A DNA stretch of 64,000 nt, taken from the NCBI RefSeq assembly GCF_023656545.1, contig NZ_JAMOKF010000004.1, positions 1 through 64,000 on the forward strand, read 5' to 3'. Under the pieces are notes generated by a model. The model worked only from the letters and a program-made list of their open reading frames with translations. It was not told the DNA's origin and did no database searches. Shown here piece after piece: positions 1-64,000 of this stretch. Both the position numbers and the translations under genes were made by a program. The DNA is from Micromonospora phytophila (lineage in GTDB: Bacteria; Actinomycetota; Actinomycetes; Mycobacteriales; Micromonosporaceae). Numbering within the stretch: the stretch's first letter is position 1; the number at the start of each line of letters is the position of its first letter.

Positions 1-1
1 G

Positions 2-1426
2 ACTGGATACACACACACCGCAACTGGCCACTGGATCAACGGGGAGGTCGTCACCGCCGGATCCGCCGAAACCACCGCCGTCGTGAACCCCGCGAATGGG
101 GAGATCGTCGCCGAGGTGCCCGCCGGCACCGCCGCGGACGTCGATCGGGCCGTCGCCGCCGCGCGGGCCGCCTTCCCGGGCTGGGCCGCGACGCCGCCGG
201 CGGAGCGCGCCGCCGTCGTACGGCGCATCGGCGCGGGCCTGACGGCCCGGCGCGAGGAGATCGCCGCCGCGATCACCGCCGAGATGGGCTCCCCACTGAC
301 CATGTCCCGCACCGCCCAGGTCGGCTTCCCGGTCGCGGTCGCGGAGTCCTTCGCCGACCTCGCCGGCGACTTCCACTGGACCGAGGAGGTCGGGAACTCG
401 CTGGTCGTACGCGAACCGATCGGCGTGGTTGGCGCGATCACCCCGTGGAACTTCCCGCTGCAGCAGATCGTGTCGAAGCTCGCCCCGGCCCTGATCGCGG
501 GCGACACCGTGGTGTTCAAACCCTCCGAGGTTGCCCCGCTGACCGCGCGGATCCTGGCCGAGGTCACCACCGAGGCGGGCCTGCCGGCCGGGGTCTTCAA
601 CGTCGTCTACGGCAAGGGGTCGGTCGTCGGCGAGGCGATCTCCGCGCACCCGGACATCGACATGGTCTCCTTCACCGGCTCCACCCGGGCTGGCCGACGG
701 ATCTCCGCCGTCGCCGCCGGGACCGTCAAGCGGGTCGCGCTCGAACTCGGCGGCAAGGGCGCCAACGTGATCCTCGACGACGCCGACCTGCCGAAGGCGG
801 TCGAGACCGGGTTGATGATGGCGTTCGCCAACGGCGGCCAGGTCTGCGGCGCCTGGCCCCGGATGCTGGTGCCGGCCTCCCGGCTCGATGAGGTCGTCGA
901 GCTGGCCGTCGAGGCGGCGAAGCAGTACACCGTCGGCGACCCGACCGACGAGGCCACCCGGATCGGACCGATGGCCTCCGAGGCCCACCGGGAGAAGGTC
1001 AACGGTTACATCGAGCGCGGCATTGCCGACGGCGCGCGGCTGGTCTTCGGCGGTTCCGGGCGGCCGGAGGGGCTGGAGAAGGGAGCCTACGTCCGGCCGA
1101 CCATCTTCGCCGACGTCGACCCGTACTCGGTCATCGCCCAGGAGGAGATCTTCGGCCCGGTGCTGACGATCATCCCGTACGCCGACGAGGACGAGGCAGT
1201 CGAGATCGCCAACAGCACCGTGTACGGCCTGACCAGCGGCGTCTTCGGCGAGCCGGAACACGCCCTCGCCGTCGCCCGGCGGCTGCGCGCCGGACAGGTC
1301 GACGTCAACGGCGGCCAGTGGAACCCGCTCGCCCCCTTCGGCGGCTACAAGCAGTCCGGCAACGGCCGCGAGTTCGGCCACGCCGGTCTGGAGGAGTTCC
1401 TCGAAACCAAGGCCATCCAGCGCTGA
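2..1426 (+). CDS. NAD(P)-dependent aldehyde dehydrogenase (5' partial)
   Basis: Oxidises an aldehyde to its acid with NAD(P)+; the substrate cannot be read from sequence. The reading frame is open from the left edge, and the part before the first internal GTG/ATG (GHWINGE, then NPANGE) is the normal N-terminus of the family, so the true start lies outside the window. Visible motifs are the PWNFP cofactor loop, FTGST, the general-base glutamate in LELGGKG, and the catalytic cysteine in GGQVCGAW (codon 845-847), where NSGQ is more usual than NGGQ. The C-terminal [15 protein letters not shown] block is also typical, so the catalytic domain appears complete. An MFS exporter gene follows 84 bp downstream on the same strand and could be co-transcribed. 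Confidence 0.93.
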
Positions 1427-1510
1427 CGACGGGCACACGTCCCGGAGCCACGTCCCGCCCGAGCGGGGCGACGGTTCCGGGACGCCGCTGGCCGGAAGGA
1501 ATCCCCTGCC

Positions 1511-2983
1511 ATGACAGACCTGTTGACCGACCGCCGGGCGTCCGGCCGTACCGTCGCCATCCTCGCTTTCGCGACCCTCGCCTTCGCCGCGGCGCAGACC
1601 GCGATCGTCCCGGCGCTGGGCGCCATGGCCGGTGCGTTCGGCGTCTCTGCCACGGACGTGACCTGGACCTTCAGCACGCACCTCATCGCGGCGGCCGTCT
1701 TCACCCCGCTGATGGGGCGGCTCGGCGACATGTTCGGGCGGCGCCGGCTGCTGATCGTCGCCCTGCTCTTCTTCGCGATCGGGTCCGTCGTCGCCGCCGT
1801 CGGTCCGGACCTGGCCTGGGTGGTGGTGGGGCGGATCGTCCAGGGTGTCGGCGGCGGCATCTTCCCGCTCAGCTTCGGCATCCTCCGTGAGGCGGTACCG
1901 CCGTACCGGGTCGCGAGGTCGGTCGGCCTACTCTCCGCGATCTCCGGCCTCGGTGCCGGCCTCGGCCTCGTCCTCGGAGGGCTGCTCACCGATCAGGTCA
2001 CGTACCGATGGATCTTCTGGCTCGGCGCCGGAGCGGCCGCACTGTCCACGCTCGCCATCCGGCTGTTCCTGCCGGCGTCGCGAGTGCGCGGCGGCGGGAA
2101 GGTCGACGTACCGGGTGCGGCCGTGCTGGCACTGGGGCTGGCGGTGCCACTCATCGCGATCATCCGGTCGAGCCGGTGGGGCTGGGCCGACGCCCGCACG
2201 CTCGGGCTCCTGACCGTGGGGGCGGTCACCCTGACCGCGTGGGTCCTGCTCGAACGGCGTACCGTACACCCGCTGGTGCACATCCCGACCCTCGCCCGGC
2301 CGACGGTGCTGCTGACCAACATCGCCACTCTCTTCGTCGCCTTCGGGATGTTCGGAGCGTTCGTCCTGCTGCCGCAGATCGCCCAGGCGCCGCCGGGCAC
2401 CGGATACGGACTCGGCGCGGATGCCACCACGGCCGGCCTGCTACTGCTACCGGGCAGCGTGGTGATGCTGCTGACCGGCCCGCTCTCCGGGATTCTCGGC
2501 AAACGGTTCGGCGCCAGGCACGCCCTGATTCTCGGCGCGCTGGTCACCGCGACCGGGCTATTCCTCCTGGCCCGCGACTTCGACTCCCGGGCCGCGCTCC
2601 TGGGCTACAGCCTGATCACGTTCGCGGGGATCGGTCTCGCCCTCGCCGCCATGCCCAACCTGGTCATCGAGGCGGTCCCGCCCGCGCTGACCGGCCAGGC
2701 AACCGGCGTGAACACACTCATCCGCTCGGTCGGCTCCTCGCTGGGAGCCCAGATCGCCGCCACGGTCACGGCGGCGAGCGCCCTTCCCGGCGCACTGCCC
2801 ACCACCTCCGGCTACCGCCTGGCCTTCCTGCTCGCCGGAATCGCGAGCGCCACGGCCGCCGCCATCGGCGTACTGATCCCGGGTACGAGTGCGGGTGCGA
2901 TCAGGGGGTTTCGGCGCTCGTCGTTGCGGACGGAGCCCGCCGCACCGGTTACCTCCCTATCGGACGCGTCGTCGGACCGCTGA
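1511..2983 (+). CDS. MFS transporter, DHA2 (14-TM drug:H+ antiporter) type
   Basis: Predicted inner-membrane proton-driven exporter of 490 residues. The N-terminus has a TM segment followed by a DVTW motif typical of DHA2 proteins. The loop between TM2 and TM3 carries the MFS motif A form GRLGDMFGRRR, and hydrophobic segments continue to near residue 460, consistent with about 14 helices. The start ATG is preceded by GGAAGGAA at a good distance. The substrate is unknown. It follows the aldehyde dehydrogenase and has no adjacent regulator. The C-terminal tail of about 30 residues is polar and low in complexity. Confidence 0.88.
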   Translation: MTDLLTDRRASGRTVAILAFATLAFAAAQTAIVPALGAMAGAFGVSATDVTWTFSTHLIAAAVFTPLMGRLGDMFGRRRLLIVALLFFAIGSVVAAVGPDLAWVVVGRIVQGVGGGIFPLSFGILREAVPPYRVARSVGLLSAISGLGAGLGLVLGGLLTDQVTYRWIFWLGAGAAALSTLAIRLFLPASRVRGGGKVDVPGAAVLALGLAVPLIAIIRSSRWGWADARTLGLLTVGAVTLTAWVLLERRTVHPLVHIPTLARPTVLLTNIATLFVAFGMFGAFVLLPQIAQAPPGTGYGLGADATTAGLLLLPGSVVMLLTGPLSGILGKRFGARHALILGALVTATGLFLLARDFDSRAALLGYSLITFAGIGLALAAMPNLVIEAVPPALTGQATGVNTLIRSVGSSLGAQIAATVTAASALPGALPTTSGYRLAFLLAGIASATAAAIGVLIPGTSAGAIRGFRRSSLRTEPAAPVTSLSDASSDR

Positions 2984-3109
2984 GATCGTCACAACTTGCC
3001 CCCGGGCTGCGTGGCCGCGCCGTATCCGTGCCCGGCGACGTGGGGCGGGCCCGTTGCCGGGGCCGGCCCACGTCGTCAGCCTGCCTTGCGCACCTTGTAG
3101 GCCAGGTGG

Positions 3110-3550
3110 GTGACGCCGTTGCCCTCGACGACACTCGTTGGCTTCGTACTCCTCGCTGGGGCCCGGCTGCAGGTCCGCCTCGCGCTGGAGGACTGCCGGC
3201 ACCTGACCCGCCGTTTGGAAGGCGACCTGCTGCGCGCCGGGCACCAGGTGGTCCGGGTGCCGACCCGGCTGATGGCCGCGGCGCGTCGGAGTTCGCGGGC
3301 CGGCAAGTCTGATCCGATTGACGCGCTCGCGGTGGCGCACGCGGCGCTGCGTGAACCGGACCTGCCGGTGGCGCAGCTGGACGGCCCGGCCCGGCAGGTG
3401 AAACTCCTGTCTGACCACCGCCGGGATCTGGTCGTGGAGCGGACCAAGTTGGTCAACCGCCTGCGGTGGCATCTACACGAACTTGACCCGGGCCTGCAGA
3501 TCCCGTCCCGAGGTTCGCGCCGCTACTGCGTCATCGACGACCTCAGCTGA
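3110..3550 (+). pseudogene. IS110-family transposase, N-terminal (DEDD) fragment
   Basis: The translation from about 3150 to 3520 reads as the IS110 DEDD domain, with VRVPTRLMAAARR and then GKSDPIDALAVAHAAL, the conserved Lys-Ser-Asp-x-x-Asp-Ala block, followed by a region rich in basic residues. The very N-terminus and the whole C-terminal half are missing, and the frame stops at 3550, directly before an unrelated IS3 fragment. It cannot encode an active transposase. The complementary C-terminal IS110 piece lies far away (9404-9600, opposite strand), so it is not the other half of this copy in place. Confidence 0.8.
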
Positions 3551-3577
3551 CCGACTCGCCGGAGCCGAGGGCACGGT

Positions 3578-3769
3578 GGCGCCACCATCAAGACCGAACT
3601 ACTGCACCGGCAGCCCTGGCCCACCCGCAAAGCCGCCCGCCAAGCGGTATTCGAATACGTGGAAGGCTGGTACAACACCCGCCGACGACACTCCAGCCTC
3701 GGCTACCTCAGCCCCGCCGCCTACGAGGCCACCGGCCTCACCCTGCTACCGGCCAGCAAGGTAGCGTGA
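3578..3769 (+). pseudogene. IS3-family transposase, C-terminal fragment
   Basis: A 63-codon open stretch reading GATIKTEL followed by YNTRRRHSSLGYLSPAAYE, the signature C-terminus of the IS3/IS150 integrase-type transposase OrfB, then a TGA at 3767. Everything upstream of the last 60 residues is missing, because the IS110 fragment abuts it. It is debris, not a functional element. Confidence 0.82.
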
Positions 3770-4332
3770 GATCACCACACCGACCCTGTCCGTCGAAACG
3801 GGTCAAGCCCAACTGGGGTTGCGTCACCCGCTGACGTCGACGGTTCTTGGAACGGGTTGAGTCCGGCCCTCAGATTGACGCTGGATCCGGCCCCCCGATA
3901 GTACTCCGGGTCGCTACTTGTAAGAGGACCATGCCGCTGGCGCGGCACCCCGGCTGTCTGGAAGTAGCCCAGAATGGTCTCGCTCACGCCTGGGGCGACT
4001 TCCGTCTGAGCGCGAGTCTCTGAATCCTGATCTTCATGCCGGATCCGCGGGCGACGCCTCCTGGCATGCCGAGCAGCGACTGAAGGGAGACCGCCGTGAA
4101 GGTCGTGTATGCGCGGGTGGCGGCAATCGATGTGGGCAAGAAAGAGCGTCGCCGCCGCCGAGGTGACTTCGGGGCGCACGTGGACCACGGAGAACCCGAT
4201 GCCGACCAGAGCGACGATGCCGACCAGTCGGGGCAGGGTCACGCGTCCGAAGACGAGATAGATGCCGTCGATGCTAGGCGGGGACCTGCGCGGTGGCCTC
4301 ACATTGACGATCACCGTGGGTCGCCCAGGCTA
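3770..4332. other. Region without a convincing gene (IS debris)
   Basis: No codon-biased frame is supported here. On the plus strand at 4096-4143 a GTG start gives a short peptide containing AIDVGKK, which resembles the extreme N-terminus of IS110-type transposases before the frame turns to nonsense. The overlapping minus-strand frame has one hydrophobic stretch but no recognisable family. I read the region as more insertion-sequence debris at low confidence. Confidence 0.35.
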
Positions 4333-4360
4333 GGACCGCCCGCCCAACGGCGGGCGGTCC
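4333..4360 (-). terminator. Strong hairpin, likely terminator of the quinone oxidoreductase gene
   Basis: A perfect 12-bp stem (GGACCGCCCGCC at 4333-4344 pairing with 4349-4360) closed by a CAAC tetraloop. It lies about 100 bp beyond the stop codon of the leftward oxidoreductase gene, the usual place for a GC-rich actinomycete terminator without a long U tract. Confidence 0.65.
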
Positions 4361-4459
4361 CGTCCGTCGAACGACGATGACCGTCGAGAGAGTGTGCACC
4401 CTTCGACTGCCCGATCGGAATTGGCTATCAATCTGGGTCCACGGCACAGGTGGGGCAGG

Positions 4460-5389
4460 CTACGGCTTCAGCACGATCTTTCCTCGCGTGTGGCGGGACT
4501 CACTCAACTCGTGGGCAGCGGCCGCCTCTTCCATGGAGAACACGGCAGCGACCGGCACCGTGAAGCGGCCCCGCTCGGCGAGGTCGCCAGCGGCGGCGAT
4601 TCCTTCGAGAGACGGTGAGTCCGCGCCGGGACCAGAGCCGCGCGATAGGTGCACGCCGTACGCCGCGGCGTTGATGTCTGCGATGCTCACCACCCTGTCC
4701 GGGCTTGCGACCAGGCGGACCAGGTCGGGTATAGAGCCAGAGCCGGCACAGTCGAGTACGGCATCTACTCCGCCGGGCATCAGAGCGTCGACCCGCTCGG
4801 CCAGCCCGGGGCCGTAGGTGGTCGGGATCGCCCCGAGCGAGGCGACGAAGTCATGGTTGCGGTCGCTGGCCGTGCCGATGACGGCCGCGCCGCGAGCGAC
4901 CGCGAGTTGGATCGCGGTCGTACCGACCCCGCCAGCCGCACCCTCGATCAACAGCGTGGTGCCATCCTTCACGCCCAGTCGGTCGAGCACGCGCGTGGCC
5001 GTCTCGATGTTGCCGGCCGCGCCGCCGGCCTGTTCCCAGCTCAGGGCGGCCGGCTTCGGTGCCCACGCGGCCAGGACGGCGTATTCGGCGTTCGCTCCGC
5101 CCATCTGGGCGTAGTCCGTGATCCCGAAAACCTCATCGCCTACCCGAACCGTGGTCACTCCGTCACCGACCTCATCCACCACGCCGGCTGCGTCGACGCC
5201 GGGCACGTGCGGCAGGCGGAGCGGAATCCATTCCTGGAATCGGCCGGCGCGGACGTACGTGTCGGCCGGATTGACACCCGAGGCCCGAACCGCCACCCGG
5301 ATCTGTCCCGGTCCGGCGTGCGGTTCCGGTGCCTCCGAGACCTCAAGCACACTCGCGGGACCATACTTGGAAAATTGCAGAGCCCTCAT
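4460..5389 (-). CDS. NADPH:quinone oxidoreductase-like MDR enzyme
   Basis: A 309-residue medium-chain dehydrogenase/reductase of the quinone oxidoreductase subgroup, predicted to reduce quinones or enones with NADPH. The N-terminal GroES-like part has the family signature SGVNPADTYVRAG and PHVPGVDAAGVV. The Rossmann part shows GAAGGVGTTAIQLA. No zinc-binding cysteine cluster is seen, as expected for this subgroup. The gene is divergent from a TetR regulator with about 50 bp between starts, so it is the probable target of that regulator. A strong hairpin lies downstream at 4333-4360. Confidence 0.9.
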   Translation of the reverse strand: MRALQFSKYGPASVLEVSEAPEPHAGPGQIRVAVRASGVNPADTYVRAGRFQEWIPLRLPHVPGVDAAGVVDEVGDGVTTVRVGDEVFGITDYAQMGGANAEYAVLAAWAPKPAALSWEQAGGAAGNIETATRVLDRLGVKDGTTLLIEGAAGGVGTTAIQLAVARGAAVIGTASDRNHDFVASLGAIPTTYGPGLAERVDALMPGGVDAVLDCAGSGSIPDLVRLVASPDRVVSIADINAAAYGVHLSRGSGPGADSPSLEGIAAAGDLAERGRFTVPVAAVFSMEEAAAAHELSESRHTRGKIVLKP

Positions 5390-5439
5390 GCGCAGGGACG
5401 CTAACGCACGCTGCTGTCCACCTCGCTAAAGTGAGAGCA

Positions 5440-6084
5440 GTGACCGATCGTTTGCCTCACACCCTTCGCTCCGACGCCCTGGACAACCGCGAGCGCATCC
5501 TCGATGCCGCCCGCGCGGTCTTCGCCGTTGAAGGTCTGGACGTGCCGATGCGGGAGGTCGCACGGCGCGCCAGGGTTGCACCAGCCACCCTGTACCGCCG
5601 ATTTCCGACCAAGGAGATGTTGGTCACCGAGGCATTCGCAGAGCAGATGTACGCGTGTCGCGCCGTCGTCGACGAGGGCCTTGCCGATCCGGATCCGTGG
5701 CACGGCTTCTGTCTCGTCATTGAGAAAATGTGTGAACTGCACGCACGCGATGAGGGCTTTACCGCAGCTCTCACCTCGACGTTTCCCAATGCCGTGGATT
5801 TCGACGCGCGCCGCGAATACGCGCTCAGGTCGATCGCCGAACTGGCCCGCCGCGCCAAGGAAGCCGGCCGTCTGCGCCCCGACTTCGCCCTGGACGACGT
5901 CATCCTCGTGCTCATGGCCAACAGCGGTATCCACGCGCCCTCGCCGACTGCCAAGGTCACCGCCTCCCGGCGCTTCGCCGCGCTCGCCATCCAGGCATTC
6001 CACGCCAGCCCGGATGCCTCGCCGCTCCCGCCCGTGGCGCGGCTGGCGCCCCCAGCATCGGTATCCCGCGGCCAAGCGGGCTAG
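5440..6084 (+). CDS. TetR-family transcriptional regulator
   Basis: The N-terminal helix-turn-helix is clear: NRERILDAARAVFA, VPMREVARRARV and APATLYRRFPTKEMLV within the first 60 residues, followed by an all-helical ligand domain. The start is taken at the GTG at 5440 (VTDRLPH); a GTG at 5431 is also in frame, and the longer frame back to 5329 would cover the neighbouring gene. The short divergent intergenic region holds an imperfect inverted repeat (CTGCTGTCC at about 5411 against GTGAGAGCAG ending at 5440) that could be its operator and overlaps its own start. It probably represses itself and the oxidoreductase gene. Confidence 0.88.
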   Translation: MTDRLPHTLRSDALDNRERILDAARAVFAVEGLDVPMREVARRARVAPATLYRRFPTKEMLVTEAFAEQMYACRAVVDEGLADPDPWHGFCLVIEKMCELHARDEGFTAALTSTFPNAVDFDARREYALRSIAELARRAKEAGRLRPDFALDDVILVLMANSGIHAPSPTAKVTASRRFAALAIQAFHASPDASPLPPVARLAPPASVSRGQAG

Positions 6085-6146
6085 AGGAGCTCGGCGACGT
6101 GGGCGATCTGGCCGCCGGCTAAAACACGTCCCACGCGGTGCCTGTT

Positions 6147-6617
6147 TCAGCGGTTTCCCATTTCCTCACTTACCGGGGTTCGGCCGCTGATCAGGAGCGC
6201 GATCCCGAGGAGTACGGCGACGACGAGAACCGCCACTTGACTTGCGGTATCCGTCGCAGGCATGTGTCCAAGGTGAGTGACGTGATACGCGAAGTGCAGA
6301 ACTCCGAAGACGGTCCAGGCGATGCCCAGTAGTCGATATCCGATCTGGGAGGGTCGCATGAGCCCGTATGCGCTCGCCGCGCCCAGCGCGAGGTACATGG
6401 CGCCGTGGTCGCGGACGAGGTGCTCGTTGTACGGACCGTCCTGCGAGATCCACTCACCCAAGACGGCGGGGAAGTGATGGAAAGACGCCTGCGGGAGGAA
6501 GTACGACCACACGCCCACGACACCGGCGATGACCCACGGCCGCGATGAGCGCTGTGCGCTGGAGGCGGCCCACTTGAGCCATTCCGGATCCCAGCTGTCG
6601 ATCCGTCGTCGCTTCAA
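6147..6617 (-). CDS. Small integral membrane protein, function unknown
   Basis: About 156 residues with four predicted transmembrane helices, beginning around SRPWVIAGVVGVWSYFLP and ending with a Val/Leu-rich helix before a polar tail. Between the first two helices is a conserved-looking loop with HHFPAVLGEWISQDGPYNEH and a following HGAMYLALG. There is no in-frame ATG close to the membrane part. I chose the TTG at 6617, which has AAAGGTGG upstream. The open frame continues to 6695, but that part overlaps the tail of a sigma-factor remnant. No function can be assigned; the neighbouring stubs suggest the gene may have lost its original 5' context. Confidence 0.6.
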   Translation of the reverse strand: MKRRRIDSWDPEWLKWAASSAQRSSRPWVIAGVVGVWSYFLPQASFHHFPAVLGEWISQDGPYNEHLVRDHGAMYLALGAASAYGLMRPSQIGYRLLGIAWTVFGVLHFAYHVTHLGHMPATDTASQVAVLVVAVLLGIALLISGRTPVSEEMGNR

Positions 6618-6637
6618 GCATGCTGTCCACCTTTCGG

Positions 6638-6790
6638 TCAAGATCCATTGGCCGGGAGCCAGCCGGTGAGTTTGGCCGGGTTGAGCATGATCCACACGTC
6701 GGTAACGAGGCCGTTCTCCACGTGGAAGCTCATGACGCCGGTCACATCGACGGGTCCTACTAAGCCGGCAAGCTCGCGCAGGAACGTGCC
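6638..6790 (-). pseudogene. C-terminal tail of an ECF (SigJ-like) sigma factor
   Basis: On the minus strand the frame reads VTGVMSFHVENG and then VWIMLNPAKLTGW before a TGA at 6638-6640. This is the SnoaL-like C-terminal extension that ends SigJ/ECF41-type sigma factors (normally VLNPDKL). No sigma2 or sigma4 region precedes it; the sequence to its right belongs to an SDR fragment on the other strand. It is a gene stub. Confidence 0.5.
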
Positions 6791-7198
6791 GTCGCCGCTG
6801 GGTCCGTTCCCTACACCATCGCGCGTGCCGGGCAGTTCCACGAGTTCGCTGGGCAGCTGTTGGCCGGCATGAAGGGCCCTATCGCGGTGCTCCCCAAGAC
6901 GCTGATGCGGCCCGTCGCGGCCCGCGAGGTCGGCGAACACCTGGTAAACGTCGCGGAGAGCGGGCCGGCCGGCCGCACCACCGACCTCGTTGGGCCGCAT
7001 GACGAGCGGCTCGCCGACCTTGCCCGCCGCATGCTCGCCTACGACGGGGCACGCCGCAACGTTCCGGAGTTGAGGCTTCCGGGCAGATACGGGAGAGGTC
7101 TGGCCTCTGGCTCGCTGCGAGGAAACGAACCCCGACTCCAAGGCAAGATCACCTACGACGACTGGCTGAGAAGCGAGGACCACCAGCCGACAGCTTGA
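6764..7198 (+). pseudogene. NmrA-like/SDR oxidoreductase, 3' fragment
   Basis: After an in-frame TAA at 6761-6763 the plus frame reads GKLAQERAVAAGSVPYTIARAGQ, then FHEFAG and VAAREVGEHLVN, and ends LQGKITYDDWLRSED. This is the C-terminal half of atypical NAD(P)-binding SDR proteins of the NmrA group. The Rossmann GxxGxxG half is missing, so it is a truncated remnant. It meets a sigma-factor tail pointing the opposite way, a join that indicates past deletion or rearrangement. Confidence 0.6.
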
Positions 7199-7259
7199 CG
7201 GCCGGCCGGCTCGGGGTTTGGCCAAGAGTTCGTCGAGGCTGGTGGCGCGGGCGAATCGG

Positions 7260-7565
7260 CGCACGCCGTCGGGGCCGGTCCGCGTCGGCCAGACCCTGGA
7301 ATCGCCGCATGAAGAACCGGCACCGCCATTTGCGCACCGTGTCCACGCGCACCCCGTGCGGGGCGGCGTTGGCGGTGTTCGTGGCGCCGTCCACGGCAGT
7401 CAGCACGATCCGCGCCCGCAGCACCCGCCGATAGGCACCGGTAGACCGACGCGCCAACCTCACCAGGGCGGCACGTTCATCGGGATCGAGGATGATCGGA
7501 TACGGGCTCGTCGGGGGGATCGATATGTTCTGCCACCCCACACGCCGAAGCGCCCGCACCGACAC
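7260..7565 (-). pseudogene. IS630-family transposase, N-terminal helix-turn-helix fragment
   Basis: The minus-strand product has LDPDERAALVRLARR, then RARIVLTAVDGATN, VRVDTVRKWRCRF and GLADADRPRR. This is the paired HTH plus linker of IS630-type transposases. The DDE catalytic domain is absent, since the frame loses similarity at about 7260. A short palindrome, GCCGCAC-A-GTGCGGC at 7566-7580, lies directly at the 5' end and may be a leftover terminal or target feature. Confidence 0.65.
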
Positions 7566-7671
7566 GCCGCACAGTGCGGCACCATGGCAGTCGTGGCCAA
7601 GACCATTCGTCTCGGGTGTGGCGACGGTGCCTCGCGACGTGGATGTCGGGCACCCGGTGTTCGCTCGCTGA

Positions 7672-8493
7672 TCAGCTGCGCAGGAACGCGAGCAGGTCCT
7701 TGTTGACCTGGTCTTGCATAGTCGACGTGATGCCGTGCGGTGCGCCCGGGTAGTAGATCTCCTGCGCGTTCGCGACCAACTGGGCGGTCTTGTGTGCCGA
7801 GTCCTTCACAGGGACGATCTGGTCGTCCTCGCCGTGCAGCACGAGCGTCGGGACGTCGAACTTCGCCAGGTCGTCGCGGAAGTCCGTCTCGGAGAACGCC
7901 TTGATGCTCTCGTACGCGTTCAGCAGACCGGCCTGCATGCTCCACAGCCAGAACTGGTCGAGGGTGCCCTTCGAGACCTTCGCGCCCGGCCGGTTGGCGC
8001 CGTAGAACATCTGCGCCAGATCCTGGTAGAACTGCGACCGGTCGGCGAACAGGTTGGCGCGCAGCTCGTCGAAGACGTTGCTCGGCAGTCCCTCCGGGTT
8101 GTCCGGGCTCTGCACCATGATCGGTGGTACGGCCGAGATGAGGACCGCCTTGGCGACCCGCCCGGTACCGTGGCGACCGATGTACCGGGCGACCTCGCCG
8201 CCGCCGGTCGAGTGGCCGACGAGGGTGGCGTCGCGCAGGTCGAGCGCCTCGATGACCGCGGCCAGGTCGTCGGCGTACCCGTCCATGTCGTTGCGGCTGC
8301 GGGCCTGGCTCGACCGGCCATGACCACGGCGGTCGTGCGCGACCACCCGGAAGCCGTTCTGGACGAGGAAGAGCATCTGTCCGTCCCAGGCGTCCGCGTT
8401 CAGCGGCCAGCCGTGGGAGAAGGTCACGACCGGGCCCTCACCCCAGTCCTTGTAGTAGATGTCGGTGCCGTCCTTGGTGGTGATGAAGCTCAT
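7672..8493 (-). CDS. Alpha/beta hydrolase, cofactor-free haloperoxidase (non-haem chloroperoxidase) type
   Basis: A 273-residue protein, the usual length for this group. It carries the serine hydrolase triad: nucleophile Ser95 in GHSTGG, acid Asp224 in [10 protein letters not shown], and His253 in PGAPHG. Trp29 in the oxyanion loop [11 protein letters not shown] is the residue typical of cofactor-free haloperoxidases/perhydrolases. It is probably cytoplasmic, with no signal peptide. Members hydrolyse esters or lactones and form peracids as a side activity; the natural substrate is not evident. The start ATG at 8493 is preceded by GGGGGAGCAACGGG. An AraC-type regulator remnant lies upstream and may once have controlled it. 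Confidence 0.92.
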
Positions 8494-8662
8494 CCCGTTG
8501 CTCCCCCATGTGTCGAGCTCGTCGCGAGCGAACGACGGCGGCAGGCGCGTCCGAACCGGCGTGTGCCTTTGGGGGCGCCGCCGCCAGAGCAGTCACCCGT
8601 TGACCACGGATCGCCGTCGCTCTTTCCGATGCTAGGCACGGATGCGGGCCCAGATGGGCGCT

Positions 8663-8790
8663 TTACCGGACCGCCGCGCCCATTGGCGCCACCGGACTGG
8701 GCCGCGCGTAGCGGGCCGGGCCGATGCCGAGACGGCGCCGGAAGTGGCGGGTGAGATGCGCCGAAGAGGTCACCGCTCCAGTGGACCAGA
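8663..8790 (-). pseudogene. AraC-family regulator, C-terminal HTH remnant
   Basis: On the minus strand, about 8770 down to a TAA at 8663-8665 reads SSAHLTRHFRRRLGIGPARY, the second helix-turn-helix of AraC-type regulators (compare the usual SHLTRHFRRRFG). Nothing of the first HTH or the ligand domain is left upstream. The rest of 8494-9077 shows no supported gene. Confidence 0.6.
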
Positions 8791-9077
8791 TCAGGGCGGT
8801 GTACGTGAGATTCGAGTCTCAGCTCTCGGGATCCATACCGATGCCCGCGTCATCGAAAGTAGAGCCGCACGCCAATGCGGCAGAGCCTCATGACCGGCGC
8901 CATCGGGCACTTGACGACAGCCGACACCGAGAACGCGGAGAGCAGCGAGCCCTGACCACTTCGGCCTTCCCTGGGAGGTCACGCCGGATCGCTCGCCCAC
9001 ATCACCGCAGGTCAAAGCCCTCGGCTCCGTCCAGTGCCGGTGAGCACTTCGGGCGCGGTGACCACTTCGCCAACCTG

Positions 9078-9360
9078 CACCCAATCTGCACCCACCTGCA
9101 AGGCATGAACCCTCGCAGGGTCCTTACCGCGGTGACCTGCGGATACTCCCCTACCAGGCGACATAGAGTGCCGTTGGCTGCTGTTCGCTGCCGTTGAGTG
9201 CAGTTGTGTGAAGCAGGACGCTGCACCGACTCTGACCTGCAAAAACGAGAAGCCGCAGGCAGGGGTGGGTGCAGTTGCGTGCCGTTGGGTGCCGCTCGGT
9301 GCGGTTGAGGGCCGTTCATTGCACCCTGTTGCTCCCAACCTGCTCCCCCAATCCCGGGCT
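9078..9360 (+). repeat. Dispersed decamer-phased repeat, copy A
   Basis: The first of three related copies in the window. It opens with GCACCCAATCTGC, includes TACCAGGCGACATAGAG, then an array of 10-bp units (about 9169-9208), a non-repetitive core (TGAAGCAGGACGCTGCACC and onward, about 9208-9270), and a second array of six 10-bp units at 9271-9330 of the type GCCGTTGGGT. It ends in GCTCCCAACCTGCTCCCCC. The open frames across it are low-complexity products of the periodic sequence and not convincing genes. Copy B follows at 9617 in the same orientation. Confidence 0.75.
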
Positions 9361-9403
9361 CGTCACGGGGTTCGGGGCTGTCTCTCTAACGGCACCTCTC
9401 TTG

Positions 9404-9600
9404 TCAACCTGCCGGCAGCAGAGAGGTCTCCATGTCGTGGATCATGGTGCGGTAGACGACGTCGGCCAGGCGCCGCTTCAGGCAGCGCATGGCTTCCTTG
9501 TGGGTTTTGCCTGCGGCTCGTTTGCGCTGGTAGTAGTCCCGGCCCGGGGTCGCTCGTTTGATCTGGGCCATGGCCATGACATACAGCGCGTAGTTCAGTT
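9404..9600 (-). pseudogene. IS110-family transposase, C-terminal fragment
   Basis: The minus-strand frame reads LYVMAMAQIKR, then RDYYQRKRAAGKTHKEAMRC and LKRRLADVVYRTM before the stop at 9404. This is the C-terminal end of the IS110 Transposase_20 domain. Only about 65 codons remain. It is sandwiched between repeat copies A and B, which are in the same orientation, so the repeat may have inserted into or beside a former IS110 copy. Confidence 0.72.
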
Positions 9601-9616
9601 GCCGCTTCGTTGGCGT

Positions 9617-9899
9617 GCACCCAATCTGCTCCCGGTGCAAGGCCCGCCCCGGCTGCAGAGTCGTTACCGCTCTGACCTGCGCGCACTCCCTACCAGGCGA
9701 CATAGAGCGCAGTTGAAGTAAGTGCAACCCAGTTGAGCACTGCGTGTGAAACAGGACGCCGCACTTCCTCTGACCTGCGGAAACGTGGAGCCGCAGGCAG
9801 GGGTGGGTGCAGTTGAGCGCCGTCCGATGCCGTTGGACGCAGTTCAAGCCCGTTCAGGGCACCCGGTTGCTCCCAACCTGCTCCCCCGAACCGGGCTCG
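9617..9899 (+). repeat. Dispersed decamer-phased repeat, copy B
   Basis: Same layout and orientation as copy A: GCACCCAATCTGC at 9617, TACCAGGCGACATAGAG near 9692-9708, a diverged left array, the core TGAAACAGGACGCCGCAC, GAGCCGCAGGCAGGGGTGGG, then six 10-bp units at 9809-9868 (GCCGTTGGAC and similar) and the end block GCTCCCAACCTGCTCCCCC. The units have diverged from copy A, but the 10-bp spacing is kept. Confidence 0.75.
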
Positions 9900-10310
9900 C
9901 ACCGGGCCGCCGACCGTGAGCTGCCAGCCCAGTGCCTTGGCTGGCGCCAGCGCTGGCTCCCGCAGCCACATCGGTCGATTAGGGCGCACCTCACGAACGC
10001 CGCGCCTTGTCAGCCGCGTATCGGCATCGTCCTCCCGCCCGTCTCACCCGGCAACCAGCGCTTCGCGGCTATGAGAGTGCGTCCGCACGATCGGCGGCCC
10101 CAGCATCGCCGTGCAGCGCACGCCGTCACGCCTTCGTTCTGGCGGGCCTTTGAACTGCTGGAATGCGGTTCGGGTTTGCCACACCGGGTCCAACCCGGAG
10201 CGATCCCGGGGTCAAGTCCTTGGAGGCATACGCGAACCGAGATCTGAGCGCGATCGGGGGGAGATGTCCGCGCCCCATCCTGCCGTTGTCGATCTTTCGT
10301 GGAGGCGGCC
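9900..10310. other. Intergenic region without a recognised gene
   Basis: Neither strand gives a frame with family similarity. The stretch at 9997-10020 (ACGCCGCGCCTTGTCAGC) resembles one downstream of repeat copy C (about 51829-51846), so the repeat may have a loosely conserved flank. A GGAGG ribosome site just before 10311 belongs to the next gene. Confidence 0.4.
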
Positions 10311-10874
10311 ATGGACTGGATCCGGACGAACGTGAGTGCGCTGGCGTTCGCTGTAGTCGCTCTCCTGTTCGCCATACCGTTCGCGGCGCTGAAGGGTGAG
10401 GCCGAGGAATGGCGAGTGGCGGTGACCTGGACTGGTTGGGGCTTGACCGTCGGTGGCGGGACTCAGGTTCACCTGGAGACCCTGCTCTGGGATGGCGACC
10501 GTGGTCAGGTCGCCATGCAGGAGGTGCCGAACGAGGCGCCGCAGATCGGTCCCGATGAACCCATCTACCTTCCGGGGCAACCGCTCTTCATGGTCGCCGC
10601 GCTGGGTGTCCTGGCCGGCGTGCTTGCCAGGATCCTGGCCAGTGTCAAGTCCCGCCCGATGGTCTCCGCGGTAGCGGCGTTCGTCGCAGCGGGGGCCCTT
10701 GCGCTCGGCCTGCGGGGCGTACTGCGTCGCTTTGATCCGCCGCCCTACGACGAGGCCATGTCCGCCGTACCGGCCGTCGGGTTCTGGCTGGCGGTCGGCA
10801 TCCTGGCATTGCTCGGCGTCGGCAATGCGATCGGGGCGTACCGGCTGCGGAGGCGTGGCGAAGCCCTCAAGTAG
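10311..10874 (+). CDS. Integral membrane protein, function unknown
   Basis: A 187-residue protein with a helix at residues 6-26, an exported-looking loop of about 65 residues (WTGWGLTVGGG, then LETLLWDGDRG), and three further hydrophobic segments toward the C-terminus, which ends in an RRRGEALK basic tail. The start ATG at 10311 (MDWIRTNV) has GTGGAGG seven bases upstream; a slightly earlier ATG at 10299 is less likely. The family is not recognised. It stands alone between a repeat region and the fructan cluster. Confidence 0.65.
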   Translation: MDWIRTNVSALAFAVVALLFAIPFAALKGEAEEWRVAVTWTGWGLTVGGGTQVHLETLLWDGDRGQVAMQEVPNEAPQIGPDEPIYLPGQPLFMVAALGVLAGVLARILASVKSRPMVSAVAAFVAAGALALGLRGVLRRFDPPPYDEAMSAVPAVGFWLAVGILALLGVGNAIGAYRLRRRGEALK

Positions 10875-11092
10875 TTGGTCACCCAGCCAGGGCGCCTTCC
10901 ACACCACCGCACCCGACGGATCGCCGGAGCACTGGCTCCCTGCGGAGACCGGGCTTGCGGCCCTCCCCCTAGTGGCCCCTGAAACCGACTCGTGGCGAGA
11001 CGGGAGAGGCGCATGCCGCCGGGGCACGGCCGTATGGGGGCGACACGAAGCTCTGCCGAAAGGTGCGCGGCCGGCAAGGACCAGGTTGGCTT

Positions 11093-12049
11093 TCATGCTT
11101 GCGCACGAAGCATTCCCAGGCTGACTTCTGCTCGAGGGACGCTCAATTCGGCGCGGACGGGAGGGTTGGCGCCGCGACGAGCGCATGTGCGTGCCGCTAC
11201 CTCGGCGGCGAACTCGACCACTTCGGTGAGGACGGCGCGGTCAGCGGCGGCGAGTGTGCTGCGCCGTTCCGCCTTGAGCAGGTCGGCCTCGCTGAGCGCG
11301 GCGAGCATCCCGGCGGTGAAGGCGTCCCCCGCCCCGACGGTGTCCACCACATCTGTATGGTGCGCCGCAACTTCGACTTCGTACCGGCGGGTCGCCGCCC
11401 ATGCACCCAACTCGCCGAGCGTGACGACCACAACGTGTGCGCCGAGGGCCAGCCACCTCCGCCCCGCCTCCTGGTAGGGGCGGCCCGGGTAGATCCAGTC
11501 CAGATCGTCGCCGCTGACCTTGACGACGTCGCTCAAACTGACAAAGGCGTCGATTCTTCCTCGGGCGCCGATCGGGTCGCCGGTCACTGAGGGACGGCAG
11601 TTCGGGTCGAAGCTGATCATCGTCGACGGGCGTGCCCGCCGCACCAGTGCCAGCACGTCGTCGGCTCCCGGCTGTAGGACCGTGGCGAGCGATCCGGTGT
11701 GCAGGCAATCGCCGTGCGAATCCTCGACCATCTGCCCAGGGAAGGCTTGCCATTCGATGTTGAAGTCGTAGGTGGCCTGGCCCTTGGGATTCAGGTGCGT
11801 CGTCGCCACGCTTGTCTGCGCCAGGTTCAGGATCGACTGCTGGCTTAGGCGTACGCCGTTGCGCTCGATGTAGGCGCGGAGCATCCGCCCGTGGGCGTCG
11901 TAACCGATCTGCGTCAGCAGGGTGGTGGGCTGACCGAGTCGGGCCAGAGCGGTGGCGACGTTCGCGGGGCTTCCCCCGGGGTACGCCGCCATCGTCCCCG
12001 CTGTCTCCTCGATCAGATCCACGAGGGTCTCACCCACGACGGTGATCAC
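11093..12049 (-). CDS. PfkB-family sugar kinase, probable fructokinase
   Basis: A 318-residue ribokinase/PfkB kinase, predicted to phosphorylate imported fructose with ATP in the cytoplasm. The N-terminal substrate motif PGGSPANVATALARLG and the C-terminal signature DTVGAGDAFTAG are both present, with Asp242 as the catalytic base. The start is a GTG behind GAAAGGAGAGAC. It is the last gene of the leftward operon with the ABC transporter, 44 bp after the ATPase gene, opposite a secreted levanase. That context supports fructose as substrate, but this is inference. Confidence 0.88.
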   Translation of the reverse strand: MITVVGETLVDLIEETAGTMAAYPGGSPANVATALARLGQPTTLLTQIGYDAHGRMLRAYIERNGVRLSQQSILNLAQTSVATTHLNPKGQATYDFNIEWQAFPGQMVEDSHGDCLHTGSLATVLQPGADDVLALVRRARPSTMISFDPNCRPSVTGDPIGARGRIDAFVSLSDVVKVSGDDLDWIYPGRPYQEAGRRWLALGAHVVVVTLGELGAWAATRRYEVEVAAHHTDVVDTVGAGDAFTAGMLAALSEADLLKAERRSTLAAADRAVLTEVVEFAAEVAARTCARRGANPPVRAELSVPRAEVSLGMLRAQA

Positions 12050-12093
12050 GTCTCTCCTTTCTGCATGGCATCGATGCTGTGCCGGGCCGTGGA

Positions 12094-12929
<836 letters not shown>

Positions 12930-12954
<25 letters not shown>

Positions 12955-13958
12955 TGGTCGACGGCCACGGCGAGGATCACCAGCAGGCCCACGGCGAGCA
13001 CCCGGTACTGGTCGTCGACGCCGGCGAGGGAGAGGCCGCTGCGAAAGAACCCGACGATCAGCGCGCCGAGCAGGGTGCCAAGCAGCACTCCCCGGCCGCC
13101 GAAGAGGCTGGTGCCGCCGATCACCACAGCCGTGATGCTTTCCAGGTTGGCGTCGGTGATGGCGTTCGGGCTGGCCGCGCCCGCCCGTCCGATGAGGATC
13201 CAGGCGGTGATGCCGTAGATGGCCCCCGCAACCAGGTACACGCTCAGCAGCACCCGGTCGACCCGGATGCCAGCGAGCCGCGCGGCCTCCTTGTCGTCGC
13301 CGACCGCGTAGACGTGCCGGCCCCAGGCGGTCTTGGCCAGGGCGTAGCCCACCAGCAGGTAGAGGAGCACGACCGCGACGACGCCGAAGGTGATCCGGAA
13401 CTCGCCCACTGGGAAGGATTCCCCGGTCCAGCTGAGCACGGGCGGCAGATCGGTGGCCTGGACACTCTGGCCGCCGGAGTAGAGCAGCCCGATAGAGGTG
13501 AAGACGCTGAGTGTGCCCAGGGTGACGATGAAGGGCGGCAGCTTCAGCCGGGTCACCAGCCCGCCGTTGAGCGCGCCCGCCGCGGCGCCCACCGCGATGG
13601 CGAGCAGAACGGCGAGTACGCCCGGCAGCCCCTGTCCCTCGGCCAGTTTGGCCGAGAGCATCATCGCCAGGATGGCGATCGCGCCGACCGACAGGTCGAT
13701 CCCCGCGGTGAGGATGATGAGTGTCTGCCCGACGGCGAGCGCGCCGATCACGGCCACCTGCTGCAGGACGAGCGACAGGGAGTTCGGAGAGGCGAAGCGG
13801 GGGTTGAGGGTGGAGAAGACGACGAACGCGATAACCAGCACGAGGAACGGGCTGATCGCGGGGTGGGCGTGCAGCAGGTGCTGAACGCGTTGCAGCGGTG
13901 AGTGCCGGCGCAGCGCGAACTGCTGGGCTGCGCTGGTTGGTGGAGTGGTCGTGGTCAC
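12930..13958 (-). CDS. Sugar ABC transporter permease (RbsC/FrcC-like)
   Basis: A 342-residue BPD_transp_2-type permease with about ten hydrophobic segments. It contains the family blocks QTLIILTAGIDLSVGA and VVIGGTSLFGGRG. The start is the GTG at 13958 (VTTTTPPT), chosen because AGGGAG lies seven bases upstream and the longer open frame back to 14183 runs into the neighbouring gene. It sits between the binding-protein and ATPase genes and forms the membrane channel of the importer. Confidence 0.92.
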
Positions 13959-14055
13959 GGGCTGCTCCCTGGGGTGGTCGACGGAGGCGGACGACTGCCC
14001 GGTCGAGGGCGCGGGATGCGAGTTCCCGGGCACCTCGACCGGGACAGCGGTGGAC

Positions 14056-15141
14056 TCAGCCCCAGCAGCGCCCGGTGGCGTCGGCGCTGGTGATGCTCTC
14101 GACCCCGGTGGCCGGCTTGTCGGTGACCAGGGTGACGCCGGTGTCGAAGAAGTCGAGGCCACCGGTGACCTGCGGCTTCTCACCGTCGTTCGCGATCTTC
14201 TTGATGGCCTGCACGCCGAGTTCGGCCATCTTCAGCGGGTACTGCTGCGAGGTGGCGCCGATGACGCCGTCCTTGACCTGCCGTACGCCGTTGCAGCCGC
14301 CGTCGACGGAGACGACCAGGATGCCCTGGGTTTTGCCCGCCGCCTGCAGCGCCTTGTACGCGCCGACCGCGGCCGGCTCGTTAATGGTGTAGACGACGTT
14401 GATGTCGGGGTTCCTGGTCAGGCAGTTCTCCATGGCGGTGCGACCGCCGTCTTCGGCACCCTGGGTCGGCTCGTTGCAGGCGATGGTGTAGGTGCCGCTG
14501 GTGTAGTTGCCGGTCTTCGCCTCGTCGCCGTTCTTCTTCTTGTCGGCGGTGTCGATGCCCATCCCGGCCAGGAAGCCCTGGTCCCGGTTGTAGTCGACGG
14601 AGACGACCTTGTCGTTGAACAGGTCCAGCAGCGCGATGGTCGCCGGCTTGCCAGCGAGCTGGGCCGCCGTCCACTTGCCGACGAGTTCACCCGCCTTGAA
14701 GTTGTTGGTGGCGAACGTGATGTCCACGGTGTCGGCCGGGTCGGGCGGGGTGTCCAGGGCGATCACGTAGAGCCCGGCGTCACGGGCCTTCTTGATAGCG
14801 GGGTTCACCCCGGGACCGTTCGGGGTGATCAGAATGCCTTCGTCTCCCCGGGCGATCGCGTCCTCGATGGCCTGCACCTGGCCGGCCTCGTCGCCGTCCT
14901 CCTTGCCCGCGGCGAGGGTGAGCTTCACGCCCTCGGCGTCGGCGGCCTTCTTCGCACCCTGCTGCATGGTCACGAAGAACGGGTTCGTGGAGTTCTTGGT
15001 GATCAGCGAGACGGCCACGGTCGAGGCGCCGTCGCCGGTTCCTTCGTCGCCGGAGCCGCCGCAACCGCTGACGACCATGCTGGTCGCCGCTGCGGCGGCG
15101 ATCAGCAGCGCCGTAGGGCGACGGCCAATGCGCTGGATCAT
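14056..15141 (-). CDS. Sugar ABC transporter substrate-binding lipoprotein
   Basis: A 361-residue periplasmic-binding-protein type I (ribose/fructose group) lipoprotein. The signal peptide (MIQRIGRRPTALLIAAAAAT) ends in lipobox VSGC followed by a Gly/Ser linker. The mature part has VSLITKNSTNPFF, VSVDGG and ITSADATG blocks typical of the group. The start ATG at 15141 has GAGGGAGAAGAC directly upstream. It is the first gene of the leftward operon, and its promoter region contains the LacI-type palindromes at 15188-15302. The likely ligand is fructose or a short fructan, inferred from the neighbouring levanase. Confidence 0.92.
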   Translation of the reverse strand: MIQRIGRRPTALLIAAAAATSMVVSGCGGSGDEGTGDGASTVAVSLITKNSTNPFFVTMQQGAKKAADAEGVKLTLAAGKEDGDEAGQVQAIEDAIARGDEGILITPNGPGVNPAIKKARDAGLYVIALDTPPDPADTVDITFATNNFKAGELVGKWTAAQLAGKPATIALLDLFNDKVVSVDYNRDQGFLAGMGIDTADKKKNGDEAKTGNYTSGTYTIACNEPTQGAEDGGRTAMENCLTRNPDINVVYTINEPAAVGAYKALQAAGKTQGILVVSVDGGCNGVRQVKDGVIGATSQQYPLKMAELGVQAIKKIANDGEKPQVTGGLDFFDTGVTLVTDKPATGVESITSADATGRCWG

Positions 15142-15187
15142 GTCTTCTCCCTCGGAACCGTCCCCGGCGCCCTGCCGGGAAGCAGTG

Positions 15188-15203
15188 TTGACAACGATGT
15201 CAG
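15188..15203. promoter_or_regulatory. LacI-type operator, near-perfect palindrome (site 1)
   Basis: TTGACAACGATGTCAG differs at two positions from the perfect palindrome at 15287-15302. It lies 47 bp upstream of the binding-protein start, where it could block the leftward promoter. The predicted binder is the LacI regulator encoded at 18090. Confidence 0.65.
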
Positions 15204-15230
15204 CGCAGTTTCCAGTGACGTACCCGAAGA

Positions 15231-15246
15231 TGTCAATGGCATGACA
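15231..15246. promoter_or_regulatory. LacI-type operator half-sites (site 2)
   Basis: TGTCAATGGCATGACA has the outward half-sites TGTCA and TGACA around a six-base centre. It shares the TGTCA/TGACA words with the other two sites and lies between them. It could be an auxiliary site for looping. Confidence 0.45.
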
Positions 15247-15286
15247 ACGGTTTTTCCAGTTGCTGCTCGCAGTCGTACCGGCACGG

Positions 15287-15302
15287 TTGACATCGATGTC
15301 AA
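15287..15302. promoter_or_regulatory. Perfect 16-bp LacI-type operator (site 3)
   Basis: TTGACATCGATGTCAA is a perfect palindrome with the central CG typical of LacI/GalR-family operators. It lies about 155 bp before the levanase start and controls either the rightward levanase promoter or both divergent promoters. Confidence 0.75.
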
Positions 15303-15458
15303 GCAGCCGCAGGATCGCTCCACCCGGCACCCACCGCCGGCCCGGCGGCCGACGCCCGCGCTGCACCTGGCGCCCCACCACCAACGGTGTCCAGCGCGGG
15401 GACCCGGGCGCCCGCCGCCGGCCGAACGGCCGGCGTCCATGACGGACGGAGGATGTGG

Positions 15459-18011
15459 ATGAGAATCCGACGATGGTTGGCCGCGTGCGCGGCCGCGGCC
15501 GTGGTGGCGGCGATGCCCGGCGCCACCGCCAGCGGTGCGACCGGCGGCACGAGGGACGAGCCGTACCGCCCGCAGATCCACTTCAGTCCGGAGCGGAACT
15601 GGATGAACGACCCGAACGGACTGGTCTGGTACCAGGGCGAATGGCACCTCTTCTACCAACACAACCCCGAGGGTGCGCAGTGGGGCAACATGTCGTGGGG
15701 CCACGCGGTCAGCCGCGATCTGTTCCACTGGGAGGAGCTGCCGGTCGCGCTGCCCTACTCGGCCGACGAGCACATCTTCTCCGGGTCGATCGTCGTCGAC
15801 GAGCGGAACACCTCGGGCTTCGGCCGCCCTGGCGTGCCGGCGATGGTCGCCGTCTACACCAGCGCCTACCCGGCTACCGGCATCCAGGCCCAGTCGCTGG
15901 CCTACAGCACCGACCACGGCCGGACGTGGACGAAGTACGCCGGGAACCCTGTGCTCGACCTCGGGTCGCGGGAGTTCCGCGACCCGAAGGTCTTCTGGGA
16001 CGCCGAGGCCGACTGCTGGGTCATGGCAATCGTGCTGGCCACCGAGCACAAGGTTCGCTTCTACCGCTCCGCCGACCTCAAGGCGTGGACCTACCTGAGC
16101 GACTTCGGCCCGGCCAACGCCACCGGCGGGGTCTGGGAGGTGCCGGACCTGTTCGAGGTGCCGGTCGACGGCGACCCGCAGAGCACCAAGTGGGTGCTGG
16201 TGGTCAACCTGAACCCGGGGTCAGTGGCCGGCGGGTCGGGCGCGCAGTACTTCGTCGGCGACTGGGACGGGACCACCTTCACCGCCGACAACATGGTGAC
16301 CGGCGAGCCGGAGCCCCCGGCCGGAACACTCTTCGCCGACTTTGACAGCGACTACGCCGGCTGGACGATCGAGAACGATCCAACGCTTGCCCCCGGGCCT
16401 TTCGGCACCGCCCCCTACCCGGGGACGGTCCCCGGCCAGCAGCTGGTCAGCGGCTTCCGCGGCCGCTCCCTGGTGAACAGCTTCCTCGGCTTCGACACCC
16501 CGAGAGGGCGGATGATCTCCCCCGAGTTCACCCTCGACCAGGACTTCCTGAACCTCCTCGTCGGCGGTGGCGCCCACCCGCACCTGCCCGGCACGACCAC
16601 CGACTTCGTGCCCGAGGGCGCCGAGACCGTGCTCGACTTCGAGCTGCCCGACGGCCAAACGTACGAGCAGGCGGGCTGGACGGCGACCGGCGGGCTGCGC
16701 GGCCGGACGCCGGTGGTGGGTCCCGCCCGCTCGGAACGCGGGCACGTGGGCGACAAACTGCTCACCACCTTCTACGAGGCCGACACGACGACCGGGACGC
16801 TCACCTCGCCGGCGTTCCCTATCGACCGGAACCACCTCAGCGTGCTCGTCGGCGCCGGCGGTCACGCCGGTGCGAGCGCGCGGACGGTGGTGGAACTGCT
16901 CGTCGACGGCGAGGTGGTCCGCACCGGCACCGGAAACTTCTCCGGCTTCGTGAACTGGCGCAGCTGGGACGTGGCCGAGTACCGGGGCCGCAGCGCCCAG
17001 CTGCGCATCGTCGACGAGAACACCGGCGGCTGGGGGCACCTCCTGGTCGACCACCTGATCGCGACCGACGAACCGGTGCTGCCCCGGTCGGTGGAGACCG
17101 CGGTCAACCTGGTCGTCGAGGACGAGGTGGTCCGCACCGCCACCGGCAAGGACAGCGAACGCCTCGACTGGGTCGCCTGGGACGTCCGTGACCTGGCCGG
17201 CCGGCGGGCCCACCTGGAGATCAACGACTTCAACTCCGGCGGCTGGGGCCACATCCTCGTCGACCACGTCATGTTCGCCGACCGGCCGGCCCGCAGCGAA
17301 CTGGAGCGCTACGACTGGGTCGACTACGGCAAGGACTACTATGCCGCGATCTCGTACAACGGCGTCCCGGGCGGCGAGCGGGTGCTCGTCGGCTGGATGA
17401 ACAACTGGCAGTACGCCGGCGGCATCCCCACCTCCCCGTGGCGTGGCGCGATGGCACTGCCCCGGGAGTTCGGGCTCGCCACGATCGACGGGGAGGTGCG
17501 GCTGGTCCAGCGACCGGTCAGCCAGATCCGCCGGCTCCGCGGGGCCGGCGGCGCGTACGCCCTGCGAGACGCCGTCGTCGGACCCGGCGTGCGGGACCTG
17601 CCGGCAGCCGCCGACGGGACCGTGCTGGAGATCGAGGCCGAGTTCGAACTCCGCGACGCCGACCGGTTCGGCCTGCACGTACGCGGCGGAGACGGCGAGC
17701 GGACCGTGATCGGGTACGACGCCGCCGCGCGGCGCCTCTACGTCGACCGGACCCGGTCCGGCGACGTCGGGTTCAGCGCGCTCTTCCCCGGCGTGCACTC
17801 CGGCCCGCTCTCCGTCGATGGCGACCGGGTGCGCATGACGATCTACGTGGACCGCTCCTCCGTCGAGGTGTTCGGCGGGGCGGGTCAGACCACCATCACC
17901 GACCAGATCTTCCCCGCGCCGGGCAGCGACCAGACGCGGCTCTTCGCCGAGGGTGGGGAGGTGCTGGTGCGGTCACTCACCGTCCGGCCGCTGCGGTCCG
18001 TGTGGCGATAA
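15459..18011 (+). CDS. Secreted GH32 levanase / fructan beta-fructosidase with inserted modules
   Basis: An 850-residue exported enzyme that cleaves beta-fructosyl links in levan or inulin. The N-terminal signal peptide is MRIRRWLAACAAAAVVAAMP. The GH32 triad is nucleophile Asp51 in WMNDPNG, Asp175 in FRDP, and acid/base Glu227 in WEVPDLF (many relatives have WECPDL). The beta-propeller is interrupted at about residues 288-614 and resumes at RYDWVDYGKDYYAAISYNG. The insert contains a duplicated unit, GEVVRTGTGN with GGWGHLLVDH and DEVVRTATGK with GGWGHILVDH, probably sugar-binding beta-sandwiches. The C-terminal beta-sandwich ends with YVDRSSVEVFGG. The ATG at 15459 is used; the one at 15453 is too close to the GGAGG. 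It is divergent from the fructose importer. Confidence 0.93.
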   Translation: MRIRRWLAACAAAAVVAAMPGATASGATGGTRDEPYRPQIHFSPERNWMNDPNGLVWYQGEWHLFYQHNPEGAQWGNMSWGHAVSRDLFHWEELPVALPYSADEHIFSGSIVVDERNTSGFGRPGVPAMVAVYTSAYPATGIQAQSLAYSTDHGRTWTKYAGNPVLDLGSREFRDPKVFWDAEADCWVMAIVLATEHKVRFYRSADLKAWTYLSDFGPANATGGVWEVPDLFEVPVDGDPQSTKWVLVVNLNPGSVAGGSGAQYFVGDWDGTTFTADNMVTGEPEPPAGTLFADFDSDYAGWTIENDPTLAPGPFGTAPYPGTVPGQQLVSGFRGRSLVNSFLGFDTPRGRMISPEFTLDQDFLNLLVGGGAHPHLPGTTTDFVPEGAETVLDFELPDGQTYEQAGWTATGGLRGRTPVVGPARSERGHVGDKLLTTFYEADTTTGTLTSPAFPIDRNHLSVLVGAGGHAGASARTVVELLVDGEVVRTGTGNFSGFVNWRSWDVAEYRGRSAQLRIVDENTGGWGHLLVDHLIATDEPVLPRSVETAVNLVVEDEVVRTATGKDSERLDWVAWDVRDLAGRRAHLEINDFNSGGWGHILVDHVMFADRPARSELERYDWVDYGKDYYAAISYNGVPGGERVLVGWMNNWQYAGGIPTSPWRGAMALPREFGLATIDGEVRLVQRPVSQIRRLRGAGGAYALRDAVVGPGVRDLPAAADGTVLEIEAEFELRDADRFGLHVRGGDGERTVIGYDAAARRLYVDRTRSGDVGFSALFPGVHSGPLSVDGDRVRMTIYVDRSSVEVFGGAGQTTITDQIFPAPGSDQTRLFAEGGEVLVRSLTVRPLRSVWR

Positions 18012-18089
18012 CCTGGGACCCGATCATCAGCAGTCCGGGGGCCGCGGCAGGTACCGCGGTCCCCGGCGTCGCCTCCGCTAGGAGCGCTC

Positions 18090-19142
18090 ATGGACGGTGC
18101 GGTTTCCAATTCGACGGTCGCCCGGGCCCGGCCCACGCTACGGGACGTCGCCCTACTCGCTGGCGTGAGCACGAAGACGGCCTCCCGGGTGATCAACGGC
18201 GAACCGGGAGTCTCCCCGTCCAAGATCACGGCCGTGCAGCGGGCGATCACGCAGCTCGACTACCGTCCGAACTTCACCGCCAGCAGCCTGCGGCGCGCTG
18301 GCGGCCGCAGCGCGGCGATCGCCGCCGTCCTCGAGGACCTGGCCAACCCCTTCTCCTCGGCGCTGCACCGGGCGCTGGAGGACGCCGCCCGCGAACGGGA
18401 GGTGCTGATCTTCGCCGGAAGCGTCGACGAGAGCCCCGAGCGGGAGCGCGACCTGGTCCGGGCCTTCACCATGCGGCAGGCCGACGCCCTGGTGGTGGTG
18501 CCGGCAAGCGACAACCAGAGCTACCTGATGGGCGACGTCAACGCCGGCACCCCCGTGGTGTTCGTCGACCGGCCCCCGGTCGGGCTGCCCGTCGACGCCG
18601 TCCTCACCGACAACCACGACGGCGCCGCCGCCGCTGCCCACCACCTGGTCCGGCACGGCCACCGGGACATCGCCTACCTCGGCGACCTCCAGACGATCTC
18701 CACCGCCCGGCAGCGCTTCCGGGGTTTCAAGGAGGCGCTCAGCGACCACGGCATCCGGCCCGATGCCGCGAACATCGTCCACGACCTGCACACCGAGCGC
18801 GACTCCGAGGAGGCGGCCCGCCGGCTGCTGACCCGCGAGTCCCCGCCGACCGCCCTCTTCACCTCGCAGAACCTCGTCACCATCGGCGCCATCCGGGCGC
18901 TGCAGCAACTCGGCCGGCAGCAGCAAGTCGCCCTCGTCGGCTTCGACGACTTCCCCCTTGCCGACCTGCTCCAGCCTGGCGTCACCGTCGTCGCGCAGAA
19001 CCCGTCCGAGATGGGCCGGGTCGCCGCCTCCCTGATCTTCCGCCGCCTCGACGGGGAGCAGTGGCGGCCGAGGACCCACCTCGTGCCGACCCGGCTGATC
19101 GCCCGCGGGTCGGGCGAAATCGCGGGGCCGCACCGGGACTGA
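18090..19142 (+). CDS. LacI-family transcriptional regulator of the fructan cluster
   Basis: A 350-residue repressor. The HTH is TLRDVALLAGVSTKTASRVI, with the hinge region ITQLDYRPNFTASSLRR inserting into the operator minor groove. The C-terminal sugar-binding domain has VVFVDRPP, VLTDNHDGA and VALVGFDDFPLADLL. It follows the levanase gene by 78 bp in the same direction. The palindromes at 15188-15302 in the divergent promoter fit a LacI operator with a central CG, so this protein probably represses levanase and importer until a fructose-derived inducer binds. Confidence 0.92.
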   Translation: MDGAVSNSTVARARPTLRDVALLAGVSTKTASRVINGEPGVSPSKITAVQRAITQLDYRPNFTASSLRRAGGRSAAIAAVLEDLANPFSSALHRALEDAAREREVLIFAGSVDESPERERDLVRAFTMRQADALVVVPASDNQSYLMGDVNAGTPVVFVDRPPVGLPVDAVLTDNHDGAAAAAHHLVRHGHRDIAYLGDLQTISTARQRFRGFKEALSDHGIRPDAANIVHDLHTERDSEEAARRLLTRESPPTALFTSQNLVTIGAIRALQQLGRQQQVALVGFDDFPLADLLQPGVTVVAQNPSEMGRVAASLIFRRLDGEQWRPRTHLVPTRLIARGSGEIAGPHRD

Positions 19143-19281
19143 GGCGCACCCGCAATGGCGGGAATGTAATAGAAGGAGCCTCGACCCGCCCGGACGCCCG
19201 TCAGGGCGGTATCACCGGATCGCCTCATGGATGTGCAACCGGCAGGTGAGCATCGGCCGTCGCGCCCATTGATGACTTCGG

Positions 19282-19470
19282 TCAACCCGGTCTGCGTAGT
19301 CCTGTCATGCGGACTGGGATTCGGTTGGCGAGGTAGAACCCCCAGTCAGGTTCGGTGCTCCGGGCCAGCTCGGTTCGCGCGGCGCTGATGATCGAATCGA
19401 GTCGGTCGCGGGTGGTGGACAGGTCGCGTACCTGGGCGTCGATGCGGGCGCTCCTCGCTCCCGATCTCCT
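19282..19470 (-). pseudogene. MerR-type regulator, C-terminal remnant
   Basis: The minus frame reads ARIDAQVRDLSTTRDRLDSI and then ISAARTELA, the dimerisation coiled coil of MerR-like regulators, followed by about 27 unrelated residues and a stop. The DNA-binding half is absent. The remaining sequence from 19143 to 19647 shows no supported gene. Confidence 0.4.
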
Positions 19471-19647
19471 GCGTAGACGGCGAGATGGGAGGGAGGGCTG
19501 AGCGACAGCGGCCCGGCGGCGAGGGCCTACCGCTCGGCGGATCACGGGCCTTTTCGGGTGCACTGTGCCGAGCCATCGAAGGTGCGTGCTGGACGGGACT
19601 TGCCAAACCCGCCATCCGGTCAGCCGGCGGTTGGCAGAGTGGGAAAG

Positions 19648-22155
19648 GTGAGCAGGAGGCGGCCGGTGCGGCAGCGGCACCAGCGCCTTGCGCGAGTCTC
19701 CCGGAACCTTCATTTCTCCAGCGAGGGTGCCGGCGTCACCAAGTTGGAACTGTTCCTCGACCTGGTCTTCGTGTACGCATTCCTCGCTGCGACGAACCTC
19801 ATGGCGGAGAACTTCCGAGTCGAGGGCGTGTTCGAGGGCGTCTTGGTGATCCTGCTGCTGTGGAGATGCTGGAGCTCATATGCGTTGCTCGGCAATCTCG
19901 TCAAGGTAGACCGGGGAATCATTCGGCTGGTCATGTTCGGCGTGGCCGCGACGATCCTGTTGATCGGCATCGCCGCGCCGGTGACCTTCACCGACCGGCC
20001 GGGAGGCCTGTTCGGGCCGCTGATCTTCGTCGTCGCCTTCCTGCTTGCCCGGCTCGTTGCACTGCTGATCCTGACGTACGCCGCATCAGGCGAGCAGCGG
20101 ATCCGAGCGTCCGTCCTCGGCAGGTGGTTGCCCTTTGCCGGCGGCGCGGTTCTGCTGCTGTGCGGCGCGCTACTTCCTCGTCTCCTACCCTCGGGCATCG
20201 ACGGTGAGAGTGTCCGGCTGGCCCTATTCTTCGCCGCCGCCGCTGTCGATTTCATCGGCGTACGAGCGATCGGCATGGGTGGCCTTCGAATCGCCTCCGT
20301 GCCGCACTGGGCAGAGCGGCACCGGCTGGTCATGCTCATCGCGCTGGGCGAGACGATCATCTCGATCGGCACCAGCCGCGGCCTGATCGGTGATCCCCCG
20401 ATCACCTGGTCGGTCATCGGGGGTTCGGCGCTGGGCCTCATCGTGGTGGCCGTGCTCTGGTGGCGCTACTTCGACATCGCCGGATTCGCCGCCGAGCGGG
20501 CATTGGAGCAGCAGCCGGCATCCGCCAGGTCACGACTCGGCCGCGACGTGTACACGATCCTGCACCTTCCGATGATTGTCGGCCTCGCCCTGTTCGCGCT
20601 GGGGCTCAAACGTGCCTTGAGTTCGGTCGAGCCCGCCGACGCAGCCAGGTGGGACGAGCTGAGCACGCTGGTCCTTTACGGAGGTGTCCTTCTGTACCTG
20701 CTGGGCATGGTGGCTCTCGAGTACCGCACCATTCGCCTGCTGGGTCGGAGCCCGTTGCTGGGGGTCGTTCTGGTGGGTGCCGCGGTGCCGGTCGCGGTCC
20801 ACCTGCCGGCGGTGGGTGCCGTAGCGCTGCTTGCCGCCCTTCTCACCAGTATGGTCCTGGCTGACCTCACCGTCTTCCGTCGGCGGCACCGCACGCTGCA
20901 CGAACGGGTGGCGGAGGCGGCAGACCGGACCACCGGCACCGGGGTCACGCCGAAGGAACTGTTCCTGGATCTGGTGGTCGTCTATACGTTCATCCAGGTC
21001 ACGGTGTTGGCGAGCCGGCATCCCACCGGGCCGGGGGTCGCCCAGGCACTGGCAGTGCTCACCCTGCTGTGGATCGCCTGGTCCCGCTACACGCAGGTGG
21101 GAAACGTCCTGCGCAGCGAGTCCATCCCCGTCCGGTTGAGTGTCCTGCTGGTCGTGGCGCTGGCCCTGACCATCGGTATCGCCATCCCGCAGGCGTTCGA
21201 TCACGTGCCGGACGGCCTGCCCGGGCCGACGGTCGTCGTCGCCTGCTACATCGCCGTCCGCCTACTGCACCTGGCCGCGCTCCGGCTTGTTGGCCGCCCG
21301 GACCGGGCGCCACCCGCACACGTGCTGCGGGCGAGCGTCCCGACCTTGACGGCGCTCGTCCTGCTGATGGTCGCCGCCCTGACGTCCGCGCGACCGGACG
21401 CTCCGGAGGTGCTGGGGCAGCTGGTGGCGAGCCTCTGGCTGGCAGCCATCGTCGTCGACCTCGCCGGCGGCTACCTCGTCCTGCGGTTCTGGTGCGTGAG
21501 TTCGGCCAGACATTGGAGCGACCGGTACGCCCTGATCATCCTCATTGCACTGGGAGAATCGATCATCTCAACGGGAGTGGCGGTTTCCGGCCGCCCCATC
21601 TCTTGGTCGGTCGTCGGTGCCATCGTCACCAGCATGGTCCTGCTGGCCACGCTGTGGTGGGCGTACTTCGACACCGACGCCGTTGTCGGAGAGCGCACCT
21701 TGCAAGCCCGCACTGGCGATCAGCGGGCGGCGCTGGCCCGCGACGCGTACGCCTACCTCCACCTGCCGATGATTGCCGGGCTGATGCTGCTCGCCGTCGG
21801 CCTGCGTGAGATTCTCGACGTGCTGAGCGAACCGTCAGGACCGGCGCGTACCCCGTTGGGACACGCCATCCTCTTCGCCGGGACAATCGTCTATCTTCTC
21901 GCCAACCAGGCATTCTGGTGGCGTGTCCAGCGCGAGGTCCGCTGGGTCCGCGTTGTCGGAATCCTGTTCGTGATGGTCCTCGCGCTGGTGACCAGCCCGC
22001 TGTCGCCGCTGCTGGCGCTGACTATCCTGACCGTCACCAGCGTTTTCGTGATGGCGATCGACTCGCTCCGTGCCGCCGACCTACGGCGACGACTGTCCGA
22101 ACCACCACGCTCGGCCATCCTGACCGACGCCCGGCCGGGCAACCCGATCACGTAG
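19648..22155 (+). CDS. Tandem-duplicated low temperature requirement A (LtrA) membrane protein
   Basis: About 835 residues made of two LtrA domains in one chain. Each opens with the same signature (KLELFLDLVFVYAF in the first, KELFLDLVVVYTF in the second) and repeats the landmark blocks RLVMLIALGETIISIG / YALIILIALGESIISTG, LWWRYFD / LWWAYFD and YTILHLPMIVG / YAYLHLPMIAG. LtrA proteins are normally single-domain, near 400 residues, of unclear biochemical role, and named for a low-temperature growth phenotype in Listeria. The start is uncertain: GTG 19648 gives the usual short basic leader, while an earlier GTG at 19558 is also in frame. The gene stands alone. Confidence 0.88.
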   Translation: MSRRRPVRQRHQRLARVSRNLHFSSEGAGVTKLELFLDLVFVYAFLAATNLMAENFRVEGVFEGVLVILLLWRCWSSYALLGNLVKVDRGIIRLVMFGVAATILLIGIAAPVTFTDRPGGLFGPLIFVVAFLLARLVALLILTYAASGEQRIRASVLGRWLPFAGGAVLLLCGALLPRLLPSGIDGESVRLALFFAAAAVDFIGVRAIGMGGLRIASVPHWAERHRLVMLIALGETIISIGTSRGLIGDPPITWSVIGGSALGLIVVAVLWWRYFDIAGFAAERALEQQPASARSRLGRDVYTILHLPMIVGLALFALGLKRALSSVEPADAARWDELSTLVLYGGVLLYLLGMVALEYRTIRLLGRSPLLGVVLVGAAVPVAVHLPAVGAVALLAALLTSMVLADLTVFRRRHRTLHERVAEAADRTTGTGVTPKELFLDLVVVYTFIQVTVLASRHPTGPGVAQALAVLTLLWIAWSRYTQVGNVLRSESIPVRLSVLLVVALALTIGIAIPQAFDHVPDGLPGPTVVVACYIAVRLLHLAALRLVGRPDRAPPAHVLRASVPTLTALVLLMVAALTSARPDAPEVLGQLVASLWLAAIVVDLAGGYLVLRFWCVSSARHWSDRYALIILIALGESIISTGVAVSGRPISWSVVGAIVTSMVLLATLWWAYFDTDAVVGERTLQARTGDQRAALARDAYAYLHLPMIAGLMLLAVGLREILDVLSEPSGPARTPLGHAILFAGTIVYLLANQAFWWRVQREVRWVRVVGILFVMVLALVTSPLSPLLALTILTVTSVFVMAIDSLRAADLRRRLSEPPRSAILTDARPGNPIT

Positions 22156-22276
22156 CCCGGTGGAGCGCCGTACCTGGAATGTCGCCGAAGCTTGCCGGCG
22201 TTGATTCGTCGGGTTCGCCGCGCTGGAGGTCGGGGAAATCCGGGTTCGGTGGACCCCGACTTCCGGTGGCGCTCCG

Positions 22277-22750
22277 TCAGCTCAGCATCACATCCTGAAA
22301 CTCCGCGACCGAGTCGAAGACGTTCACCCCGACCCGACCGGCGGGATAGGTGCCGTCGGTGGCATCGATGACCGGGATCGTTCCGCCGTCGAACCAGACC
22401 TGGATCCGCGGGCCGGTGGCGACGACCCGCAGTCGGTACATGCTGCCCGGCACGATGGTCACGGGGTGGACGGCGATGTCCCGGCCCGGCCGCCACAGCT
22501 TCACCAGGCCGTCGGTGTCGACGTTGACCGTGTAGTGCGCGCTGCCGTCGGCGGTGGCCCGGAAGGTCAGGCCGGCGGCGCGGCCGGCGAGCACTCGTAG
22601 CTCACCGGTGTAGACGAGGTCGGCCGCCATGCGATCGCTGAGCCGGAACCCGTTGTCCATCCGCCGCCCGCGCAGCCCACCGGTGGGTACCGTCCACTCC
22701 CCGCCCGCCGGGTGCCAGCGCGCGGCCCACCTCCGCCCCGCCCTGACCAC
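22277..22750 (-). CDS. Orphan GH32-associated C-terminal beta-sandwich module (possibly a fragment)
   Basis: A roughly 157-residue frame. After a basic N-terminal stretch it reads GGEWTVPTGGLRGRR, DLVYTGELRVLAG, AAGLTFRATADG, LVKLWRPGRDIA, and ends VGVNVFDSVAEFQDVML. This lectin-like sandwich is commonly found at the C-terminus of GH32 and related secreted enzymes. There is no signal peptide or catalytic domain. The frame can be read further upstream without a good start, so this is probably the 3' remnant of a larger secreted glycosidase. The complete levanase lies about 4 kb to the left. Confidence 0.5.
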   Translation of the reverse strand: MVRAGRRWAARWHPAGGEWTVPTGGLRGRRMDNGFRLSDRMAADLVYTGELRVLAGRAAGLTFRATADGSAHYTVNVDTDGLVKLWRPGRDIAVHPVTIVPGSMYRLRVVATGPRIQVWFDGGTIPVIDATDGTYPAGRVGVNVFDSVAEFQDVMLS

Positions 22751-22858
22751 GGTGGCCCTGCCGTACCCGATCCCGCCGCCGCTCCAGCGGCGCGTCGACC
22801 AGCAGCCCCCGAATCCGTTCGGCCAGGGGGTGCCTCAGGCCCAGCAATGCGGCCCCGC

Positions 22859-23065
22859 TTAGCTCAGCTGTCCCCGCTCGCGTTGCCGGGCGGCGAACCG
22901 TTCCAGTGCGGCCTGGTGGGCGCGTCGGTTCTTGCGCCAGTACCGGATGCGCCACCAGCGCAGCTGCACTCGTTGCAGGAACGACGCCCGCTGAAACGAT
23001 TCCGGCTCTGAGAGGTACCAGCCACGCTCGCGCTCGGCTTCGCTCGGTCGCCGTTCGCGGGTCAC
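22859..23065 (-). CDS. Small basic protein, function unknown
   Basis: A 68-residue frame, rich in Arg and Glu and probably helical, with RVQLRWWRIRYWRKNRRAH in the middle. It starts at a GTG. The Trp/Arg-rich segment suggests nucleic acid or membrane-surface contact, but no family is recognised. Codon bias is acceptable but the frame is short, so it may not be a gene. Confidence 0.4.
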   Translation of the reverse strand: MTRERRPSEAERERGWYLSEPESFQRASFLQRVQLRWWRIRYWRKNRRAHQAALERFAARQRERGQLS

Positions 23066-23268
23066 GCGGCCAGTGTCGCAAGCTTTTCAGTAGCGCGGAA
23101 GCACTCGCGGCTACGCGCTCGGGCCGCGAGTCGACCCGTGTCGCTTTCCCCGGTAGCCGTCGGCCTGCTTGGCTGCGGTCGCGAGCACGCGTAGCGTGAC
23201 ATCGTCCGGCGCTGAAAGTGTGCGTCACGCTGGTGACACAGAAGGATCACCGCTCGGAGGGCCCTCGT

Positions 23269-23727
23269 ATGCACACATCGTCGGGTCTGCAAGGTCCTGT
23301 TCTGTTGCTGGTGGTCTTCGGGTCCGCGGCGTTGATATTCGTCGTCCCCAGGCCGCGACTGTTGTGGGCAGCCCTGCTCGCGGCGGTCTGCGGGTTCTGC
23401 GAGGGGCGACTGGGTGACTTCTGGGATGCCATGTTTGGCACGACGGCTCCGGCTTGGCTGCCGCTGCTGCTACCAGCCGTTGTGCTCGGGGCGGGATTCG
23501 CGTGGCGGGCGCCTGGTTGGAGGGCCATGGCAGCCGGATGGCTGGGGATCCCGTGGGGGCTCGCGCTGACGGTGGGCGTGTACTGGGGCCTCCCCTGTTG
23601 GAACTGCGGCGAGTCGTACTACGGATATTGGGCGTTCGGTTTTAGCATGATCGGAGTCGTCCTCACCATTGTGGGCGCTGCGCTCACCGTGGCCCTTCGA
23701 GCCCTGATCCGCCGATTGCGGTCCTGA
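23269..23727 (+). CDS. Integral membrane protein, function unknown
   Basis: A 152-residue protein with four hydrophobic helices: VLLLVVFGSAALIFVV, then WLPLLLPAVVLGAGFAW, a third through LGIPWGLALTVGVYW, and a last through SMIGVVLTIVGAALTVALRA. Between helices three and four is a short loop with two cysteines (LPCWNCGESYYGYW). The ATG at 23269 follows GGAGGG by six bases; the upstream GTG at 23218 is less likely. No family is recognised. Confidence 0.6.
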   Translation: MHTSSGLQGPVLLLVVFGSAALIFVVPRPRLLWAALLAAVCGFCEGRLGDFWDAMFGTTAPAWLPLLLPAVVLGAGFAWRAPGWRAMAAGWLGIPWGLALTVGVYWGLPCWNCGESYYGYWAFGFSMIGVVLTIVGAALTVALRALIRRLRS

Positions 23728-23789
23728 CCAATGGCCGGCTGTAATGCTGGCCCGCTCAGTGCCGGGCCGGTGATGGCCCCTCCAGATCC

Positions 23790-23951
23790 TGGATGCCGTC
23801 CTACAGCTCCGCCCGCTGCCGCTACATCAACGAATGGGTTGCCACGAAGATCCGCTGGCGGCTCACCGGCGACACCGCCGCGAAGAGCGCCCTGACCAGC
23901 TGGGCGAACTCCTGCCCCAACGTCACCATCACCGTCGTCCGCGCCTTCTGA
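23790..23951 (+). pseudogene. Secreted HNH-family nuclease, C-terminal fragment
   Basis: The plus frame reads WMPSYSSARCRYINEWVATK, then IRWRLTGDTAAKSALTSWA and ANSCPNVTITVV before TGA 23949-23951. This is the disulphide-bearing C-terminal end of the actinobacterial secreted HNH endonuclease-like proteins. The HNH core and signal peptide are missing upstream. It is a gene stub. Confidence 0.5.
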
Positions 23952-24600
23952 CGGCACCCGGAGGGCGCCGCGCCTGCCGGTCTGTTGCGTTGCCCGGACC
24001 CTCGGGCACCGAGTCGACCGGCGCGGCCAACATCGGGGCGACAGGCCGGCCAAGCACCGGCCCACCTGGCGACGTCTCCCACTGCCAGGCCGGGCTCATC
24101 CCCTCCAGCCCCATCCGTCAAGACCGCGAGCGCCGCTCATGTGCGTCCCTCCCCCGCCATCGTCGGGCAGCGGGATCGGGCCTCGGGCGCAGATCAGGCA
24201 CAACGAATGCACCGGATCTGCCGCATTACGAGTCGGTTCCCCGGCGCTGGTTCACCGCCCAGTCCTCGTGCCCGTCGTTTGGCAGACTTGGCCTTCACAA
24301 TGGACGGGTGGCGTGACAAGATCTCCGATCAGCTGGCAAGTTCCCATCACCATGGAGCTTTGGCGGGCTATTTCGGCATTTTCGGCCCATGAGGGTCAGA
24401 TACTAGAGAAGGCTACAAAATCAGGGCCTCCTCATTTTTGCCACGGATGTAGCACTTGGGCCGCTGCCACCCTATCAGCCAGTTGGTGGAAAGTTCATGC
24501 GTTGACTTCTCATCACGAGGCGAGCACCATCAGTGGCGCGTTCAGAGTTGACAGAACTAGGCGGCCCGGGTAAAAGGACCCGAAAAGTAGAGACACGATC
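23952..24600. other. Gene-free stretch with lower GC and an 18-bp tRNA-like word
   Basis: No frame on either strand is convincing. Base composition drops visibly at about 24340-24600 compared with neighbours, suggesting foreign DNA. At 24223-24240 the word GCATTACGAGTCGGTTCC matches 17 of 18 positions of the tRNA-Thr anticodon-arm remnant at 26552-26569 in the same orientation. Confidence 0.4.
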
Positions 24601-24622
24601 GTTGACAAACGACCATGTCAAC
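24601..24622. promoter_or_regulatory. Inverted repeat GTTGACA-N8-TGTCAAC
   Basis: Perfect 7-bp half-sites (24601-24607 and 24616-24622) around an eight-base centre, about 160 bp before a small open frame and 300 bp before the secreted hydrolase gene. It is a plausible operator; the left arm also contains a -35-like TTGACA. The binder is unknown. Confidence 0.45.
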
Positions 24623-24777
24623 ACGCTTTCGCAGTTCTTGTCGACACAACCTCCGTGGGATCCACAACCAACGGAGGGCAGTGACCACAGATGCCGCTCG
24701 GCGCGTATCGCGACCCGATTTGCGGAAGCGGCACCGTTCCTTATCCAACGCACACTCTGCGTCTCAGGAACGTCCCG

Positions 24778-24900
24778 ATGTTGAACTCCCTCATGCTGGC
24801 AGCCGCCGCTGCCCTTTTCATCCTGCTCGGCACCCCCGCGCCCCGCCTTTGCAATTCAGCAGGTGTGGGCGGGTGTCACGACTACGCGATCCACGCGTAG
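24778..24900 (+). CDS. Short hydrophobic peptide upstream of the secreted hydrolase
   Basis: A 40-codon frame starting at ATG 24778 with CAGGAA seven bases before it. The first 20 residues (MLNSLMLAAAAALFILLGTP) form a membrane or signal helix, followed by APRLCNSAGVGGCHDYAIHA with two cysteines. It ends 23 bp before the hydrolase start. It may be a small membrane or secreted peptide, or a leader peptide affecting translation of the next gene. It is too short to be certain that it is expressed. Confidence 0.4.
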   Translation: MLNSLMLAAAAALFILLGTPAPRLCNSAGVGGCHDYAIHA

Positions 24901-24923
24901 CCACACCCATTAAGGAGACCCCC

Positions 24924-26432
24924 ATGTCCAAAGCAAAGCGAAGACTCAGAGGGGCGGCATTCACGATTGTCGCAGTAACTGCGCTGACTGCCGCATTCTC
25001 CCAGCCGCTCTTCGCAGCAAAGCCCTCACCGATGGCCACTGTCAGCGGCGCGTCTCTGGCCGCCGCCTGTGACAAGGCGCCGACCGGTGTGCAGGTCAGC
25101 GATCACTGGCTGCCGTTCACGGTCCCCGCCGGGCTGATGCCCGACCCACAGTTCGACGGGCTCTCGGCCGAGCTGCAGGTGCATCGTGTCCAGCCCGTCT
25201 ACGCCCACGGCAAGTGCCCCGCGGTGCCCAACCGGGCCGCGGTGCTGATCCACGGCCGCACCGCGTACGGCCCGGCTGTATTCGACCTGCGACAGCCCGC
25301 CCCAGTTGGCGGCGAGCTCAGCGTGCAGAAGGCGCTTGCCCGGGCGGGAATCGACACCTTCGCCCCCAACCTGCTCGGCTACGGCCGCTCGACGCGCTTC
25401 GCCCACGGCCTGGACGATCCGGGCAACGCGAGCCTGCGCGCCTACAACACGGACGGCACCTGCTCGTACCCCGAGGGGTGCGACCGCACTCACGTCCCGG
25501 TCTTCCCCCTCGATCAGCAGGGGACGGACCTGTTGATCAATCCGCTCGGCCAGCAGCGGCGCTCGCACTCAAGCCATGTCCGGTTCGCCCGTGTCGACAC
25601 ATTCGTACGCGACATCCGTCAGGTCATCGACGACGCCATCACGCGGGCGCAGCCATCGGACGGCAAGGTCACCCTGCTGGGCTACTCGGCTGGCGGGCAG
25701 CACGTCAGCCGGACGCTGTACGCGGCCAACCCGGTCCTTCCCCACAGCGACCAGTACATCGCGAAAGTGAATCGTGTCGTGTTCCTGTCGTCGCTCTTCG
25801 GTTTCCCGACCGAGGAGACACCACCGCCGACGGGATTCGCTACCTTCCCGCTGCACGTCTTCAAGACTGACGCTGCGAGTCTCACCGACATCTGGCAACT
25901 GGGGGCAGGCCGCGAGCCGGCCTGCACCGGTCATATCGTCCCGGGCAGTCCTCAGCAGCTCTCGACGCAGCTCCGTGAGGAGGAGACCGTGGGCCTTCAG
26001 TGGGGAGGGGACGACCCCGCGCACCCGACCGGCCTCGCCCGCAGTCCGGTGTTCTCTAGCTACGGCTGGAACACGTTTGTCGCCGGACAGCTGACCCCAC
26101 CCACGCTGGTCATCCACGGGGTTGAAGACCAAGTCACGCTGGTGGCGAACGCGAACAGCATCTACGGCGCCCTCCCAGCGTCGATGACGAACAAGGTGCT
26201 GGTGAAGGTGGCGTGCGCGAGCCACGGACTTCTGTGGGAGGGCTGCTCCGGGCAGCGCTGCACCCCGGCCTCGGGCACGCCCTACGGCGGCAAAGTCGGT
26301 GCTCCCTGGGCCGGTCCGTATTCCACGCTCAAGGCGGCGCTGATCGAGTGGATCAATAGTGGAACATTCAACGGCGCCCCGAACGGGCAGTTCAACGTCA
26401 ACGAGAGCGGTGTAGTGAGCGCCGGGCCCTGA
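24924..26432 (+). CDS. Secreted alpha/beta hydrolase
   Basis: A 502-residue protein with an N-terminal signal peptide (MSKAKRRLRGAAFTIVAVTA, then LTAAFSQPLFAA). The nucleophile elbow is LLGYSAGG near Ser255. An oxyanion-type strand, AVLIHGRTAYGP, comes earlier, and a probable acid/His pair is in VIHGVEDQVTL and CASHGLLWEG. Several cysteine pairs (CTGH, CSYPEGC, CASHG, CSGQRC) suggest disulphides and an extracellular location. The ATG at 24924 has TAAGGAGA seven bases upstream. The substrate is unknown; lipase/esterase or acyltransferase activity is possible. A strong terminator follows at 26468-26508. Confidence 0.8.
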   Translation: MSKAKRRLRGAAFTIVAVTALTAAFSQPLFAAKPSPMATVSGASLAAACDKAPTGVQVSDHWLPFTVPAGLMPDPQFDGLSAELQVHRVQPVYAHGKCPAVPNRAAVLIHGRTAYGPAVFDLRQPAPVGGELSVQKALARAGIDTFAPNLLGYGRSTRFAHGLDDPGNASLRAYNTDGTCSYPEGCDRTHVPVFPLDQQGTDLLINPLGQQRRSHSSHVRFARVDTFVRDIRQVIDDAITRAQPSDGKVTLLGYSAGGQHVSRTLYAANPVLPHSDQYIAKVNRVVFLSSLFGFPTEETPPPTGFATFPLHVFKTDAASLTDIWQLGAGREPACTGHIVPGSPQQLSTQLREEETVGLQWGGDDPAHPTGLARSPVFSSYGWNTFVAGQLTPPTLVIHGVEDQVTLVANANSIYGALPASMTNKVLVKVACASHGLLWEGCSGQRCTPASGTPYGGKVGAPWAGPYSTLKAALIEWINSGTFNGAPNGQFNVNESGVVSAGP

Positions 26433-26467
26433 GATCGGCTGGCTTGGCCCTGCGACGGTATGAAGAA

Positions 26468-26508
26468 GGCCCGGGTCACGATCGGCGATCAAGCCCGTGA
26501 CCCGGGCC
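26468..26508. terminator. Bidirectional-looking terminator hairpin
   Basis: A 13-bp perfect stem, GGCCCGGGTCACG at 26468-26480 pairing with 26496-26508, with a 15-base loop. On the minus strand the stem runs into CTTCTT. It fits the terminator of the tRNA-Thr whose 3' half lies just to its right, and it also ends the hydrolase transcript from the left. Confidence 0.7.
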
Positions 26509-26516
26509 CTCTCCTA

Positions 26517-26569
26517 TGGAGCCGCCTGAAGGAGTCGAACCGTCGACCTACGCATTACGAGTCCGTTCC
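26517..26569 (-). pseudogene. tRNA-Thr(CGT) 3' half, probable attachment-site scar
   Basis: Read on the minus strand: an anticodon arm ACGGA-CT-CGT-AA-TGCGT (one mismatch from the normal TCCGT side), variable loop AGGTC, T-arm with GGTTCGACTCC, acceptor strand AGGCGGC and an encoded TCCA end. The acceptor 5' strand and D-arm are absent, so this is not a working tRNA. A displaced tRNA 3' half next to its own terminator is what an integrative element leaves at one junction; the element would lie to the right, where a RepSA fragment is found. Confidence 0.6.
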
Positions 26570-26601
26570 TGGTTACTGCGACCCGGCCCGATCGGCATAC
26601 C

Positions 26602-27323
26602 GGCTCTTCGAAGTTAAGCGGGGTTGAGGTGTCCGCGGTGGCGTCGGGTGGTGGCGGTGCGGGTGCGTAGGCGTTGGTTCTCGGGGTTGCGGAAGCCGTA
26701 GGCGTCGCGGGCGACGGTCTTGATCACGCGGTTGGTGCCTTCGGAGCCGGCGTTGGTGATTCCGGTGGTCAGGAACGCGTGGATGTGTGGCCACCAGGTC
26801 TCGATGGTGGTGGCGAGCTGGTGGAGCTCGGGCAGGTCGGTGGCGGCGCAGCGGGTGTAGAAGCAGTGCAGGAGCCGGTGGATGTGTTCGCGGTCGGGCT
26901 GGGTGCGGGCGGTCGCGAGGAGGTCGAGCAGGTCCTCTTTCGCGTTCCACGCGACAAGGATCGGGGCGCCGATCGTGGTGGGCAGGGTTTCGAGGGTGTC
27001 GACCAGGCGGTCGACGTGCTTGCCGGGCATGCGGGCGGCCGAGCGGGTCAGCCGGTTGCGCATCCGCCATTCGGGATCGGTGCCGCGTCCTGGCGTCCGC
27101 GCCGGGTCAGGGTCATGCGGCGGCGGACCTCGGTGACGGCCCGGTTGGCCAGTTGCACGATGTGAAAGTGGTCGACGACCAGCAGCGCGTGTGGCAGCAC
27201 CTGGCGGAGGCGGCCTTGAAGACGGTGCACATGTCGATTGCGGCGGCTCGGACCTGGTCGCGCCAGGCCTGCGGGCGATCCCTCAGCCAGCCGGTGACCG
27301 TGGCGGTGGTGCGGCCTTCGACC
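26602..27323 (-). pseudogene. ISL3-family transposase remnant, frameshifted and interrupted
   Basis: On the minus strand, three frames together spell an ISL3 DDE transposase: VEGRTTATVTGWLRDRPQAW and IDMCTVFKA, then HALLVVDHFHIVQLANRAVT and EVRRRMTLTRRGR, then DPEWRMRNRLTRSAARM through ITNAGSEGTNRVIKTVARDA and YGFRNPEN, with a stop at 26614. At least two frameshifts (near 27210 and 27075) break it. The left terminus GGCTCTTCGAAG at 26602 looks like an ISL3 end. The N-terminal part is cut off at 27323, where an ISAs1 element begins. Confidence 0.75.
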
Positions 27324-28655
27324 CAGGGCCCCGGCAAAGTCGTGAGGGGAGTCCGGCTTGAGGTGGTTGGCGTAGACGCGCCCTGGGCGTGGGCAGCAGG
27401 GCGGCATGGCCGTCCCAGAAGATCATCAAGGTTCTCGAGGCCTGTTGATCTATCTGAAGTGAGCCATGCCCGCGCTGCCATCATCGCTGATCTCATCGTT
27501 GTCGACCGCACCGCCCGGGGCATCTGCCGTGGCCTCGGCTGCCGGCCTGCTCGCCGCGTTGAGTTCCCTGCCCGATCCACGTGCCCGACGTGGAGTCCGG
27601 CATGCTCTGGTAACCGTGGTCGCGGCGGCGGTGTGCGCGGTCGTCGCTGGTTACCGCTCGTACGCGGCGATCGGTGAGTGGGTCGCTGATCTACCCGCTG
27701 ATACCGCGGCTGTGCTCGGGATCCACGCAGACCGGCGGCCGTCAGAGGCCATGATCCGCAGGCTGTTGCAGGCCCTGGACCCCGACCGGCTGGCCGCGGT
27801 GATCGGTGCCTGGCTCGCCACACAGCTGCCCGCGCCGCCGGCGGGAACACGCCGGGTGATCGCCGTGGACGGCAAGACGCTACGCGGCTCCCGCACCGGC
27901 GACACCGTCGCCCGGCACGTCCTCGCCGCCGCCGACCAGACCACCGGTGTCGTGCTGGCCAGCACCGACGTCGACGGCAAGACCAACGAGATCGCCCGCT
28001 TCGCACCCCTGCTCGACCAGCTCGGCGACCTCGGCGAGGTCGTGGTGACCGCCGACGCCCTGCACTGTCAACGCGACCACGTCGCCTACCTCGCGAGCGT
28101 GGCGCCCACTGGATTCTCACCGTGAAGGGCAACCAGCCCAACCTGCGCACCCAACTGGCCGCCCTGCCCTGGCGGGCAGTCGCCGACGCACACCGCGGCA
28201 CCTGCCGCAGCCACGGCCGCCGAGAGATCCGCACCCTGAAAATCCTGTCCGTCTCCACCGGGATCGACTTCCCGAACGCCGCCCAAGCCATCCAGATCCG
28301 ACGCCGCCGACGCCGACTCGACCAGCGAAACGCTTCACGACCGAGACCGTCTACGCGATCACCGACCTGCTCGTGCACCAAGCCAAACCCGCGCAACTCG
28401 CCGCCTGGATCCGCGGTCACTGGTCGATCGAGAACACAGTCCACTGGGTCCGCGACGTCACCTACGACGAAGACCGATCCCAGATCCGCACCGGCACCGG
28501 ACCCCAAGTCATGGCCACCCTCCGCAACGCCGCCATCGGCGCCCTACGCCTGACCGGCGTCACCAACATCGCCGCCGCCAACCGCCACCACGCCCGCGAC
28601 AGCAACCGACCACTCGCCCTACTCGGCATCACCTGAGGACTTTGCCGAGGCCCTG
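27324..28655 (+). mobile_element. ISAs1-family insertion sequence (about 1.33 kb, inactive)
   Basis: Terminal inverted repeats are visible: the left end at 27324-27346 begins CAGGGCCCCGGCAAAGTC, and the right end at 28633-28655, read on the minus strand, begins CAGGGCCTCGGCAAAGTC. The length suits the ISAs1 family. The flanks (GCCTTCGACC on the left, CCGCCACACC on the right) do not form a target duplication, and the right flank does not continue the ISL3 gene. Either the ends were rearranged after insertion or the copy is old. Confidence 0.72.
27466..28636 (+). pseudogene. ISAs1-family transposase, two frameshifts
   Basis: The frame from 27466 reads LSSLPDPRARRGVRHALVTV, IGEWVADL, VIAVDGKTLRGS, DVDGKTNEIARFAPLLDQL and [17 protein letters not shown]. 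It stops at 28125, while the continuation [12 protein letters not shown] is in another frame. A second shift near 28320 leads to [27 protein letters not shown] and the end LALLGIT at 28636. The DDE residues are still visible ([20 protein letters not shown]), but no single intact protein can be made. Confidence 0.82.
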
Positions 28656-28675
28656 CCGCCACACCTAGAAGCTGA

Positions 28676-28733
28676 CCGGGGTTGACTGGCGTCCCGCCCT
28701 ATCGGGCACGCAACGGGCACGCCACAACCCCGG
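28676..28733. repeat. Imperfect inverted repeat
   Basis: CCGGGGTTG at 28676-28684 matches the reverse complement of 28725-28733, and the inner arms GGCGT and ACGCC also pair. Within it CGGGCACGCAA and CGGGCACGCCA form a short direct repeat (about 28703-28724). It lies at the outer side of the ISAs1 right end and could be an element end or a recombination site. Confidence 0.4.
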
Positions 28734-28863
28734 CGGATGGCGGCAGCTTTGGCCGTACCGATGGCTGTACAGTCCCGATCGTGAGCGTGGATTTGTTGCT
28801 CGGAAAGGCCAGACCTGAGGTGGGGGTCCTCACCGAAGCGGCTGACGCCGGAGGGTCGCGGCG

Positions 28864-29385
28864 GTGCTGGACATCGAGTGGGTCAAGCCTGAAATGACCT
28901 CTCCATTCGAGCCAGGTGCGTCGCCGTGGGTCGGACCACCTTTGACCGAAGACGCCGTTCGGCGTGCCCAGGAAACGCTTGGGGTTCGGTTACCCCGAAG
29001 TTACGTTGCGCTGATGTATCGCCAGAACGGCGGGGTCCTGAAGAACAACTGCTATCCCACGGACTTCCGGACGTCGTGGGCCGCCGACCACTTCCAAATC
29101 GATGTCCTCATGGGCATCGGACATGAGGAGGGGGTCGACGCCCAGTCCGCTTACCTGATCTCTGAGTGGGACTACCCAGATGTCGGGGTAGTGCTCGGTG
29201 TGACGCCTGCGGCGGGCCCTGACACGGTCATGCTCGACTACTCGGAGACCGGACCGGGCGGGGAACCGGCGATGGTGTATGTCGACGAAGACAGAATTCC
29301 CCGGCGGATCGCCGCCTCTTTCGAAGAGTTCATGGATTGCCTGGTCTCGTGCGAGGTCTATGACGATGAAGACGATGACCAGTAA
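28864..29385 (+). CDS. SMI1/KNR4 (SUKH) family protein, possible orphan immunity protein
   Basis: A 173-residue cytoplasmic protein. The N-terminal SUKH signature is clear: LTEDAVRRAQETLGVRLPRS followed by YVALMYRQNGG. Then comes a Trp/Asp-rich middle (ISEWDYPDVGVVLG), DTVMLDYSETG and VYVDEDRIP, with a terminal helix around SFEEFMDCL and an acidic tail. The GTG start at 28864 follows GGAGGG by eight bases. SUKH proteins often neutralise toxins of contact-dependent or polymorphic toxin systems. No toxin is recognisable beside it, so the immunity role is inference from the family. Confidence 0.85.
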   Translation: MLDIEWVKPEMTSPFEPGASPWVGPPLTEDAVRRAQETLGVRLPRSYVALMYRQNGGVLKNNCYPTDFRTSWAADHFQIDVLMGIGHEEGVDAQSAYLISEWDYPDVGVVLGVTPAAGPDTVMLDYSETGPGGEPAMVYVDEDRIPRRIAASFEEFMDCLVSCEVYDDEDDDQ

Positions 29386-29744
29386 CCGCTGATTGAGCGA
29401 GCCCCCACCAACAGGGGTGCCCTTACTCGCGTGCGGGTGGACTAGTGAAAGCGGATCTCCTCGTCGGGCAGTCGCCAGACCGTCCAGCCTCCCCGGACGG
29501 GGACAAGGTGGAGCGCCTCACTAGCCGAACGACCTTGGCCCCGTCCGGGGAGGCTGGTAGCCCTTGTGGTGCCCGGCGAGGTGATCCGCGGCTGATCTTT
29601 GAGGAGGGCCGGGGCTCGGGGCGGAGCCCCGAGGTCTTCTAGGTCCTGGTCGTCCAAGCCTGGCCGGCCGGCCCGGCCGATGCCGGCCGGAGGTCGCCAG
29701 CAGGCCGGGGCCGGGCCGGCGCGGCCCGCTTTGCGGGCCGCCTT
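29386..29744. other. GC-rich non-coding stretch with strong secondary structure
   Basis: No supported gene. It holds the 26-bp inverted repeat at 29484-29557, a second hairpin around 29614-29632 (CTCGGGG and CCCCGAG), and very GC-rich runs up to the RepSA fragment. It may be former regulatory or origin-proximal DNA of an integrative element. Confidence 0.4.
29484..29557. repeat. 26-bp inverted repeat with one mismatch
   Basis: The left arm at 29484-29509 (CCAGCCTCCCCGGACGGGGA and six more bases) pairs with 29532-29557 with a single mismatch across a 22-base centre. It is far longer than a normal operator, and each arm also contains a small inner hairpin. The position, just upstream of a replication-initiator fragment, suggests a replication or transfer signal, but this is inference. 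Confidence 0.6.
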
Positions 29745-30030
29745 GATGTTCCTCACCCTCACCCTCGGCTCTTACGGCCGCGTCCACTCCGACGGCACCC
29801 CGGTCGACCCGGACGCCTACGACTACCGGCGGGCCGCGTGGGATGCCGTGCAGTTCCCCCGGCTGCTGGATCGGTTCTGGCAGAACCTACGCCGCGCGGT
29901 CGGCTGGAACGTCCAGTACGCAGGTGCCGTCGAGCCACAACGCCGGCTGGCCCCGCACGCGCACTTCGCCATCCGGGGAACCATCCCCCGCGCCCTCGTG
30001 CGGCAGGTCGCCGCCGCGACGTATCACGCG
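29745..30030 (+). pseudogene. RepSA-type replication initiator fragment (AICE remnant)
   Basis: From ATG 29745 the frame reads FLTLTLGSYGRVH, PVDPDAYDYRRAAWDAVQFP, FWQNLRRAVGWNVQYAGAVE, then RRLAPHAHFAIRGTIPRAL and VRQVAAATYH. This is the rolling-circle initiator of pSAM2-like actinomycete integrative conjugative elements, including the HxH metal motif (PHAHF). Sequence before the first block and after about 30030 is missing, so only the central part of a normally 450-residue protein survives. Confidence 0.8.
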
Positions 30031-30191
30031 TACTCCTCGCCGCCTGCGCCGCAGCCGGCATGGGCGGCGGCGAGCACGACGGCCAGGGCGGCAGGGAGCA
30101 GAGCCCGGCGCATCCGAGCACCGTAGGTCGGGGCCCGGCTCCCCGCAGCGGTGACGATTCCGGACTCCCGACCCGTTCACCGGGTGGCATG

Positions 30192-30806
30192 ATGTCCGGC
30201 GTGTCCGCCCCTCGTGACCCGCACAGCGCCGACCTGGCCCCGCCCACCAGCGTGATGCCGGTGGTCCGCCCGGCCAGCAGTCGCCACCGAGCCCCGGACG
30301 ACGGACGGCGGCTGATGTGGCTGGCGGTGGGGGGAGCCACCGTCGCGCTGGTGGCCGCCATGCTCGCGGCGGTCTTCACCGGCGGCGAGGAGGCCGGGCC
30401 CGCCACGGGTGGCACCCTGGCTGTCGGCACGTCCGCCCCCGCCGAGGCCACCGAACCGCTCACCGACGAGGTCTCGCCCACGCCCACCGGCCCCCCGTCT
30501 TCGTCATCGCCCGCCCCGCGGCGGTCGGCCAGCCCGGCCGAACTCGCGGCCGGGCTGCGGGACACCCTCGACGGGCTCGTACAGCAACGGCAGCTTCGTC
30601 CCGGTGACGGCAACGAGCTGCGAAAGCGGTTACGCGAGGTGGCGGAGAGGATCGCCGACGGCGAGACGGACAAGGCGCGCGAGAAGCTGCGCGAGTTCGC
30701 CGAAAGGCTGGTCAACCTGCGCCGTGAGGGCAAACTGAGCGTGCGCGGGTACGACGTCCTCGCCGCTGCGGCGACGCAGCTCGCCCAGGCGCTGCCCGCC
30801 CGCTGA
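30192..30806 (+). CDS. Membrane-anchored protein with C-terminal helical domain, unknown function
   Basis: A 204-residue protein. A short polar cytoplasmic segment is followed by one transmembrane helix (RLMWLAVGGATVALVAAMLA), a Pro/Ser/Thr-rich extracytoplasmic linker of about 60 residues, and a charged helical C-terminal domain from about residue 116 (PAELAAGLRDTLDGLVQQ, then ELRKRLREVAERI and KAREKLREFAERLVNLR). The start is one of two adjacent ATGs (30189 or 30192). The C-terminal part resembles the extracytoplasmic ends of some actinobacterial Ser/Thr kinases, but there is no kinase domain here. Confidence 0.65.
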   Translation: MSGVSAPRDPHSADLAPPTSVMPVVRPASSRHRAPDDGRRLMWLAVGGATVALVAAMLAAVFTGGEEAGPATGGTLAVGTSAPAEATEPLTDEVSPTPTGPPSSSSPAPRRSASPAELAAGLRDTLDGLVQQRQLRPGDGNELRKRLREVAERIADGETDKAREKLREFAERLVNLRREGKLSVRGYDVLAAAATQLAQALPAR

Positions 30807-31190
30807 CGCCGGGCCGTCCGCCGGCGGCCCGCCGGTGCCGTCACCGGCACTGGCGTGGGTGCGGAATCTCGGTGGAGCAGTCGAGGCCCGATCGGTGAAG
30901 ATCGGGTGGTGTCCGTTCCCGCCCGTCAGATCCGTGCCCGCTACTCGGTGAACACGATCACCGTGTACCACTGCCGGCTCACATCGCTGCCGGCATCGAC
31001 GCCAGCCCGGACGTCACCGCTGACGACGTGCCCGAACGGCAGCACGGACCGTGATCGTCCTGCAGCAGGCCGGCGCGGCCGCCCGCGGCAGATCCGTGCA
31101 CGTGAGCTTGGATGACCCACGGCCGGCGGCGGATGGCGCAGTCGAGGGTTGTCGGCAGGGGCAGGGTCGGTCGCCACCGGCTGACGTCGC
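30807..31190. other. Intergenic region without a recognised gene
   Basis: On the minus strand, two overlapping frames between about 30950 and 31180 look like pieces of one frameshifted coding sequence (one ends VSRQWYTVIVFTE), but I cannot assign a family. Nothing is convincing on the plus strand. Confidence 0.3.
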
Positions 31191-32090
31191 TCACCCGATC
31201 ATCGTGCGCGCCGCCGTGGAGAGCAGTTCCTGAAGCAGCAACCCGCGGCGGATGTCGAGGGAATGCGGTGTTTTCGTGCGGACGGCGGCCGCGAACTCGG
31301 CGCGCACGATCGGCCAGCACCCAGCGTGGTCCACGGTGGCAAAGTCGAGGCCCATCGAACCGACGGCCCCGAAGAGTTCGATGCCGGCGCGCGACGACGG
31401 CAAACCCACCGCGCCGGAAAGCGAGAGCTGGCTGACGGCCCCGCCTTGGTGTAGGCAGGTCAGCTCGACCCACCGCCGCGGGTCGCCGCAGGCGCGCAGG
31501 TCGGTGATCCGGCCGAGCGCGGCGTCTGCGAGGTCGAGCAGATGCGGACCGAGGTCGTGCAGTGCGCCGTACGTCATGCGCCAACCGGTGGCGAACGGGC
31601 CACCGAGGAACGCGCCGTGCAGGTAGCTGGCGCGAGCGCCGATGGCCGGGAAGTCTCGCGCGGCGGTGAGGAAGGCGCGGGTGCGGGGGTGGTAGCGCTT
31701 GGTCAGCACCACCTGGCTGACCACGCCTGCGTTGTCGACGGCGTCAGCGAGTCGGCGGGCGTCGTCGAGGGCGAGGGCGAGGGGCTTCTCCAGCAGCAGT
31801 GCCTTGCCGGCCTTCGCCGCGCGGATGCCGAGGGCGGCCTGGACATCGGGCGGCACGGCGAACGCGACCGCCTCGCATCGGTCGAGCAGTTCCTCGTATG
31901 ACCTCACGGCGGTCGTGCCGAGTGTGGTTGCGAGTTCTGCCGCGGCCTGCGGACGGCGCGCCCATACGGCGGTCAGCCGCGTTTCGGGCCCGGCGGCGAG
32001 CACCGGCCCGTGCATGGTCGCCGCCCATGGTCCCGCCCCGACCAGCCCCACCGTGACCGGGCCTACGCTCGGGATCATGTCGCGTTGCAC
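31191..32090 (-). CDS. Gfo/Idh/MocA-family oxidoreductase
   Basis: A 299-residue NAD(P)-dependent sugar or polyol dehydrogenase. The Rossmann glycine motif is VGLVGAGPWA, and the catalytic Lys102 lies in the EKPLAL motif. The second domain has the conserved GGPFATGWRMTYGALHDLGP followed by HLLDLAD with its substrate-binding His. The start is the GTG at 32090 with GGAGAA upstream; an ATG at 32078 is the alternative. It is the last gene of the leftward operon behind a ROK regulator and an ABC importer, so it probably oxidises the imported sugar or a derivative. Confidence 0.9.
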   Translation of the reverse strand: MQRDMIPSVGPVTVGLVGAGPWAATMHGPVLAAGPETRLTAVWARRPQAAAELATTLGTTAVRSYEELLDRCEAVAFAVPPDVQAALGIRAAKAGKALLLEKPLALALDDARRLADAVDNAGVVSQVVLTKRYHPRTRAFLTAARDFPAIGARASYLHGAFLGGPFATGWRMTYGALHDLGPHLLDLADAALGRITDLRACGDPRRWVELTCLHQGGAVSQLSLSGAVGLPSSRAGIELFGAVGSMGLDFATVDHAGCWPIVRAEFAAAVRTKTPHSLDIRRGLLLQELLSTAARTMIG

Positions 32091-32163
32091 GGCTCATTCT
32101 CCAGGTCGGTGCGGCACGCCGCGCCGGAGAAGGTGCGGCGACGGTGGCATGCGGACGGAATGG

Positions 32164-33339
32164 TCAGGCTAGGGCGGCATCGACCGTTTCGGGGGCGTAC
32201 ACCTGCTCGATGACCATCGCGTGGGCGCCGGTCAGCACCGCCCGGTCGCCGAGCTGACTGGTCGTCACCTCGAGGCGGCGGGTCGAGCGGGGCAGTGCGC
32301 TTTGGTACAGCTTCTCGCGCACGCCGGTCACGAAGTGAAGGTCGGCCAGGTCGCCCGCGATGACCAGTACCCCCGGGTTGAGCAGGCACACCACGGTCGC
32401 GAGCACCTCGCCGACCAACTGGCCCGCCGTGCGGGCCAGGTGCACCGCCTCGGCGTGACCGGAGCGGATCCGCTCGATCAGCTCGGCCCCGGACGAGGTC
32501 GGCGTGCCGGCAGCGGTGAGGCGTTGGGCCAGCGCGAGCCCGCTGGCCACCGCCGCCAGGCAGCCGTAGAGGCCGCACTGGCAGCGGGCCTGCGGGTAGT
32601 CGTGCAGCCGGATGTGGCCGATGTCGCCCGCGCCACCGTCGATGCCGCGGTAGACCTGGCCGTCGACGATGACGCCCGCGCCGATCCCCGTCGCGACCTT
32701 GACCAGCACCAGCGTCGGGCAGTCGGGGTAGTGCAGCGTCTGCTCGCCCAACGCCATCAGGTTGGCGTCGTTGTCGACGTACACCGGCCGGTCCCAGGTG
32801 TTGCGCAGCCGCTCGGCGATCGGGTAGCCGTCCCAGCCCGGCATGATCGGTGGTTGGGTCACCATGCCCGCCTCGAACTCGACCGGGCCCGGCACGCCGA
32901 GGCCGATCCCGCGCACCTGAGTGGGCTCCCAGCCGGCCCTGGGAAGCAGTCGGGCGAAGGCGGCGTCGACCCAGCCCAGCACCGCCTCGGGGCCCATGCC
33001 GATCTTGATGAGGCGGTGCTCCTCGGCGAGCAGTTGTCCGCGGAGATCGACGACGGCGGCCCGGGCGTGATTGGCGCCAAGATCGGCCACCATCACCACT
33101 CCGTGGTCGGTGTCGAGCTCCAGCAGCTCCGCTGGCCGGCCGCCGGTCGAGCCTTCCACGCCGGAGGCGCGGAGGTAACCGGCGGCCCGCAGCGCGTCGA
33201 TGCGCTGCGTGACTGTCGAGCGGGACAGCCCGGTGTAGATCTGCAGCTCCGCCCGGGTGCGGGCCCGGCCCGTCCGGACCAGCCACAGCAGGTGGCCAGC
33301 GGAACTCTGGTTGCCCGCTGGCCTAACCCTTGTCGGCAC
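32164..33339 (-). CDS. ROK-family transcriptional repressor
   Basis: A 391-residue protein. The N-terminal winged HTH is RAELQIYTGLSRSTVTQRID with ALRAAGYL. The sugar-kinase-like domain has VADLGANHARAAVVDLRG, GIGLGVPGPVEF, DNDANLMALGE and the zinc motif CQCGLYGCLAAVASG (the last acidic position is Ala here). The presence of the HTH makes it an XylR/NagC-type regulator and not a glucokinase. Its GTG start overlaps the stop of the permease gene by 17 bp, so it is made with the importer and probably represses the divergent promoters at 36609-36773. Confidence 0.9.
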   Translation of the reverse strand: MPTRVRPAGNQSSAGHLLWLVRTGRARTRAELQIYTGLSRSTVTQRIDALRAAGYLRASGVEGSTGGRPAELLELDTDHGVVMVADLGANHARAAVVDLRGQLLAEEHRLIKIGMGPEAVLGWVDAAFARLLPRAGWEPTQVRGIGLGVPGPVEFEAGMVTQPPIMPGWDGYPIAERLRNTWDRPVYVDNDANLMALGEQTLHYPDCPTLVLVKVATGIGAGVIVDGQVYRGIDGGAGDIGHIRLHDYPQARCQCGLYGCLAAVASGLALAQRLTAAGTPTSSGAELIERIRSGHAEAVHLARTAGQLVGEVLATVVCLLNPGVLVIAGDLADLHFVTGVREKLYQSALPRSTRRLEVTTSQLGDRAVLTGAHAMVIEQVYAPETVDAALA

Positions 33340-34189
33340 CAGCGGTTAATCCCTCCGTCAGCAGCCGCTCGGCAGCGAAGAAGATGATCACGATCGGCAG
33401 TGTGAGGACGACCGACCCGGCCATCAGCACCGTCTTGCTCACCTCGATGCCGCCGGAGAGCTGGGCGAGTCCTAGTGAGACGGTCCAATCCGCCCGGTCC
33501 TCGACCAGGAAGAGCAGGGCAAACAGGAACTCGTTCCAAGCTATCATGAACACATACAGGGCATTGGCCATCACCGCGGGCGCGGCCAAGGGCAGCACCA
33601 CCTTGCGGATGATCTGCAACCGGGTGTAGCCGTCGACGGCGGCGGCCTCCTCGAGGCTTTCCGGGATCGTCGACAGGTAGTTGCGTAACATGTAGATCGA
33701 TACGGGCACCGTCTGCGCGATGTAGACGATGGTCAAGCCTGCGAGCGAGCCGCGCAGCCCAAGCCGGGTGAACAGCACGAACAGCGGGATCGCCAGCAAG
33801 ATGGACGGGAACAGGTAGACCGCCAGGAACAGGAAGTGCACCTGACGTCGGCCGGTGAAGCGGAGCCGGCTGACCGCGTACGAGCCCGGGATCGACACGA
33901 GCAGCGTGAGCACGGTCGCGGCGGCCGACACCAAGGCGGAGTTGGCGAGGAGTCGCAGGAAGCCCTGGCCGCCGGCGTCGGCCGGAGTGAGCACCTCCCG
34001 GTACGTCTCGATCGTCCACTCCGACGGGCCGGCCCAGATCCCGCCGGGGTTGGCCAGGACCTCCTCGATCGGCCGCACCGACAGCAGCAGCATGTAGCAG
34101 AAGGGGAACAGGGTCACCACGACCAGCACCGTGATGACCATCCAGCGCAGGACGCCGAACAGTCGCTTCTCGAACGTGTAGCGATCCAT
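33323..34189 (-). CDS. Carbohydrate ABC transporter permease (MalG type)
   Basis: A 288-residue integral membrane protein with six predicted helices. The EAA loop contacting the ATPase reads ESLEEAAAVDGYTRLQIIRK. The N-terminal part has LFPFCYMLLLSVRPIEEVL. The start ATG at 34189 overlaps the stop of the upstream permease (TGATG), with GAGGAGG before it, showing tight translational coupling. No ATPase gene is present in the cluster, so the shared MsiK-type ATPase common in actinomycetes probably energises it. Confidence 0.93.
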   Translation of the reverse strand: MDRYTFEKRLFGVLRWMVITVLVVVTLFPFCYMLLLSVRPIEEVLANPGGIWAGPSEWTIETYREVLTPADAGGQGFLRLLANSALVSAAATVLTLLVSIPGSYAVSRLRFTGRRQVHFLFLAVYLFPSILLAIPLFVLFTRLGLRGSLAGLTIVYIAQTVPVSIYMLRNYLSTIPESLEEAAAVDGYTRLQIIRKVVLPLAAPAVMANALYVFMIAWNEFLFALLFLVEDRADWTVSLGLAQLSGGIEVSKTVLMAGSVVLTLPIVIIFFAAERLLTEGLTAGADKG

Positions 34190-35199
34190 CACGCCTCCTC
34201 CCCCTCGATCCGCGGCGCGAAGAATCGCAGGTAGATCACCAGCACCACGACGAGTCCCGCGGCGAGCACCAGCGCCTGGGCGGCCGCCGCGCCGATGTCG
34301 AAGCGCGCGGTGAGGAACTCGTAGACCCGTACGCTGACCACCCCGGTGCCGGCGCCTCCGCCGGTGAGCAGGTAGACGTCGTCGAACTTGTTGAAGGTCA
34401 TGATGAACCTCAGCACGCACAGCAGCGCGATGACCGGCGCGAGCTGCGGCAGCAGGATGCGGCGAAACGTCTGGCTCGGCGCCGCCCCGTCGACCAGGGC
34501 CGCCTCCTCCAGCTCGCCGGGTACCGCCTGGAGCCGGGCGAGCAGGAAGAGGAACGCGAACGGGAAGTAGCGCCACGCCTCGAACGCTATGACGGTCAGT
34601 AGCGCCATCGGCAGGTCGACGTCGAGCCCGAGCAGCGAGAAGGTGTACTGCCGCTGGCTGAGAAACGCGATCGGCTGGTCCCAGCCGAGAAACCGGGTGC
34701 CCCAGTTGTTGGCCAGGCCGAACTGTGGACTCAGCAAAATCTCCCAGACGAACGTCACGGCCACGACCGGTGCGACGTACGGGAGTAGGACCGACGCCCG
34801 CACGAGCGTGCGGCCTCGGAAGCGCCCGCGCAGCGCGAGCGCGGCGATCAGCCCGAACAGGACGGACAGGGCCGTGCTGCCAACCGTGTAGACCAGCGTG
34901 GTCCACAGCGACGACCAGAAGCCCGGCGAGGTCACCACCAGTTCGAGGTTGGCGAGGGTGTACTGGCCGAACACGCCGGCGCGGCGCACGTTGATCAGCC
35001 GGATCCGCTGGAACGCCAGCATGACCGTCCAGAGGATCGGCAGGATCACGACGACGATGACGACGATCAGCGTCGGCGACAGGTAGACCAAGCCCGCGCG
35101 GTTCTCCCGCTGCTTGCGCGTCAGCGGTCGCCGGGGGCCGGTGGGCCGGCGGCGGCGCTCCTGCGCCTCCGCCGGCCTCGGCTCGTGGGTGGTGACCAT
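34189..35199 (-). CDS. Carbohydrate ABC transporter permease (MalF type)
   Basis: A 336-residue permease. A 40-residue polar, basic N-terminal leader is followed by the first helix (GLVYLSPTLIVVIVVVILPI), five more membrane segments and the EAA loop LEEAALVDGAAPSQTFRRIL. It starts just beyond the stop of the binding-protein gene and pairs with the MalG-type permease as a heterodimer. Confidence 0.93.
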   Translation of the reverse strand: MVTTHEPRPAEAQERRRRPTGPRRPLTRKQRENRAGLVYLSPTLIVVIVVVILPILWTVMLAFQRIRLINVRRAGVFGQYTLANLELVVTSPGFWSSLWTTLVYTVGSTALSVLFGLIAALALRGRFRGRTLVRASVLLPYVAPVVAVTFVWEILLSPQFGLANNWGTRFLGWDQPIAFLSQRQYTFSLLGLDVDLPMALLTVIAFEAWRYFPFAFLFLLARLQAVPGELEEAALVDGAAPSQTFRRILLPQLAPVIALLCVLRFIMTFNKFDDVYLLTGGGAGTGVVSVRVYEFLTARFDIGAAAAQALVLAAGLVVVLVIYLRFFAPRIEGEEA

Positions 35200-35201
35200 C
35201 G

Positions 35202-36608
35202 CTACCCGACGGACTTCTGGATCGTGCGGACGTCCTCGGCGGCCCGCTTCGCCGCCGCGGCGGCGTCGGACTCGCCGTTGGCGAGCGCGTTGACCGCCTT
35301 CGGCACGGGAAGCTCGCCGAGCGTGGCACCGAGCAGTGCGCCCTGCTTCTGCGGGAAGCCCCAGCGCTGGAACGTGTCCGGGCTCGTCGACAACGCGGCC
35401 AGCACGTCGGCCGGGTAGACGTCACCGAGCGGCTTCTTGGTGTCGACGCCCGCTGGCAGCCCGTTCCACGCGGTGGTGAACTTCGCCGGGTCGCTCTTGT
35501 CGCCCTTGCGGACCGGGAACTTGCCCTCCGGGGCGATGCCGAGCCACTGCGGGTAGCCCTCGTTCATCATGAACTGAGTGAACCGGCGGGCGTTGGCGGT
35601 GTCCTTGCCGGTGTTGCTGATCGCCCAGCTGGTGATCTCGCCGAAGCCCTGCGGCTGACCGCTCGGGCCGCCGACCGCGGTCACGATGCCGGTGTTCTTC
35701 GCCAGGAACGCCGGGTCCTGCTTGCACTCCGGGCAGGTCGGCAGGGCGTCGTTGCGCAGCGCCGCCATCTCGTCGAGCAGGAACGAGGACCAGACGACCA
35801 TCGCGGACTTACCGGAGAAGTAGGTGGCCCGGGTGGTGTCGACGTCCTGCGCGCCCGGCACCGACCACTTCCGCACCAGGTCGCCGTAGAGCTGGAAGGT
35901 CTCGACGCACTGGGGCGAGTCGAGCGTGACGCTCTTCGCGTCGTCGACCAGCTGGCAGCCGTTGCCGAGCGCGAAGTTCTCGAAGGTCTGCGCGGTGAAC
36001 GCGTCGTTGGGCACGGTGGCGAGGGCGATGCCGGCCATCGCGCCGGTGTTGAGCTTCTGCGCCGCCTGGCGGATCTTGTCGAAGGTGTCCGGTGCCTGCA
36101 GGCCGGCCTTGTCGAACAGGTCCTTGCGGTAGAACAGCAGCTGCGCCCAGCCGTCGGAGGGCACGGCGAGCTGCTTGCCGTCCTGACTGGTGAGTTCGAG
36201 CGCCCGTGCGGAGAACGTGTCGCGGCCGAGCTCGTCGACGACGGATTTGGTCGCCGTGGTGTCGAGCAGGTCGTTGGAGGCCATCTGCGCCACGGAGGCC
36301 AGCGGCAGTGCGCCGACCACGTCGGGCAGGGTGCCGGCAGCCGCGGCTGAGGTGACGAGGCTGGTGAACTGGTTCTCGTCGGTAGCGACGATCTTGACCT
36401 TGATGCCCGTCTGCTGGGTGAACTTGTCGGCGATCGCCTGCGTCGCCTGTACGCGGTCGGTCTGGTTTTCCAGGCTCCACACGGTCAGGGTGCCGTCGCC
36501 ACCGCTGCCCTCATCGTCGCCGCACCCGGCCAGCGCCGGCATGGCCAGCAGGCCCGCCGCGACGCCGCCCGCGAGCCACCGCCGGCTCCGAGCGTTCTTG
36601 ATCTTCAA
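35202..36608 (-). CDS. Extracellular solute-binding lipoprotein (family 1)
   Basis: A 468-residue sugar-binding lipoprotein. The start is a TTG at 36608 (LKIKNARSRRWLAGG) because GGAGGG lies seven bases upstream. The signal peptide ends in the lipobox LAGC followed by GDDEGSGGDG. The mature part has the SBP_bac_1 pattern, with TLTVWSLENQTDR at the start and PVPKAVNALANGESDAAAA at the end, where PxxxALxxG-type repeats are usual. It is first in the leftward operon and captures the unknown oligosaccharide or glycoside for the two permeases. Confidence 0.93.
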   Translation of the reverse strand: MKIKNARSRRWLAGGVAAGLLAMPALAGCGDDEGSGGDGTLTVWSLENQTDRVQATQAIADKFTQQTGIKVKIVATDENQFTSLVTSAAAAGTLPDVVGALPLASVAQMASNDLLDTTATKSVVDELGRDTFSARALELTSQDGKQLAVPSDGWAQLLFYRKDLFDKAGLQAPDTFDKIRQAAQKLNTGAMAGIALATVPNDAFTAQTFENFALGNGCQLVDDAKSVTLDSPQCVETFQLYGDLVRKWSVPGAQDVDTTRATYFSGKSAMVVWSSFLLDEMAALRNDALPTCPECKQDPAFLAKNTGIVTAVGGPSGQPQGFGEITSWAISNTGKDTANARRFTQFMMNEGYPQWLGIAPEGKFPVRKGDKSDPAKFTTAWNGLPAGVDTKKPLGDVYPADVLAALSTSPDTFQRWGFPQKQGALLGATLGELPVPKAVNALANGESDAAAAAKRAAEDVRTIQKSVG

Positions 36609-36773
36609 GTGACTTCCCTCCGTGAGGTGTCGGTGACCATGCACTGTGAACTCGTTACGGGCAGATTTCAGCAGTACTTATACTTGATTGCAATACATAA
36701 CTCGGTAACATCTGCGGCTGACTCCGCGCGTTACGACGCGCATCCAAGCCCAACCTTGGGGTGGAAGGCCAGA
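36609..36773. promoter_or_regulatory. Divergent promoter region of the second sugar cluster
   Basis: A 165-bp divergent intergenic region, with a markedly AT-rich core at about 36661-36712 (TATACTTGATTGCAATACAT) in otherwise GC-rich DNA. It contains TTG-ATTG-CAA and flanking TAT/ATA words, of the AT-rich kind ROK repressors bind. It must hold the promoters of the leftward importer operon and the rightward catabolic operon. Confidence 0.55.
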
Positions 36774-37829
36774 GTGTCGCAAACAGTCCAGTTCGCCTCG
36801 CCGCGTCGCGTCGAGGTGATAGAGCAGCCCAGCATCGAACTCGGACCTGGCCAGATCAGGGTTCGCACCAGCTATTCCGGCATTTCCGCCGGCACCGAAC
36901 TGACGGCCTACCGGGGCACCAACCCCTACCTGAACAAGACCTGGGACCCCGAACTACGGCTGTTCGTCGAGGGGAGCAGCGGCCTCAACTACCCGATCGC
37001 CGGACTCGGCTACTCCGAGGTCGGCGAGGTCGTCGAGGTCGCACCCGACCTCGCCGACGACGACGATCCGGCGATCCCGGCGGTTGGCCAGCAGGTGTGG
37101 GGCATCTGGGGGCATCGCGGCGAGGCCGTGCTGCCGGTCGACCGGCTGCGCGGTCACGTGCTGCCCGACGGCCTCGACCCGGTCGCCGCGACCTTCGCCC
37201 GCGTCGGCGCGGTGGCGCTCAACGCCGTGCTCGCCGCCGACATCCACCTGGGCGAGGTGGTCGCCGTCTTCGGTCAGGGCGTGCTCGGCCTGCTCACCAC
37301 CCGCCTGGTCCAGCTGAGCGGCGCCACCGCAGTCGCCGTCGACCCCGTACCGTCGCGGCTGGACAAAGCGCGCGAGTACGGCGCCGGAGCCACCATCAAC
37401 GCCGCCACGGAGGCCGTCGCGCAGCAGCTGCGCCGAATCACCGAGGGCCGCGGTGCCGACGTCGCGATCGAGATCAGCGGGTCCTACCATGCGCTGCACG
37501 ACGCGATCCGCTCCGTCGCCGTCGACGGCCGGGTCGTCTCCGCCGGCTTCTATCAGGGCGACGGGACCGGCCTACGACTCGGCGACGAGTTCCACCACAA
37601 CCGGGTGCGACTCGTGTCCTCCCAGATCGGCGGGGTCCCACCCGAACTCGCGGGCCGGTGGAATGAGGCCCGACTCAACCACACGTTTCTCCAGCTCGCC
37701 CTCGACCGCCAGGTCGACCCGGTCGGGCTGGTCACCCATGTCATCCCGGTGGAAGAGTCGGCGCAGGCCTTCGACATGCTCGACCGCCGGCCCGAAGAGG
37801 CACTTCAGGTGGTGTTGAAGTTTTCATGA
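36774..37829 (+). CDS. Zinc-type alcohol/polyol dehydrogenase homologue (MDR)
   Basis: A 351-residue MDR protein, start GTG 36774 (VSQTVQF) with GGAAGG five bases upstream. It has the SGISAGTELTAYRG N-terminal motif of the threonine-dehydrogenase/bacteriochlorophyllide-oxidoreductase-like subgroup, the Rossmann motif VFGQGVLGLLTTRL, and GRGADVAIEISG. The catalytic-zinc Cys and His positions of classical ADHs are not seen, so a zinc-independent reaction is possible. The stop overlaps the next start (ATGA), placing it first in the rightward operon. Confidence 0.85.
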   Translation: MSQTVQFASPRRVEVIEQPSIELGPGQIRVRTSYSGISAGTELTAYRGTNPYLNKTWDPELRLFVEGSSGLNYPIAGLGYSEVGEVVEVAPDLADDDDPAIPAVGQQVWGIWGHRGEAVLPVDRLRGHVLPDGLDPVAATFARVGAVALNAVLAADIHLGEVVAVFGQGVLGLLTTRLVQLSGATAVAVDPVPSRLDKAREYGAGATINAATEAVAQQLRRITEGRGADVAIEISGSYHALHDAIRSVAVDGRVVSAGFYQGDGTGLRLGDEFHHNRVRLVSSQIGGVPPELAGRWNEARLNHTFLQLALDRQVDPVGLVTHVIPVEESAQAFDMLDRRPEEALQVVLKFS

Positions 37830-38644
37830 TCAAGATTTCCTGTCAGGAGCAGCTGTTGCCTGGCGCGACGCTCCAGGACAAGTGGGACTTCGCCCAGCAG
37901 GCAGGCTACGACGCGATCGAGGTGCGGGGCCGAGGCGACTTCGCCCTCCGCGACCGGCTGCCCGAGCTGCGCCGCGCCGCCCGCGACGGCGTGCCCATGC
38001 CATCGGTGTGCGTGGAGATGCTGCACTTCCTCGGCGCCTTCGACGCGGACCTGCGCCGCGATGCGATCGCCCAGATGAAGTCCCAGCTGTCGGTCATCGC
38101 GGAGATCGGTGGGCCGGGCGCGGTCGCCTGCACGCCGGCCTCGTACGGCATGTTCTCCCGGCGGCTACCCCCGTTCGAACCGCCCCGCAGCGAGCAGGAC
38201 GACCGCGCGGTGCTCGTCGAAGGGCTCACCGAGCTGGGCGAGCACGCCGCCCGGGAGGGAGTGGTGCTCGCTCTCGAACCGCTCAACCGCTACGAGGACC
38301 ACATGGTCAACCGGCTTGAGCAGGCGGTCGAGCTGATCACCGCGGTCGGCCTCCCCTCGGTCAAGGCGCTCGCCGACACGTACCACATGAACATCGAGGA
38401 GGACGAACCCACCTCCGCCATCGTCATGGCCGCCACCCACCTCGGGCACGTGCAGGTCTCCGACTCCAACCGCTTCCAGCCCGGCGCCGGTCACCTGGAC
38501 TGGGCGGCACTGCTCGGCACCCTGGACGCGATCGGCTACGACGGGCACCTCGCCGTCGAGTGCCGGCTGCGCGGCGAGCCTGCCAGAGCCGTCGCCGCCA
38601 TCCCCGGTTTCCTGCGCCGCCATGCGGTGGGCGTCGCCGTATGA
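37826..38644 (+). CDS. Sugar phosphate isomerase/epimerase (TIM barrel, AP endonuclease-2 fold)
   Basis: A 272-residue protein of the IolE/IolI/hydroxypyruvate-isomerase-like family. Blocks include YDAIEVRGRGDFA near the start, VLALEPLNRYEDHMVN with the metal-binding Glu, ADTYHMNIEE with metal-binding Asp and His, and a C-terminal DGHLAVECRLRGEPA. It is predicted to interconvert keto and aldo sugars or epimers with a divalent metal. It overlaps both neighbours by 4 bp. Confidence 0.9.
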   Translation: MIKISCQEQLLPGATLQDKWDFAQQAGYDAIEVRGRGDFALRDRLPELRRAARDGVPMPSVCVEMLHFLGAFDADLRRDAIAQMKSQLSVIAEIGGPGAVACTPASYGMFSRRLPPFEPPRSEQDDRAVLVEGLTELGEHAAREGVVLALEPLNRYEDHMVNRLEQAVELITAVGLPSVKALADTYHMNIEEDEPTSAIVMAATHLGHVQVSDSNRFQPGAGHLDWAALLGTLDAIGYDGHLAVECRLRGEPARAVAAIPGFLRRHAVGVAV

Positions 38645-39966
38645 CCATCGCACCCACCATCGAGGCCGACACCGCTCACGCCGTGTCCGAGCACCGTAGC
38701 CTCGATCGGGCCGCCCGACGGGTACTGGTGACGAACTGGCGAGTGCGCGCCACCGTGCCGGCCACCAAGCTCTATCCGCACCAGTGGAGCTGGGATTCTG
38801 CGTTCATCGCGATCGGGCTGCGCCACCTGTCCCCCACCCGCGCACAACAGGAACTCGAATCGCTGTTCGGTGCCCAGTGGCGCGACGGCCGGGTACCGCA
38901 CATCGTCTTCGATCCTGACGTTGCCAGGGACGCGTACTTCCCCGGACCGGGGTTCTGGCGCTCGGGAAGCTCGAACGCCGCGGCCGTGCCGACCTCCGGG
39001 ATCGTGCAACCACCCGCGCACGCCCTCGCGACCTGGGCCACGTACCGCGCCGACCCAGCGGTCGCGCACGTCCGCGGCTTCCTGCCGCGGATGTATCCCC
39101 GGCTCGTCCAGTGGCACCACTACCTGCTCACCCGACGCGACCTGGGCGGCGCCGGCCTCGCCTCGATCGTGCACCCCTGGGAGTCCGGGATGGACAACAG
39201 CCCGGCATGGGACGCCCCACTGTCCCGGATCGACCCGGTGTCGCCCGTCTCGTTCACTCGGCGCGACCTGGCACACGCGCCAGCGGCCGAGCGGCCCACC
39301 GATCTCGACTACGGCCGCTACATCAGACTGGCCAGCGACTACCGCGACGCCGGGTACGCCGACAAACCGTCGGTGCACGCCTTCGCGATCGAGGACCCGC
39401 TGTACAACGCGCTGCTGATCGCCGGCGAACACGCACTCGCCAACATCGCCGCGGCGATCGGCCGCGACCCGGCACCACACCGCGCCACGGCCGACCGCCT
39501 CACCGCCACCCTGGTGTCCCGGCTGTACGACCCGGCCGCCGAAATGTTCTTCCCGCGCGACGTACACACCGGCGAACTCGTGCGCTCCTGGTCGATCACT
39601 GGCCTGATGCCGATGATCGTGCCGGAACTGCCGGTGGCCCGGGAACTCGTCGATACCGCGCTGGGCAGCCGCTTCCGGCTCCGCGAGGCGTGCCCGCTGC
39701 CCTCCTACGACCTCACGGCACCCGACCACGCCCCGGGCCAGTATTGGAGGGGCCCGGGTTGGGTCAACACGAGCTGGCTGTTCTGGCACGGGCTGCGCCT
39801 GCACGGCGAGACGGCACTGGCCGACGACCTGCGCGAGCGGCTCCTGCACCGAGTGCTCAACACCGGGTTCCGCGAATACCTCGACCCGCTGACCGGCGCA
39901 GGACACGGCAGCGACGGGTTCAGCTGGACGGCCGCGCTGGCCCTCGACCTCATCCGCACCGCATGA
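38641..39966 (+). CDS. MGH1-like glycoside hydrolase (GH63-related, (alpha/alpha)6 barrel)
   Basis: A 441-residue cytoplasmic protein with no signal peptide. The N-terminal block LYPHQWSWDSAFIAIGL and the later VHPWESGMDNSPAWD and GPGWVNTSWLFWHGL are hallmarks of the GH63/GH37-related family that includes mannosylglycerate and glucosylglycerate hydrolases. The acidic residues in WDSAF and WESGMDNSP are the likely catalytic or binding residues. It presumably hydrolyses the imported glycoside. The exact substrate is inference. Confidence 0.85.
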   Translation: MTIAPTIEADTAHAVSEHRSLDRAARRVLVTNWRVRATVPATKLYPHQWSWDSAFIAIGLRHLSPTRAQQELESLFGAQWRDGRVPHIVFDPDVARDAYFPGPGFWRSGSSNAAAVPTSGIVQPPAHALATWATYRADPAVAHVRGFLPRMYPRLVQWHHYLLTRRDLGGAGLASIVHPWESGMDNSPAWDAPLSRIDPVSPVSFTRRDLAHAPAAERPTDLDYGRYIRLASDYRDAGYADKPSVHAFAIEDPLYNALLIAGEHALANIAAAIGRDPAPHRATADRLTATLVSRLYDPAAEMFFPRDVHTGELVRSWSITGLMPMIVPELPVARELVDTALGSRFRLREACPLPSYDLTAPDHAPGQYWRGPGWVNTSWLFWHGLRLHGETALADDLRERLLHRVLNTGFREYLDPLTGAGHGSDGFSWTAALALDLIRTA

Positions 39967-41771
39967 ACCCCTCGGTCACCGTGGCCGGAACGACCTGCCT
40001 GCTGGCCGCGGAACCCGGCGCCGATCTGGGAGCAGACCAGCTGGACGGGCTGTTCGTCGACGATTGCCGGCACCTGTCGACGCTGACGCTGCGCGTGCAC
40101 GGCCAGCCACCGCGGACGCTGCGATCCTTTGGCGCCAGGTCGGTGGCCATCCCGGACACCCCGCGCGGTTCCAACCCGTCGTTCGCCGTGCACCGGCACC
40201 GCGAGGTGACGCCCGGCCGGCTGGTCGAGACCCTGACGCTGCGGTCCTACGTCGAGGAACCGCAGACCGTACGCCTCGGGTATCACCTCGCCGCCGACTT
40301 CGCCGACCAGTTCGAGCTGCGCTCCGACCGGGTTTTCGACAAGTCCGACGCGGTCCGGACCGCGACGCTCGACGGCGACCGCCTGATCCTCACCTACGAG
40401 CGGCGCGGCTTCCGGCGCAGCACCACGGTGACCGCCGCGCCCGCAGCCCGGCTGACCACCGACGGCGCGGACTGGATGCTGACGCTCGCGCCCCACGGCT
40501 CGGCGTCGGTCAGTCTCACCGTGGACGCCGGACGGCCCGCGCCGCCCATGGACGCATCCCCGCCGATGCCGCACGTGGCCCGCGACGACCTGGCCCGTTG
40601 CGTCCGACGCGGCCTCGCGGACCTTGACGCCCTCCGCCTCACCGTGCCCGGGCTGCCGACCGGCACCTACCTGCCCGCCGCCGGCGCACCCTGGTTCCTC
40701 ACCGTCTTCGGCCGCGACAGCCTCGTCTCTTCGCTGTTCGCACTGCCCTACCGGCCGGAATTCGCCGCCGGCACACTGCGTGCCCTCGCCGCCTGCCTCG
40801 GCAGCCGCCATGACCCGGCCCGCATCGAGGAACCCGGCAAGGTGGTGCACGAACTGCGCACCGGCGAGCTGGCGACGCTCGGCGACGTTCCCTACGCCCG
40901 CTATTACGGCACGGTCGACGCGACCCCGTTGTTCCTGGCACTGCTGACCGCGTACCACGACCTCACCGGCGACGACGTCCTCGCCAAAGACCTCGAGGGT
41001 CCGGCGCGGGCCGCCGCCGGCTGGGTGTGCGGGCACCTCGACGCGCGCGGCTACCTGACCTACCGCACCGACGGACCGGGCCTGGTGCACCAGTGCTGGA
41101 AGGACTCCGCCGACTCGATCGCCTTCCGCGACGGCACCCCGGCCGCCGGGCCGATCGCGGTGTGCGAGGCGCAGGCGTACGCCTACCGCGGGCTGCTCGG
41201 CACGGCCCGGCTCGCCGAACGGGTGTGGGGCGACGCCACCTGGGCGACGGAGCTGGCCGCCCGCGCCCACGCGTTGCGGGCGCGGTTCGCAGCCGATTTC
41301 CGCCTGCCCGACGGTTTCGTGGCACTGGCCCTGGACGGCTCCGGCCGGGCGGTCGACGCGCTCGCCTCCAACGCCGGGCACGTGCTGTGGTCGGGCATCC
41401 TCGCCGACGACTGGGCCACGGCGGTCGCGCGGCGGCTCGCGGAGGACGATTTCTTCTCCGGCTGGGGCGTGCGCACGCTCGCCGAGGGCCAGGCGCCGTA
41501 CCACCCCCTGTCCTACCACCGCGGCGGAGTGTGGCCCCACGACACCGCATTCGCCGTGGCCGGTCTGGTCGCCGCCGGCCAGCGGACCGACGCGGCGCGG
41601 ATCGCAGACGGTCTGCTCGCCGCGGCCGCCCACTCCGACGACCGGCTGCCGGAGGTGCTCACCGGGCTGTCCCGCACCGCCCACGACGGTCCCGTGCCGT
41701 ACCCGCACTCCTGCTCGCCGCAGGCCTGGGCCGCCGCGTCGCCGTTGGTCCTGCTGGCCGCACTGGGCTGA
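39963..41771 (+). CDS. Amylo-alpha-1,6-glucosidase / glycogen-debranching-type protein
   Basis: A 602-residue protein. The N-terminal beta-rich domain carries LDGLFVDDCRHLSTLTLRV and SYVEEPQTVRLGYHLAADFA, the N-terminal glycogen-debranching module of trehalase-like and amylo-1,6-glucosidase-like proteins. An (alpha/alpha)6 barrel follows, with PWFLTVFGRDSLVSSLFALP, CWKDSADSIAFRDG and YHRGGVWPHDTAFA. No signal peptide is present. Members of this group often stand in sugar operons with MGH1-like proteins. The start overlaps the preceding stop (ATGA). It closes the rightward operon. Confidence 0.87.
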   Translation: MNPSVTVAGTTCLLAAEPGADLGADQLDGLFVDDCRHLSTLTLRVHGQPPRTLRSFGARSVAIPDTPRGSNPSFAVHRHREVTPGRLVETLTLRSYVEEPQTVRLGYHLAADFADQFELRSDRVFDKSDAVRTATLDGDRLILTYERRGFRRSTTVTAAPAARLTTDGADWMLTLAPHGSASVSLTVDAGRPAPPMDASPPMPHVARDDLARCVRRGLADLDALRLTVPGLPTGTYLPAAGAPWFLTVFGRDSLVSSLFALPYRPEFAAGTLRALAACLGSRHDPARIEEPGKVVHELRTGELATLGDVPYARYYGTVDATPLFLALLTAYHDLTGDDVLAKDLEGPARAAAGWVCGHLDARGYLTYRTDGPGLVHQCWKDSADSIAFRDGTPAAGPIAVCEAQAYAYRGLLGTARLAERVWGDATWATELAARAHALRARFAADFRLPDGFVALALDGSGRAVDALASNAGHVLWSGILADDWATAVARRLAEDDFFSGWGVRTLAEGQAPYHPLSYHRGGVWPHDTAFAVAGLVAAGQRTDAARIADGLLAAAAHSDDRLPEVLTGLSRTAHDGPVPYPHSCSPQAWAAASPLVLLAALG

Positions 41772-42021
41772 CCTCCCGCCGTCAGTCAGGCCGCGAGACG
41801 TCGAAGCCGCGATTCGGGTGGGTCGGGTCAGAACATCGCCCACTGCCCGACGGCCGCCAGCTCTCGGTGCTGGGTGGCACTGCCGGGCAGTCCCCGCACT
41901 GCTTGGACGCGTGGGAGGTTCGCGCGTCGCGACGCCGGCGTGGGTCACCGCTGCGCGGGCGGTGCCCCGCTCGGCGTACCAACCCTTCGGGGTCCCCCGC
42001 CAAGCCAAGCACGACAGCGCC
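41772..42021. other. Intergenic region without a recognised gene
   Basis: Downstream of the sugar operon, no frame has family similarity. Together with the IS256 scrap at 42022 and the following unassigned DNA to 42471, about 700 bp here is probably decayed sequence. Confidence 0.4.
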
Positions 42022-42160
42022 GGCCGCAACGGCGTCGACTCTCGTAACGGCACCCGCTCGAAGACGGTGTTGACCGAGATCGGGCCGTACAGATCGACGT
42101 GCCCGTGACCGGGACGGAAGCGCCGACCCGGTCATCGCCCCGCTGGCCGCCGAGATCCGG
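42022..42160 (+). pseudogene. IS256 (mutator) transposase scrap
   Basis: The plus frame reads SRNGTRSKTVLTEIGP, the conserved entry to the IS256 catalytic domain, and a one-base shift later QIDVPV with a following DPVIAP-like reading. The shift lies around 42087. Only some 45 residues remain. Confidence 0.6.
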
Positions 42161-42471
42161 CCGTAGGACGCGGAACTCTTCCGGTGATCGCACCCGCCCA
42201 CGGTCCCCTCGCTGTTAGCGTTCGGCAGTGCCCGCAGGGACTTTGCCGGGGTTGAGGGGCGACCGGGACGGTGCCGGCGCCGATTTCTTCGAGCTGACGC
42301 CGGCATAGCGGCCATGCGTCGCCGAGCGCCTGGGAGCATCCGGGCGACGAGGATCACGTCGATTCCGGGATGGCTGAACTAGATCCCGGCGCCCCAGATA
42401 CTGACCACAAACGCGCCTCAATCTGCGCTTTCACGTTGCGGTGGCGTAGCCCGGTTTGCGTCGAGTTCGCA

Positions 42472-42936
42472 CTATGCGGGGTCGAGGTTGCTGTCCACGA
42501 GGCGGGTCAGGAAGGCTTCGACAGCGTCGATGTCGTCCGCCGTCAACTGCCTCCCGAAGTGCTTCACGACCCCCCGCAGTTGGCTGCGGGAGGCCTGTTG
42601 GAAGTGGTCGTTGCCTTTCGACGTCAGGACGGCGTAGACGACGCGGCGGTCGGCGGGATCTCGTTCCCGCACCAGTAGCCCGGCGTCGCAGAGCCGGTCG
42701 AGCAGGCGGGTGATGCCGCCGGTGGTGAACAGCACCGCCTCCGCGAGTTGCCCTAGGCGCAGCCGCTGATCCGGCGCCGCGGACACGTGGGCCAACACGT
42801 CGAATTCCGCCAACGACAGGCCATGGGCGGCCTGCATCTCGCGCTCAAGCTTCTTGAGCACCAGGTTCTGGCTGACGAGATAGAGCCGCCACACCTCGAG
42901 GTAGCGGCGCGTCGATGGACGCTGCCGGTCGGTCAC
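42472..42936 (-). CDS. MarR-family transcriptional regulator
   Basis: A 154-residue winged-helix dimer. The core is LSLAEFDVLAHVS, LGQLAEAVLFTTGGITRLLD with RLCDAGLLVRE, and the wing DPADRRVVYAVLTSKG. The start is a GTG. It diverges from the exporter gene at 43337 across 400 bp, which contains the palindrome at 43194-43221. It probably represses the exporter/DoxX/LUD/NmrA genes until a ligand such as a phenolic or quinone binds. Confidence 0.9.
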   Translation of the reverse strand: MTDRQRPSTRRYLEVWRLYLVSQNLVLKKLEREMQAAHGLSLAEFDVLAHVSAAPDQRLRLGQLAEAVLFTTGGITRLLDRLCDAGLLVRERDPADRRVVYAVLTSKGNDHFQQASRSQLRGVVKHFGRQLTADDIDAVEAFLTRLVDSNLDPA

Positions 42937-43193
42937 GAGCTGTCCCTCCCGTCATCCTGTCGTCGCGGCAACGGCGCGTCACGCCGGTGGGTATGGCGGC
43001 TGTCCACCGCCACGAAGACGAGCGCCCGGCGGTAGCGCTCGATCCACGCGGTCGGCGGCCTGCCCAGCGCGTGCCGGCCGGGTTCTTGCGTACGCCAAAG
43101 CCTATCCATAGGCAGGGCCCGCAGCGGTGGCGGTGCCGGACGGCCCTTGCGGACAGGTGACGGAGCCCACGGAACATCCAGACTCCCTGACAC

Positions 43194-43221
43194 GCTAATG
43201 TCTGACGCGACAGATATTAGC
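43194..43221. promoter_or_regulatory. Palindromic operator, probably for the MarR regulator
   Basis: GCTAATGTCTG at 43194-43204 pairs with CAGATATTAGC at 43211-43221 (10 of 11 positions) around a six-base centre. A further CAGATGTCTG palindrome-like word lies at 43226-43235. AT-rich words of this kind are unusual in the surrounding GC-rich DNA. They lie about 115 bp before the exporter start. Confidence 0.68.
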
Positions 43222-43336
43222 CCGTCAGATGTCTGCCCTGCATGACCGGCGGCACGCGTTCCCGCGTCCGGCGACCGGCCGCCTCCCGCTCTGATCGAGC
43301 GCAGGCGCGCCGCAACCTTTTGAGAGGAGTGATCTG

Positions 43337-44806
43337 ATGCTGCGTCGTGTGCCGTACAAGTGGCTGGTCGCTACAGCGTTCGTGTTCGGCCTGTTCATGG
43401 AGATCCTCGACATGACGGTGCTGAACACCGCGCTCCCAGCGCTCGGACAGCGGTTCGATGCCGACACCGCGACGCTGCAGTGGCTTGTCACCGGTTACCT
43501 GGTCAGCATGGCCGTGTTCATCCCCGCCTCGGGATGGGTAGCCGACCGGTTCGGCAGCAAACGGACATTCGTGTTCGCGCTCGCGGTGTTCACGGCAGCA
43601 TCGTTGTGGGCAGGTTTCGCCGGCTCGCTCGGCGAGCTGATCACCGCCAGGGTCGTCCAGGGCGTCGGCGGGGGCCTGCTGACACCCGTCGGCACCGCGA
43701 TGCTGTTCCGGGCGTTCCCACCGGTGGAGCGCGCGCAGGCCTCCGCGGTCCTGGCCATCCCGACGAGCATCGCCCCAGCGTTCGGACCCGTGCTCGGTGG
43801 CTGGATGGTCGACAACGTCTCCTGGCGCTGGATCTTCTTCCTCAAGGTTCCGATCGGCATTCTGGCGCTGATCTTCACCATGGTCGCCATCCGCGAGGAG
43901 CGGGCGGAGCGTCCCGGCCGGTTCGACATCGCCGGGTTCCTCACCGGCGGCGCCGCGCTTGCCCTTGTGCTCGTCGGCCTCGACGGCGGTGCCCGCGACG
44001 GGTGGACCACGGCGGCGGTGCTGGCCCAGCTCGGCGCCGGGCTCGCGCTGGCTGCGGCGTTCGTCGTCGTCGAACTGCGGAGCGCCGAACCCATGATCGA
44101 TCTGCGGCTCCTGCGCAACCGGCTCTTCCGTACCGGAAACCTGCTGATGCTGCCCACCTCGGGGGCGCTGATGGGGGCGCTGTTCCTGGTTCCCCTGCTC
44201 CTGCAGCAGCAGATGGGCATCGACGCTACCGGTTCCGGCCTGGTGACCATGTTCCAGGCGCTGGGCATGGTGGCCCTGCTGCCGCTCGCCGGCCGCCTCT
44301 ACCCGAGGTTCGGGCCTCGGCGGATGCTCGCCATCGGGTTCGTGATCACCGCGGCCTCCCTGGCGGCGCTGCTCGCCGTCAATCCCGGAACCACCCTGTG
44401 GGCGGTACGCGTGCCGCTGTTCACCATGGGCGGGGGCATGGCGCTGGCGATGATCGCTCTGCAGACCGCGACCTTCGCCGGGGTCAGCGCCGCGGCCACA
44501 GCCCGCGCCTCGTCGCTGTTCTCCACCACCCGCCAGGTGGCCGGCGCGGCCGGTGTCGCCGTGGTCGTCACCCTGCTCACCGAGCGGACCGAGACCAGAC
44601 TCGCCGACCTCGGCGCCCGTGCCGGTGACGCGGCCAGCAGGAGCGAGGCGTTCTTCGCCGCCTACCACGACGTGTTCCTGTTCACCACCGCGCTAGCCGT
44701 GCTGGGCCTGCTCGTGGCGCTGCGAGTGCGTGACGCCGACGCGGCAGCAAGCATGCGCCACGCGCCCGCGACAGCGACCGAGGACGCGCGGGTGACAACC
44801 CCGTGA
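43337..44806 (+). CDS. MFS exporter, DHA2/EmrB-QacA type
   Basis: A 489-residue, 14-helix drug:proton antiporter. It begins with FVFGLFMEILDMTVLNTALP, the D1-type motif in TM1, followed by the proline-rich WVADRFGSKR motif A and the antiporter motif C in TM5 (AIPTSIAPAFGPVLGG). The C-terminal tail is polar. The start ATG follows GAGAGGAG. It is divergent from the MarR regulator, the classic arrangement of a ligand-induced efflux pump. Confidence 0.92.
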   Translation: MLRRVPYKWLVATAFVFGLFMEILDMTVLNTALPALGQRFDADTATLQWLVTGYLVSMAVFIPASGWVADRFGSKRTFVFALAVFTAASLWAGFAGSLGELITARVVQGVGGGLLTPVGTAMLFRAFPPVERAQASAVLAIPTSIAPAFGPVLGGWMVDNVSWRWIFFLKVPIGILALIFTMVAIREERAERPGRFDIAGFLTGGAALALVLVGLDGGARDGWTTAAVLAQLGAGLALAAAFVVVELRSAEPMIDLRLLRNRLFRTGNLLMLPTSGALMGALFLVPLLLQQQMGIDATGSGLVTMFQALGMVALLPLAGRLYPRFGPRRMLAIGFVITAASLAALLAVNPGTTLWAVRVPLFTMGGGMALAMIALQTATFAGVSAAATARASSLFSTTRQVAGAAGVAVVVTLLTERTETRLADLGARAGDAASRSEAFFAAYHDVFLFTTALAVLGLLVALRVRDADAAASMRHAPATATEDARVTTP

Positions 44807-44870
44807 CCGTCACCGACTGACCGCACACCCACTCATCCACACCTCACTACAAGCACGCAAGGGGTCATTG

Positions 44871-45224
44871 ATGTTCGTCGCCGCCGTCATCCTGTCCGTT
44901 CTGCTGGCCATCGGTTTCGCCCTGGCCAGCCTTCCGAAGGTGTCCGCAGCCGACAGCATGGTCGCCGAACTCGGCAGGCTGGGCGTGTCCAACGGGCTCA
45001 TCCGTCTCGTCGGGGCGCTGGAGTTCCTGGGGGCCGCCGGCCTCGTCGTCGGACTGTGGATCGGCCCCCTCGGTATCGCCGCCGCCACCGGACTCGTGCT
45101 CCTGATGGCCGGAGCCGTCATCTACCACCTCAAGGCGCACGACCCCGCGAAGAAAACCGTGCCGTCGCTGGTCCTGCTCCTGCTCAGCGCAATCACCCTC
45201 GCCCTGCGGGCCGCCAGCCTCTAA
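44871..45224 (+). CDS. DoxX-like membrane protein
   Basis: A 117-residue protein with four transmembrane helices. It starts FVAAVILSVLLAIGFALASL, carries the family-like LGVSNGLIRLVGALEFLGAA with its conserved Glu, and a loop IYHLKAHDPAKK before the last helix. DoxX-like proteins are linked to oxidative or thiol stress and quinone metabolism, with no settled reaction. It is probably co-transcribed with the exporter. Confidence 0.8.
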   Translation: MFVAAVILSVLLAIGFALASLPKVSAADSMVAELGRLGVSNGLIRLVGALEFLGAAGLVVGLWIGPLGIAAATGLVLLMAGAVIYHLKAHDPAKKTVPSLVLLLLSAITLALRAASL

Positions 45225-45306
45225 CGCACCAGCTCGGAGCCCTGGCGAGCCCGCAACGACCCGACCCGACCCATTCGTAACGAGCGACTACCACCGAGGA
45301 ATCAAA

Positions 45307-45957
45307 GTGACCAGCCTGACCACAGCCGAATCCGGTCTGCCGATCGACACGACCTTCGAGCAGCCGGCAACCGAGGAACAGTTGCAGCGTGCCGCCGCGG
45401 CGCTTCGCGACCACAACTTCGCCGTGGAGGTCGTCGACACCGTCGCGGACGCCCGCGCGCTGGTCAACCGGCTGCTACCCGCCGACAAGACGATCTTCAC
45501 CGCGTCCAGCGAGACGCTACGAATCTCCGGGCTGGACGAGGACATCAACACCTCCGGCCGGTTCACCTCCCTGCGCCCGAAGCTCATGGAGCTACGCGAG
45601 GAGGGACGATTCGACGAGATGCGCGTCGCGGGCGCCGCGCCCGACGTCGTCGTCGGCAGCGTCCACGCGGTGACCGAGGACGGGCGGCTCCTCGCCGCCT
45701 CCGGCAGCGGAAGCCAACTCAGCCTCTACAGCTTCAGCGCGGCCCAGAGCATCTGGGTCGTCGGCGCCCAGAAGATCGTGCCCGACCTCGACACCGCCCT
45801 GCGGCGCATCGAGACCTACTCCTATCCACGAGAGGACGCCCGGTTCCGCGCCATTTCCGGGACTCCCGCCATGCTCTCCAAGATCCTCATCATCAACCGC
45901 GAGATGTTCCCCGAACGCGGCAGCGTCGTACTCGTCCGCGAACCCATCGGCTACTGA
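45307..45957 (+). CDS. LUD-domain (LutC/YkgG-type) protein
   Basis: A 216-residue protein of the lactate-utilisation-domain family, start GTG 45307. Blocks include LRDHNFAVEVVDTVADARAL, FTASSETLRISG, PDVVVGSVHAVTEDGRLLAA, SGSGSQLSLYSFSA and IWVVGAQKIVPDLDTAL. No iron-sulphur ferredoxin cysteines are present, so it is the stand-alone LUD type. Its role in the MarR cluster is unknown; a redox or electron-transfer accessory function is plausible. Confidence 0.87.
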   Translation: MTSLTTAESGLPIDTTFEQPATEEQLQRAAAALRDHNFAVEVVDTVADARALVNRLLPADKTIFTASSETLRISGLDEDINTSGRFTSLRPKLMELREEGRFDEMRVAGAAPDVVVGSVHAVTEDGRLLAASGSGSQLSLYSFSAAQSIWVVGAQKIVPDLDTALRRIETYSYPREDARFRAISGTPAMLSKILIINREMFPERGSVVLVREPIGY

Positions 45958-46035
45958 CCACCCTCACCAGCGAGAACGCCATGAAGACCATCTCCACAAC
46001 ACGCACATCGATCGACGCAAGGGAAAGGATCGACC

Positions 46036-46929
46036 ATGTCTGAGAAACGAAGCATCCTGGTCACCGGGGCCACTGGGCAGCAGGGCGGTGCCGTCACCCG
46101 CCATCTGCTCACTGCAGCCGAGTGGCGCGTGCTCGCGCTCGTGCGTGACCCTGACACGCCCGCAGCCGTCGCGCTGCGCGAGGCGGGTGCCGAACTCGTC
46201 CGCGGCAACCTCGACGACGCCCAGTCGCTACGCGAGGCGCTGGCCGGGGTCTACGGAGTGTTCAGCGTGCAGACCTTCATGGGCCCAGACGGCGTCGTCG
46301 GCGAGATCCGCCAGAGCAGAGCCCTTACCGACGCTGCCAAGGAAGCCGGCGTGCAGCACTTCGTCTACAGCTCGATCGACGGTGCGGACCGGGACAGTGG
46401 GGTACCGCATTTCGAGAGCAAGCATCGCGGCGAACAGTACATCCGGTCTCTCGGGCTGCCAGCCACGATCCTGCGGCTGGTTTCCTTCATGGACAACTTC
46501 GCCACCTACGCCACCCCGCCGCTGATCGACGACACGATCGTCATGAGCTGGCCGCCGAAGCCGGACACCAAACTGCAGATGATCGCCGTGGATGACATCG
46601 GAGCGTTCGCCGCGTTGGCATTCGCCCAGCCTGACGAGTTCATCGGCCGCACGATCGCTCTCGCCGGCGACGAGTTGACCATGACCGAGGTCGTCGAGAC
46701 CTTCACCAAGGTCACCGGCATTCCAGCACGCTACACCGAGCAGGACATTGAGCAGGTACGCGCCTATAGCGAGGACCTCGCCGCGATGTACGAGTTCTTC
46801 GAGAACAAGGGCTTCCAGGCCGACATCCCGGCGCTGCGCAAGATGTACCCGCAGCTCACCACGCTCGAAGACTGGCTACGCCGCACCAACTGGCAGCCTG
46901 CACCCGCCTCCGACAGCTGGGGCGTCTAA
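46036..46929 (+). CDS. NmrA/HSCARG-like NAD(P)-binding protein
   Basis: A 297-residue atypical SDR of the NmrA group. The cofactor motif is LVTGATGQQGGAV, followed by LREAGAELVRGNLDD, HFVYSSIDGADRDSGVPHFE with KHRGEQYIRSLG, and TILRLVSFMDNFATY. The Tyr-x3-Lys pair of true dehydrogenases is replaced, so it may sense NADPH/NADP+ rather than catalyse. The start ATG follows GGAAAGGA. It is the last gene of the MarR-linked cluster. An SDR fragment at 6764 belongs to the same broad group. Confidence 0.9.
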   Translation: MSEKRSILVTGATGQQGGAVTRHLLTAAEWRVLALVRDPDTPAAVALREAGAELVRGNLDDAQSLREALAGVYGVFSVQTFMGPDGVVGEIRQSRALTDAAKEAGVQHFVYSSIDGADRDSGVPHFESKHRGEQYIRSLGLPATILRLVSFMDNFATYATPPLIDDTIVMSWPPKPDTKLQMIAVDDIGAFAALAFAQPDEFIGRTIALAGDELTMTEVVETFTKVTGIPARYTEQDIEQVRAYSEDLAAMYEFFENKGFQADIPALRKMYPQLTTLEDWLRRTNWQPAPASDSWGV

Positions 46930-47226
46930 CCGACGGGCCGGAGGTGGCGTAACCACGCACCAACTCCGGCCCGGCCATGGTTCGGGCGCTCTTGCCGCAT
47001 GTCGGGCACAGGCAGGTCGGACGGAAGCCGCAATTCACCCATCTTGGCTCAGCCAAAGGTGCGCGGTGACGACGACACGTTGGCGTCCTGCCCCAGCCGA
47101 CCCAACGCCCGGTATCACGCCGCCGAGCGCGAGCCCTAACCGGTCCACAGCTAACCCACCCGCGCCTGGGCCGCCTACCCCTTCCTTCGGGCGGCGGCCC
47201 AGGCCACCAGCACCGAAGGACCGGCT

Positions 47227-48102
47227 ATGAGCCCGATCGCCGAACGCTCACCGGTGAGCGTCACCAGTCGCCTGCCGGCCGCCACACGCACCACCGCGCC
47301 ACCACCGGCGGCCGGATCCACCGCGCCACGTCCGCGGCCGTGGCGAGAACTGCTCCTGATCGCCGCGCACTTCCTGGCCTACAAGCTCGGCCGGCTCGCC
47401 ATCGCCGGGCACGTCGCGGTGGCGTACGACAACGCCGAGCGCGTCTGGCGCCTCGAACGCGGCCTGCACCTGCCCGACGAGGCCGCCGTTCAGCACGCAC
47501 TGCTGGACAACGACACTCCCGTGCAGGCCAACGGTTTCTACGCCTACGTGCATTTTCCCGCCACCGCCGCCTCCCTGCTGTGGATGTACCTGCGCCGCCC
47601 CACCCACTACCGATGGGCCAGGCGGACGCTGGCCGCACTGACCGCGGCGGCACTGGGGGTACACCTGTTGTTCGCCTTCGCCCCGCCGCGCATCCTCGCC
47701 GGGATCGACGTCATCGGCACCGCGGCCAGGTACGGGCCATCCGTGTACGGGTCACCGCAGACCGACGGGCTGATCAACCAGTACGCCGCGATGCCCTCCC
47801 TCCACGTCGGGTGGGCCATGGTGGTCGCCATCGGCCTGGTCGCCACCACGCGCAGCCGGTGGCGGTGGCTGTGGCTGGCCTACCCCGCCATCACCACCCT
47901 CGTCGTGGTCGGCACCGCCAACCACTACTGGCTCGACCCTGTGGTCGCCGGCGCTTTGCTTGCCGGCGTACTAGTCATCCTGCGCCAACCGCCCGGCCGC
48001 GTCGCATGGCACGCCTCAACCAGTCGCCTCCGGCAACTCCGCAATGTGGCTGCGATCGGCGCCGGCCCGCCGCCCGCCCGGTGTGCCGGGATGTCGCGAT
48101 GA
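47227..48102 (+). CDS. PAP2-family (inositol phosphorylceramide synthase-like) phosphatase
   Basis: A 291-residue membrane protein with about six helices. The phosphatase motifs are YAAMPSLHVGWA (motif 2, His) and GTANHYWLDPVVAG (motif 3, His and Asp). The AUR1-like form with MPSLHVGW points to lipid phosphate phosphatase or phospholipid head-group transfer. The stop overlaps the next start by 4 bp (ATGA), so the two are co-translated. Confidence 0.88.
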   Translation: MSPIAERSPVSVTSRLPAATRTTAPPPAAGSTAPRPRPWRELLLIAAHFLAYKLGRLAIAGHVAVAYDNAERVWRLERGLHLPDEAAVQHALLDNDTPVQANGFYAYVHFPATAASLLWMYLRRPTHYRWARRTLAALTAAALGVHLLFAFAPPRILAGIDVIGTAARYGPSVYGSPQTDGLINQYAAMPSLHVGWAMVVAIGLVATTRSRWRWLWLAYPAITTLVVVGTANHYWLDPVVAGALLAGVLVILRQPPGRVAWHASTSRLRQLRNVAAIGAGPPPARCAGMSR

Positions 48103-49013
48103 ACAGCCTCGGGCTGTCGATCGCGCTTGCCGTTGCCTCCGCCGCCGCGTACGCCGCGGCGGCCGTACTTCAGGAGCGGCTCGCCGCCTCGCACACCGCC
48201 GAGCCAGCCTTGACCTTCACCCTGCTCGCCGTGCTGCGGCGCCGCCGATGGTGGCTGACCGTCGCACTCAACGCCACCGGAGCTCTCCTGCATGTCGCGG
48301 CCCTGCGGTACGGGCCGTTGACCGTCGTGCAACCACTTGGCGTGCTCACCCTCGTCCTCGCCCTACCCCTCTCCGCCGCAGTCATCCGGCGACGCGTCAC
48401 CCGCACCGAGTGGCGCGGCGCGGCGATGACCACGACAGGAGTGGCCGGGCTGATGGTCCTTACCTTCTCCGCCAAGCCGATTGAAGCGCTGGGAACACCT
48501 GAAGCCCTCGCCATCATCGCGTCAACAGCGGTGGCCCTCGCAGCGCTGGTGTCAACTGCGGCCGGAACGCGTCGCCCCCTGTCTAGCAGTCTGCTGCACG
48601 CGACCGGGTCGGGCCTCGCCTTCGGTGTCTCGTCGGCGCTGACCCAGACCCTCACCGTGCACCTGTCCGAGCGAGGACCGGGCGCACTCCTGGCACCAGC
48701 GGGCGCGGCCGTGACCATCGCTGTCGTTGCCTTGGCCGCCGCCGGCTTGCTGCTCTCCCAAGCGGCCTATCGCGGCGGGCTCGGCGCACCACTCGCCGCC
48801 GCGACCTTGGCCAACCCGGCCGCCGCAGCCGCCATCGGTCTGGCAATGCTTGGGGAGCACCACACCACGGGTGCGGCGGGAATCGCTCTCACCCTCGGCA
48901 CCGCAGCAGTCGCCAGCCGCGGCGTCATCCTGCTCGCCACCGGCCTTAACCGGCAGCCACCAGAACCGCCCTTCCCCGCACCTCCGGCGCAGGTAACGTC
49001 AACCCGTGAATAG
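48099..49013 (+). CDS. DMT-superfamily (EamA-like) permease
   Basis: A 304-residue protein with about ten hydrophobic segments. It starts MNSLGLSIALAVASAAAYAA, and the internal repeat blocks ALRYGPLTVVQPLGVLTLVL and LANPAAAAAIGLAMLGEHHT are typical of EamA/DMT transporters. Start and stop overlaps tie it to the PAP2 gene. The substrate is unknown; the pairing suggests a lipid or polyprenyl-phosphate function. Confidence 0.87.
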   Translation: MNSLGLSIALAVASAAAYAAAAVLQERLAASHTAEPALTFTLLAVLRRRRWWLTVALNATGALLHVAALRYGPLTVVQPLGVLTLVLALPLSAAVIRRRVTRTEWRGAAMTTTGVAGLMVLTFSAKPIEALGTPEALAIIASTAVALAALVSTAAGTRRPLSSSLLHATGSGLAFGVSSALTQTLTVHLSERGPGALLAPAGAAVTIAVVALAAAGLLLSQAAYRGGLGAPLAAATLANPAAAAAIGLAMLGEHHTTGAAGIALTLGTAAVASRGVILLATGLNRQPPEPPFPAPPAQVTSTRE

Positions 49014-49220
49014 TCGATCAGTTCATCCGCTCCCCAGGCGTTCAACGAAGGCATGAATCTCCTGGCGTGCGGTGGCACCGGTCGCGGTGACCAGCAGCGG
49101 ACCGGTCAGCTCGGACCGACCCTGTCAACCGTGAGTGTCACGCGCCCATACGAGTACCTAGTGCTGAAGCAGCAAGTGCTCGTCTTACGCGGCAAGGCCG
49201 CCTGGCCGCGGCGGGGTGAG

Positions 49221-49475
49221 TCAGCCGTACGCCAGCTGGGCGACGGTGGCGGCGCGGGGGTTGACCAGCCATTGCCCGGCGACGTGGACGGTGGGGACGG
49301 TCTCGTTGCCGTTGGCGACGGCGCGCACGGCGGCGGCCGCATCCGGGTCGGCCCAGATGTCGACCTCGGTGAACGCGACGTTGCGGCGGCGCAGGCCGCG
49401 GCGCAGCAGATAGCAGTACGGGCAGCCGGGTCGGCTGTAGACGGTGACCGGTGCCTGCCCGCCCGGCCCGCTCAT
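49221..49475 (-). CDS. Glutaredoxin/mycoredoxin-like protein
   Basis: An 84-residue thioredoxin-fold protein with the redox motif in VYSRPGCPYCYLLRRGL, the TVPTV cis-Pro loop and the C-terminal NPRAATVAQL helix. The CPYC motif and small size fit mycoredoxin-1-like enzymes that reduce mycothiol mixed disulphides in actinomycetes. Its ATG overlaps the stop of the methyltransferase gene by 4 bp. Confidence 0.9.
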   Translation of the reverse strand: MSGPGGQAPVTVYSRPGCPYCYLLRRGLRRRNVAFTEVDIWADPDAAAAVRAVANGNETVPTVHVAGQWLVNPRAATVAQLAYG

Positions 49476-50131
49476 TGGGCGGCCGGACCGTCGGCGGGCC
49501 GGGTGGCGCTGCCGCGGACGTGCGAGGCGGCGGGGCTGCTCGGGCCGGTCGGCGGGAATCGGAAGCGGTGCAGCTCATCGACGGCGAACCCGGCGCCGGT
49601 GATGGCGGTGACGGTGTCGCGGCCGGTGCGGCACCCGCCGAACAGCCGCGGCCAAAGCGTCGCGTCGGCGAGGCGCTGCGCGCGGCGCATCGCGCCCGGG
49701 GCGTCGGCGGCGACGTGCTCGAAGAAACGCAGCTGCCCGCCCGGGCGCAGCACCCGCCGGATCTCGGCCAGCGCGGCAGCCTGATCCGGCACGGTGCATA
49801 ACACCAGCGCGGTGACGGCGGCGTCGAACTCGCCGCCACCGGCGGGCAGAGCCTCGGCCACGCCGTCGACCACCCGCACCGGTACCGGCGCGGTGGCGGC
49901 GGCGGCCAGCGCCGCGGCCCGCAACCGTGGCTCGGGTTCGACCGCGACGACCTCGGTGACCTGCGGCGGGTAGTGCGCGAAGGTCCGGCCGTTGCCGGCG
50001 CCGATCTCGATGACCCGGCCACTAAGCCCGGCGACCAGGTCGCGGCGGTGTTCGGCGCCGCCGGCGCGGTCCATCATCACGCTGAGGCGTTCGTAGACCC
50101 GGGCGAACACCGGATGCGACACCGACGCCAT
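49472..50131 (-). CDS. Class I SAM-dependent methyltransferase
   Basis: A 219-residue protein with the SAM-binding motifs VIEIGAGNGRTFAHYP (motif I), VVAVEPEPRLR, EFDAAVTALVLCTVPD and LRPGGQLRFFEHV. The product ends in a Pro/Ser-rich tail. The start ATG at 50131 has GGTGGAGGAGTC directly upstream. It resembles the UbiE/thiol methyltransferase-like group. It forms a leftward operon with the glutaredoxin and faces the MarR gene 76 bp away, so a thiol-stress detoxification pair is possible. Confidence 0.88.
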   Translation of the reverse strand: MASVSHPVFARVYERLSVMMDRAGGAEHRRDLVAGLSGRVIEIGAGNGRTFAHYPPQVTEVVAVEPEPRLRAAALAAAATAPVPVRVVDGVAEALPAGGGEFDAAVTALVLCTVPDQAAALAEIRRVLRPGGQLRFFEHVAADAPGAMRRAQRLADATLWPRLFGGCRTGRDTVTAITGAGFAVDELHRFRFPPTGPSSPAASHVRGSATRPADGPAAQ

Positions 50132-50207
50132 GACTCCTCCACCCCGTGCGGTCGGCGTTCCCGGCGTGGAGACTCGGCCGCTAGCGTCATCGTGGAGGCT
50201 ATACATA

Positions 50208-50687
50208 GTGGATGCCATACACAATCCCGCCGGATGGCGGCCAGGTGCCGGGTTCCCGGGGGCGCTGGAGCGGCTGTTCGCATTCGCGGCGACCGAGCAG
50301 TACATGCAGGCGGGGCTGGTCGCGCGTGGGCTGACGCGGGCGCGGGTGACAGTGATCTGGCAGCTGCACCGGCAGGGCCCGGTCACGCAGCAGCAGATCG
50401 TCCGCACGATCGGCGTGACGGCCCGCAACGTCGCCGCCCTGCTTGAGGGGCTGCAGGCGTACGGGTTCGTGCAGCGCGACCCACACCCGGTCGACCGGCG
50501 GGCGCTGCTGGTGCGACTCACCGACGCCGGGGCGGCGGTCGCCCGGCAGCTCGCCACCGACTACAAAGCCGCGTCAGCCCGGCTGTGCGCCGGGATGCCG
50601 GCCGAGCAGGTGCGCCAGTTCCTGGCCACCCTGGACCCGCTCACGGCGCGGCTGGCGCCGGCTGCCACGGACGATCCGGGTCGGTGA
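50208..50687 (+). CDS. MarR-family transcriptional regulator
   Basis: A 159-residue protein. Winged HTH: VTVIWQLHRQGPVTQQQIVR, TIGVTARNVAALLEGLQAYG and wing RDPHPVDRRALLVRLTDAG. The GTG at 50208 is chosen because GGAGG lies nine bases upstream. TATACATAGTGGATGCCATA around the start is AT-rich and partly symmetric (CTATAC and CATACA words) and may be its operator. It probably regulates itself and the divergent methyltransferase/glutaredoxin operon. Confidence 0.87.
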   Translation: MDAIHNPAGWRPGAGFPGALERLFAFAATEQYMQAGLVARGLTRARVTVIWQLHRQGPVTQQQIVRTIGVTARNVAALLEGLQAYGFVQRDPHPVDRRALLVRLTDAGAAVARQLATDYKAASARLCAGMPAEQVRQFLATLDPLTARLAPAATDDPGR

Positions 50688-50830
50688 CCGCCGCGCCGGC
50701 GGTGACCTGCACCGCGTAGGTGGGCCGGTCGGCCGAGGGCACGGGGCCCAGGTAGGTGTGCCCGGTGAGGTGGCACCAGGCGGGCAGGTCCAGCGGCGCG
50801 GCCGGATCGGTGGCGATCAGATGCAAGACT
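50641..50830 (-). pseudogene. TusA-like sulphur-carrier protein, C-terminal fragment
   Basis: On the minus strand the frame reads LHLIATDPAAPLDLPAWCHL and TGHTYLGPV before a tail that runs to 50641. This is the C-terminal half of a TusA-type protein. The catalytic N-terminal CPxP part is missing; upstream DNA switches abruptly to the carbonic anhydrase remnant. Confidence 0.55.
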
Positions 50831-50934
50831 GTGGAGGATATTGACCCACCCGTTGTCCAGGTCGACACCGGGCGCCGACCACCTTCAACGCGCCCTGACA
50901 GACCCGCTCGGCGATGACTTCGCTGTGGCCGAGC

Positions 50935-51545
50935 ATCTGCGCGCCTGGATGTTGGCGCGCACGGCGTTCTCGACCGGGTCACCCGGCTGGTCCATCAGCG
51001 GGGCGACGATCGGGCGCAGCGCGTCGACGAGGGCGCCGATGTGACCCAGCGCCGAGCCGCCCTCCCGGATGGCGTCGATGGTCGCGCCGATGGCGTCGCA
51101 TCGCTCATGCCCCAGCACGACGATCAGTGGGCAGCCGAACTCCTCCACGGCGAACTCGACGCTGCCGAGCAGCAGGTCGTCGACGATGGTCCCGGCCACC
51201 CGGTTGTCGAACACGTCGCCCAGCCCCTGGTCGAAGAGCACCTCCGGGGCGACTCGGGAGTCGGCGCAGCCGACGGTGATGGCGAACGGGTGCTGGCCGG
51301 CCGTCAGCCGGTGCAGGTCATCCGACCCCTGGTGCGGGTGTCGGCACTTGCCGGCCGCGAAACGCCGGTTGGCGCTGAGCAGACGGGCGAGCGCCTTGTC
51401 CGGGCTGGTGACCGGCGGCTGGGTCGAGCGGGCGGCAGCGGGGCGGGCGGCAGCGGTCACGCCCAGGGCGACTACGGCGGCAGTACCCCCGGTCGCCAAA
51501 AACGACCGGCGGGAGAAGGCCTGACGCCAGTACGGTCCTCCAGGC
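50935..51545 (-). pseudogene. Beta-carbonic anhydrase with Tat-type signal, broken at both ends
   Basis: The minus-strand frame has a twin-arginine signal (SRRSFLATGGTAAVVALGV), then ANRRFAAGKCRHPHQ. The zinc ligands are intact: Cys and Asp-Arg in VGCADSRVAPE, and His/Cys in VLGHERCDAIG. The product should continue after AVRANIQA but turns to unrelated residues at about 50935. Upstream of the signal there is no in-frame start codon before repeat copy C, whose sequence replaces the normal 5' end. An exported carbonic anhydrase is the original function; the present copy is probably dead. Confidence 0.72.
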
Positions 51546-51560
51546 AGTGGTGAAAGCTTG

Positions 51561-51710
51561 GTGTGAAGCAGGACGCTGCACCGACTCCGACCTGCGAAAA
51601 GGCAAGACCGCAGGCCGGGGCGTATGCCATTGGGTGCCGTTCGGTGCCGTTGAATGCACTTCAACGCCGTTCAGTGCACCCGGCTGCTCCCAACGCGCTC
51701 CCCCGATCCC
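51561..51710 (+). repeat. Dispersed decamer-phased repeat, copy C (partial)
   Basis: It corresponds to the right part of copies A and B: core TGAAGCAGGACGCTGCACC and CCGCAGGCCGGGGCG, then six 10-bp units at 51626-51685 (GCCATTGGGT, GCCGTTCGGT, GCCGTTGAAT and so on), and an end block CGGCTGCTCCCAACGCGCTC. The left part is missing. It lies directly at the 5' end of the carbonic anhydrase pseudogene. Confidence 0.75.
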
Positions 51711-51994
51711 CGCCCCACACGGACCCACTCGGTCAGCCGGGACAGTCTGCCTAACGCAGGGCCGTCCGCGCTGCGGCACGAAGCGAGCGATCCGACGGTG
51801 GGCACGGACGGTGACGAGCGCGCTCGCGGACGCCGCGCTTTGTCAGCGGCAGATGTATCTGTCGATTCTACACGGTCCGCTGGTGGCACTGTCGCTACCG
51901 GCGGATCGTCTCGCTGTCGAGTCCTGCGGGCCGGCGGCCCGGCGCGGTGGTTAGGCTTTACGGATGCAGGGGGCGGTGTGCTGGAGCGACCTCG

Positions 51995-52140
51995 ATGGCT
52001 GACGCCGACGATGTTCGTCAGCAGGCGCTGGCGCTGCCTCATGTGGTCGAGATCGACAGTGACGGCTTCGACTTCCGGGTCGCCGTGCGTCGAGGATACG
52101 GAGCTGTTGCTGGGCGATCCCGTCGTGCCCGATGAGGTCG
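51995..52140 (+). pseudogene. MmcQ/YjbR-like protein remnant
   Basis: From ATG 51995 the frame reads MADADDVRQQALALPHVVEI and then FDFRVAVRRGYG, the N-terminus of MmcQ/YjbR-type proteins, but the middle is deleted. A C-terminal-looking piece (VEDTELLLGDPVVPDEV) continues in another frame. It is a decayed gene. Confidence 0.5.
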
Positions 52141-52216
52141 TGCGGTCGCGGTGACCGTTCAGCCCGGCGGTGGCCGTCGCCCGCGCGGGAGCGGGGGAAG
52201 AGCGGGCCGACCGTCT

Positions 52217-52552
52217 TCACTGACCGAGCTTTGCCACTGTCAGCAACACCACCGCGTCCTCGTGGGCGACCAGGCGGTGCCGCTCCGGTGGCACGAGGAT
52301 CAGGTCCCCCTGGCGTCCGGTCCAGCTTGCCGCGGAACCGATCAGTTCGACCCGCCCCCGCAGCACCAGCACTGTCGCCTGGCCCGGGTTCTCGTGCTCG
52401 CTGAGCTCGACCCCGCGACGCAACGCGATGATCGTCTGTCGCAGCGTACGTTCATGTCCGCCGAAGACGGTCTCGGCGCTGCGACCGGACTCGGATGCCG
52501 CCGCCCGCTCGCTATGCTCGCGGGCCAGCGCGTCCAGGCTGAGTTTCTGCAC
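52217..52552 (-). CDS. Small single-domain cupin protein
   Basis: A 111-residue protein, GTG start at 52552 (VQKLSLDALAREH). Cupin motif 1 is recognisable in LSEHENPGQATVLVLRGRVE and motif 2 in GDLILVPPERHRLVAHEDAV. His and Glu candidates for metal binding are present, although the set is not complete. The reaction is unknown; relatives often act as small stress-response or ligand-binding proteins. It is followed on the same strand by an unrelated truncated membrane gene. Confidence 0.82.
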   Translation of the reverse strand: MQKLSLDALAREHSERAAASESGRSAETVFGGHERTLRQTIIALRRGVELSEHENPGQATVLVLRGRVELIGSAASWTGRQGDLILVPPERHRLVAHEDAVVLLTVAKLGQ

Positions 52553-52685
52553 CTCTCGCCCACCTGTCTGTTCAACCGGAACGACGCCACCGCCTCGGCG
52601 GATGCCGGAACGTCGTACTTGACAGCGTCGGATAGAGCGAGAATACCGATCTCGGGCCGCCAGCCGGTGTGGTCGGCGGAAGTCG

Positions 52686-52979
52686 TCAGCGCAGCCGTAG
52701 GACCAGCGAGATGCCCAGCCACGCCACCGTGACCAGCTTGATCGCTTCCATGGCGATGTATACCACGTGCAGGTGGGAGGCGACTGGTTGCCCACCGGCG
52801 ATGATCTGCTGCGCCCGTACGTCGAGCAGGGGTCGCATGACGAAGGCCCGGGTCAGCAAGACCGCCCCGGTGACCGCAACGAGCGTCCATCGAACTGCCC
52901 CGGCGCCAGCGCCGACCAGCGCCAGAGCAAGCAGGAGGAACAGCGTCAGCTCCGCCACATTGAATGCGCGGAACACCAT
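52686..52979 (-). pseudogene. N-terminally truncated paralogue of the membrane protein at 54488-54925
   Basis: A 97-codon frame from ATG 52979 (MVFRAFNVAELTLFLLLAL) that aligns without gaps to the C-terminal two thirds of the 145-residue membrane protein at 54488. Both have FRA-N, MRPLLD/LRPLLD, RAQ-II-G, PxAS-LH and the terminal EAIKLVTV/ELIKIVTL helix. The first helix is missing; the frame can be read upstream, but there it encodes only Pro/Arg-rich nonsense. It is probably a decayed duplicate of its neighbour. Confidence 0.65.
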
Positions 52980-53357
52980 GGTGCCGGTCGAACGGGGTGG
53001 CGCGACGGCGTCGCGGGCGGCGAAGGTCGGTGCGGGGGTCGCCAACGGGTCGAGGGTCGGGCCGGGTTCTGATGTTCCGCCGCCGGCTGCGCTGGCGGAG
53101 GCGCCACGCCCACCGACACAATCTGGAGGGTCATGCCGGCCTGGCGATGTCCGGGCAGGGAGCACCACCCCCGATCGCCGCCCTGTCGACTCCCGCGCCC
53201 AGGCGGACCGATTCACCCCGGCCACCAGTGGGGTCCGAGTGCCAGGTCCTGAGATCCGACGGCCGGCGGCCGGTTGCCAATGGCAGGTCAGCCACCCGAT
53301 GAGCGCGACTGACCTGGTGGGCGACGGACGAGTCGACCTGTACGCGGCGGGGCCCGG

Positions 53358-53774
53358 TCAGGACGAGGGTTGGCGGGTCCGAATGGTGTGGTGCTCGCTG
53401 CCCGTGCCGCCGTTGAGGCGCCGCAGCATCGACTGCGCGATCCGGCCGGCCTGCGCCTTGGCCAGCTCGGCCTTGGGGCCGGCGTGCCGGTCGTCGATGG
53501 TGCCGCACCACAGCTCCCACCAGCGGTCGAAGTGCCGCTCGGCCAGGGGCTCCCGTCGGTGCAGGTCCACATGCAGGCGGAAGGCGCTCCCGTGGTACGC
53601 GCCGGTGCGGAACAGCACGGTCTCCCAGAAGTCGCACATGATCGGCAGGTGGGCCGTGAGGTCCATCCGAGCCACGTCGATGAAGACCGGACCGAGCAGG
53701 TCGTCGGCGAAGGCCCGGCGGTAGAAGTCGGTCACCAGGGCGGTGATGTCGGCGCGGTCGGCGATGTCGGCCAT
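53358..53774 (-). CDS. Group III truncated haemoglobin
   Basis: A 138-residue globin. It has the short group III pattern: DITALVTDFYRRAFADDLLG, the PVFIDVARMDLTAHLP region, MCDFWETVLFRTGAYHG and HFDRWWELWCGTI. His68/His72 in the loop before PLAERHFDRW are candidates for the proximal haem ligand. Proteins of this group bind oxygen or NO. The ATG at 53774 has AAAAGGAGGG directly upstream, an excellent site. It diverges from a cysteine-containing HTH regulator across only 42 bp, with an AT-rich shared promoter (CGTATAAAATAGG). Confidence 0.9.
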   Translation of the reverse strand: MADIADRADITALVTDFYRRAFADDLLGPVFIDVARMDLTAHLPIMCDFWETVLFRTGAYHGSAFRLHVDLHRREPLAERHFDRWWELWCGTIDDRHAGPKAELAKAQAGRIAQSMLRRLNGGTGSEHHTIRTRQPSS

Positions 53775-53816
53775 GGGACCCTCCTTTTCACTATGCCCAT
53801 CGTATAAAATAGGTGC

Positions 53817-54491
53817 GTGGTAGAAGACGTGAGCTACGCCGCACTCGCCGTGCAGAGCCGGCGCCGGATCCTCGACACGCTCCGCGCGGCGGACGGCCCG
53901 ACCGGCGTCAGCGAGCTGGTCACCGTCACCGGACTGCACGCCAACACGGTCCGTTTCCACCTCGAGGTGCTGGTCGAGGCGGGCTTCGTCAGCAGCGGGC
54001 CCGGCCCGCGGCGCGGTCGTGGACGCCCGCACACGGTCTACCGCAGCGTCACACCGCCGGCGCCGTCGACCGGGTACCAGTTCCTCAGCCAGGTGCTGGC
54101 GGCCCAGCTCGACGACCGGGGCGCGGGTGAGCTGGCCGAGCAGGCCGGCCGCTCCTGGCTGCGCGGCGACGGCCGCTCCGCGGCGGCACCGCCCGGCGCC
54201 GATCCCGTGGGCGTCGCCACCGCCCGGGCGCTCGCCCTCTTCACCGAGCTGGGCTTCGAGCCGGAGCGCGCGGCCGACTCCGCCACCGTCCAGATCGACC
54301 TGCACGCCTGCCCGTTCCTGGAGGTCGCCCAGCGCCACCCCGACGTGGTCTGCGCCATGCACCGCGGCCTGCTCCGGGAGGTCGTCGAGGCGGCGGCGCC
54401 GGGCCTGGCCGCCGAGCTGATCCCGTTCGCGCGACCGGGCGTCTGCGTCGCCCGGCTCACCCCCATGGAGAAAGGACCCGTCCGCTCATGA
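53817..54491 (+). CDS. Winged-helix regulator with C-terminal cysteine domain (possible Fe-S or NO sensor)
   Basis: A 224-residue protein. The N-terminal ArsR/SufR-like HTH is SRRRILDTLRAADGPTGVSE with LVTVTGLHANTVRFHLEVL. The C-terminal domain has Cys165, Cys179 and Cys210 (HACPFLEVA, DVVCAMHRG, PGVCVARL), a layout reminiscent of the SufR cluster-binding domain. Next to a haemoglobin gene, an Fe-S sensor responding to NO or oxygen is a reasonable inference. The GTG at 53817 is used; a GTG at 53829 is in frame. The stop overlaps the next gene by 4 bp. Confidence 0.85.
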   Translation: MVEDVSYAALAVQSRRRILDTLRAADGPTGVSELVTVTGLHANTVRFHLEVLVEAGFVSSGPGPRRGRGRPHTVYRSVTPPAPSTGYQFLSQVLAAQLDDRGAGELAEQAGRSWLRGDGRSAAAPPGADPVGVATARALALFTELGFEPERAADSATVQIDLHACPFLEVAQRHPDVVCAMHRGLLREVVEAAAPGLAAELIPFARPGVCVARLTPMEKGPVRS

Positions 54492-54925
54492 CCAGGCTCC
54501 GGGACATCGTCCAGCTGGCCGTTCCCTTCCTCTGGCTGGGGATGGTGATCGCCATCTCGCTCATCGAGGCGCCGCTGAAGTTCCGGGCACCGGGCGTCAG
54601 CCTGCCGATCGGCCTGGGCATCGGGCGACTGGTCTTCCGCGCCCTGAACGCGGTCGAGTTCGTCCTGCTGGCCGGGCTGACCGTGGCGGTGCTCGGGGCG
54701 TCGATCGGCGCGGCCCGCTGGACGGGGATCGGCGCCCTCTGGCTGGTCCTGCTCACCCAGGCAGCCGTCCTGCGGCCGCTGCTCGACCGGCGTGCCCAGC
54801 TGATCATCGACGGCCACCAGCCGCCGGCCTCCACGCTGCACCTGTGGTACGTGGCGCTGGAGCTGATCAAGATCGTCACCCTGGTGCTGCTCGGCTGGTC
54901 GCTCGCCGGACGACTGCTGCGCTAG
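54488..54925 (+). CDS. Four-helix membrane protein linked to the haemoglobin/regulator pair
   Basis: A 145-residue protein with four transmembrane segments (VPFLWLGMVIAISLIEAPLK, FVLLAGLTVAVLGASI, IGALWLVLLTQAAVLRPLL and IKIVTLVLLGWSLAG). The first segment carries a Glu-Ala-Pro motif (SLIEAPLKF) conserved in such proteins, and a further loop has LRPLLDRRAQLIIDG. The role is unknown; by context it belongs to the globin response. Its start overlaps the stop of the regulator. A truncated paralogue is at 52686-52979. Confidence 0.78.
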   Translation: MTRLRDIVQLAVPFLWLGMVIAISLIEAPLKFRAPGVSLPIGLGIGRLVFRALNAVEFVLLAGLTVAVLGASIGAARWTGIGALWLVLLTQAAVLRPLLDRRAQLIIDGHQPPASTLHLWYVALELIKIVTLVLLGWSLAGRLLR

Positions 54926-54991
54926 CGCTCGTCGGCTGCGCCCCGCCGGTGGTGCCGGACGCACTGGGCGATCACCCGGCCCGCCCTCCGC

Positions 54992-55065
54992 TCAGCCGCC
55001 GGCCGCGAACTTCCGCAGCTTGTCCGGGTTGAGCACCAGGAGCAGTCCTTCGATCCCGCGCGCCG
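54992..55065 (-). pseudogene. C-terminal tail of an ECF sigma factor
   Basis: The minus frame reads GIEGLLLVLNPDKLRKFAAG and stops at 54992-54994. This is the end of the SnoaL-like extension of SigJ-type sigma factors. Only about 24 codons remain. It is a second example, after 6638, of such a tail beside an oxidoreductase gene. Confidence 0.55.
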
Positions 55066-55222
55066 AGGCGTCCAGGGCGCCTCCGACCCGTCGTTCATGA
55101 CCCCTGTCGGGGGAGCCTGGTCCCAGTAGTTAGGCAGTGTCAACAGGCACGGTTCGCGGCAGATGCCGTGGTCCGGCGGGGTGGGCAGGCCGGCCGGTCC
55201 GTGGCATGTGAGGATGCGGCGC

Positions 55223-56272
55223 ATGCGTGCCGTGGTCTTCGACGAGTTCGGTGCCCGACCCGAGGTCCGCGACGTCCGGGACCCGGTGCCCCCGTCGGGA
55301 GGCGCGGTGATCCGCGTCGAGGCGACCGGGTTGTGCCGCAGCGACTGGCACGGTTGGCAGGGACACGATCCCGACATCCGCCTGCCACACGTCCCCGGCC
55401 ACGAGTACGCCGGCGTCGTCACGGCGGTCGGCGCCGGCGTACGCGGCTGGCAGCCCGGCGATCGGGTCACCGCGCCCTTCGTCTGTGCCTGTGGGCAGTG
55501 CCCCGCCTGCCTCGCCGGGGACCAGCAGGTCTGCGAGCGGCAGACGCAGCCAGGCTTCACCCACTGGGGCTCGTTCGCGGAGTACGTGGCGGTCCATAAC
55601 GCCGACGTCAACCTGGTCCGGCTCCCCGACGAGCTGGACTACCCGGCTGCGGCGGCCCTCGGCTGCCGCTTCGCCACGGCGTTCCGGGCCGTGGTCAGTC
55701 AGGGGCGGGCCGCCGCGGGCGAGTGGGTGGCGGTGCACGGCTGCGGCGGAGTGGGGCTGTCCGCGGTGATGATCGCGGCGGCGTGCGGAGCGCAGGTCGT
55801 GGCGGTGGACGTTGCCCCCGGTGCGCTCGAGCTGGCCAGGAGCTGCGGGGCCACGATCTGTCTGGACGGTAGCGCCCTCACCGGACCCGGCGAGGTGGCC
55901 GCGGCCGTACGGGAGGCGACCGGCGGCGGCGCCCACCTGTCGCTTGACGCGTTGGGCAGTCACGCCACCTGCACCGCCTCCATCGAAAGCCTCCGGCGGC
56001 GCGGACGCCACGTGCAGGTCGGACTCCTCCCCGCCGCCCAGGGCCGCCCAGCCCTGCCGATGGAGCTCGTGATCGCGTTCGAGCTGGAGCTGCGGGGCAG
56101 TCACGGCATGCCCGCGCACGCCTATCCCGAACTGCTCCGGCTCGTCACCGCCGGCGTACTGCGCCCCGCCGAGCTGATCACCCGCAGCATCGGCCTCACC
56201 GAGGTGCCCCACGCGTTGGCCACGATGGACCGGCCCGCTCCCGGCGGAATGCGCCTCATCCACCCCCGGTAA
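55223..56272 (+). CDS. Zinc-dependent alcohol dehydrogenase (MDR)
   Basis: A 349-residue zinc enzyme that oxidises alcohols with NAD(P)+. Catalytic zinc: Cys in [10 protein letters not shown] and His-Glu in [12 protein letters not shown]. Structural zinc: four cysteines in [17 protein letters not shown]. Cofactor: [15 protein letters not shown]. The start ATG at 55223 ([10 protein letters not shown]) has GAGG nine bases upstream; an ATG at 55214 is an alternative. It stands alone; the sigma-factor tail just upstream suggests it once had a SigJ-like neighbour. Confidence 0.93.
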
Positions 56273-56374
56273 GTCGGCGTACCTACGACGGGTTGACCGG
56301 ACTGCAACACGTCATCGACGACGAGCTGGCCCCGCGGTTGCGCCGGTGTGCACGAACGTGACGATGATCGGCTG

Positions 56375-56600
56375 TCACAGGTTGTGACGGTCGTCGGCCG
56401 GCAGGCGGGGCGGCTCCGGTGGCTCCGGGGACTGGTCGGGCTGACCGAGCTGCGCGACCTGGGTCGGGTCGAGGACCCGAGAGAGGAACGAGCGGGTCCG
56501 TTCGTGCTGCGGCGCGCCGAGCACCTCCTGCGGCGGCCCCTGCTCGACCACCACGCCGCCGTCCATGAACACGACCCCGTCCACCTGGGCGAAACCGGGA
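56375..56600 (-). pseudogene. Polar amino acid ABC ATPase (GlnQ-like), C-terminal fragment
   Basis: The minus frame reads GVVFMDGGVVVEQGPPQEVL and GAPQHERTRSFLSRVL, the end of GlnQ-type ATPases (usually DRVVFMDGG...). No Walker motifs precede it. It ends in a Pro-rich tail before the stop at 56375. Confidence 0.6.
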
Positions 56601-57096
56601 TCGACGGCCCCGTCCAGAGCCATACGCTCGGGGCGAGCCTCAGCCCCCTATCACGGCGGCACAGAATCAGACCGGCCCGGACACGCCTAGGCTGGGGCTA
56701 TCCCGGAATCGACGACATCCCACTCCTGAGGTGCCCGCCACGCCGGCTCCGTCCGAGGCGATGCCATGTTCGTACCCGCCCGCGCCCGATCCGCAGTGGC
56801 CCGACCGACCGATCTTTCGCCGTCGGAGCATCGGGAAGCACTCCCCACCTTCCAGCGGCCCAGGTGCCGTTGACCCGCGCCGGCGCGACCCGGATCGGCG
56901 TCCGCGCCGCAGCGCTCGCGATAGTAGCCATGGTGATCGGCACCGTTCGCATCGCCCAGCTGCAGCGCCGCCGCTAAGCGGGGCAACCGACGACCCGGCC
57001 GGACGGGTCGGCGAACCGGGCGTCCCGCCCAGCGCATGACGCAATTCCGCGCACGACTTCACCGCTATACCCCGGTCACGGCAATAAGGATCCGAC
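56601..57096. other. Intergenic region without a recognised gene
   Basis: Between the GlnQ-like fragment and the DUF5994-like gene no frame has family similarity. A short plus-strand frame ending at 56977 has one hydrophobic helix (AALAIVAMVIGTVRIAQL) and could be a small membrane peptide starting at a GTG near 56866, but support is weak. Confidence 0.3.
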
Positions 57097-57933
57097 ATGA
57101 TGCCATCGACCAACGCCCTCGCTCCCCCATCGCCGCCATCGACGCCGCGCCTTCGGATCGAACCGACCCGGTCCGCGCGCACGCTGCTCGACGGCGGCTG
57201 GTGGCCCCGCTCGACAGATCCGCTCGCGGAGCTGCCCGGCCTCATCCTCGCCATCGACCTACTGCGCGGGCCGATCGTCCGGCTGGTCCTCAGCGCCGAC
57301 ACCTGGAACGGCAATCCGCGCCGCCTGGCCGTCGACGGCAGGGTCCTGCGGTTGGGATACTTCACCAGTCAGCCCGCCAGCCTGCTGACCGCGGTCTGCC
57401 TCAACGACGACCGGGTCGACCTGCTGGTCGTGCCGCCGGAGACCGCGGCCGACCTGGCCGAGGCGGCGATGGCGCTCGCCGCCACCGCCGGCAACCGGGT
57501 CCATGCTCCGCAGCTGCTCACCGCTGCGGGCACCATGTCCGACGCGAGGGCCGACAGCGCGGGCAGGCGCACCTGGGAGGGGGAGGGCGGCCGTCTCCGC
57601 ACCGCCCCCGACGCCCCTCCCACCGTCGCTTCCCGCACGGCCGAGGCTGGACCAGCCGGGAAGTTCGCGCCGGTCGAACCGGCGTCCGCGCCGGCAGCAC
57701 CTCCGCCGAGGCGGCGGAGGACCGGTGATCTTTTCACCATCACGACCGAGGAGCAGAGCATGACAATCGTCCGGCACACGATCGTCTCCGCGCTGCGTCG
57801 ACGCGGCCAGCACACCAGGGCCGACTGGGTCGAGCGGGAGCTGCCGGAGCAGGTCGACACCACCCGGCACGCGGGACTGCTCGCGACCCTGCGTCTCGAC
57901 CCCGCCGAACTCGGCGAGCCGACAGCTCGGTGA
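57097..57933 (+). CDS. DUF5994-like protein with extra C-terminal segment
   Basis: A 278-residue cytoplasmic protein. Residues 17-150 carry the DUF5994 pattern: RLRIEPTRSARTLLDGGWWP followed by RSTDPLAELPGLILAID, LRLGYFTSQPASLLT and RVDLLVVPPETAADLAE. The domain normally ends near here. A disordered Pro/Ala-rich linker (about 150-220) leads to a small helical unit beginning MTIVRHTIVSALRRRG. That Met has its own GAGGAG ribosome-like site (ATG 57760), so a separate 57-residue product may also be made. Function unknown; start ATG after AAGGATCC. Confidence 0.75.
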   Translation: MMPSTNALAPPSPPSTPRLRIEPTRSARTLLDGGWWPRSTDPLAELPGLILAIDLLRGPIVRLVLSADTWNGNPRRLAVDGRVLRLGYFTSQPASLLTAVCLNDDRVDLLVVPPETAADLAEAAMALAATAGNRVHAPQLLTAAGTMSDARADSAGRRTWEGEGGRLRTAPDAPPTVASRTAEAGPAGKFAPVEPASAPAAPPPRRRRTGDLFTITTEEQSMTIVRHTIVSALRRRGQHTRADWVERELPEQVDTTRHAGLLATLRLDPAELGEPTAR

Positions 57934-58157
57934 GAGTCGCCCTGCTGGGACCTGCACGGGAAGGCAACACACGCCGAGTCCACGCTGGCGCACCAACCCG
58001 CAGGTTCGTCACCATCGCGGCCCTCGTCGGCGAGATCCAGCGCACGCCTTGAGCAGCGTCGCGTCGACCGGTTCTGGGCGGCCGACGTCCTCCCGGCCGC
58101 CGGGACTGAACTGCCTTCATGTCGAACCGAGCAGCAGTACCTACGGAGACGACCCCC

Positions 58158-58346
58158 ATGCGCTACCTCAGCGACGTCAACCTGCGCGCCGTACTCATCG
58201 TCCTCATCGGCCGGTCCGGTCGCACTGTGGACGTCAGCAACGAAGAAATGTACGACGCGATGCTGCCAGACCACAGCCGCGGCGAACGAGTGCTCATCGA
58301 GGAGACGGAGACCGGCCTCCGACTGTCCATCGTTCCTCGCCCATAG
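58158..58346 (+). CDS. Small conserved-looking protein, unknown function
   Basis: A 62-residue protein, MRYLSDVNLRAVLIVLIGRS then TVDVSNEEMYDAML and VLIEETETGLRLSIV. The ATG at 58158 follows CGGAGACG; an earlier in-frame start at 58119 lacks a ribosome site. The balanced hydrophobic/charged pattern looks like a real folded small protein, but no family is recognised. Confidence 0.55.
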   Translation: MRYLSDVNLRAVLIVLIGRSGRTVDVSNEEMYDAMLPDHSRGERVLIEETETGLRLSIVPRP

Positions 58347-58424
58347 TCCGGACCGCGCAACACCAAAGACGCCAAATCCCCGGACCCTGCTCCGGCTCAA
58401 CCTGCTCGACACCTGATCCGGTAG

Positions 58425-58908
58425 CTAAGGGCGCGGGCGTTCCTTGTGCCCGGCTTCTAGGAGTTGGATCATCTCGGCAATGCGTCGGGGCCGTTGCTCG
58501 GGTTGCCGTTTGGTCGTGTCGATCCATCGTAGGTAGGCGCGCCGGTAGAACTGGGCCAGCGAGTCGAAGAAGGCGCCGGCTTGCGGATGCGCCTCTAGCG
58601 CGGCGGCTACATCGCCGGCAAGGTCGTTCCGTTGGGGACCCTCCGGCTCGATGGTCATGGACGCTATGTCGCCGGCGGCCAGGCCGCAGCGCCGTAGCCA
58701 GGCGGGGCCGAGGGTGAACCCGAAGCCGTCGCCCGCTGGTTCCACCACGGCACGTACACCCACGCCGTTGACGGTGCCGCGAATGTGGTGGCGGGGGCTT
58801 GGCTCCCCAGACAGTGTCCGGGTTGAACGGGACCGGGATCAGGACGCGGCCGCGTGTGGCCGCGGTGACCGTGGCGGTGAACTGTTGACTCTTTGCGGAG
58901 CCGTTCAT
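58425..58908 (-). pseudogene. YdeI/DUF1905-type protein, single frameshift
   Basis: The start ATG at 58908 gives MNGSAKSQQFTATVTAATRG, VLIPVPFNPDTVWGAK (the DUF1905 head). The remainder, HHIRGTVNGVGVRAVVEPAG and FGFTLGPAWLRRCGLAAGD, and the YdeI/OmpD-associated tail (FFDSLAQFYRRAYLRWIDTT and KRQPEQRPRRIAEMI), is in another frame. One extra G in the five-base run 58793-58797 explains the shift. Restored, the protein would be about 160 residues and otherwise intact, so the break is recent or a sequencing error. Confidence 0.78.
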
Positions 58909-58963
58909 CGAGGCACCTCGTGTCGGGTTCGGCAGCAGCGGGGTGGCGATGTTGCTGTCGGCC

Positions 58964-59931
58964 TCAGGCGAGCAGCGGTTCGAAGATGTCGCGGCCGAGC
59001 GTGACTGCCTGGTCCTGGTCGAGAACAGTGGCGGCGAGGTTGGGACGGGTAGTGATCCACGCCTGAGCGTTGGAAGTGCTCGTGAAAAGTTGATGGTGGA
59101 ACAGCAGGTGTCCACGGAGCGGCCAGAGTCCCCGGTGGCCGCGTACACGATCACCGCTTCCACCGGCTGGTACGTCGCGGCACCGTTGGTGATGGTCACG
59201 CGGACCGGTTGACCGGTGTGCGGATCGGCGGAGGTGATTGTCGCGTCGGTGCCGAGCATGAATGGCATGCCCAGCGCGTCGATGGCACACATCGCGTACA
59301 CGTCGACATCGCCGAATGACACCACGTGCGGCGTTGCCGTTGGGGAGAACGGGTAGGCCGCGACCAGACGCCCGGCATTGTCGACGGCGACAAGGTCTTC
59401 CCGGGCAAGTTCCCGCAGCGCCTTCGCGGTGTCCAGGTCCGGCGCGTTGACGCCAGCGCGGATGTCGGTGTCAGTGGGGGCAGTCCCGGTGGCAGCGAAG
59501 TGACGCAGGATCGCCCGGTGCACCTGCCGGAGGCTGTCGGGGAGCTGCTCGGCGCGGCGGGGTCGGTCAGTCCGGATCGCGTTGCCCGGCTGCGCGCAGC
59601 AATCCACCCGACTTTGCTCCGTCACGGCGGTGGCGGGTTCGGCGCCTATCGCCTGACGCAGGGCAGCGCGGATGCGCTCGCCAGTGGGGAGATCCAGGCG
59701 GCAGGCCGCCGAACCCTCGCCGATGCCGCCCATCACGTCCACACCGTTGACCAGAATCGACGGCGAGGGATAGTCCCCAACGACCTCGGTGACCACCGCC
59801 AGTGGCAGCCCGAGGTCGGCCAGCGCGGCGCGCAGCTCGTGCCGAGCCGGGGCGAGGTTCGGACAGTCGGGCACGGAACGAAACTCAACAGCCACCCGGC
59901 CCTCTGCTGCGCGATCTGCTGCTGCGGTCAT
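58964..59931 (-). pseudogene. merB: Organomercurial (alkylmercury) lyase MerB with N-terminal extra domain, single frameshift
   Basis: Cleaves the C-Hg bond of organomercurials. The ATG at 59931 follows AGGAGGG by seven bases. Residues 12-70 form a thioredoxin-like extra domain (VEFRSVPDCPNLAPARHELR, SPSILVNGVDVMGG), followed by the MerB winged-helix and catalytic part. The reactive residues are Cys215 and Asp218 in YAMCAIDALGMPFML and Cys276/277 in VDTCCSTINF, matching Cys96/Asp99/Cys159 of the classic enzyme. After INF the frame shifts by one base in the AAAA run at 59085-59088; the expected end NAQAWITTRPNLAATVLDQD with GRDIFEPLL follows in the next frame to TGA 58964. It is divergent from a MerR gene. 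Confidence 0.85.
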
Positions 59932-60012
59932 CACAGACCCTCCTAGCAAGCGGCTCCCGGTGTCATCACGCACACCGCCTGGCCGTCACGGCTCTACCCG
60001 AACCAGAATGAA

Positions 60013-60036
60013 CCTTCCAGTGCACGGGAAGGTCAA
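60013..60036 (-). promoter_or_regulatory. MerR-type operator/promoter of merB
   Basis: The dyad CCTTCC (60013-60018) and GGAAGG (60027-60032) surrounds an eight-base centre. Read leftward, TTGACC at 60036-60031 serves as the -35 box, and a 19-bp spacer leads to TCATTC as a weak -10. An over-long 19-bp spacer with the dyad between the boxes is the hallmark of promoters activated by metal-bound MerR proteins. Confidence 0.75.
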
Positions 60037-60060
60037 GACGCGACGACAGGAGATCACCGG

Positions 60061-60450
60061 ATGCGGATCGGGGAACTCGCCGAGGCGACCGGCACCACCA
60101 CCAAGACCCTGCGCTTCTACGAAGCCAGCGGCTTGCTCCCACCCCCCACCCGCACCCCCGCCGGCTACCGCGACTACAGCGACGACGCCACCGCTCGGCT
60201 CGACTTCATCCGCCGCGGGCGCGCTGCCGGCCTCACCCTCGCCCAGATCCGCGACATCCTCACCGTCCGCGACACCGGCCGCGCCCCCTGCGGACACGTA
60301 CGCCAACTACTCGCCGAACAGCTCGACGCCATCGACGCGCAACTCGCCGAGCTGCACGCCCTGCGGGCCACCGTCGCTCAGCTTCACGACTCCGCCGCCA
60401 ACGCCGAACCCGACACCTGCCCACCCGCGCAGGTCTGCCGCTACCTATAA
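60061..60450 (+). CDS. merR: MerR-family heavy-metal regulator (probable mercury sensor)
   Basis: A 129-residue regulator, ATG start 60061. The HTH is MRIGELAEATGTTTKTLRFY with EASGLLPPP, then RTPAGYRDYSDDATARLDFI and the dimer helix. Metal-site cysteines are Cys77 (APCGHV), Cys120 and Cys126 (DTCPPAQVCRYL), comparable to the Cys82/117/126 triad of Tn501 MerR. It diverges from merB over the dyad at 60013-60036. It probably represses without metal and activates merB when Hg(II) binds. ZntR- or arsenic-type specificity cannot be fully excluded. Confidence 0.85.
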   Translation: MRIGELAEATGTTTKTLRFYEASGLLPPPTRTPAGYRDYSDDATARLDFIRRGRAAGLTLAQIRDILTVRDTGRAPCGHVRQLLAEQLDAIDAQLAELHALRATVAQLHDSAANAEPDTCPPAQVCRYL

Positions 60451-60519
60451 CCGCTTCCGTAAGACGGCTCTCAGACGTTGGGTGGGGGTGAGCTTCATCC
60501 CGGTGCCGTCGTCGCGGGT

Positions 60520-61235
60520 GACCGTCCGATCGGCCATGGCCGCCCAGACAGTCCTGGAAGGCCGATACCTCGGCGGACGCCCGCCATTCGGCTACAGGCT
60601 CCGTGATCTCGGCCCTCACCCCAACCCGGCGAAGGCGGCCGACGGCAAACATCTTCGCGGGCTCACCCCGGACGCCCAGAGCGCCCCCGTCGTCCGCCGG
60701 ATCTTCCACGAGTTTCTCGCCGGCTACGGGCTTTTCGCCATCGCCGAAGGACTCACCGCCAACCATGTGCCCTGCCCCTCGGCACACGACCGAGCGCGTA
60801 ATCCCCACCGCAGCGGCATCGCCTGGTCCAAGAGCGCCGTACGCGTCATCCTCACCAACCCCCGCTACACCGGCCGGCAGGTCTGGAACAAACAACGCAC
60901 CGACGAAGTCCTCCTCGACGTCGATGACGTAGCACTGGGCCACACAGGGGTCATGCGCTGGAACACCCGCGACAAGTGGGTGGTCTCCAAGGAGATCACC
61001 CACCCGCCCCTGATCGATGACGAGACCTTCGAGCAAGCCCAGGCACTGCTAACCCGTCGCGCGCGAGCCGCCGACCTTCAGGGACGCCGCCGCCGCACCC
61101 GCAACCCCTACGTCTTCCGCGGAATGATCTACTGCGCCGCCTGCCAGCGCCGCATGCAAGGCCAGTACAACCACGGCGCTGCCTACTACCGCTGCCGCTT
61201 CCCTCAGGAATACGCCCTCGCCAAGTGGTCAAAAG
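60520..61235 (+). pseudogene. Large serine recombinase, missing its catalytic domain
   Basis: The plus frame reads VTVRSAMAAQTVLEGRYLGG, RPPFGYRLRDL, VRRIFHEFLAGYGLFAIAEG, GIAWSKSAVRVILTNPRYTG, DKWVVSKEITHPPLIDDETF, then the zinc-ribbon RGMIYCAACQRRMQGQYNHG and YYRCRFP. This is the recombinase plus zinc-ribbon part of actinomycete/phage serine integrases. The N-terminal resolvase domain with the nucleophilic Ser is absent, since MerR ends at 60450. The coiled-coil C-terminus is also cut at about 61235, just before the next gene. It cannot recombine DNA. Confidence 0.8.
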
Positions 61236-61320
61236 GAGCCGCAAGATCGCGAGCCGGGTCGGCCGAAGGAGAAGGGTTAGAGTTGCCCGACCCATGCGCG
61301 ACTTGGAGGACTCCGCCGGC

Positions 61321-64000
61321 ATGTCCCGACCCGCCCTCGCCTCTCTTCCCGACCCGGCTCTGGCGGCGGATGATGTGCCGCTCAGTGACTCGCTAGTCGC
61401 CGAACTCGCCAAGCGAGGTTGGCGGGTCGATGACGATCCGCTGCGGGCGCGCTGGTTGCGGCTTGCGGCGTGTCACTCCACTTTCCTTTACGAGATTGGC
61501 CGGGCGCCGATCTCGGCCGCCGCACTGGCGGCACTGGGCAAGGTGGGCGCCACCCATCTGGCGCTCGCGGTGGCCGACCTGGTCGTGGAGCGCACTCGTC
61601 CGGACAAGGTCAGCAGGCAGAACCGGGTCATCGCGCACATGCCCGGGCGGGTCGCCCAGCGGGTCGCTGGCAATCTGGCTGTCGTCGAGTCGATGAACCT
61701 GGGCAAGGGCGAGGAGCCGAACCGGCGGAGCACGTCGCGCCTGGCTGAGGACGTCATGCACCAGGTCCTCGGTGTGGTGGTGCTCCTCGGCGGCTACACC
61801 ATCGTCAAGCGGCTGGTGGCAGACGTCTACGAGCAGGCACTCCAGCAGGTGCTCATGGACGGCATCAACTGGTGGGGTGAGCTGACCCGCTCCGTGCCGG
61901 TTCAGCAGCTCACGGTTGAGGACCATCAGGAGGGCCCGGATCACCATCGGACCTTCATTGTGGAGATCGTCGACGACCGGGGCCGGCGCGGGCGCGGCGA
62001 GTTCTCGAAACGAACCGGCGCGAAGGATCTGGCGGTCCAGGACTACCTGCGCAACGCGGGCCTCTACGGTGAGATCATCGCGCGCGCCGGCGGCCGCTCG
62101 ATCTCGCGGCTCGCCGAGGAGCCCCGTCACTACCCACCGGGTCAGGGCCCGTGGAACCGCACGGTCGCCGAACTGGCCATCACGCTCCGGATCACTCCGG
62201 AACGCCGGGCCTACCTGCAGCAAGCACTCACTCACAAGTCATGGGCTTACGAGAACCAGTCGTTGGTCCGCCAGGCCCGGCAGATCGACTACGAACTGCT
62301 GGCCAACCACGGGTCCTACGTCATCAGGGCGGTGTCGGCCGCAGAGTTCACGCGCAACCTGCTGGGCCGCACGCTCAAGCCCGGACCGGAGGATGGCGCG
62401 ATCCATTCGTTGCCGGAGCGCTGCTACGTCGACATGTTCGACCGGCTCGTGCCGGAATCGGCCGTGCTCCGCAGCCGCGGCGAAACCGAGTGTAAGCCCC
62501 GCATGAAGGCAGAAGCCTTTCAGGCGATTGCCTCGGTCGCCTGGCGCTTCGGCGAAGCCGGCCTGCCGGAAACGCTGCGAGGTTGGATACTGCGGGAGAC
62601 CCTTGCTCAGGGGCTCGACGAGTTGAGCCGGCTGCAGCGTCTCTGTGCCACCTTCGGTGGCGAGGCCTTCTCCACCTATACCTCCGCCGGCCCGGCGCAC
62701 GATTCCCGGTTCACGGCCACCCTTACCGTCCGTATCGGCGTGCTCGAACTCGTTCGGACCGGCCCTCCGACGCCCGGGAAGAAAGAGACCACCCGGCTGG
62801 CCGCAGAGCGGTTGTACCGACTTTTCACCCTAGGACCGGACCTCCGGGCCGCCGTCGGGACAGAGCGGGAGGAGAGCATGCTGCTCCTGCTGTGCCTGGC
62901 TCGGCGTCTGCCGGTGCTGCGCGGCCGTGATCTCCGGCGCTGTATGGAGGAAGGGGTTCTGGGGCTGGGTCTGCTGGCCGCCTCGGGTGACGAGCTCAAC
63001 GGCTTCCTCGCGTGGGCGGAGGAGGTTGACTCGCTGACCGGCCCGCTGGACGACGAGCTCTTCGACCATCTGGTGACCGTCTACGGCAACGCTGTGAAGG
63101 CACGCTCGCGGCCAAAGCTGGAGCAGGCGTTGCGGGTTCTGGCGGCCTGGGTGCGCAATCTCGACCCGGAAGGCACCGTCGTGGTTCGGAAGGCACCCCA
63201 ATGGCACCTCCTTCTGGCGGTAGCCGGCGCACTACGGGCTGGCGCCGCCCGGGAACAAAAGACGGTAGACGAAATCGTCGGATCCTGGCCGGTGCAAGGT
63301 CCCGAGTCCGCGTCGCTCTTCTTCGCGGTCGACGCCGCCGCCATCGGTGAACTGCTCCGGGAGTTCCCTGACACGTCCGCTGGAACGGTCCGGTTCCGAC
63401 GGCTTCCCGACGGAGTCCGGGTTGAATGCGCGAGCACGGTCCCGGGCGCGGCCGACCGCGTCCGCAGTCTGGTCGACCTGCTCGCCGAGATGGCGCCCGG
63501 CCTTGGGGTCTTCGCCGGAGCGGACACGCAGACGCTGAGCGCCACCTACGCCCCCGACCCTGCCGACCGGTCCTTCACGGCGGCCGGCAGGCTCGCATTT
63601 CACGGCTCCCGGGACCGTGACGGCGTCGAGATCTTGGCGAACGTCCTGCACCGGCTGAAAAACGAGTTGATCGGCATGGAGGACGTCGCGCAGAAGGCGG
63701 CGGTGGCCAGCGACCGGGTAACGCGCTTTCACCGACTCGCCGATGCCGCCCGACACCACGAGGCCGCCGTCCGCCTGGCCGACCACCTGGACCACACCAA
63801 CCAAGCGCTGGCGGATGCCGACAAAGAGACGGTTCAGTTGGGCCGCTGGATCGATGAGTACTGCGCCGCCAAGGTTCTGGAGATCAGAGAGATGGCGAAC
63901 GTACGTCTGATCGCGCCCGCCAAGTCCGGCCATTGTGAGGTCGCCCTCTCGCCGTCGCTGCTGCGGGGAGTTCTGGACAACCTCATCAAGAACGCTGTCG
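61321..64000 (+). CDS. Multidomain protein: (RNase III-like + dsRBD) x2 fused to histidine-kinase-like DHp/GHKL ATPase (3' partial)
   Basis: The frame is open from ATG 61321 to the right edge, 893 codons so far. Start 61321 has GGAGG 11 bases upstream; ATG 61294 is in frame. Residues 45-180 read as an RNase III fold (ACHSTFLYE, LNLGKGEE, VVLLGGYTIVKRLV), with the LEFLGD-type catalytic box changed to LAALGK (70-74). Residues 181-248 are a dsRBD (GPDHHRTFIVEI, SKR at 229-231). Residues 287-430 are a second RNase III-like unit (ALTHKSWAYEN 302-312; catalytic Glu325 kept, Asp changed to Asn329). Residues 433-503 are a second dsRBD (GPAHDSRFTATL, GKK at 486-488). After a helical middle, His777 in LHRLKNEL resembles a DHp H-box, and DNLIKNAV (886-893) an ATPase N-box. 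It may be a dsRNA-sensing kinase or ATPase; the assignment is by eye. Confidence 0.7.
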   Translation, partial: MSRPALASLPDPALAADDVPLSDSLVAELAKRGWRVDDDPLRARWLRLAACHSTFLYEIGRAPISAAALAALGKVGATHLALAVADLVVERTRPDKVSRQNRVIAHMPGRVAQRVAGNLAVVESMNLGKGEEPNRRSTSRLAEDVMHQVLGVVVLLGGYTIVKRLVADVYEQALQQVLMDGINWWGELTRSVPVQQLTVEDHQEGPDHHRTFIVEIVDDRGRRGRGEFSKRTGAKDLAVQDYLRNAGLYGEIIARAGGRSISRLAEEPRHYPPGQGPWNRTVAELAITLRITPERRAYLQQALTHKSWAYENQSLVRQARQIDYELLANHGSYVIRAVSAAEFTRNLLGRTLKPGPEDGAIHSLPERCYVDMFDRLVPESAVLRSRGETECKPRMKAEAFQAIASVAWRFGEAGLPETLRGWILRETLAQGLDELSRLQRLCATFGGEAFSTYTSAGPAHDSRFTATLTVRIGVLELVRTGPPTPGKKETTRLAAERLYRLFTLGPDLRAAVGTEREESMLLLLCLARRLPVLRGRDLRRCMEEGVLGLGLLAASGDELNGFLAWAEEVDSLTGPLDDELFDHLVTVYGNAVKARSRPKLEQALRVLAAWVRNLDPEGTVVVRKAPQWHLLLAVAGALRAGAAREQKTVDEIVGSWPVQGPESASLFFAVDAAAIGELLREFPDTSAGTVRFRRLPDGVRVECASTVPGAADRVRSLVDLLAEMAPGLGVFAGADTQTLSATYAPDPADRSFTAAGRLAFHGSRDRDGVEILANVLHRLKNELIGMEDVAQKAAVASDRVTRFHRLADAARHHEAAVRLADHLDHTNQALADADKETVQLGRWIDEYCAAKVLEIREMANVRLIAPAKSGHCEVALSPSLLRGVLDNLIKNAV

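Follow-up and report, generated by a model that had tools for sequence, protein, structure and literature searches.

Near the end of a 64,000-nucleotide stretch of a Micromonospora phytophila contig (the window; it spans contig positions 1-64000, so that the same numbering serves beyond 64000), we identified a gene for a protein in which two RNase III-like domains, each followed by a double-stranded RNA-binding domain (dsRBD), are joined to a hybrid histidine kinase with a receiver and a HEPN-like domain. The RNase III-like domains lack key catalytic acids. We propose, with confidence evenly balanced between yes and no, that the protein is a soluble two-component sensor built on a dead tandem RNase III, with a HEPN-like RNase output that serves anti-phage abortive infection.

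Domain organization of the protein

The gene starts at ATG 61321, about 10 nt downstream of a GGAGGA, and its product has 1,400 residues. The initial annotation, made from the window only, had read a single uninterrupted frame with two RNase III-like/dsRBD units fused to a DHp-GHKL end, and each part of this reading was borne out: the frame stays open from 61321 through 64000 to a stop codon at contig position 65521-65523 (1,523 bases beyond the window edge), profile similarity to RNase III and dsRBDs is present in residues 45-503, and the HATPase_c domain continues past 64000. The receiver, HEPN-like and small beta domains all lie beyond the window, outside the view of that annotation. The order in the whole protein is RNase III-like, dsRBD, RNase III-like, dsRBD, helical, DHp, HATPase_c, receiver, HEPN-like and small beta domain, as follows:

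61321..64000, + strand: sensor-kinase gene, the part inside the window (uninterrupted frame)
61387..61860, + strand: first RNase III-like domain (residues 23-180; from Pfam, profiles and model; key catalytic acids lost)
61870..62055, + strand: first dsRBD (184-245; helix-three strands-helix, GPDH loop at 205-208)
62146..62610, + strand: second RNase III-like domain (276-430; from profiles and model; Ser332 and Gln401 replace the catalytic Asp and Glu)
62620..62826, + strand: second dsRBD (434-502; GPAH loop at 457-460, GKK at 486-488)
62827..63615, + strand: linker/transmission region (503-765), mostly helical in the model, which has lower confidence here
63616..63936, approximate limits, + strand: DHp dimerization/phospho-acceptor region (His777 within LHRLKN)
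contig 63955-64218, of which 63955..64000 in the window, + strand: HATPase_c (879-966; N-box from 886, DDGPG from 919, GSGMG from 945)
contig 64348-64683, beyond the window, + strand: receiver (1010-1121; Asp1014, Asp1015, Asp1058, Lys1110)
contig about 64696-65190, beyond the window, + strand: HEPN-like domain (about 1126-1290; RNVVGH at 1241-1246)
contig about 65191-65520, beyond the window, + strand: small beta domain

An ordinary RNase III gene fused to a chance frame was rejected as an explanation, because 1,400 codons are open, dN/dS is low and the domain order recurs in distant relatives. In the single pair compared, dN/dS shows purifying selection (0.29 overall, 0.17-0.50 by domain). 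No RNA element was matched by Rfam at gathering thresholds in the 20 kb scanned.

Tandem RNase III-like domains and their catalytic sites

In this copy, Pfam matched Ribonucleas_3_3 at 49-167 (4.5e-6) and dsrm at 436-496 (0.006), both under the curated cut-offs; with E up to 1, Ribonucleas_3_3 and dsrm were each matched by 16 of 16 scanned family members (best 7.7e-12 and 2.4e-17, respectively). The family profile aligned with Mycobacterium tuberculosis RNase III (2a11; 4.5e-27) over positions 40-238 and with Escherichia coli RNase III (7r97; 7.1e-13) over positions 279-505. By these profiles and an AlphaFold model of the sensor (16 sequences, pLDDT 78.9, pTM 0.64), an RNase III domain (RIIID) fold followed by a dsRBD is present twice. 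A structure search with the model returned Drosha, Dicer and Dicer-like chains at ranks 1-33 by Z, spanning both RNase III-like domains (Drosha 5b16: Z 22.5, 366 aligned, rmsd 8.9; Dicer 7zpi: Z 20.9, 353 aligned, rmsd 3.8), whereas a lone RNase III domain from bacteria reached Z 14.0. The predicted model thus places an RIIID pair within one chain in the geometry of Dicer and Drosha, a likeness that we read as common geometry, not as common descent or function.

The catalytic acids of RNase III, which we take to be E38, E41, D45, D114 and E117 in E. coli numbering, are all five retained in 4/4 control RNase III proteins. In the family (pieces of L029 and L063 counted in, pieces of <60 residues dropped), the E117 position holds an acid in 0/27 first and 0/28 second RNase III-like domains, and the D45 position in 2/27 first and 0/28 second domains (one gap). 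None of the domains examined has acids at both positions, in agreement with the initial remark that the acidic boxes are mostly substituted. Acids are found at D114 in 20/28 second and 5/27 first domains, at E41 in 9/27 first domains, and at E38 in 12/27 first and 5/28 second domains; because of this partial retention, we infer the loss of cutting rather than read it directly from the site. Judged by their residues, the sensor domains do not have the full set of catalytic acids of an active RNase III, and dicing by this protein is unlikely since the key acids are lost. In the available part of a study of Staphylococcus aureus RNase III, RNA binding persisted when each of two catalytic acids was mutated (PMC3386247). 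All 26 members have at least one GPxH loop in their dsRBDs, and 19 of them have two; in this copy the first dsRBD carries no net basic charge (10 K+R, 11 D+E).

Kinase core, receiver and putative HEPN-like output

The motifs of a hybrid histidine kinase (H-box His, N-box and G-boxes) are all present in this copy, and both positions named in the initial annotation are correct, i.e. His777 in the H-box and the N-box at 886-893 (DNLIKNAV from 886, with Asn887). Pfam assigned HATPase_c (2.3e-13) at 879-966, after the DHp, and a receiver (5.5e-18) at 1010-1121. The receiver has its catalytic residues: the acidic pair, the phospho-acceptor Asp and the Lys, invariant in 10/10 relatives, are also found here. 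By its motifs the protein is of the hybrid histidine kinase (two-component) type and may carry out autophosphorylation and phosphotransfer.

The C-terminal helical domain is probably HEPN-like, and its putative RNase activity is suggested by the RNxxxH motif, which has the Rx4-6H form of the HEPN superfamily. R, N and H are invariant in 15/15 aligned, otherwise divergent sequences (G340 and G127 left out of the alignment). The Pfam evidence is sub-threshold: HEPN_RiboL-PSP was matched by 4 of 15 members (best 0.0016), and no family was matched by the HEPN-like region of this copy. When four HEPN proteins were compared by profile (hhalign), the match had a probability of 45% and covered 22 columns. 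In a structure search with the receiver-HEPN part (a model of that of the relative L031), receiver matches filled both lists, so that the missing HEPN carries no weight there. Pfam matched no DNA-binding family in the 10 members scanned. The beta domain that follows the HEPN-like domain has no assigned role.

Family forms and distribution

The family is rare: 26 members, counting the present one, have an uninterrupted sensor frame, all of them in Actinomycetes, and they come in fused, split and kinase-less forms. Split operons occur, for example, in Streptomyces apricus (L040) and S. pseudovenezuelae (L041); kinase motifs are absent from 10 members. A candidate for the conserved downstream effector or response regulator that the initial annotation suggested looking for in several genomes is present: a receiver-HEPN is fused to the sensor or encoded by the next gene in all 16 kinase-bearing members with open frames. 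For the kinase-less members, no output domain was recognized (one whole protein and the N-terminal domain of 8 were scanned), and the N-terminal domain of this clade had no convincing Pfam relative among the 8. In L035 the sensor frame is open, yet the N-terminal domain lies outside that frame. L029 is the single case of a sensor joined to a nuclease-like domain, and it has lost one dsRBD.

The distribution is patchy. The sensor is found in 4 of the 394 genomes examined for the class and in 4 of the 200 for the order, counting this genome, and also on plasmids; the receiver-HEPN is found in 3 of the 394 class genomes, all three among the 4 that carry the sensor. The carrier organism of the present copy is a soil bacterium. 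A genome scan matched 11 of 300 genomes, own included, from which two with an ordinary RNase III gene (G157 and G076), one broken copy (G215) and one nuclease-like variant (G065) were dropped. A search with one short pattern gave 265 matches, and among the 80 loci listed, 16 scored >180 bits with the sensor profile. The tree omits L063 (broken frame), L029 (one dsRBD lost), L025 (broken), the plasmid hit H6, and L020 (ORF lengths equal and scores nearly equal to L045).

Genomic neighborhood

Upstream of the gene, the recombinase described initially as broken is so indeed (it has Recombinase and zinc-ribbon domains and no Resolvase domain), and the proposed defense setting is moderately supported by defense genes near several loci. 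Genes near sensor loci include a DruE-like helicase, BREX, type III-like restriction and GmrSD, and several sensor loci lie near recombinases or restriction/BREX/Druantia-like genes. In an all-against-all comparison of the neighbors of 27 loci (45 widest clusters), no conserved partner besides receiver-HEPN was found in most loci; the clusters include recombinases in 5 loci (Pfam-checked in 2), GmrSD_N-type proteins in 4 (checked in 1, L022), transposase-like proteins in 5 (by eye) and MerR-like proteins in 3. A fixed operon with a Druantia-like helicase was rejected, because among the clusters listed a helicase of that size (1,642 aa) is beside the sensor only in G000, G227 and G215, which are of the same genus.

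The PADLOC neighbor test covered 8/25 loci (61/190 open frames) versus 8/14 control regions (81/137 frames), one region per genome, and used greedy open-frame gene calls and redundant models, with matches counted by family rather than by protein. PADLOC families were matched in control regions as well, chiefly PD-T4-6 among the families listed (best 25 of 117 for sensor loci, 25 of 31 for controls). The protein matched no listed anti-phage system in PADLOC-DB 2023; its two weak matches (PDC-M60B, 7.7e-5; SduA, 1.4e-4) are both on the receiver region (1005-1097). A phage origin of the sensor was dropped for want of a confirmed phage homologue: phage records gave no sensor match at E 1e-5, and two IMG/VR scans based on few short patterns confirmed none.

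Proposed mechanism and alternative explanations

That an enzyme fold has become a dsRNA-binding sensor signaling by phosphorylation, as suggested initially, is consistent with the predicted folds, the dsRBDs, the loss of acids, the kinase core and the receiver residues. In the mechanism that we propose, a soluble, cytosolic, catalytically dead tandem RNase III would serve as the sensor, and its two RNase III-like domains, packed together in one chain, would clamp dsRNA with the two dsRBDs without cutting it. Binding would change the dimeric helical/DHp region, upon which the ATPase domain would phosphorylate His777 and the phosphate would pass to Asp1058 of the receiver. Phosphorylation of the receiver may then release or dimerize the HEPN-like domain, and the freed domain would cleave RNA so that the cell stalls. 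The trigger would likely be phage-derived dsRNA, making this an abortive-infection defense with a logic comparable to that of PKR or OAS-RNase L. Here the ligand, the signal direction, the RNase activity, the phage trigger and the defense role are what we infer.

The same architecture could instead belong to a housekeeping-type stress sensor that reads structured host RNA, be it precursors of rRNA, antisense duplexes or the result of a failing RNase III, and tunes RNA decay or growth through the phosphorelay. Many substrates of bacterial RNase III are host RNAs (in the available part of PMC3386247, mutant enzymes recovered mainly rRNA and tRNA operon fragments), and no phage homologue was confirmed, but we regard this reading as unlikely: such a sensor would be predicted to be more widely retained than the patchy spread observed (4/394 in the class, 4/200 in the order), and the plasmids and the recombinase, restriction, BREX and Druantia-like neighbors speak against it too. 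It is similarly improbable that the receiver-HEPN is a protein-interaction or nucleic-acid-binding module, not an RNase, in a system regulating transcription or another effector. The sub-threshold HEPN matches and the beta domain of no assigned role would suit such an output, whereas the Arg, Asn and His of RNxxxH, invariant in all 15 divergent sequences, form the pattern of a catalytic site, Rx4-6H goes with endoRNase activity of HEPN domains (in the part of PMC3710099 available), and the Pfam matches of 10 members are free of DNA-binding families.

Least probable, and in our view quite remote, is a ligand other than dsRNA, for which the RNase III shape is bait: hybrids of RNA and DNA, a protein with which a phage binds dsRNA, or some phage factor that acts on RNase III. 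Catalytic loss does leave a decoy-like RNase III, and the first dsRBD is close to neutral in this copy, but four RNase III/dsRBD domains are retained together, and the GPxH loops, kept as described above, are unnecessary for a pure decoy.

Returning to the dead-sensor phosphorelay, its broader meaning is put forward tentatively, as a possibility just short of even: a dsRNA innate immunity of actinomycetes, with a dead 'Dicer' as receptor, a histidine-aspartate phosphorelay and a HEPN RNase as executioner, functionally analogous to PKR and OAS-RNase L, the sensor being found also in kinase-less forms and in the nuclease-like form of L029. If true, bacteria would have a general dsRNA alarm, a two-component phosphorelay would join the known ways of triggering immunity, and the dead bacterial version would show that RNA enzymes have turned into RNA sensors along a separate route. 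As it consists of one gene or two adjacent genes, the system is directly testable.

Comparison with known systems

Our searches of an open-license literature library found no described counterpart of this domain layout. Two RNase III domains per chain are described as a eukaryotic trait, limited to Drosha and Dicer, and every bacterial RNase III is assigned to the class with one RIIID (available part of PMC8708148). In the predicted model the sensor resembles Dicer and Drosha in having two RNase III-like domains per chain, in their equal relative arrangement and in the C-terminal dsRBD; in contrast, it is bacterial, has lost the key acids, has a dsRBD after each RIIID and is fused to a kinase. 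Neither of the Dicer traits helicase and PAZ is among the 6 Pfam families matched by the whole protein (E up to 1). The geometry of the pair may equal that of the bacterial RNase III homodimer, as the comparison here is of single chains only.

In vertebrates, dsRNA sensing drives a kinase (PKR) or an RNase (OAS-RNase L). The likeness to PKR is that of a dsRNA sensor driving a kinase, and the resemblance seen is in the dsRBD alone (PKR dsRBD 1qu6, E 2.9e-7). PKR and OAS-RNase L use a Ser/Thr kinase or 2-5A, whereas the sensor protein has a histidine-aspartate phosphorelay. OAS-RNase L likewise leads from dsRNA sensing to an RNase. The KEN domain of RNase L belongs to the HEPN superfamily (PMC3710099, in part).

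Among bacterial systems, CBASS CdnE03/CdnE01 is similar as immunity triggered by structured phage RNA: the cyclase senses phage cabRNA via a positively charged surface and makes a cyclic dinucleotide (PMC10686824, in part). Unlike the sensor protein, it has neither a phosphorelay nor a receptor resembling RNase III. Schlafen RNase-histidine kinase proteins, which are BREX-linked and have a wHTH, also combine an RNase and a minimal histidine kinase in a single defense-linked protein; the available part of their description mentions no RNase III/dsRBD sensor or receiver-HEPN output (PMC12839542). With hybrid histidine kinases the protein shares the DHp-HATPase-receiver order and the standard catalytic residues. 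Hybrid histidine kinases and response regulators usually sense with membrane or PAS domains and act through outputs that bind DNA, and the sensor protein differs from them by its predicted cytosolic sensor of RNA-binding type and its RNase-like output.

Gene and domain organization

The contig is 82,750 bases long and the window takes up its first 64,000; the sensor-kinase gene, which has a GGAGGA about 10 bases 5' of its ATG, runs past the window's end as a single open frame. Features of the gene and its 1,400-residue product are as follows.

ATG 61321 to stop 65521-65523, + strand: sensor-kinase gene, open frame, 1,400 residues
Residues 23-180 and 276-430: two helical RNase III folds (AlphaFold model)
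Residues 184-245 and 434-502: two alpha-beta-beta-beta-alpha dsRBDs (AlphaFold model)
Residues 49-167: Ribonucleas_3_3 (Pfam, 4.5e-6; under Pfam's own cut-off for this copy alone)
Residues 436-496: dsrm (Pfam, 0.006; under Pfam's own cut-off for this copy alone)
Residues 879-966: HATPase_c (Pfam, 2.3e-13)
Residues 1010-1121: Response_reg (Pfam, 5.5e-18)

Against the PADLOC models, the protein gave two weak matches, both on the receiver.

A putative tandem RNase III-like sensor that has lost key catalytic acids

All 16 scanned members matched both dsrm and Ribonucleas_3_3 (E up to 1); at least one GPxH dsRBD loop is present in 26/26 tree members and two in 19 of them, and the alignments show that the second domain keeps the RNase III signature near ALTHxSWxYE. 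The family profile matches M. tuberculosis RNase III over domain 1 and dsRBD 1 (4.5e-27), E. coli RNase III over domain 2 and dsRBD 2 (7.1e-13), and many eukaryotic dsRBDs, including that of PKR. In a structure search with the sensor model (AlphaFold, 16 sequences, pLDDT 78.9, pTM 0.64), the 33 highest Z scores all belong to Drosha, Dicer and Dicer-like chains aligned across both domains (for example Z 22.5 at rmsd 8.9, and Z 20.9 at rmsd 3.8 for 353 aligned residues). Single chains of bacterial RNase III rank below them (Z 14 or less), and Foldseek likewise places Drosha first. The RNase III-like domains are therefore predicted to pair intramolecularly, in the manner of Dicer and Drosha. Because long two-domain chains offer more to align, and bacterial RNase III was compared as single chains and not as homodimers, what the model search shows is a predicted intramolecular RNase III pair, not kinship with Dicer.

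The tally of catalytic acids (E. coli numbering) covered 27 copies of the first domain and 28 of the second, and four ordinary RNase III genes served for comparison as controls. At Glu117 an acid is found in 0/28 second domains (26 have Gln) and in 0/27 first domains, where the register is uncertain by one column. Asp45 has an acid in only two first domains (2/27; loci L040 and L043) and in 0/28 second domains (one gap), and no domain has acids at both positions. The other acids are kept in part: D114 in 20/28 second and 5/27 first domains, E41 in 9/27 first domains, and E38 in 12/27 first and 5/28 second domains. The model's structural match list includes the A. aeolicus RNase III E110Q mutant with bound dsRNA; we take E110 to be the same position as the catalytic Glu considered here. 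In PMC3386247, S. aureus RNase III E135A is very strongly reduced in cutting and D63A more weakly, both being reported as wild-type-like in RNA binding (D63A data not shown there). By analogy with these mutants, it is plausible that the sensor would have lost cutting and retained RNA binding.

Using a counting method (our own script), we compared this copy with its 85%-identical relative in genome G227: dN/dS is 0.29 overall; by part, the helical region has 0.50, the RNase III and dsRBD domains have 0.17-0.27, and the kinase, receiver and HEPN-like parts have 0.25-0.26.

Kinase, receiver and HEPN-like output

This copy has the H-box (His777), N-box, DxGxG and GxG motifs of the kinase. Seven members were checked for membrane segments and none showed a convincing one; the hydrophobic peak of the 1,400-residue protein falls within the first RNase III fold. 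The receiver Asp, Asp, Asp and Lys are invariant in 10/10 relatives and present in this copy; the model of the relative at locus L031 shows a clear receiver fold.

C-terminal to the receiver lie a helical domain and then a beta domain. The helical domain carries an RNxxxH motif whose R, N and H do not vary among the 15 aligned sequences. Its Pfam matches are weak (HEPN_RiboL-PSP in 4/15, best 0.0016; HEPN_MAE_28990 in 3; HEPN_Swt1 in 1), and no Pfam HEPN family matched the domain of this copy. With hhalign, alignment to four HEPN proteins gave 45% over 22 columns, and the unrelated sensor profile 0.1%. According to PMC3710099, Rx4-6H belongs to the HEPN endoRNase site, and RNase L, PrrC and RloC are members of the HEPN superfamily. 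The helical domain is probably a HEPN RNase, a reading we hold with some reserve.

Family members and their architectures

With residues 1-743 as query, 11 matches at E 1e-5 were found among 300 same-family genomes (own included), among them two ordinary RNase III genes, one broken copy and one variant with a differing end. The sensor profile matched 4/394 genomes of the class and 4/200 of the order (own genome included in each), and scanning the genome collection with a single pattern gave at least 16 family members, recognised by the sensor profile, among the 80 loci listed. A plasmid search gave seven records with relatives (four Streptomyces and three Rhodococcus), some annotated as 'double-stranded RNA binding motif domain-containing protein', 'ATP-binding protein' or 'response regulator'. 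Every member found comes from Actinomycetes.

Sixteen kinase-bearing members have open frames.

Fused forms (five): G000, G227, G172, G016, G087
Split forms (eleven): L018, L045, G081/L027, G019/L039, L040, L041, L042, L043, L044, G340, G127

All 16 have the receiver-HEPN part either within the same protein or in the next gene downstream (by coordinates for G340 and G127). Receiver-HEPN itself (E 1e-35) was found in three of the 394 class genomes (own included), all with the sensor kinase, and in two plasmid records, each also carrying the sensor kinase. The fourth class genome with a sensor, G399, has a kinase-less form whose sensor frame is as long as that of locus L035.

Ten members are without kinase motifs, and most of those examined have an N-terminal domain for which Pfam offers no convincing relative. 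The kinase-less sensors of L015, L016, L017, L019, L033, L034, L036 and L038 have in common an N-terminal domain (NxWxG...PxH) that is roughly 110 residues long. A sensor relative in genome G065 (L029:7496-9433) has lost the kinase and one dsRBD; by eye its end resembles a PD-(D/E)XK nuclease (EAKSS...QLLDYARF), with no Pfam match there.

In the tree of family members, which is unrooted and so does not give the order of the forms, a single branch separates each form from the others (support: split 99/98, fused 100/100, kinase-less weaker at 83/88); the arrangements are therefore inherited, not random. Frames are broken in two members (L025 in genome G215, about 5597-8060; L063, about 9917-14617), so the system may be undergoing loss in some strains.

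Genomic neighborhood

Across loci, the neighbors of the sensor include BREX genes, a type III-like restriction pair, GmrSD enzymes and recombinases. Around this copy are the following (L002 is the stretch of the contig, C411, that runs past the window's end).

Window 60680-61210: large serine recombinase remnant, directly upstream of the sensor gene
L002:5734-7581 (C411 about 65733-67580), - strand: 616-aa protein, between the sensor gene and the helicase
L002:7691-12613 (C411 about 67690-72612, past the window), - strand: DruE-like helicase, converging with the sensor gene

The remnant has Recombinase and zinc-ribbon domains and no Resolvase domain; BLAST clustering places related recombinase frames close to the sensor at four further loci. 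The 616-aa protein matches HEC-07 (1.1e-11, residues 26-160), and no gene is called at its place in G227 or G215. The helicase matches PADLOC DruE1 (6.9e-185) and has an MrfA zinc-binding domain. The next gene encodes a protein of about 1,100 aa without a match in Pfam or PADLOC, which stays beside the helicase in G227 and G215; the two may form a Druantia III-like pair, this protein being the unrecognised partner.

Eight sensor neighborhoods (61 proteins) matched 117 PADLOC families at 1e-15, and eight control stretches from the same genomes (81 proteins) matched 31. Type I methyltransferase, DruE, DrmD, DrmA, BrxH and LmuA are among the 25 of 117 families listed for the sensor neighborhoods; the 25 of 31 listed for the control are PD-T4-6 (a protein kinase), mad2/3/6, C3a189 (kinase) and MkoA models. 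The two families at the top of the control list, PD-T4-6 and mad6, are also listed for the sensor neighborhoods. As PADLOC models are redundant and the family counts are given without per-protein assignment, this is moderate evidence that sensor loci lie in defence islands.

Proposed mechanism and comparison with known systems

The simplest chain would lead from dsRNA binding through kinase and receiver to the HEPN RNase. We infer its two ends, in which the dead tandem RNase III would bind dsRNA and the HEPN RNase would be released; kinase activation and phosphotransfer to the receiver, the steps between, rest on kept residues.

Such a protein was not found described in the portions of open-licence PMC literature covered, and those on HEPN, NTP-dependent conflict systems and BREX make no mention of one; because subscription papers and most preprints lie outside this coverage, the novelty of an RNase III-sensor kinase is provisional. 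One review (PMC8708148) reserves two RIIIDs for Drosha and Dicer, both eukaryotic classes, and assigns every bacterial RNase III to a one-RIIID class. CBASS provides a precedent for structured phage RNA as a trigger of bacterial immunity (PMC10686824).
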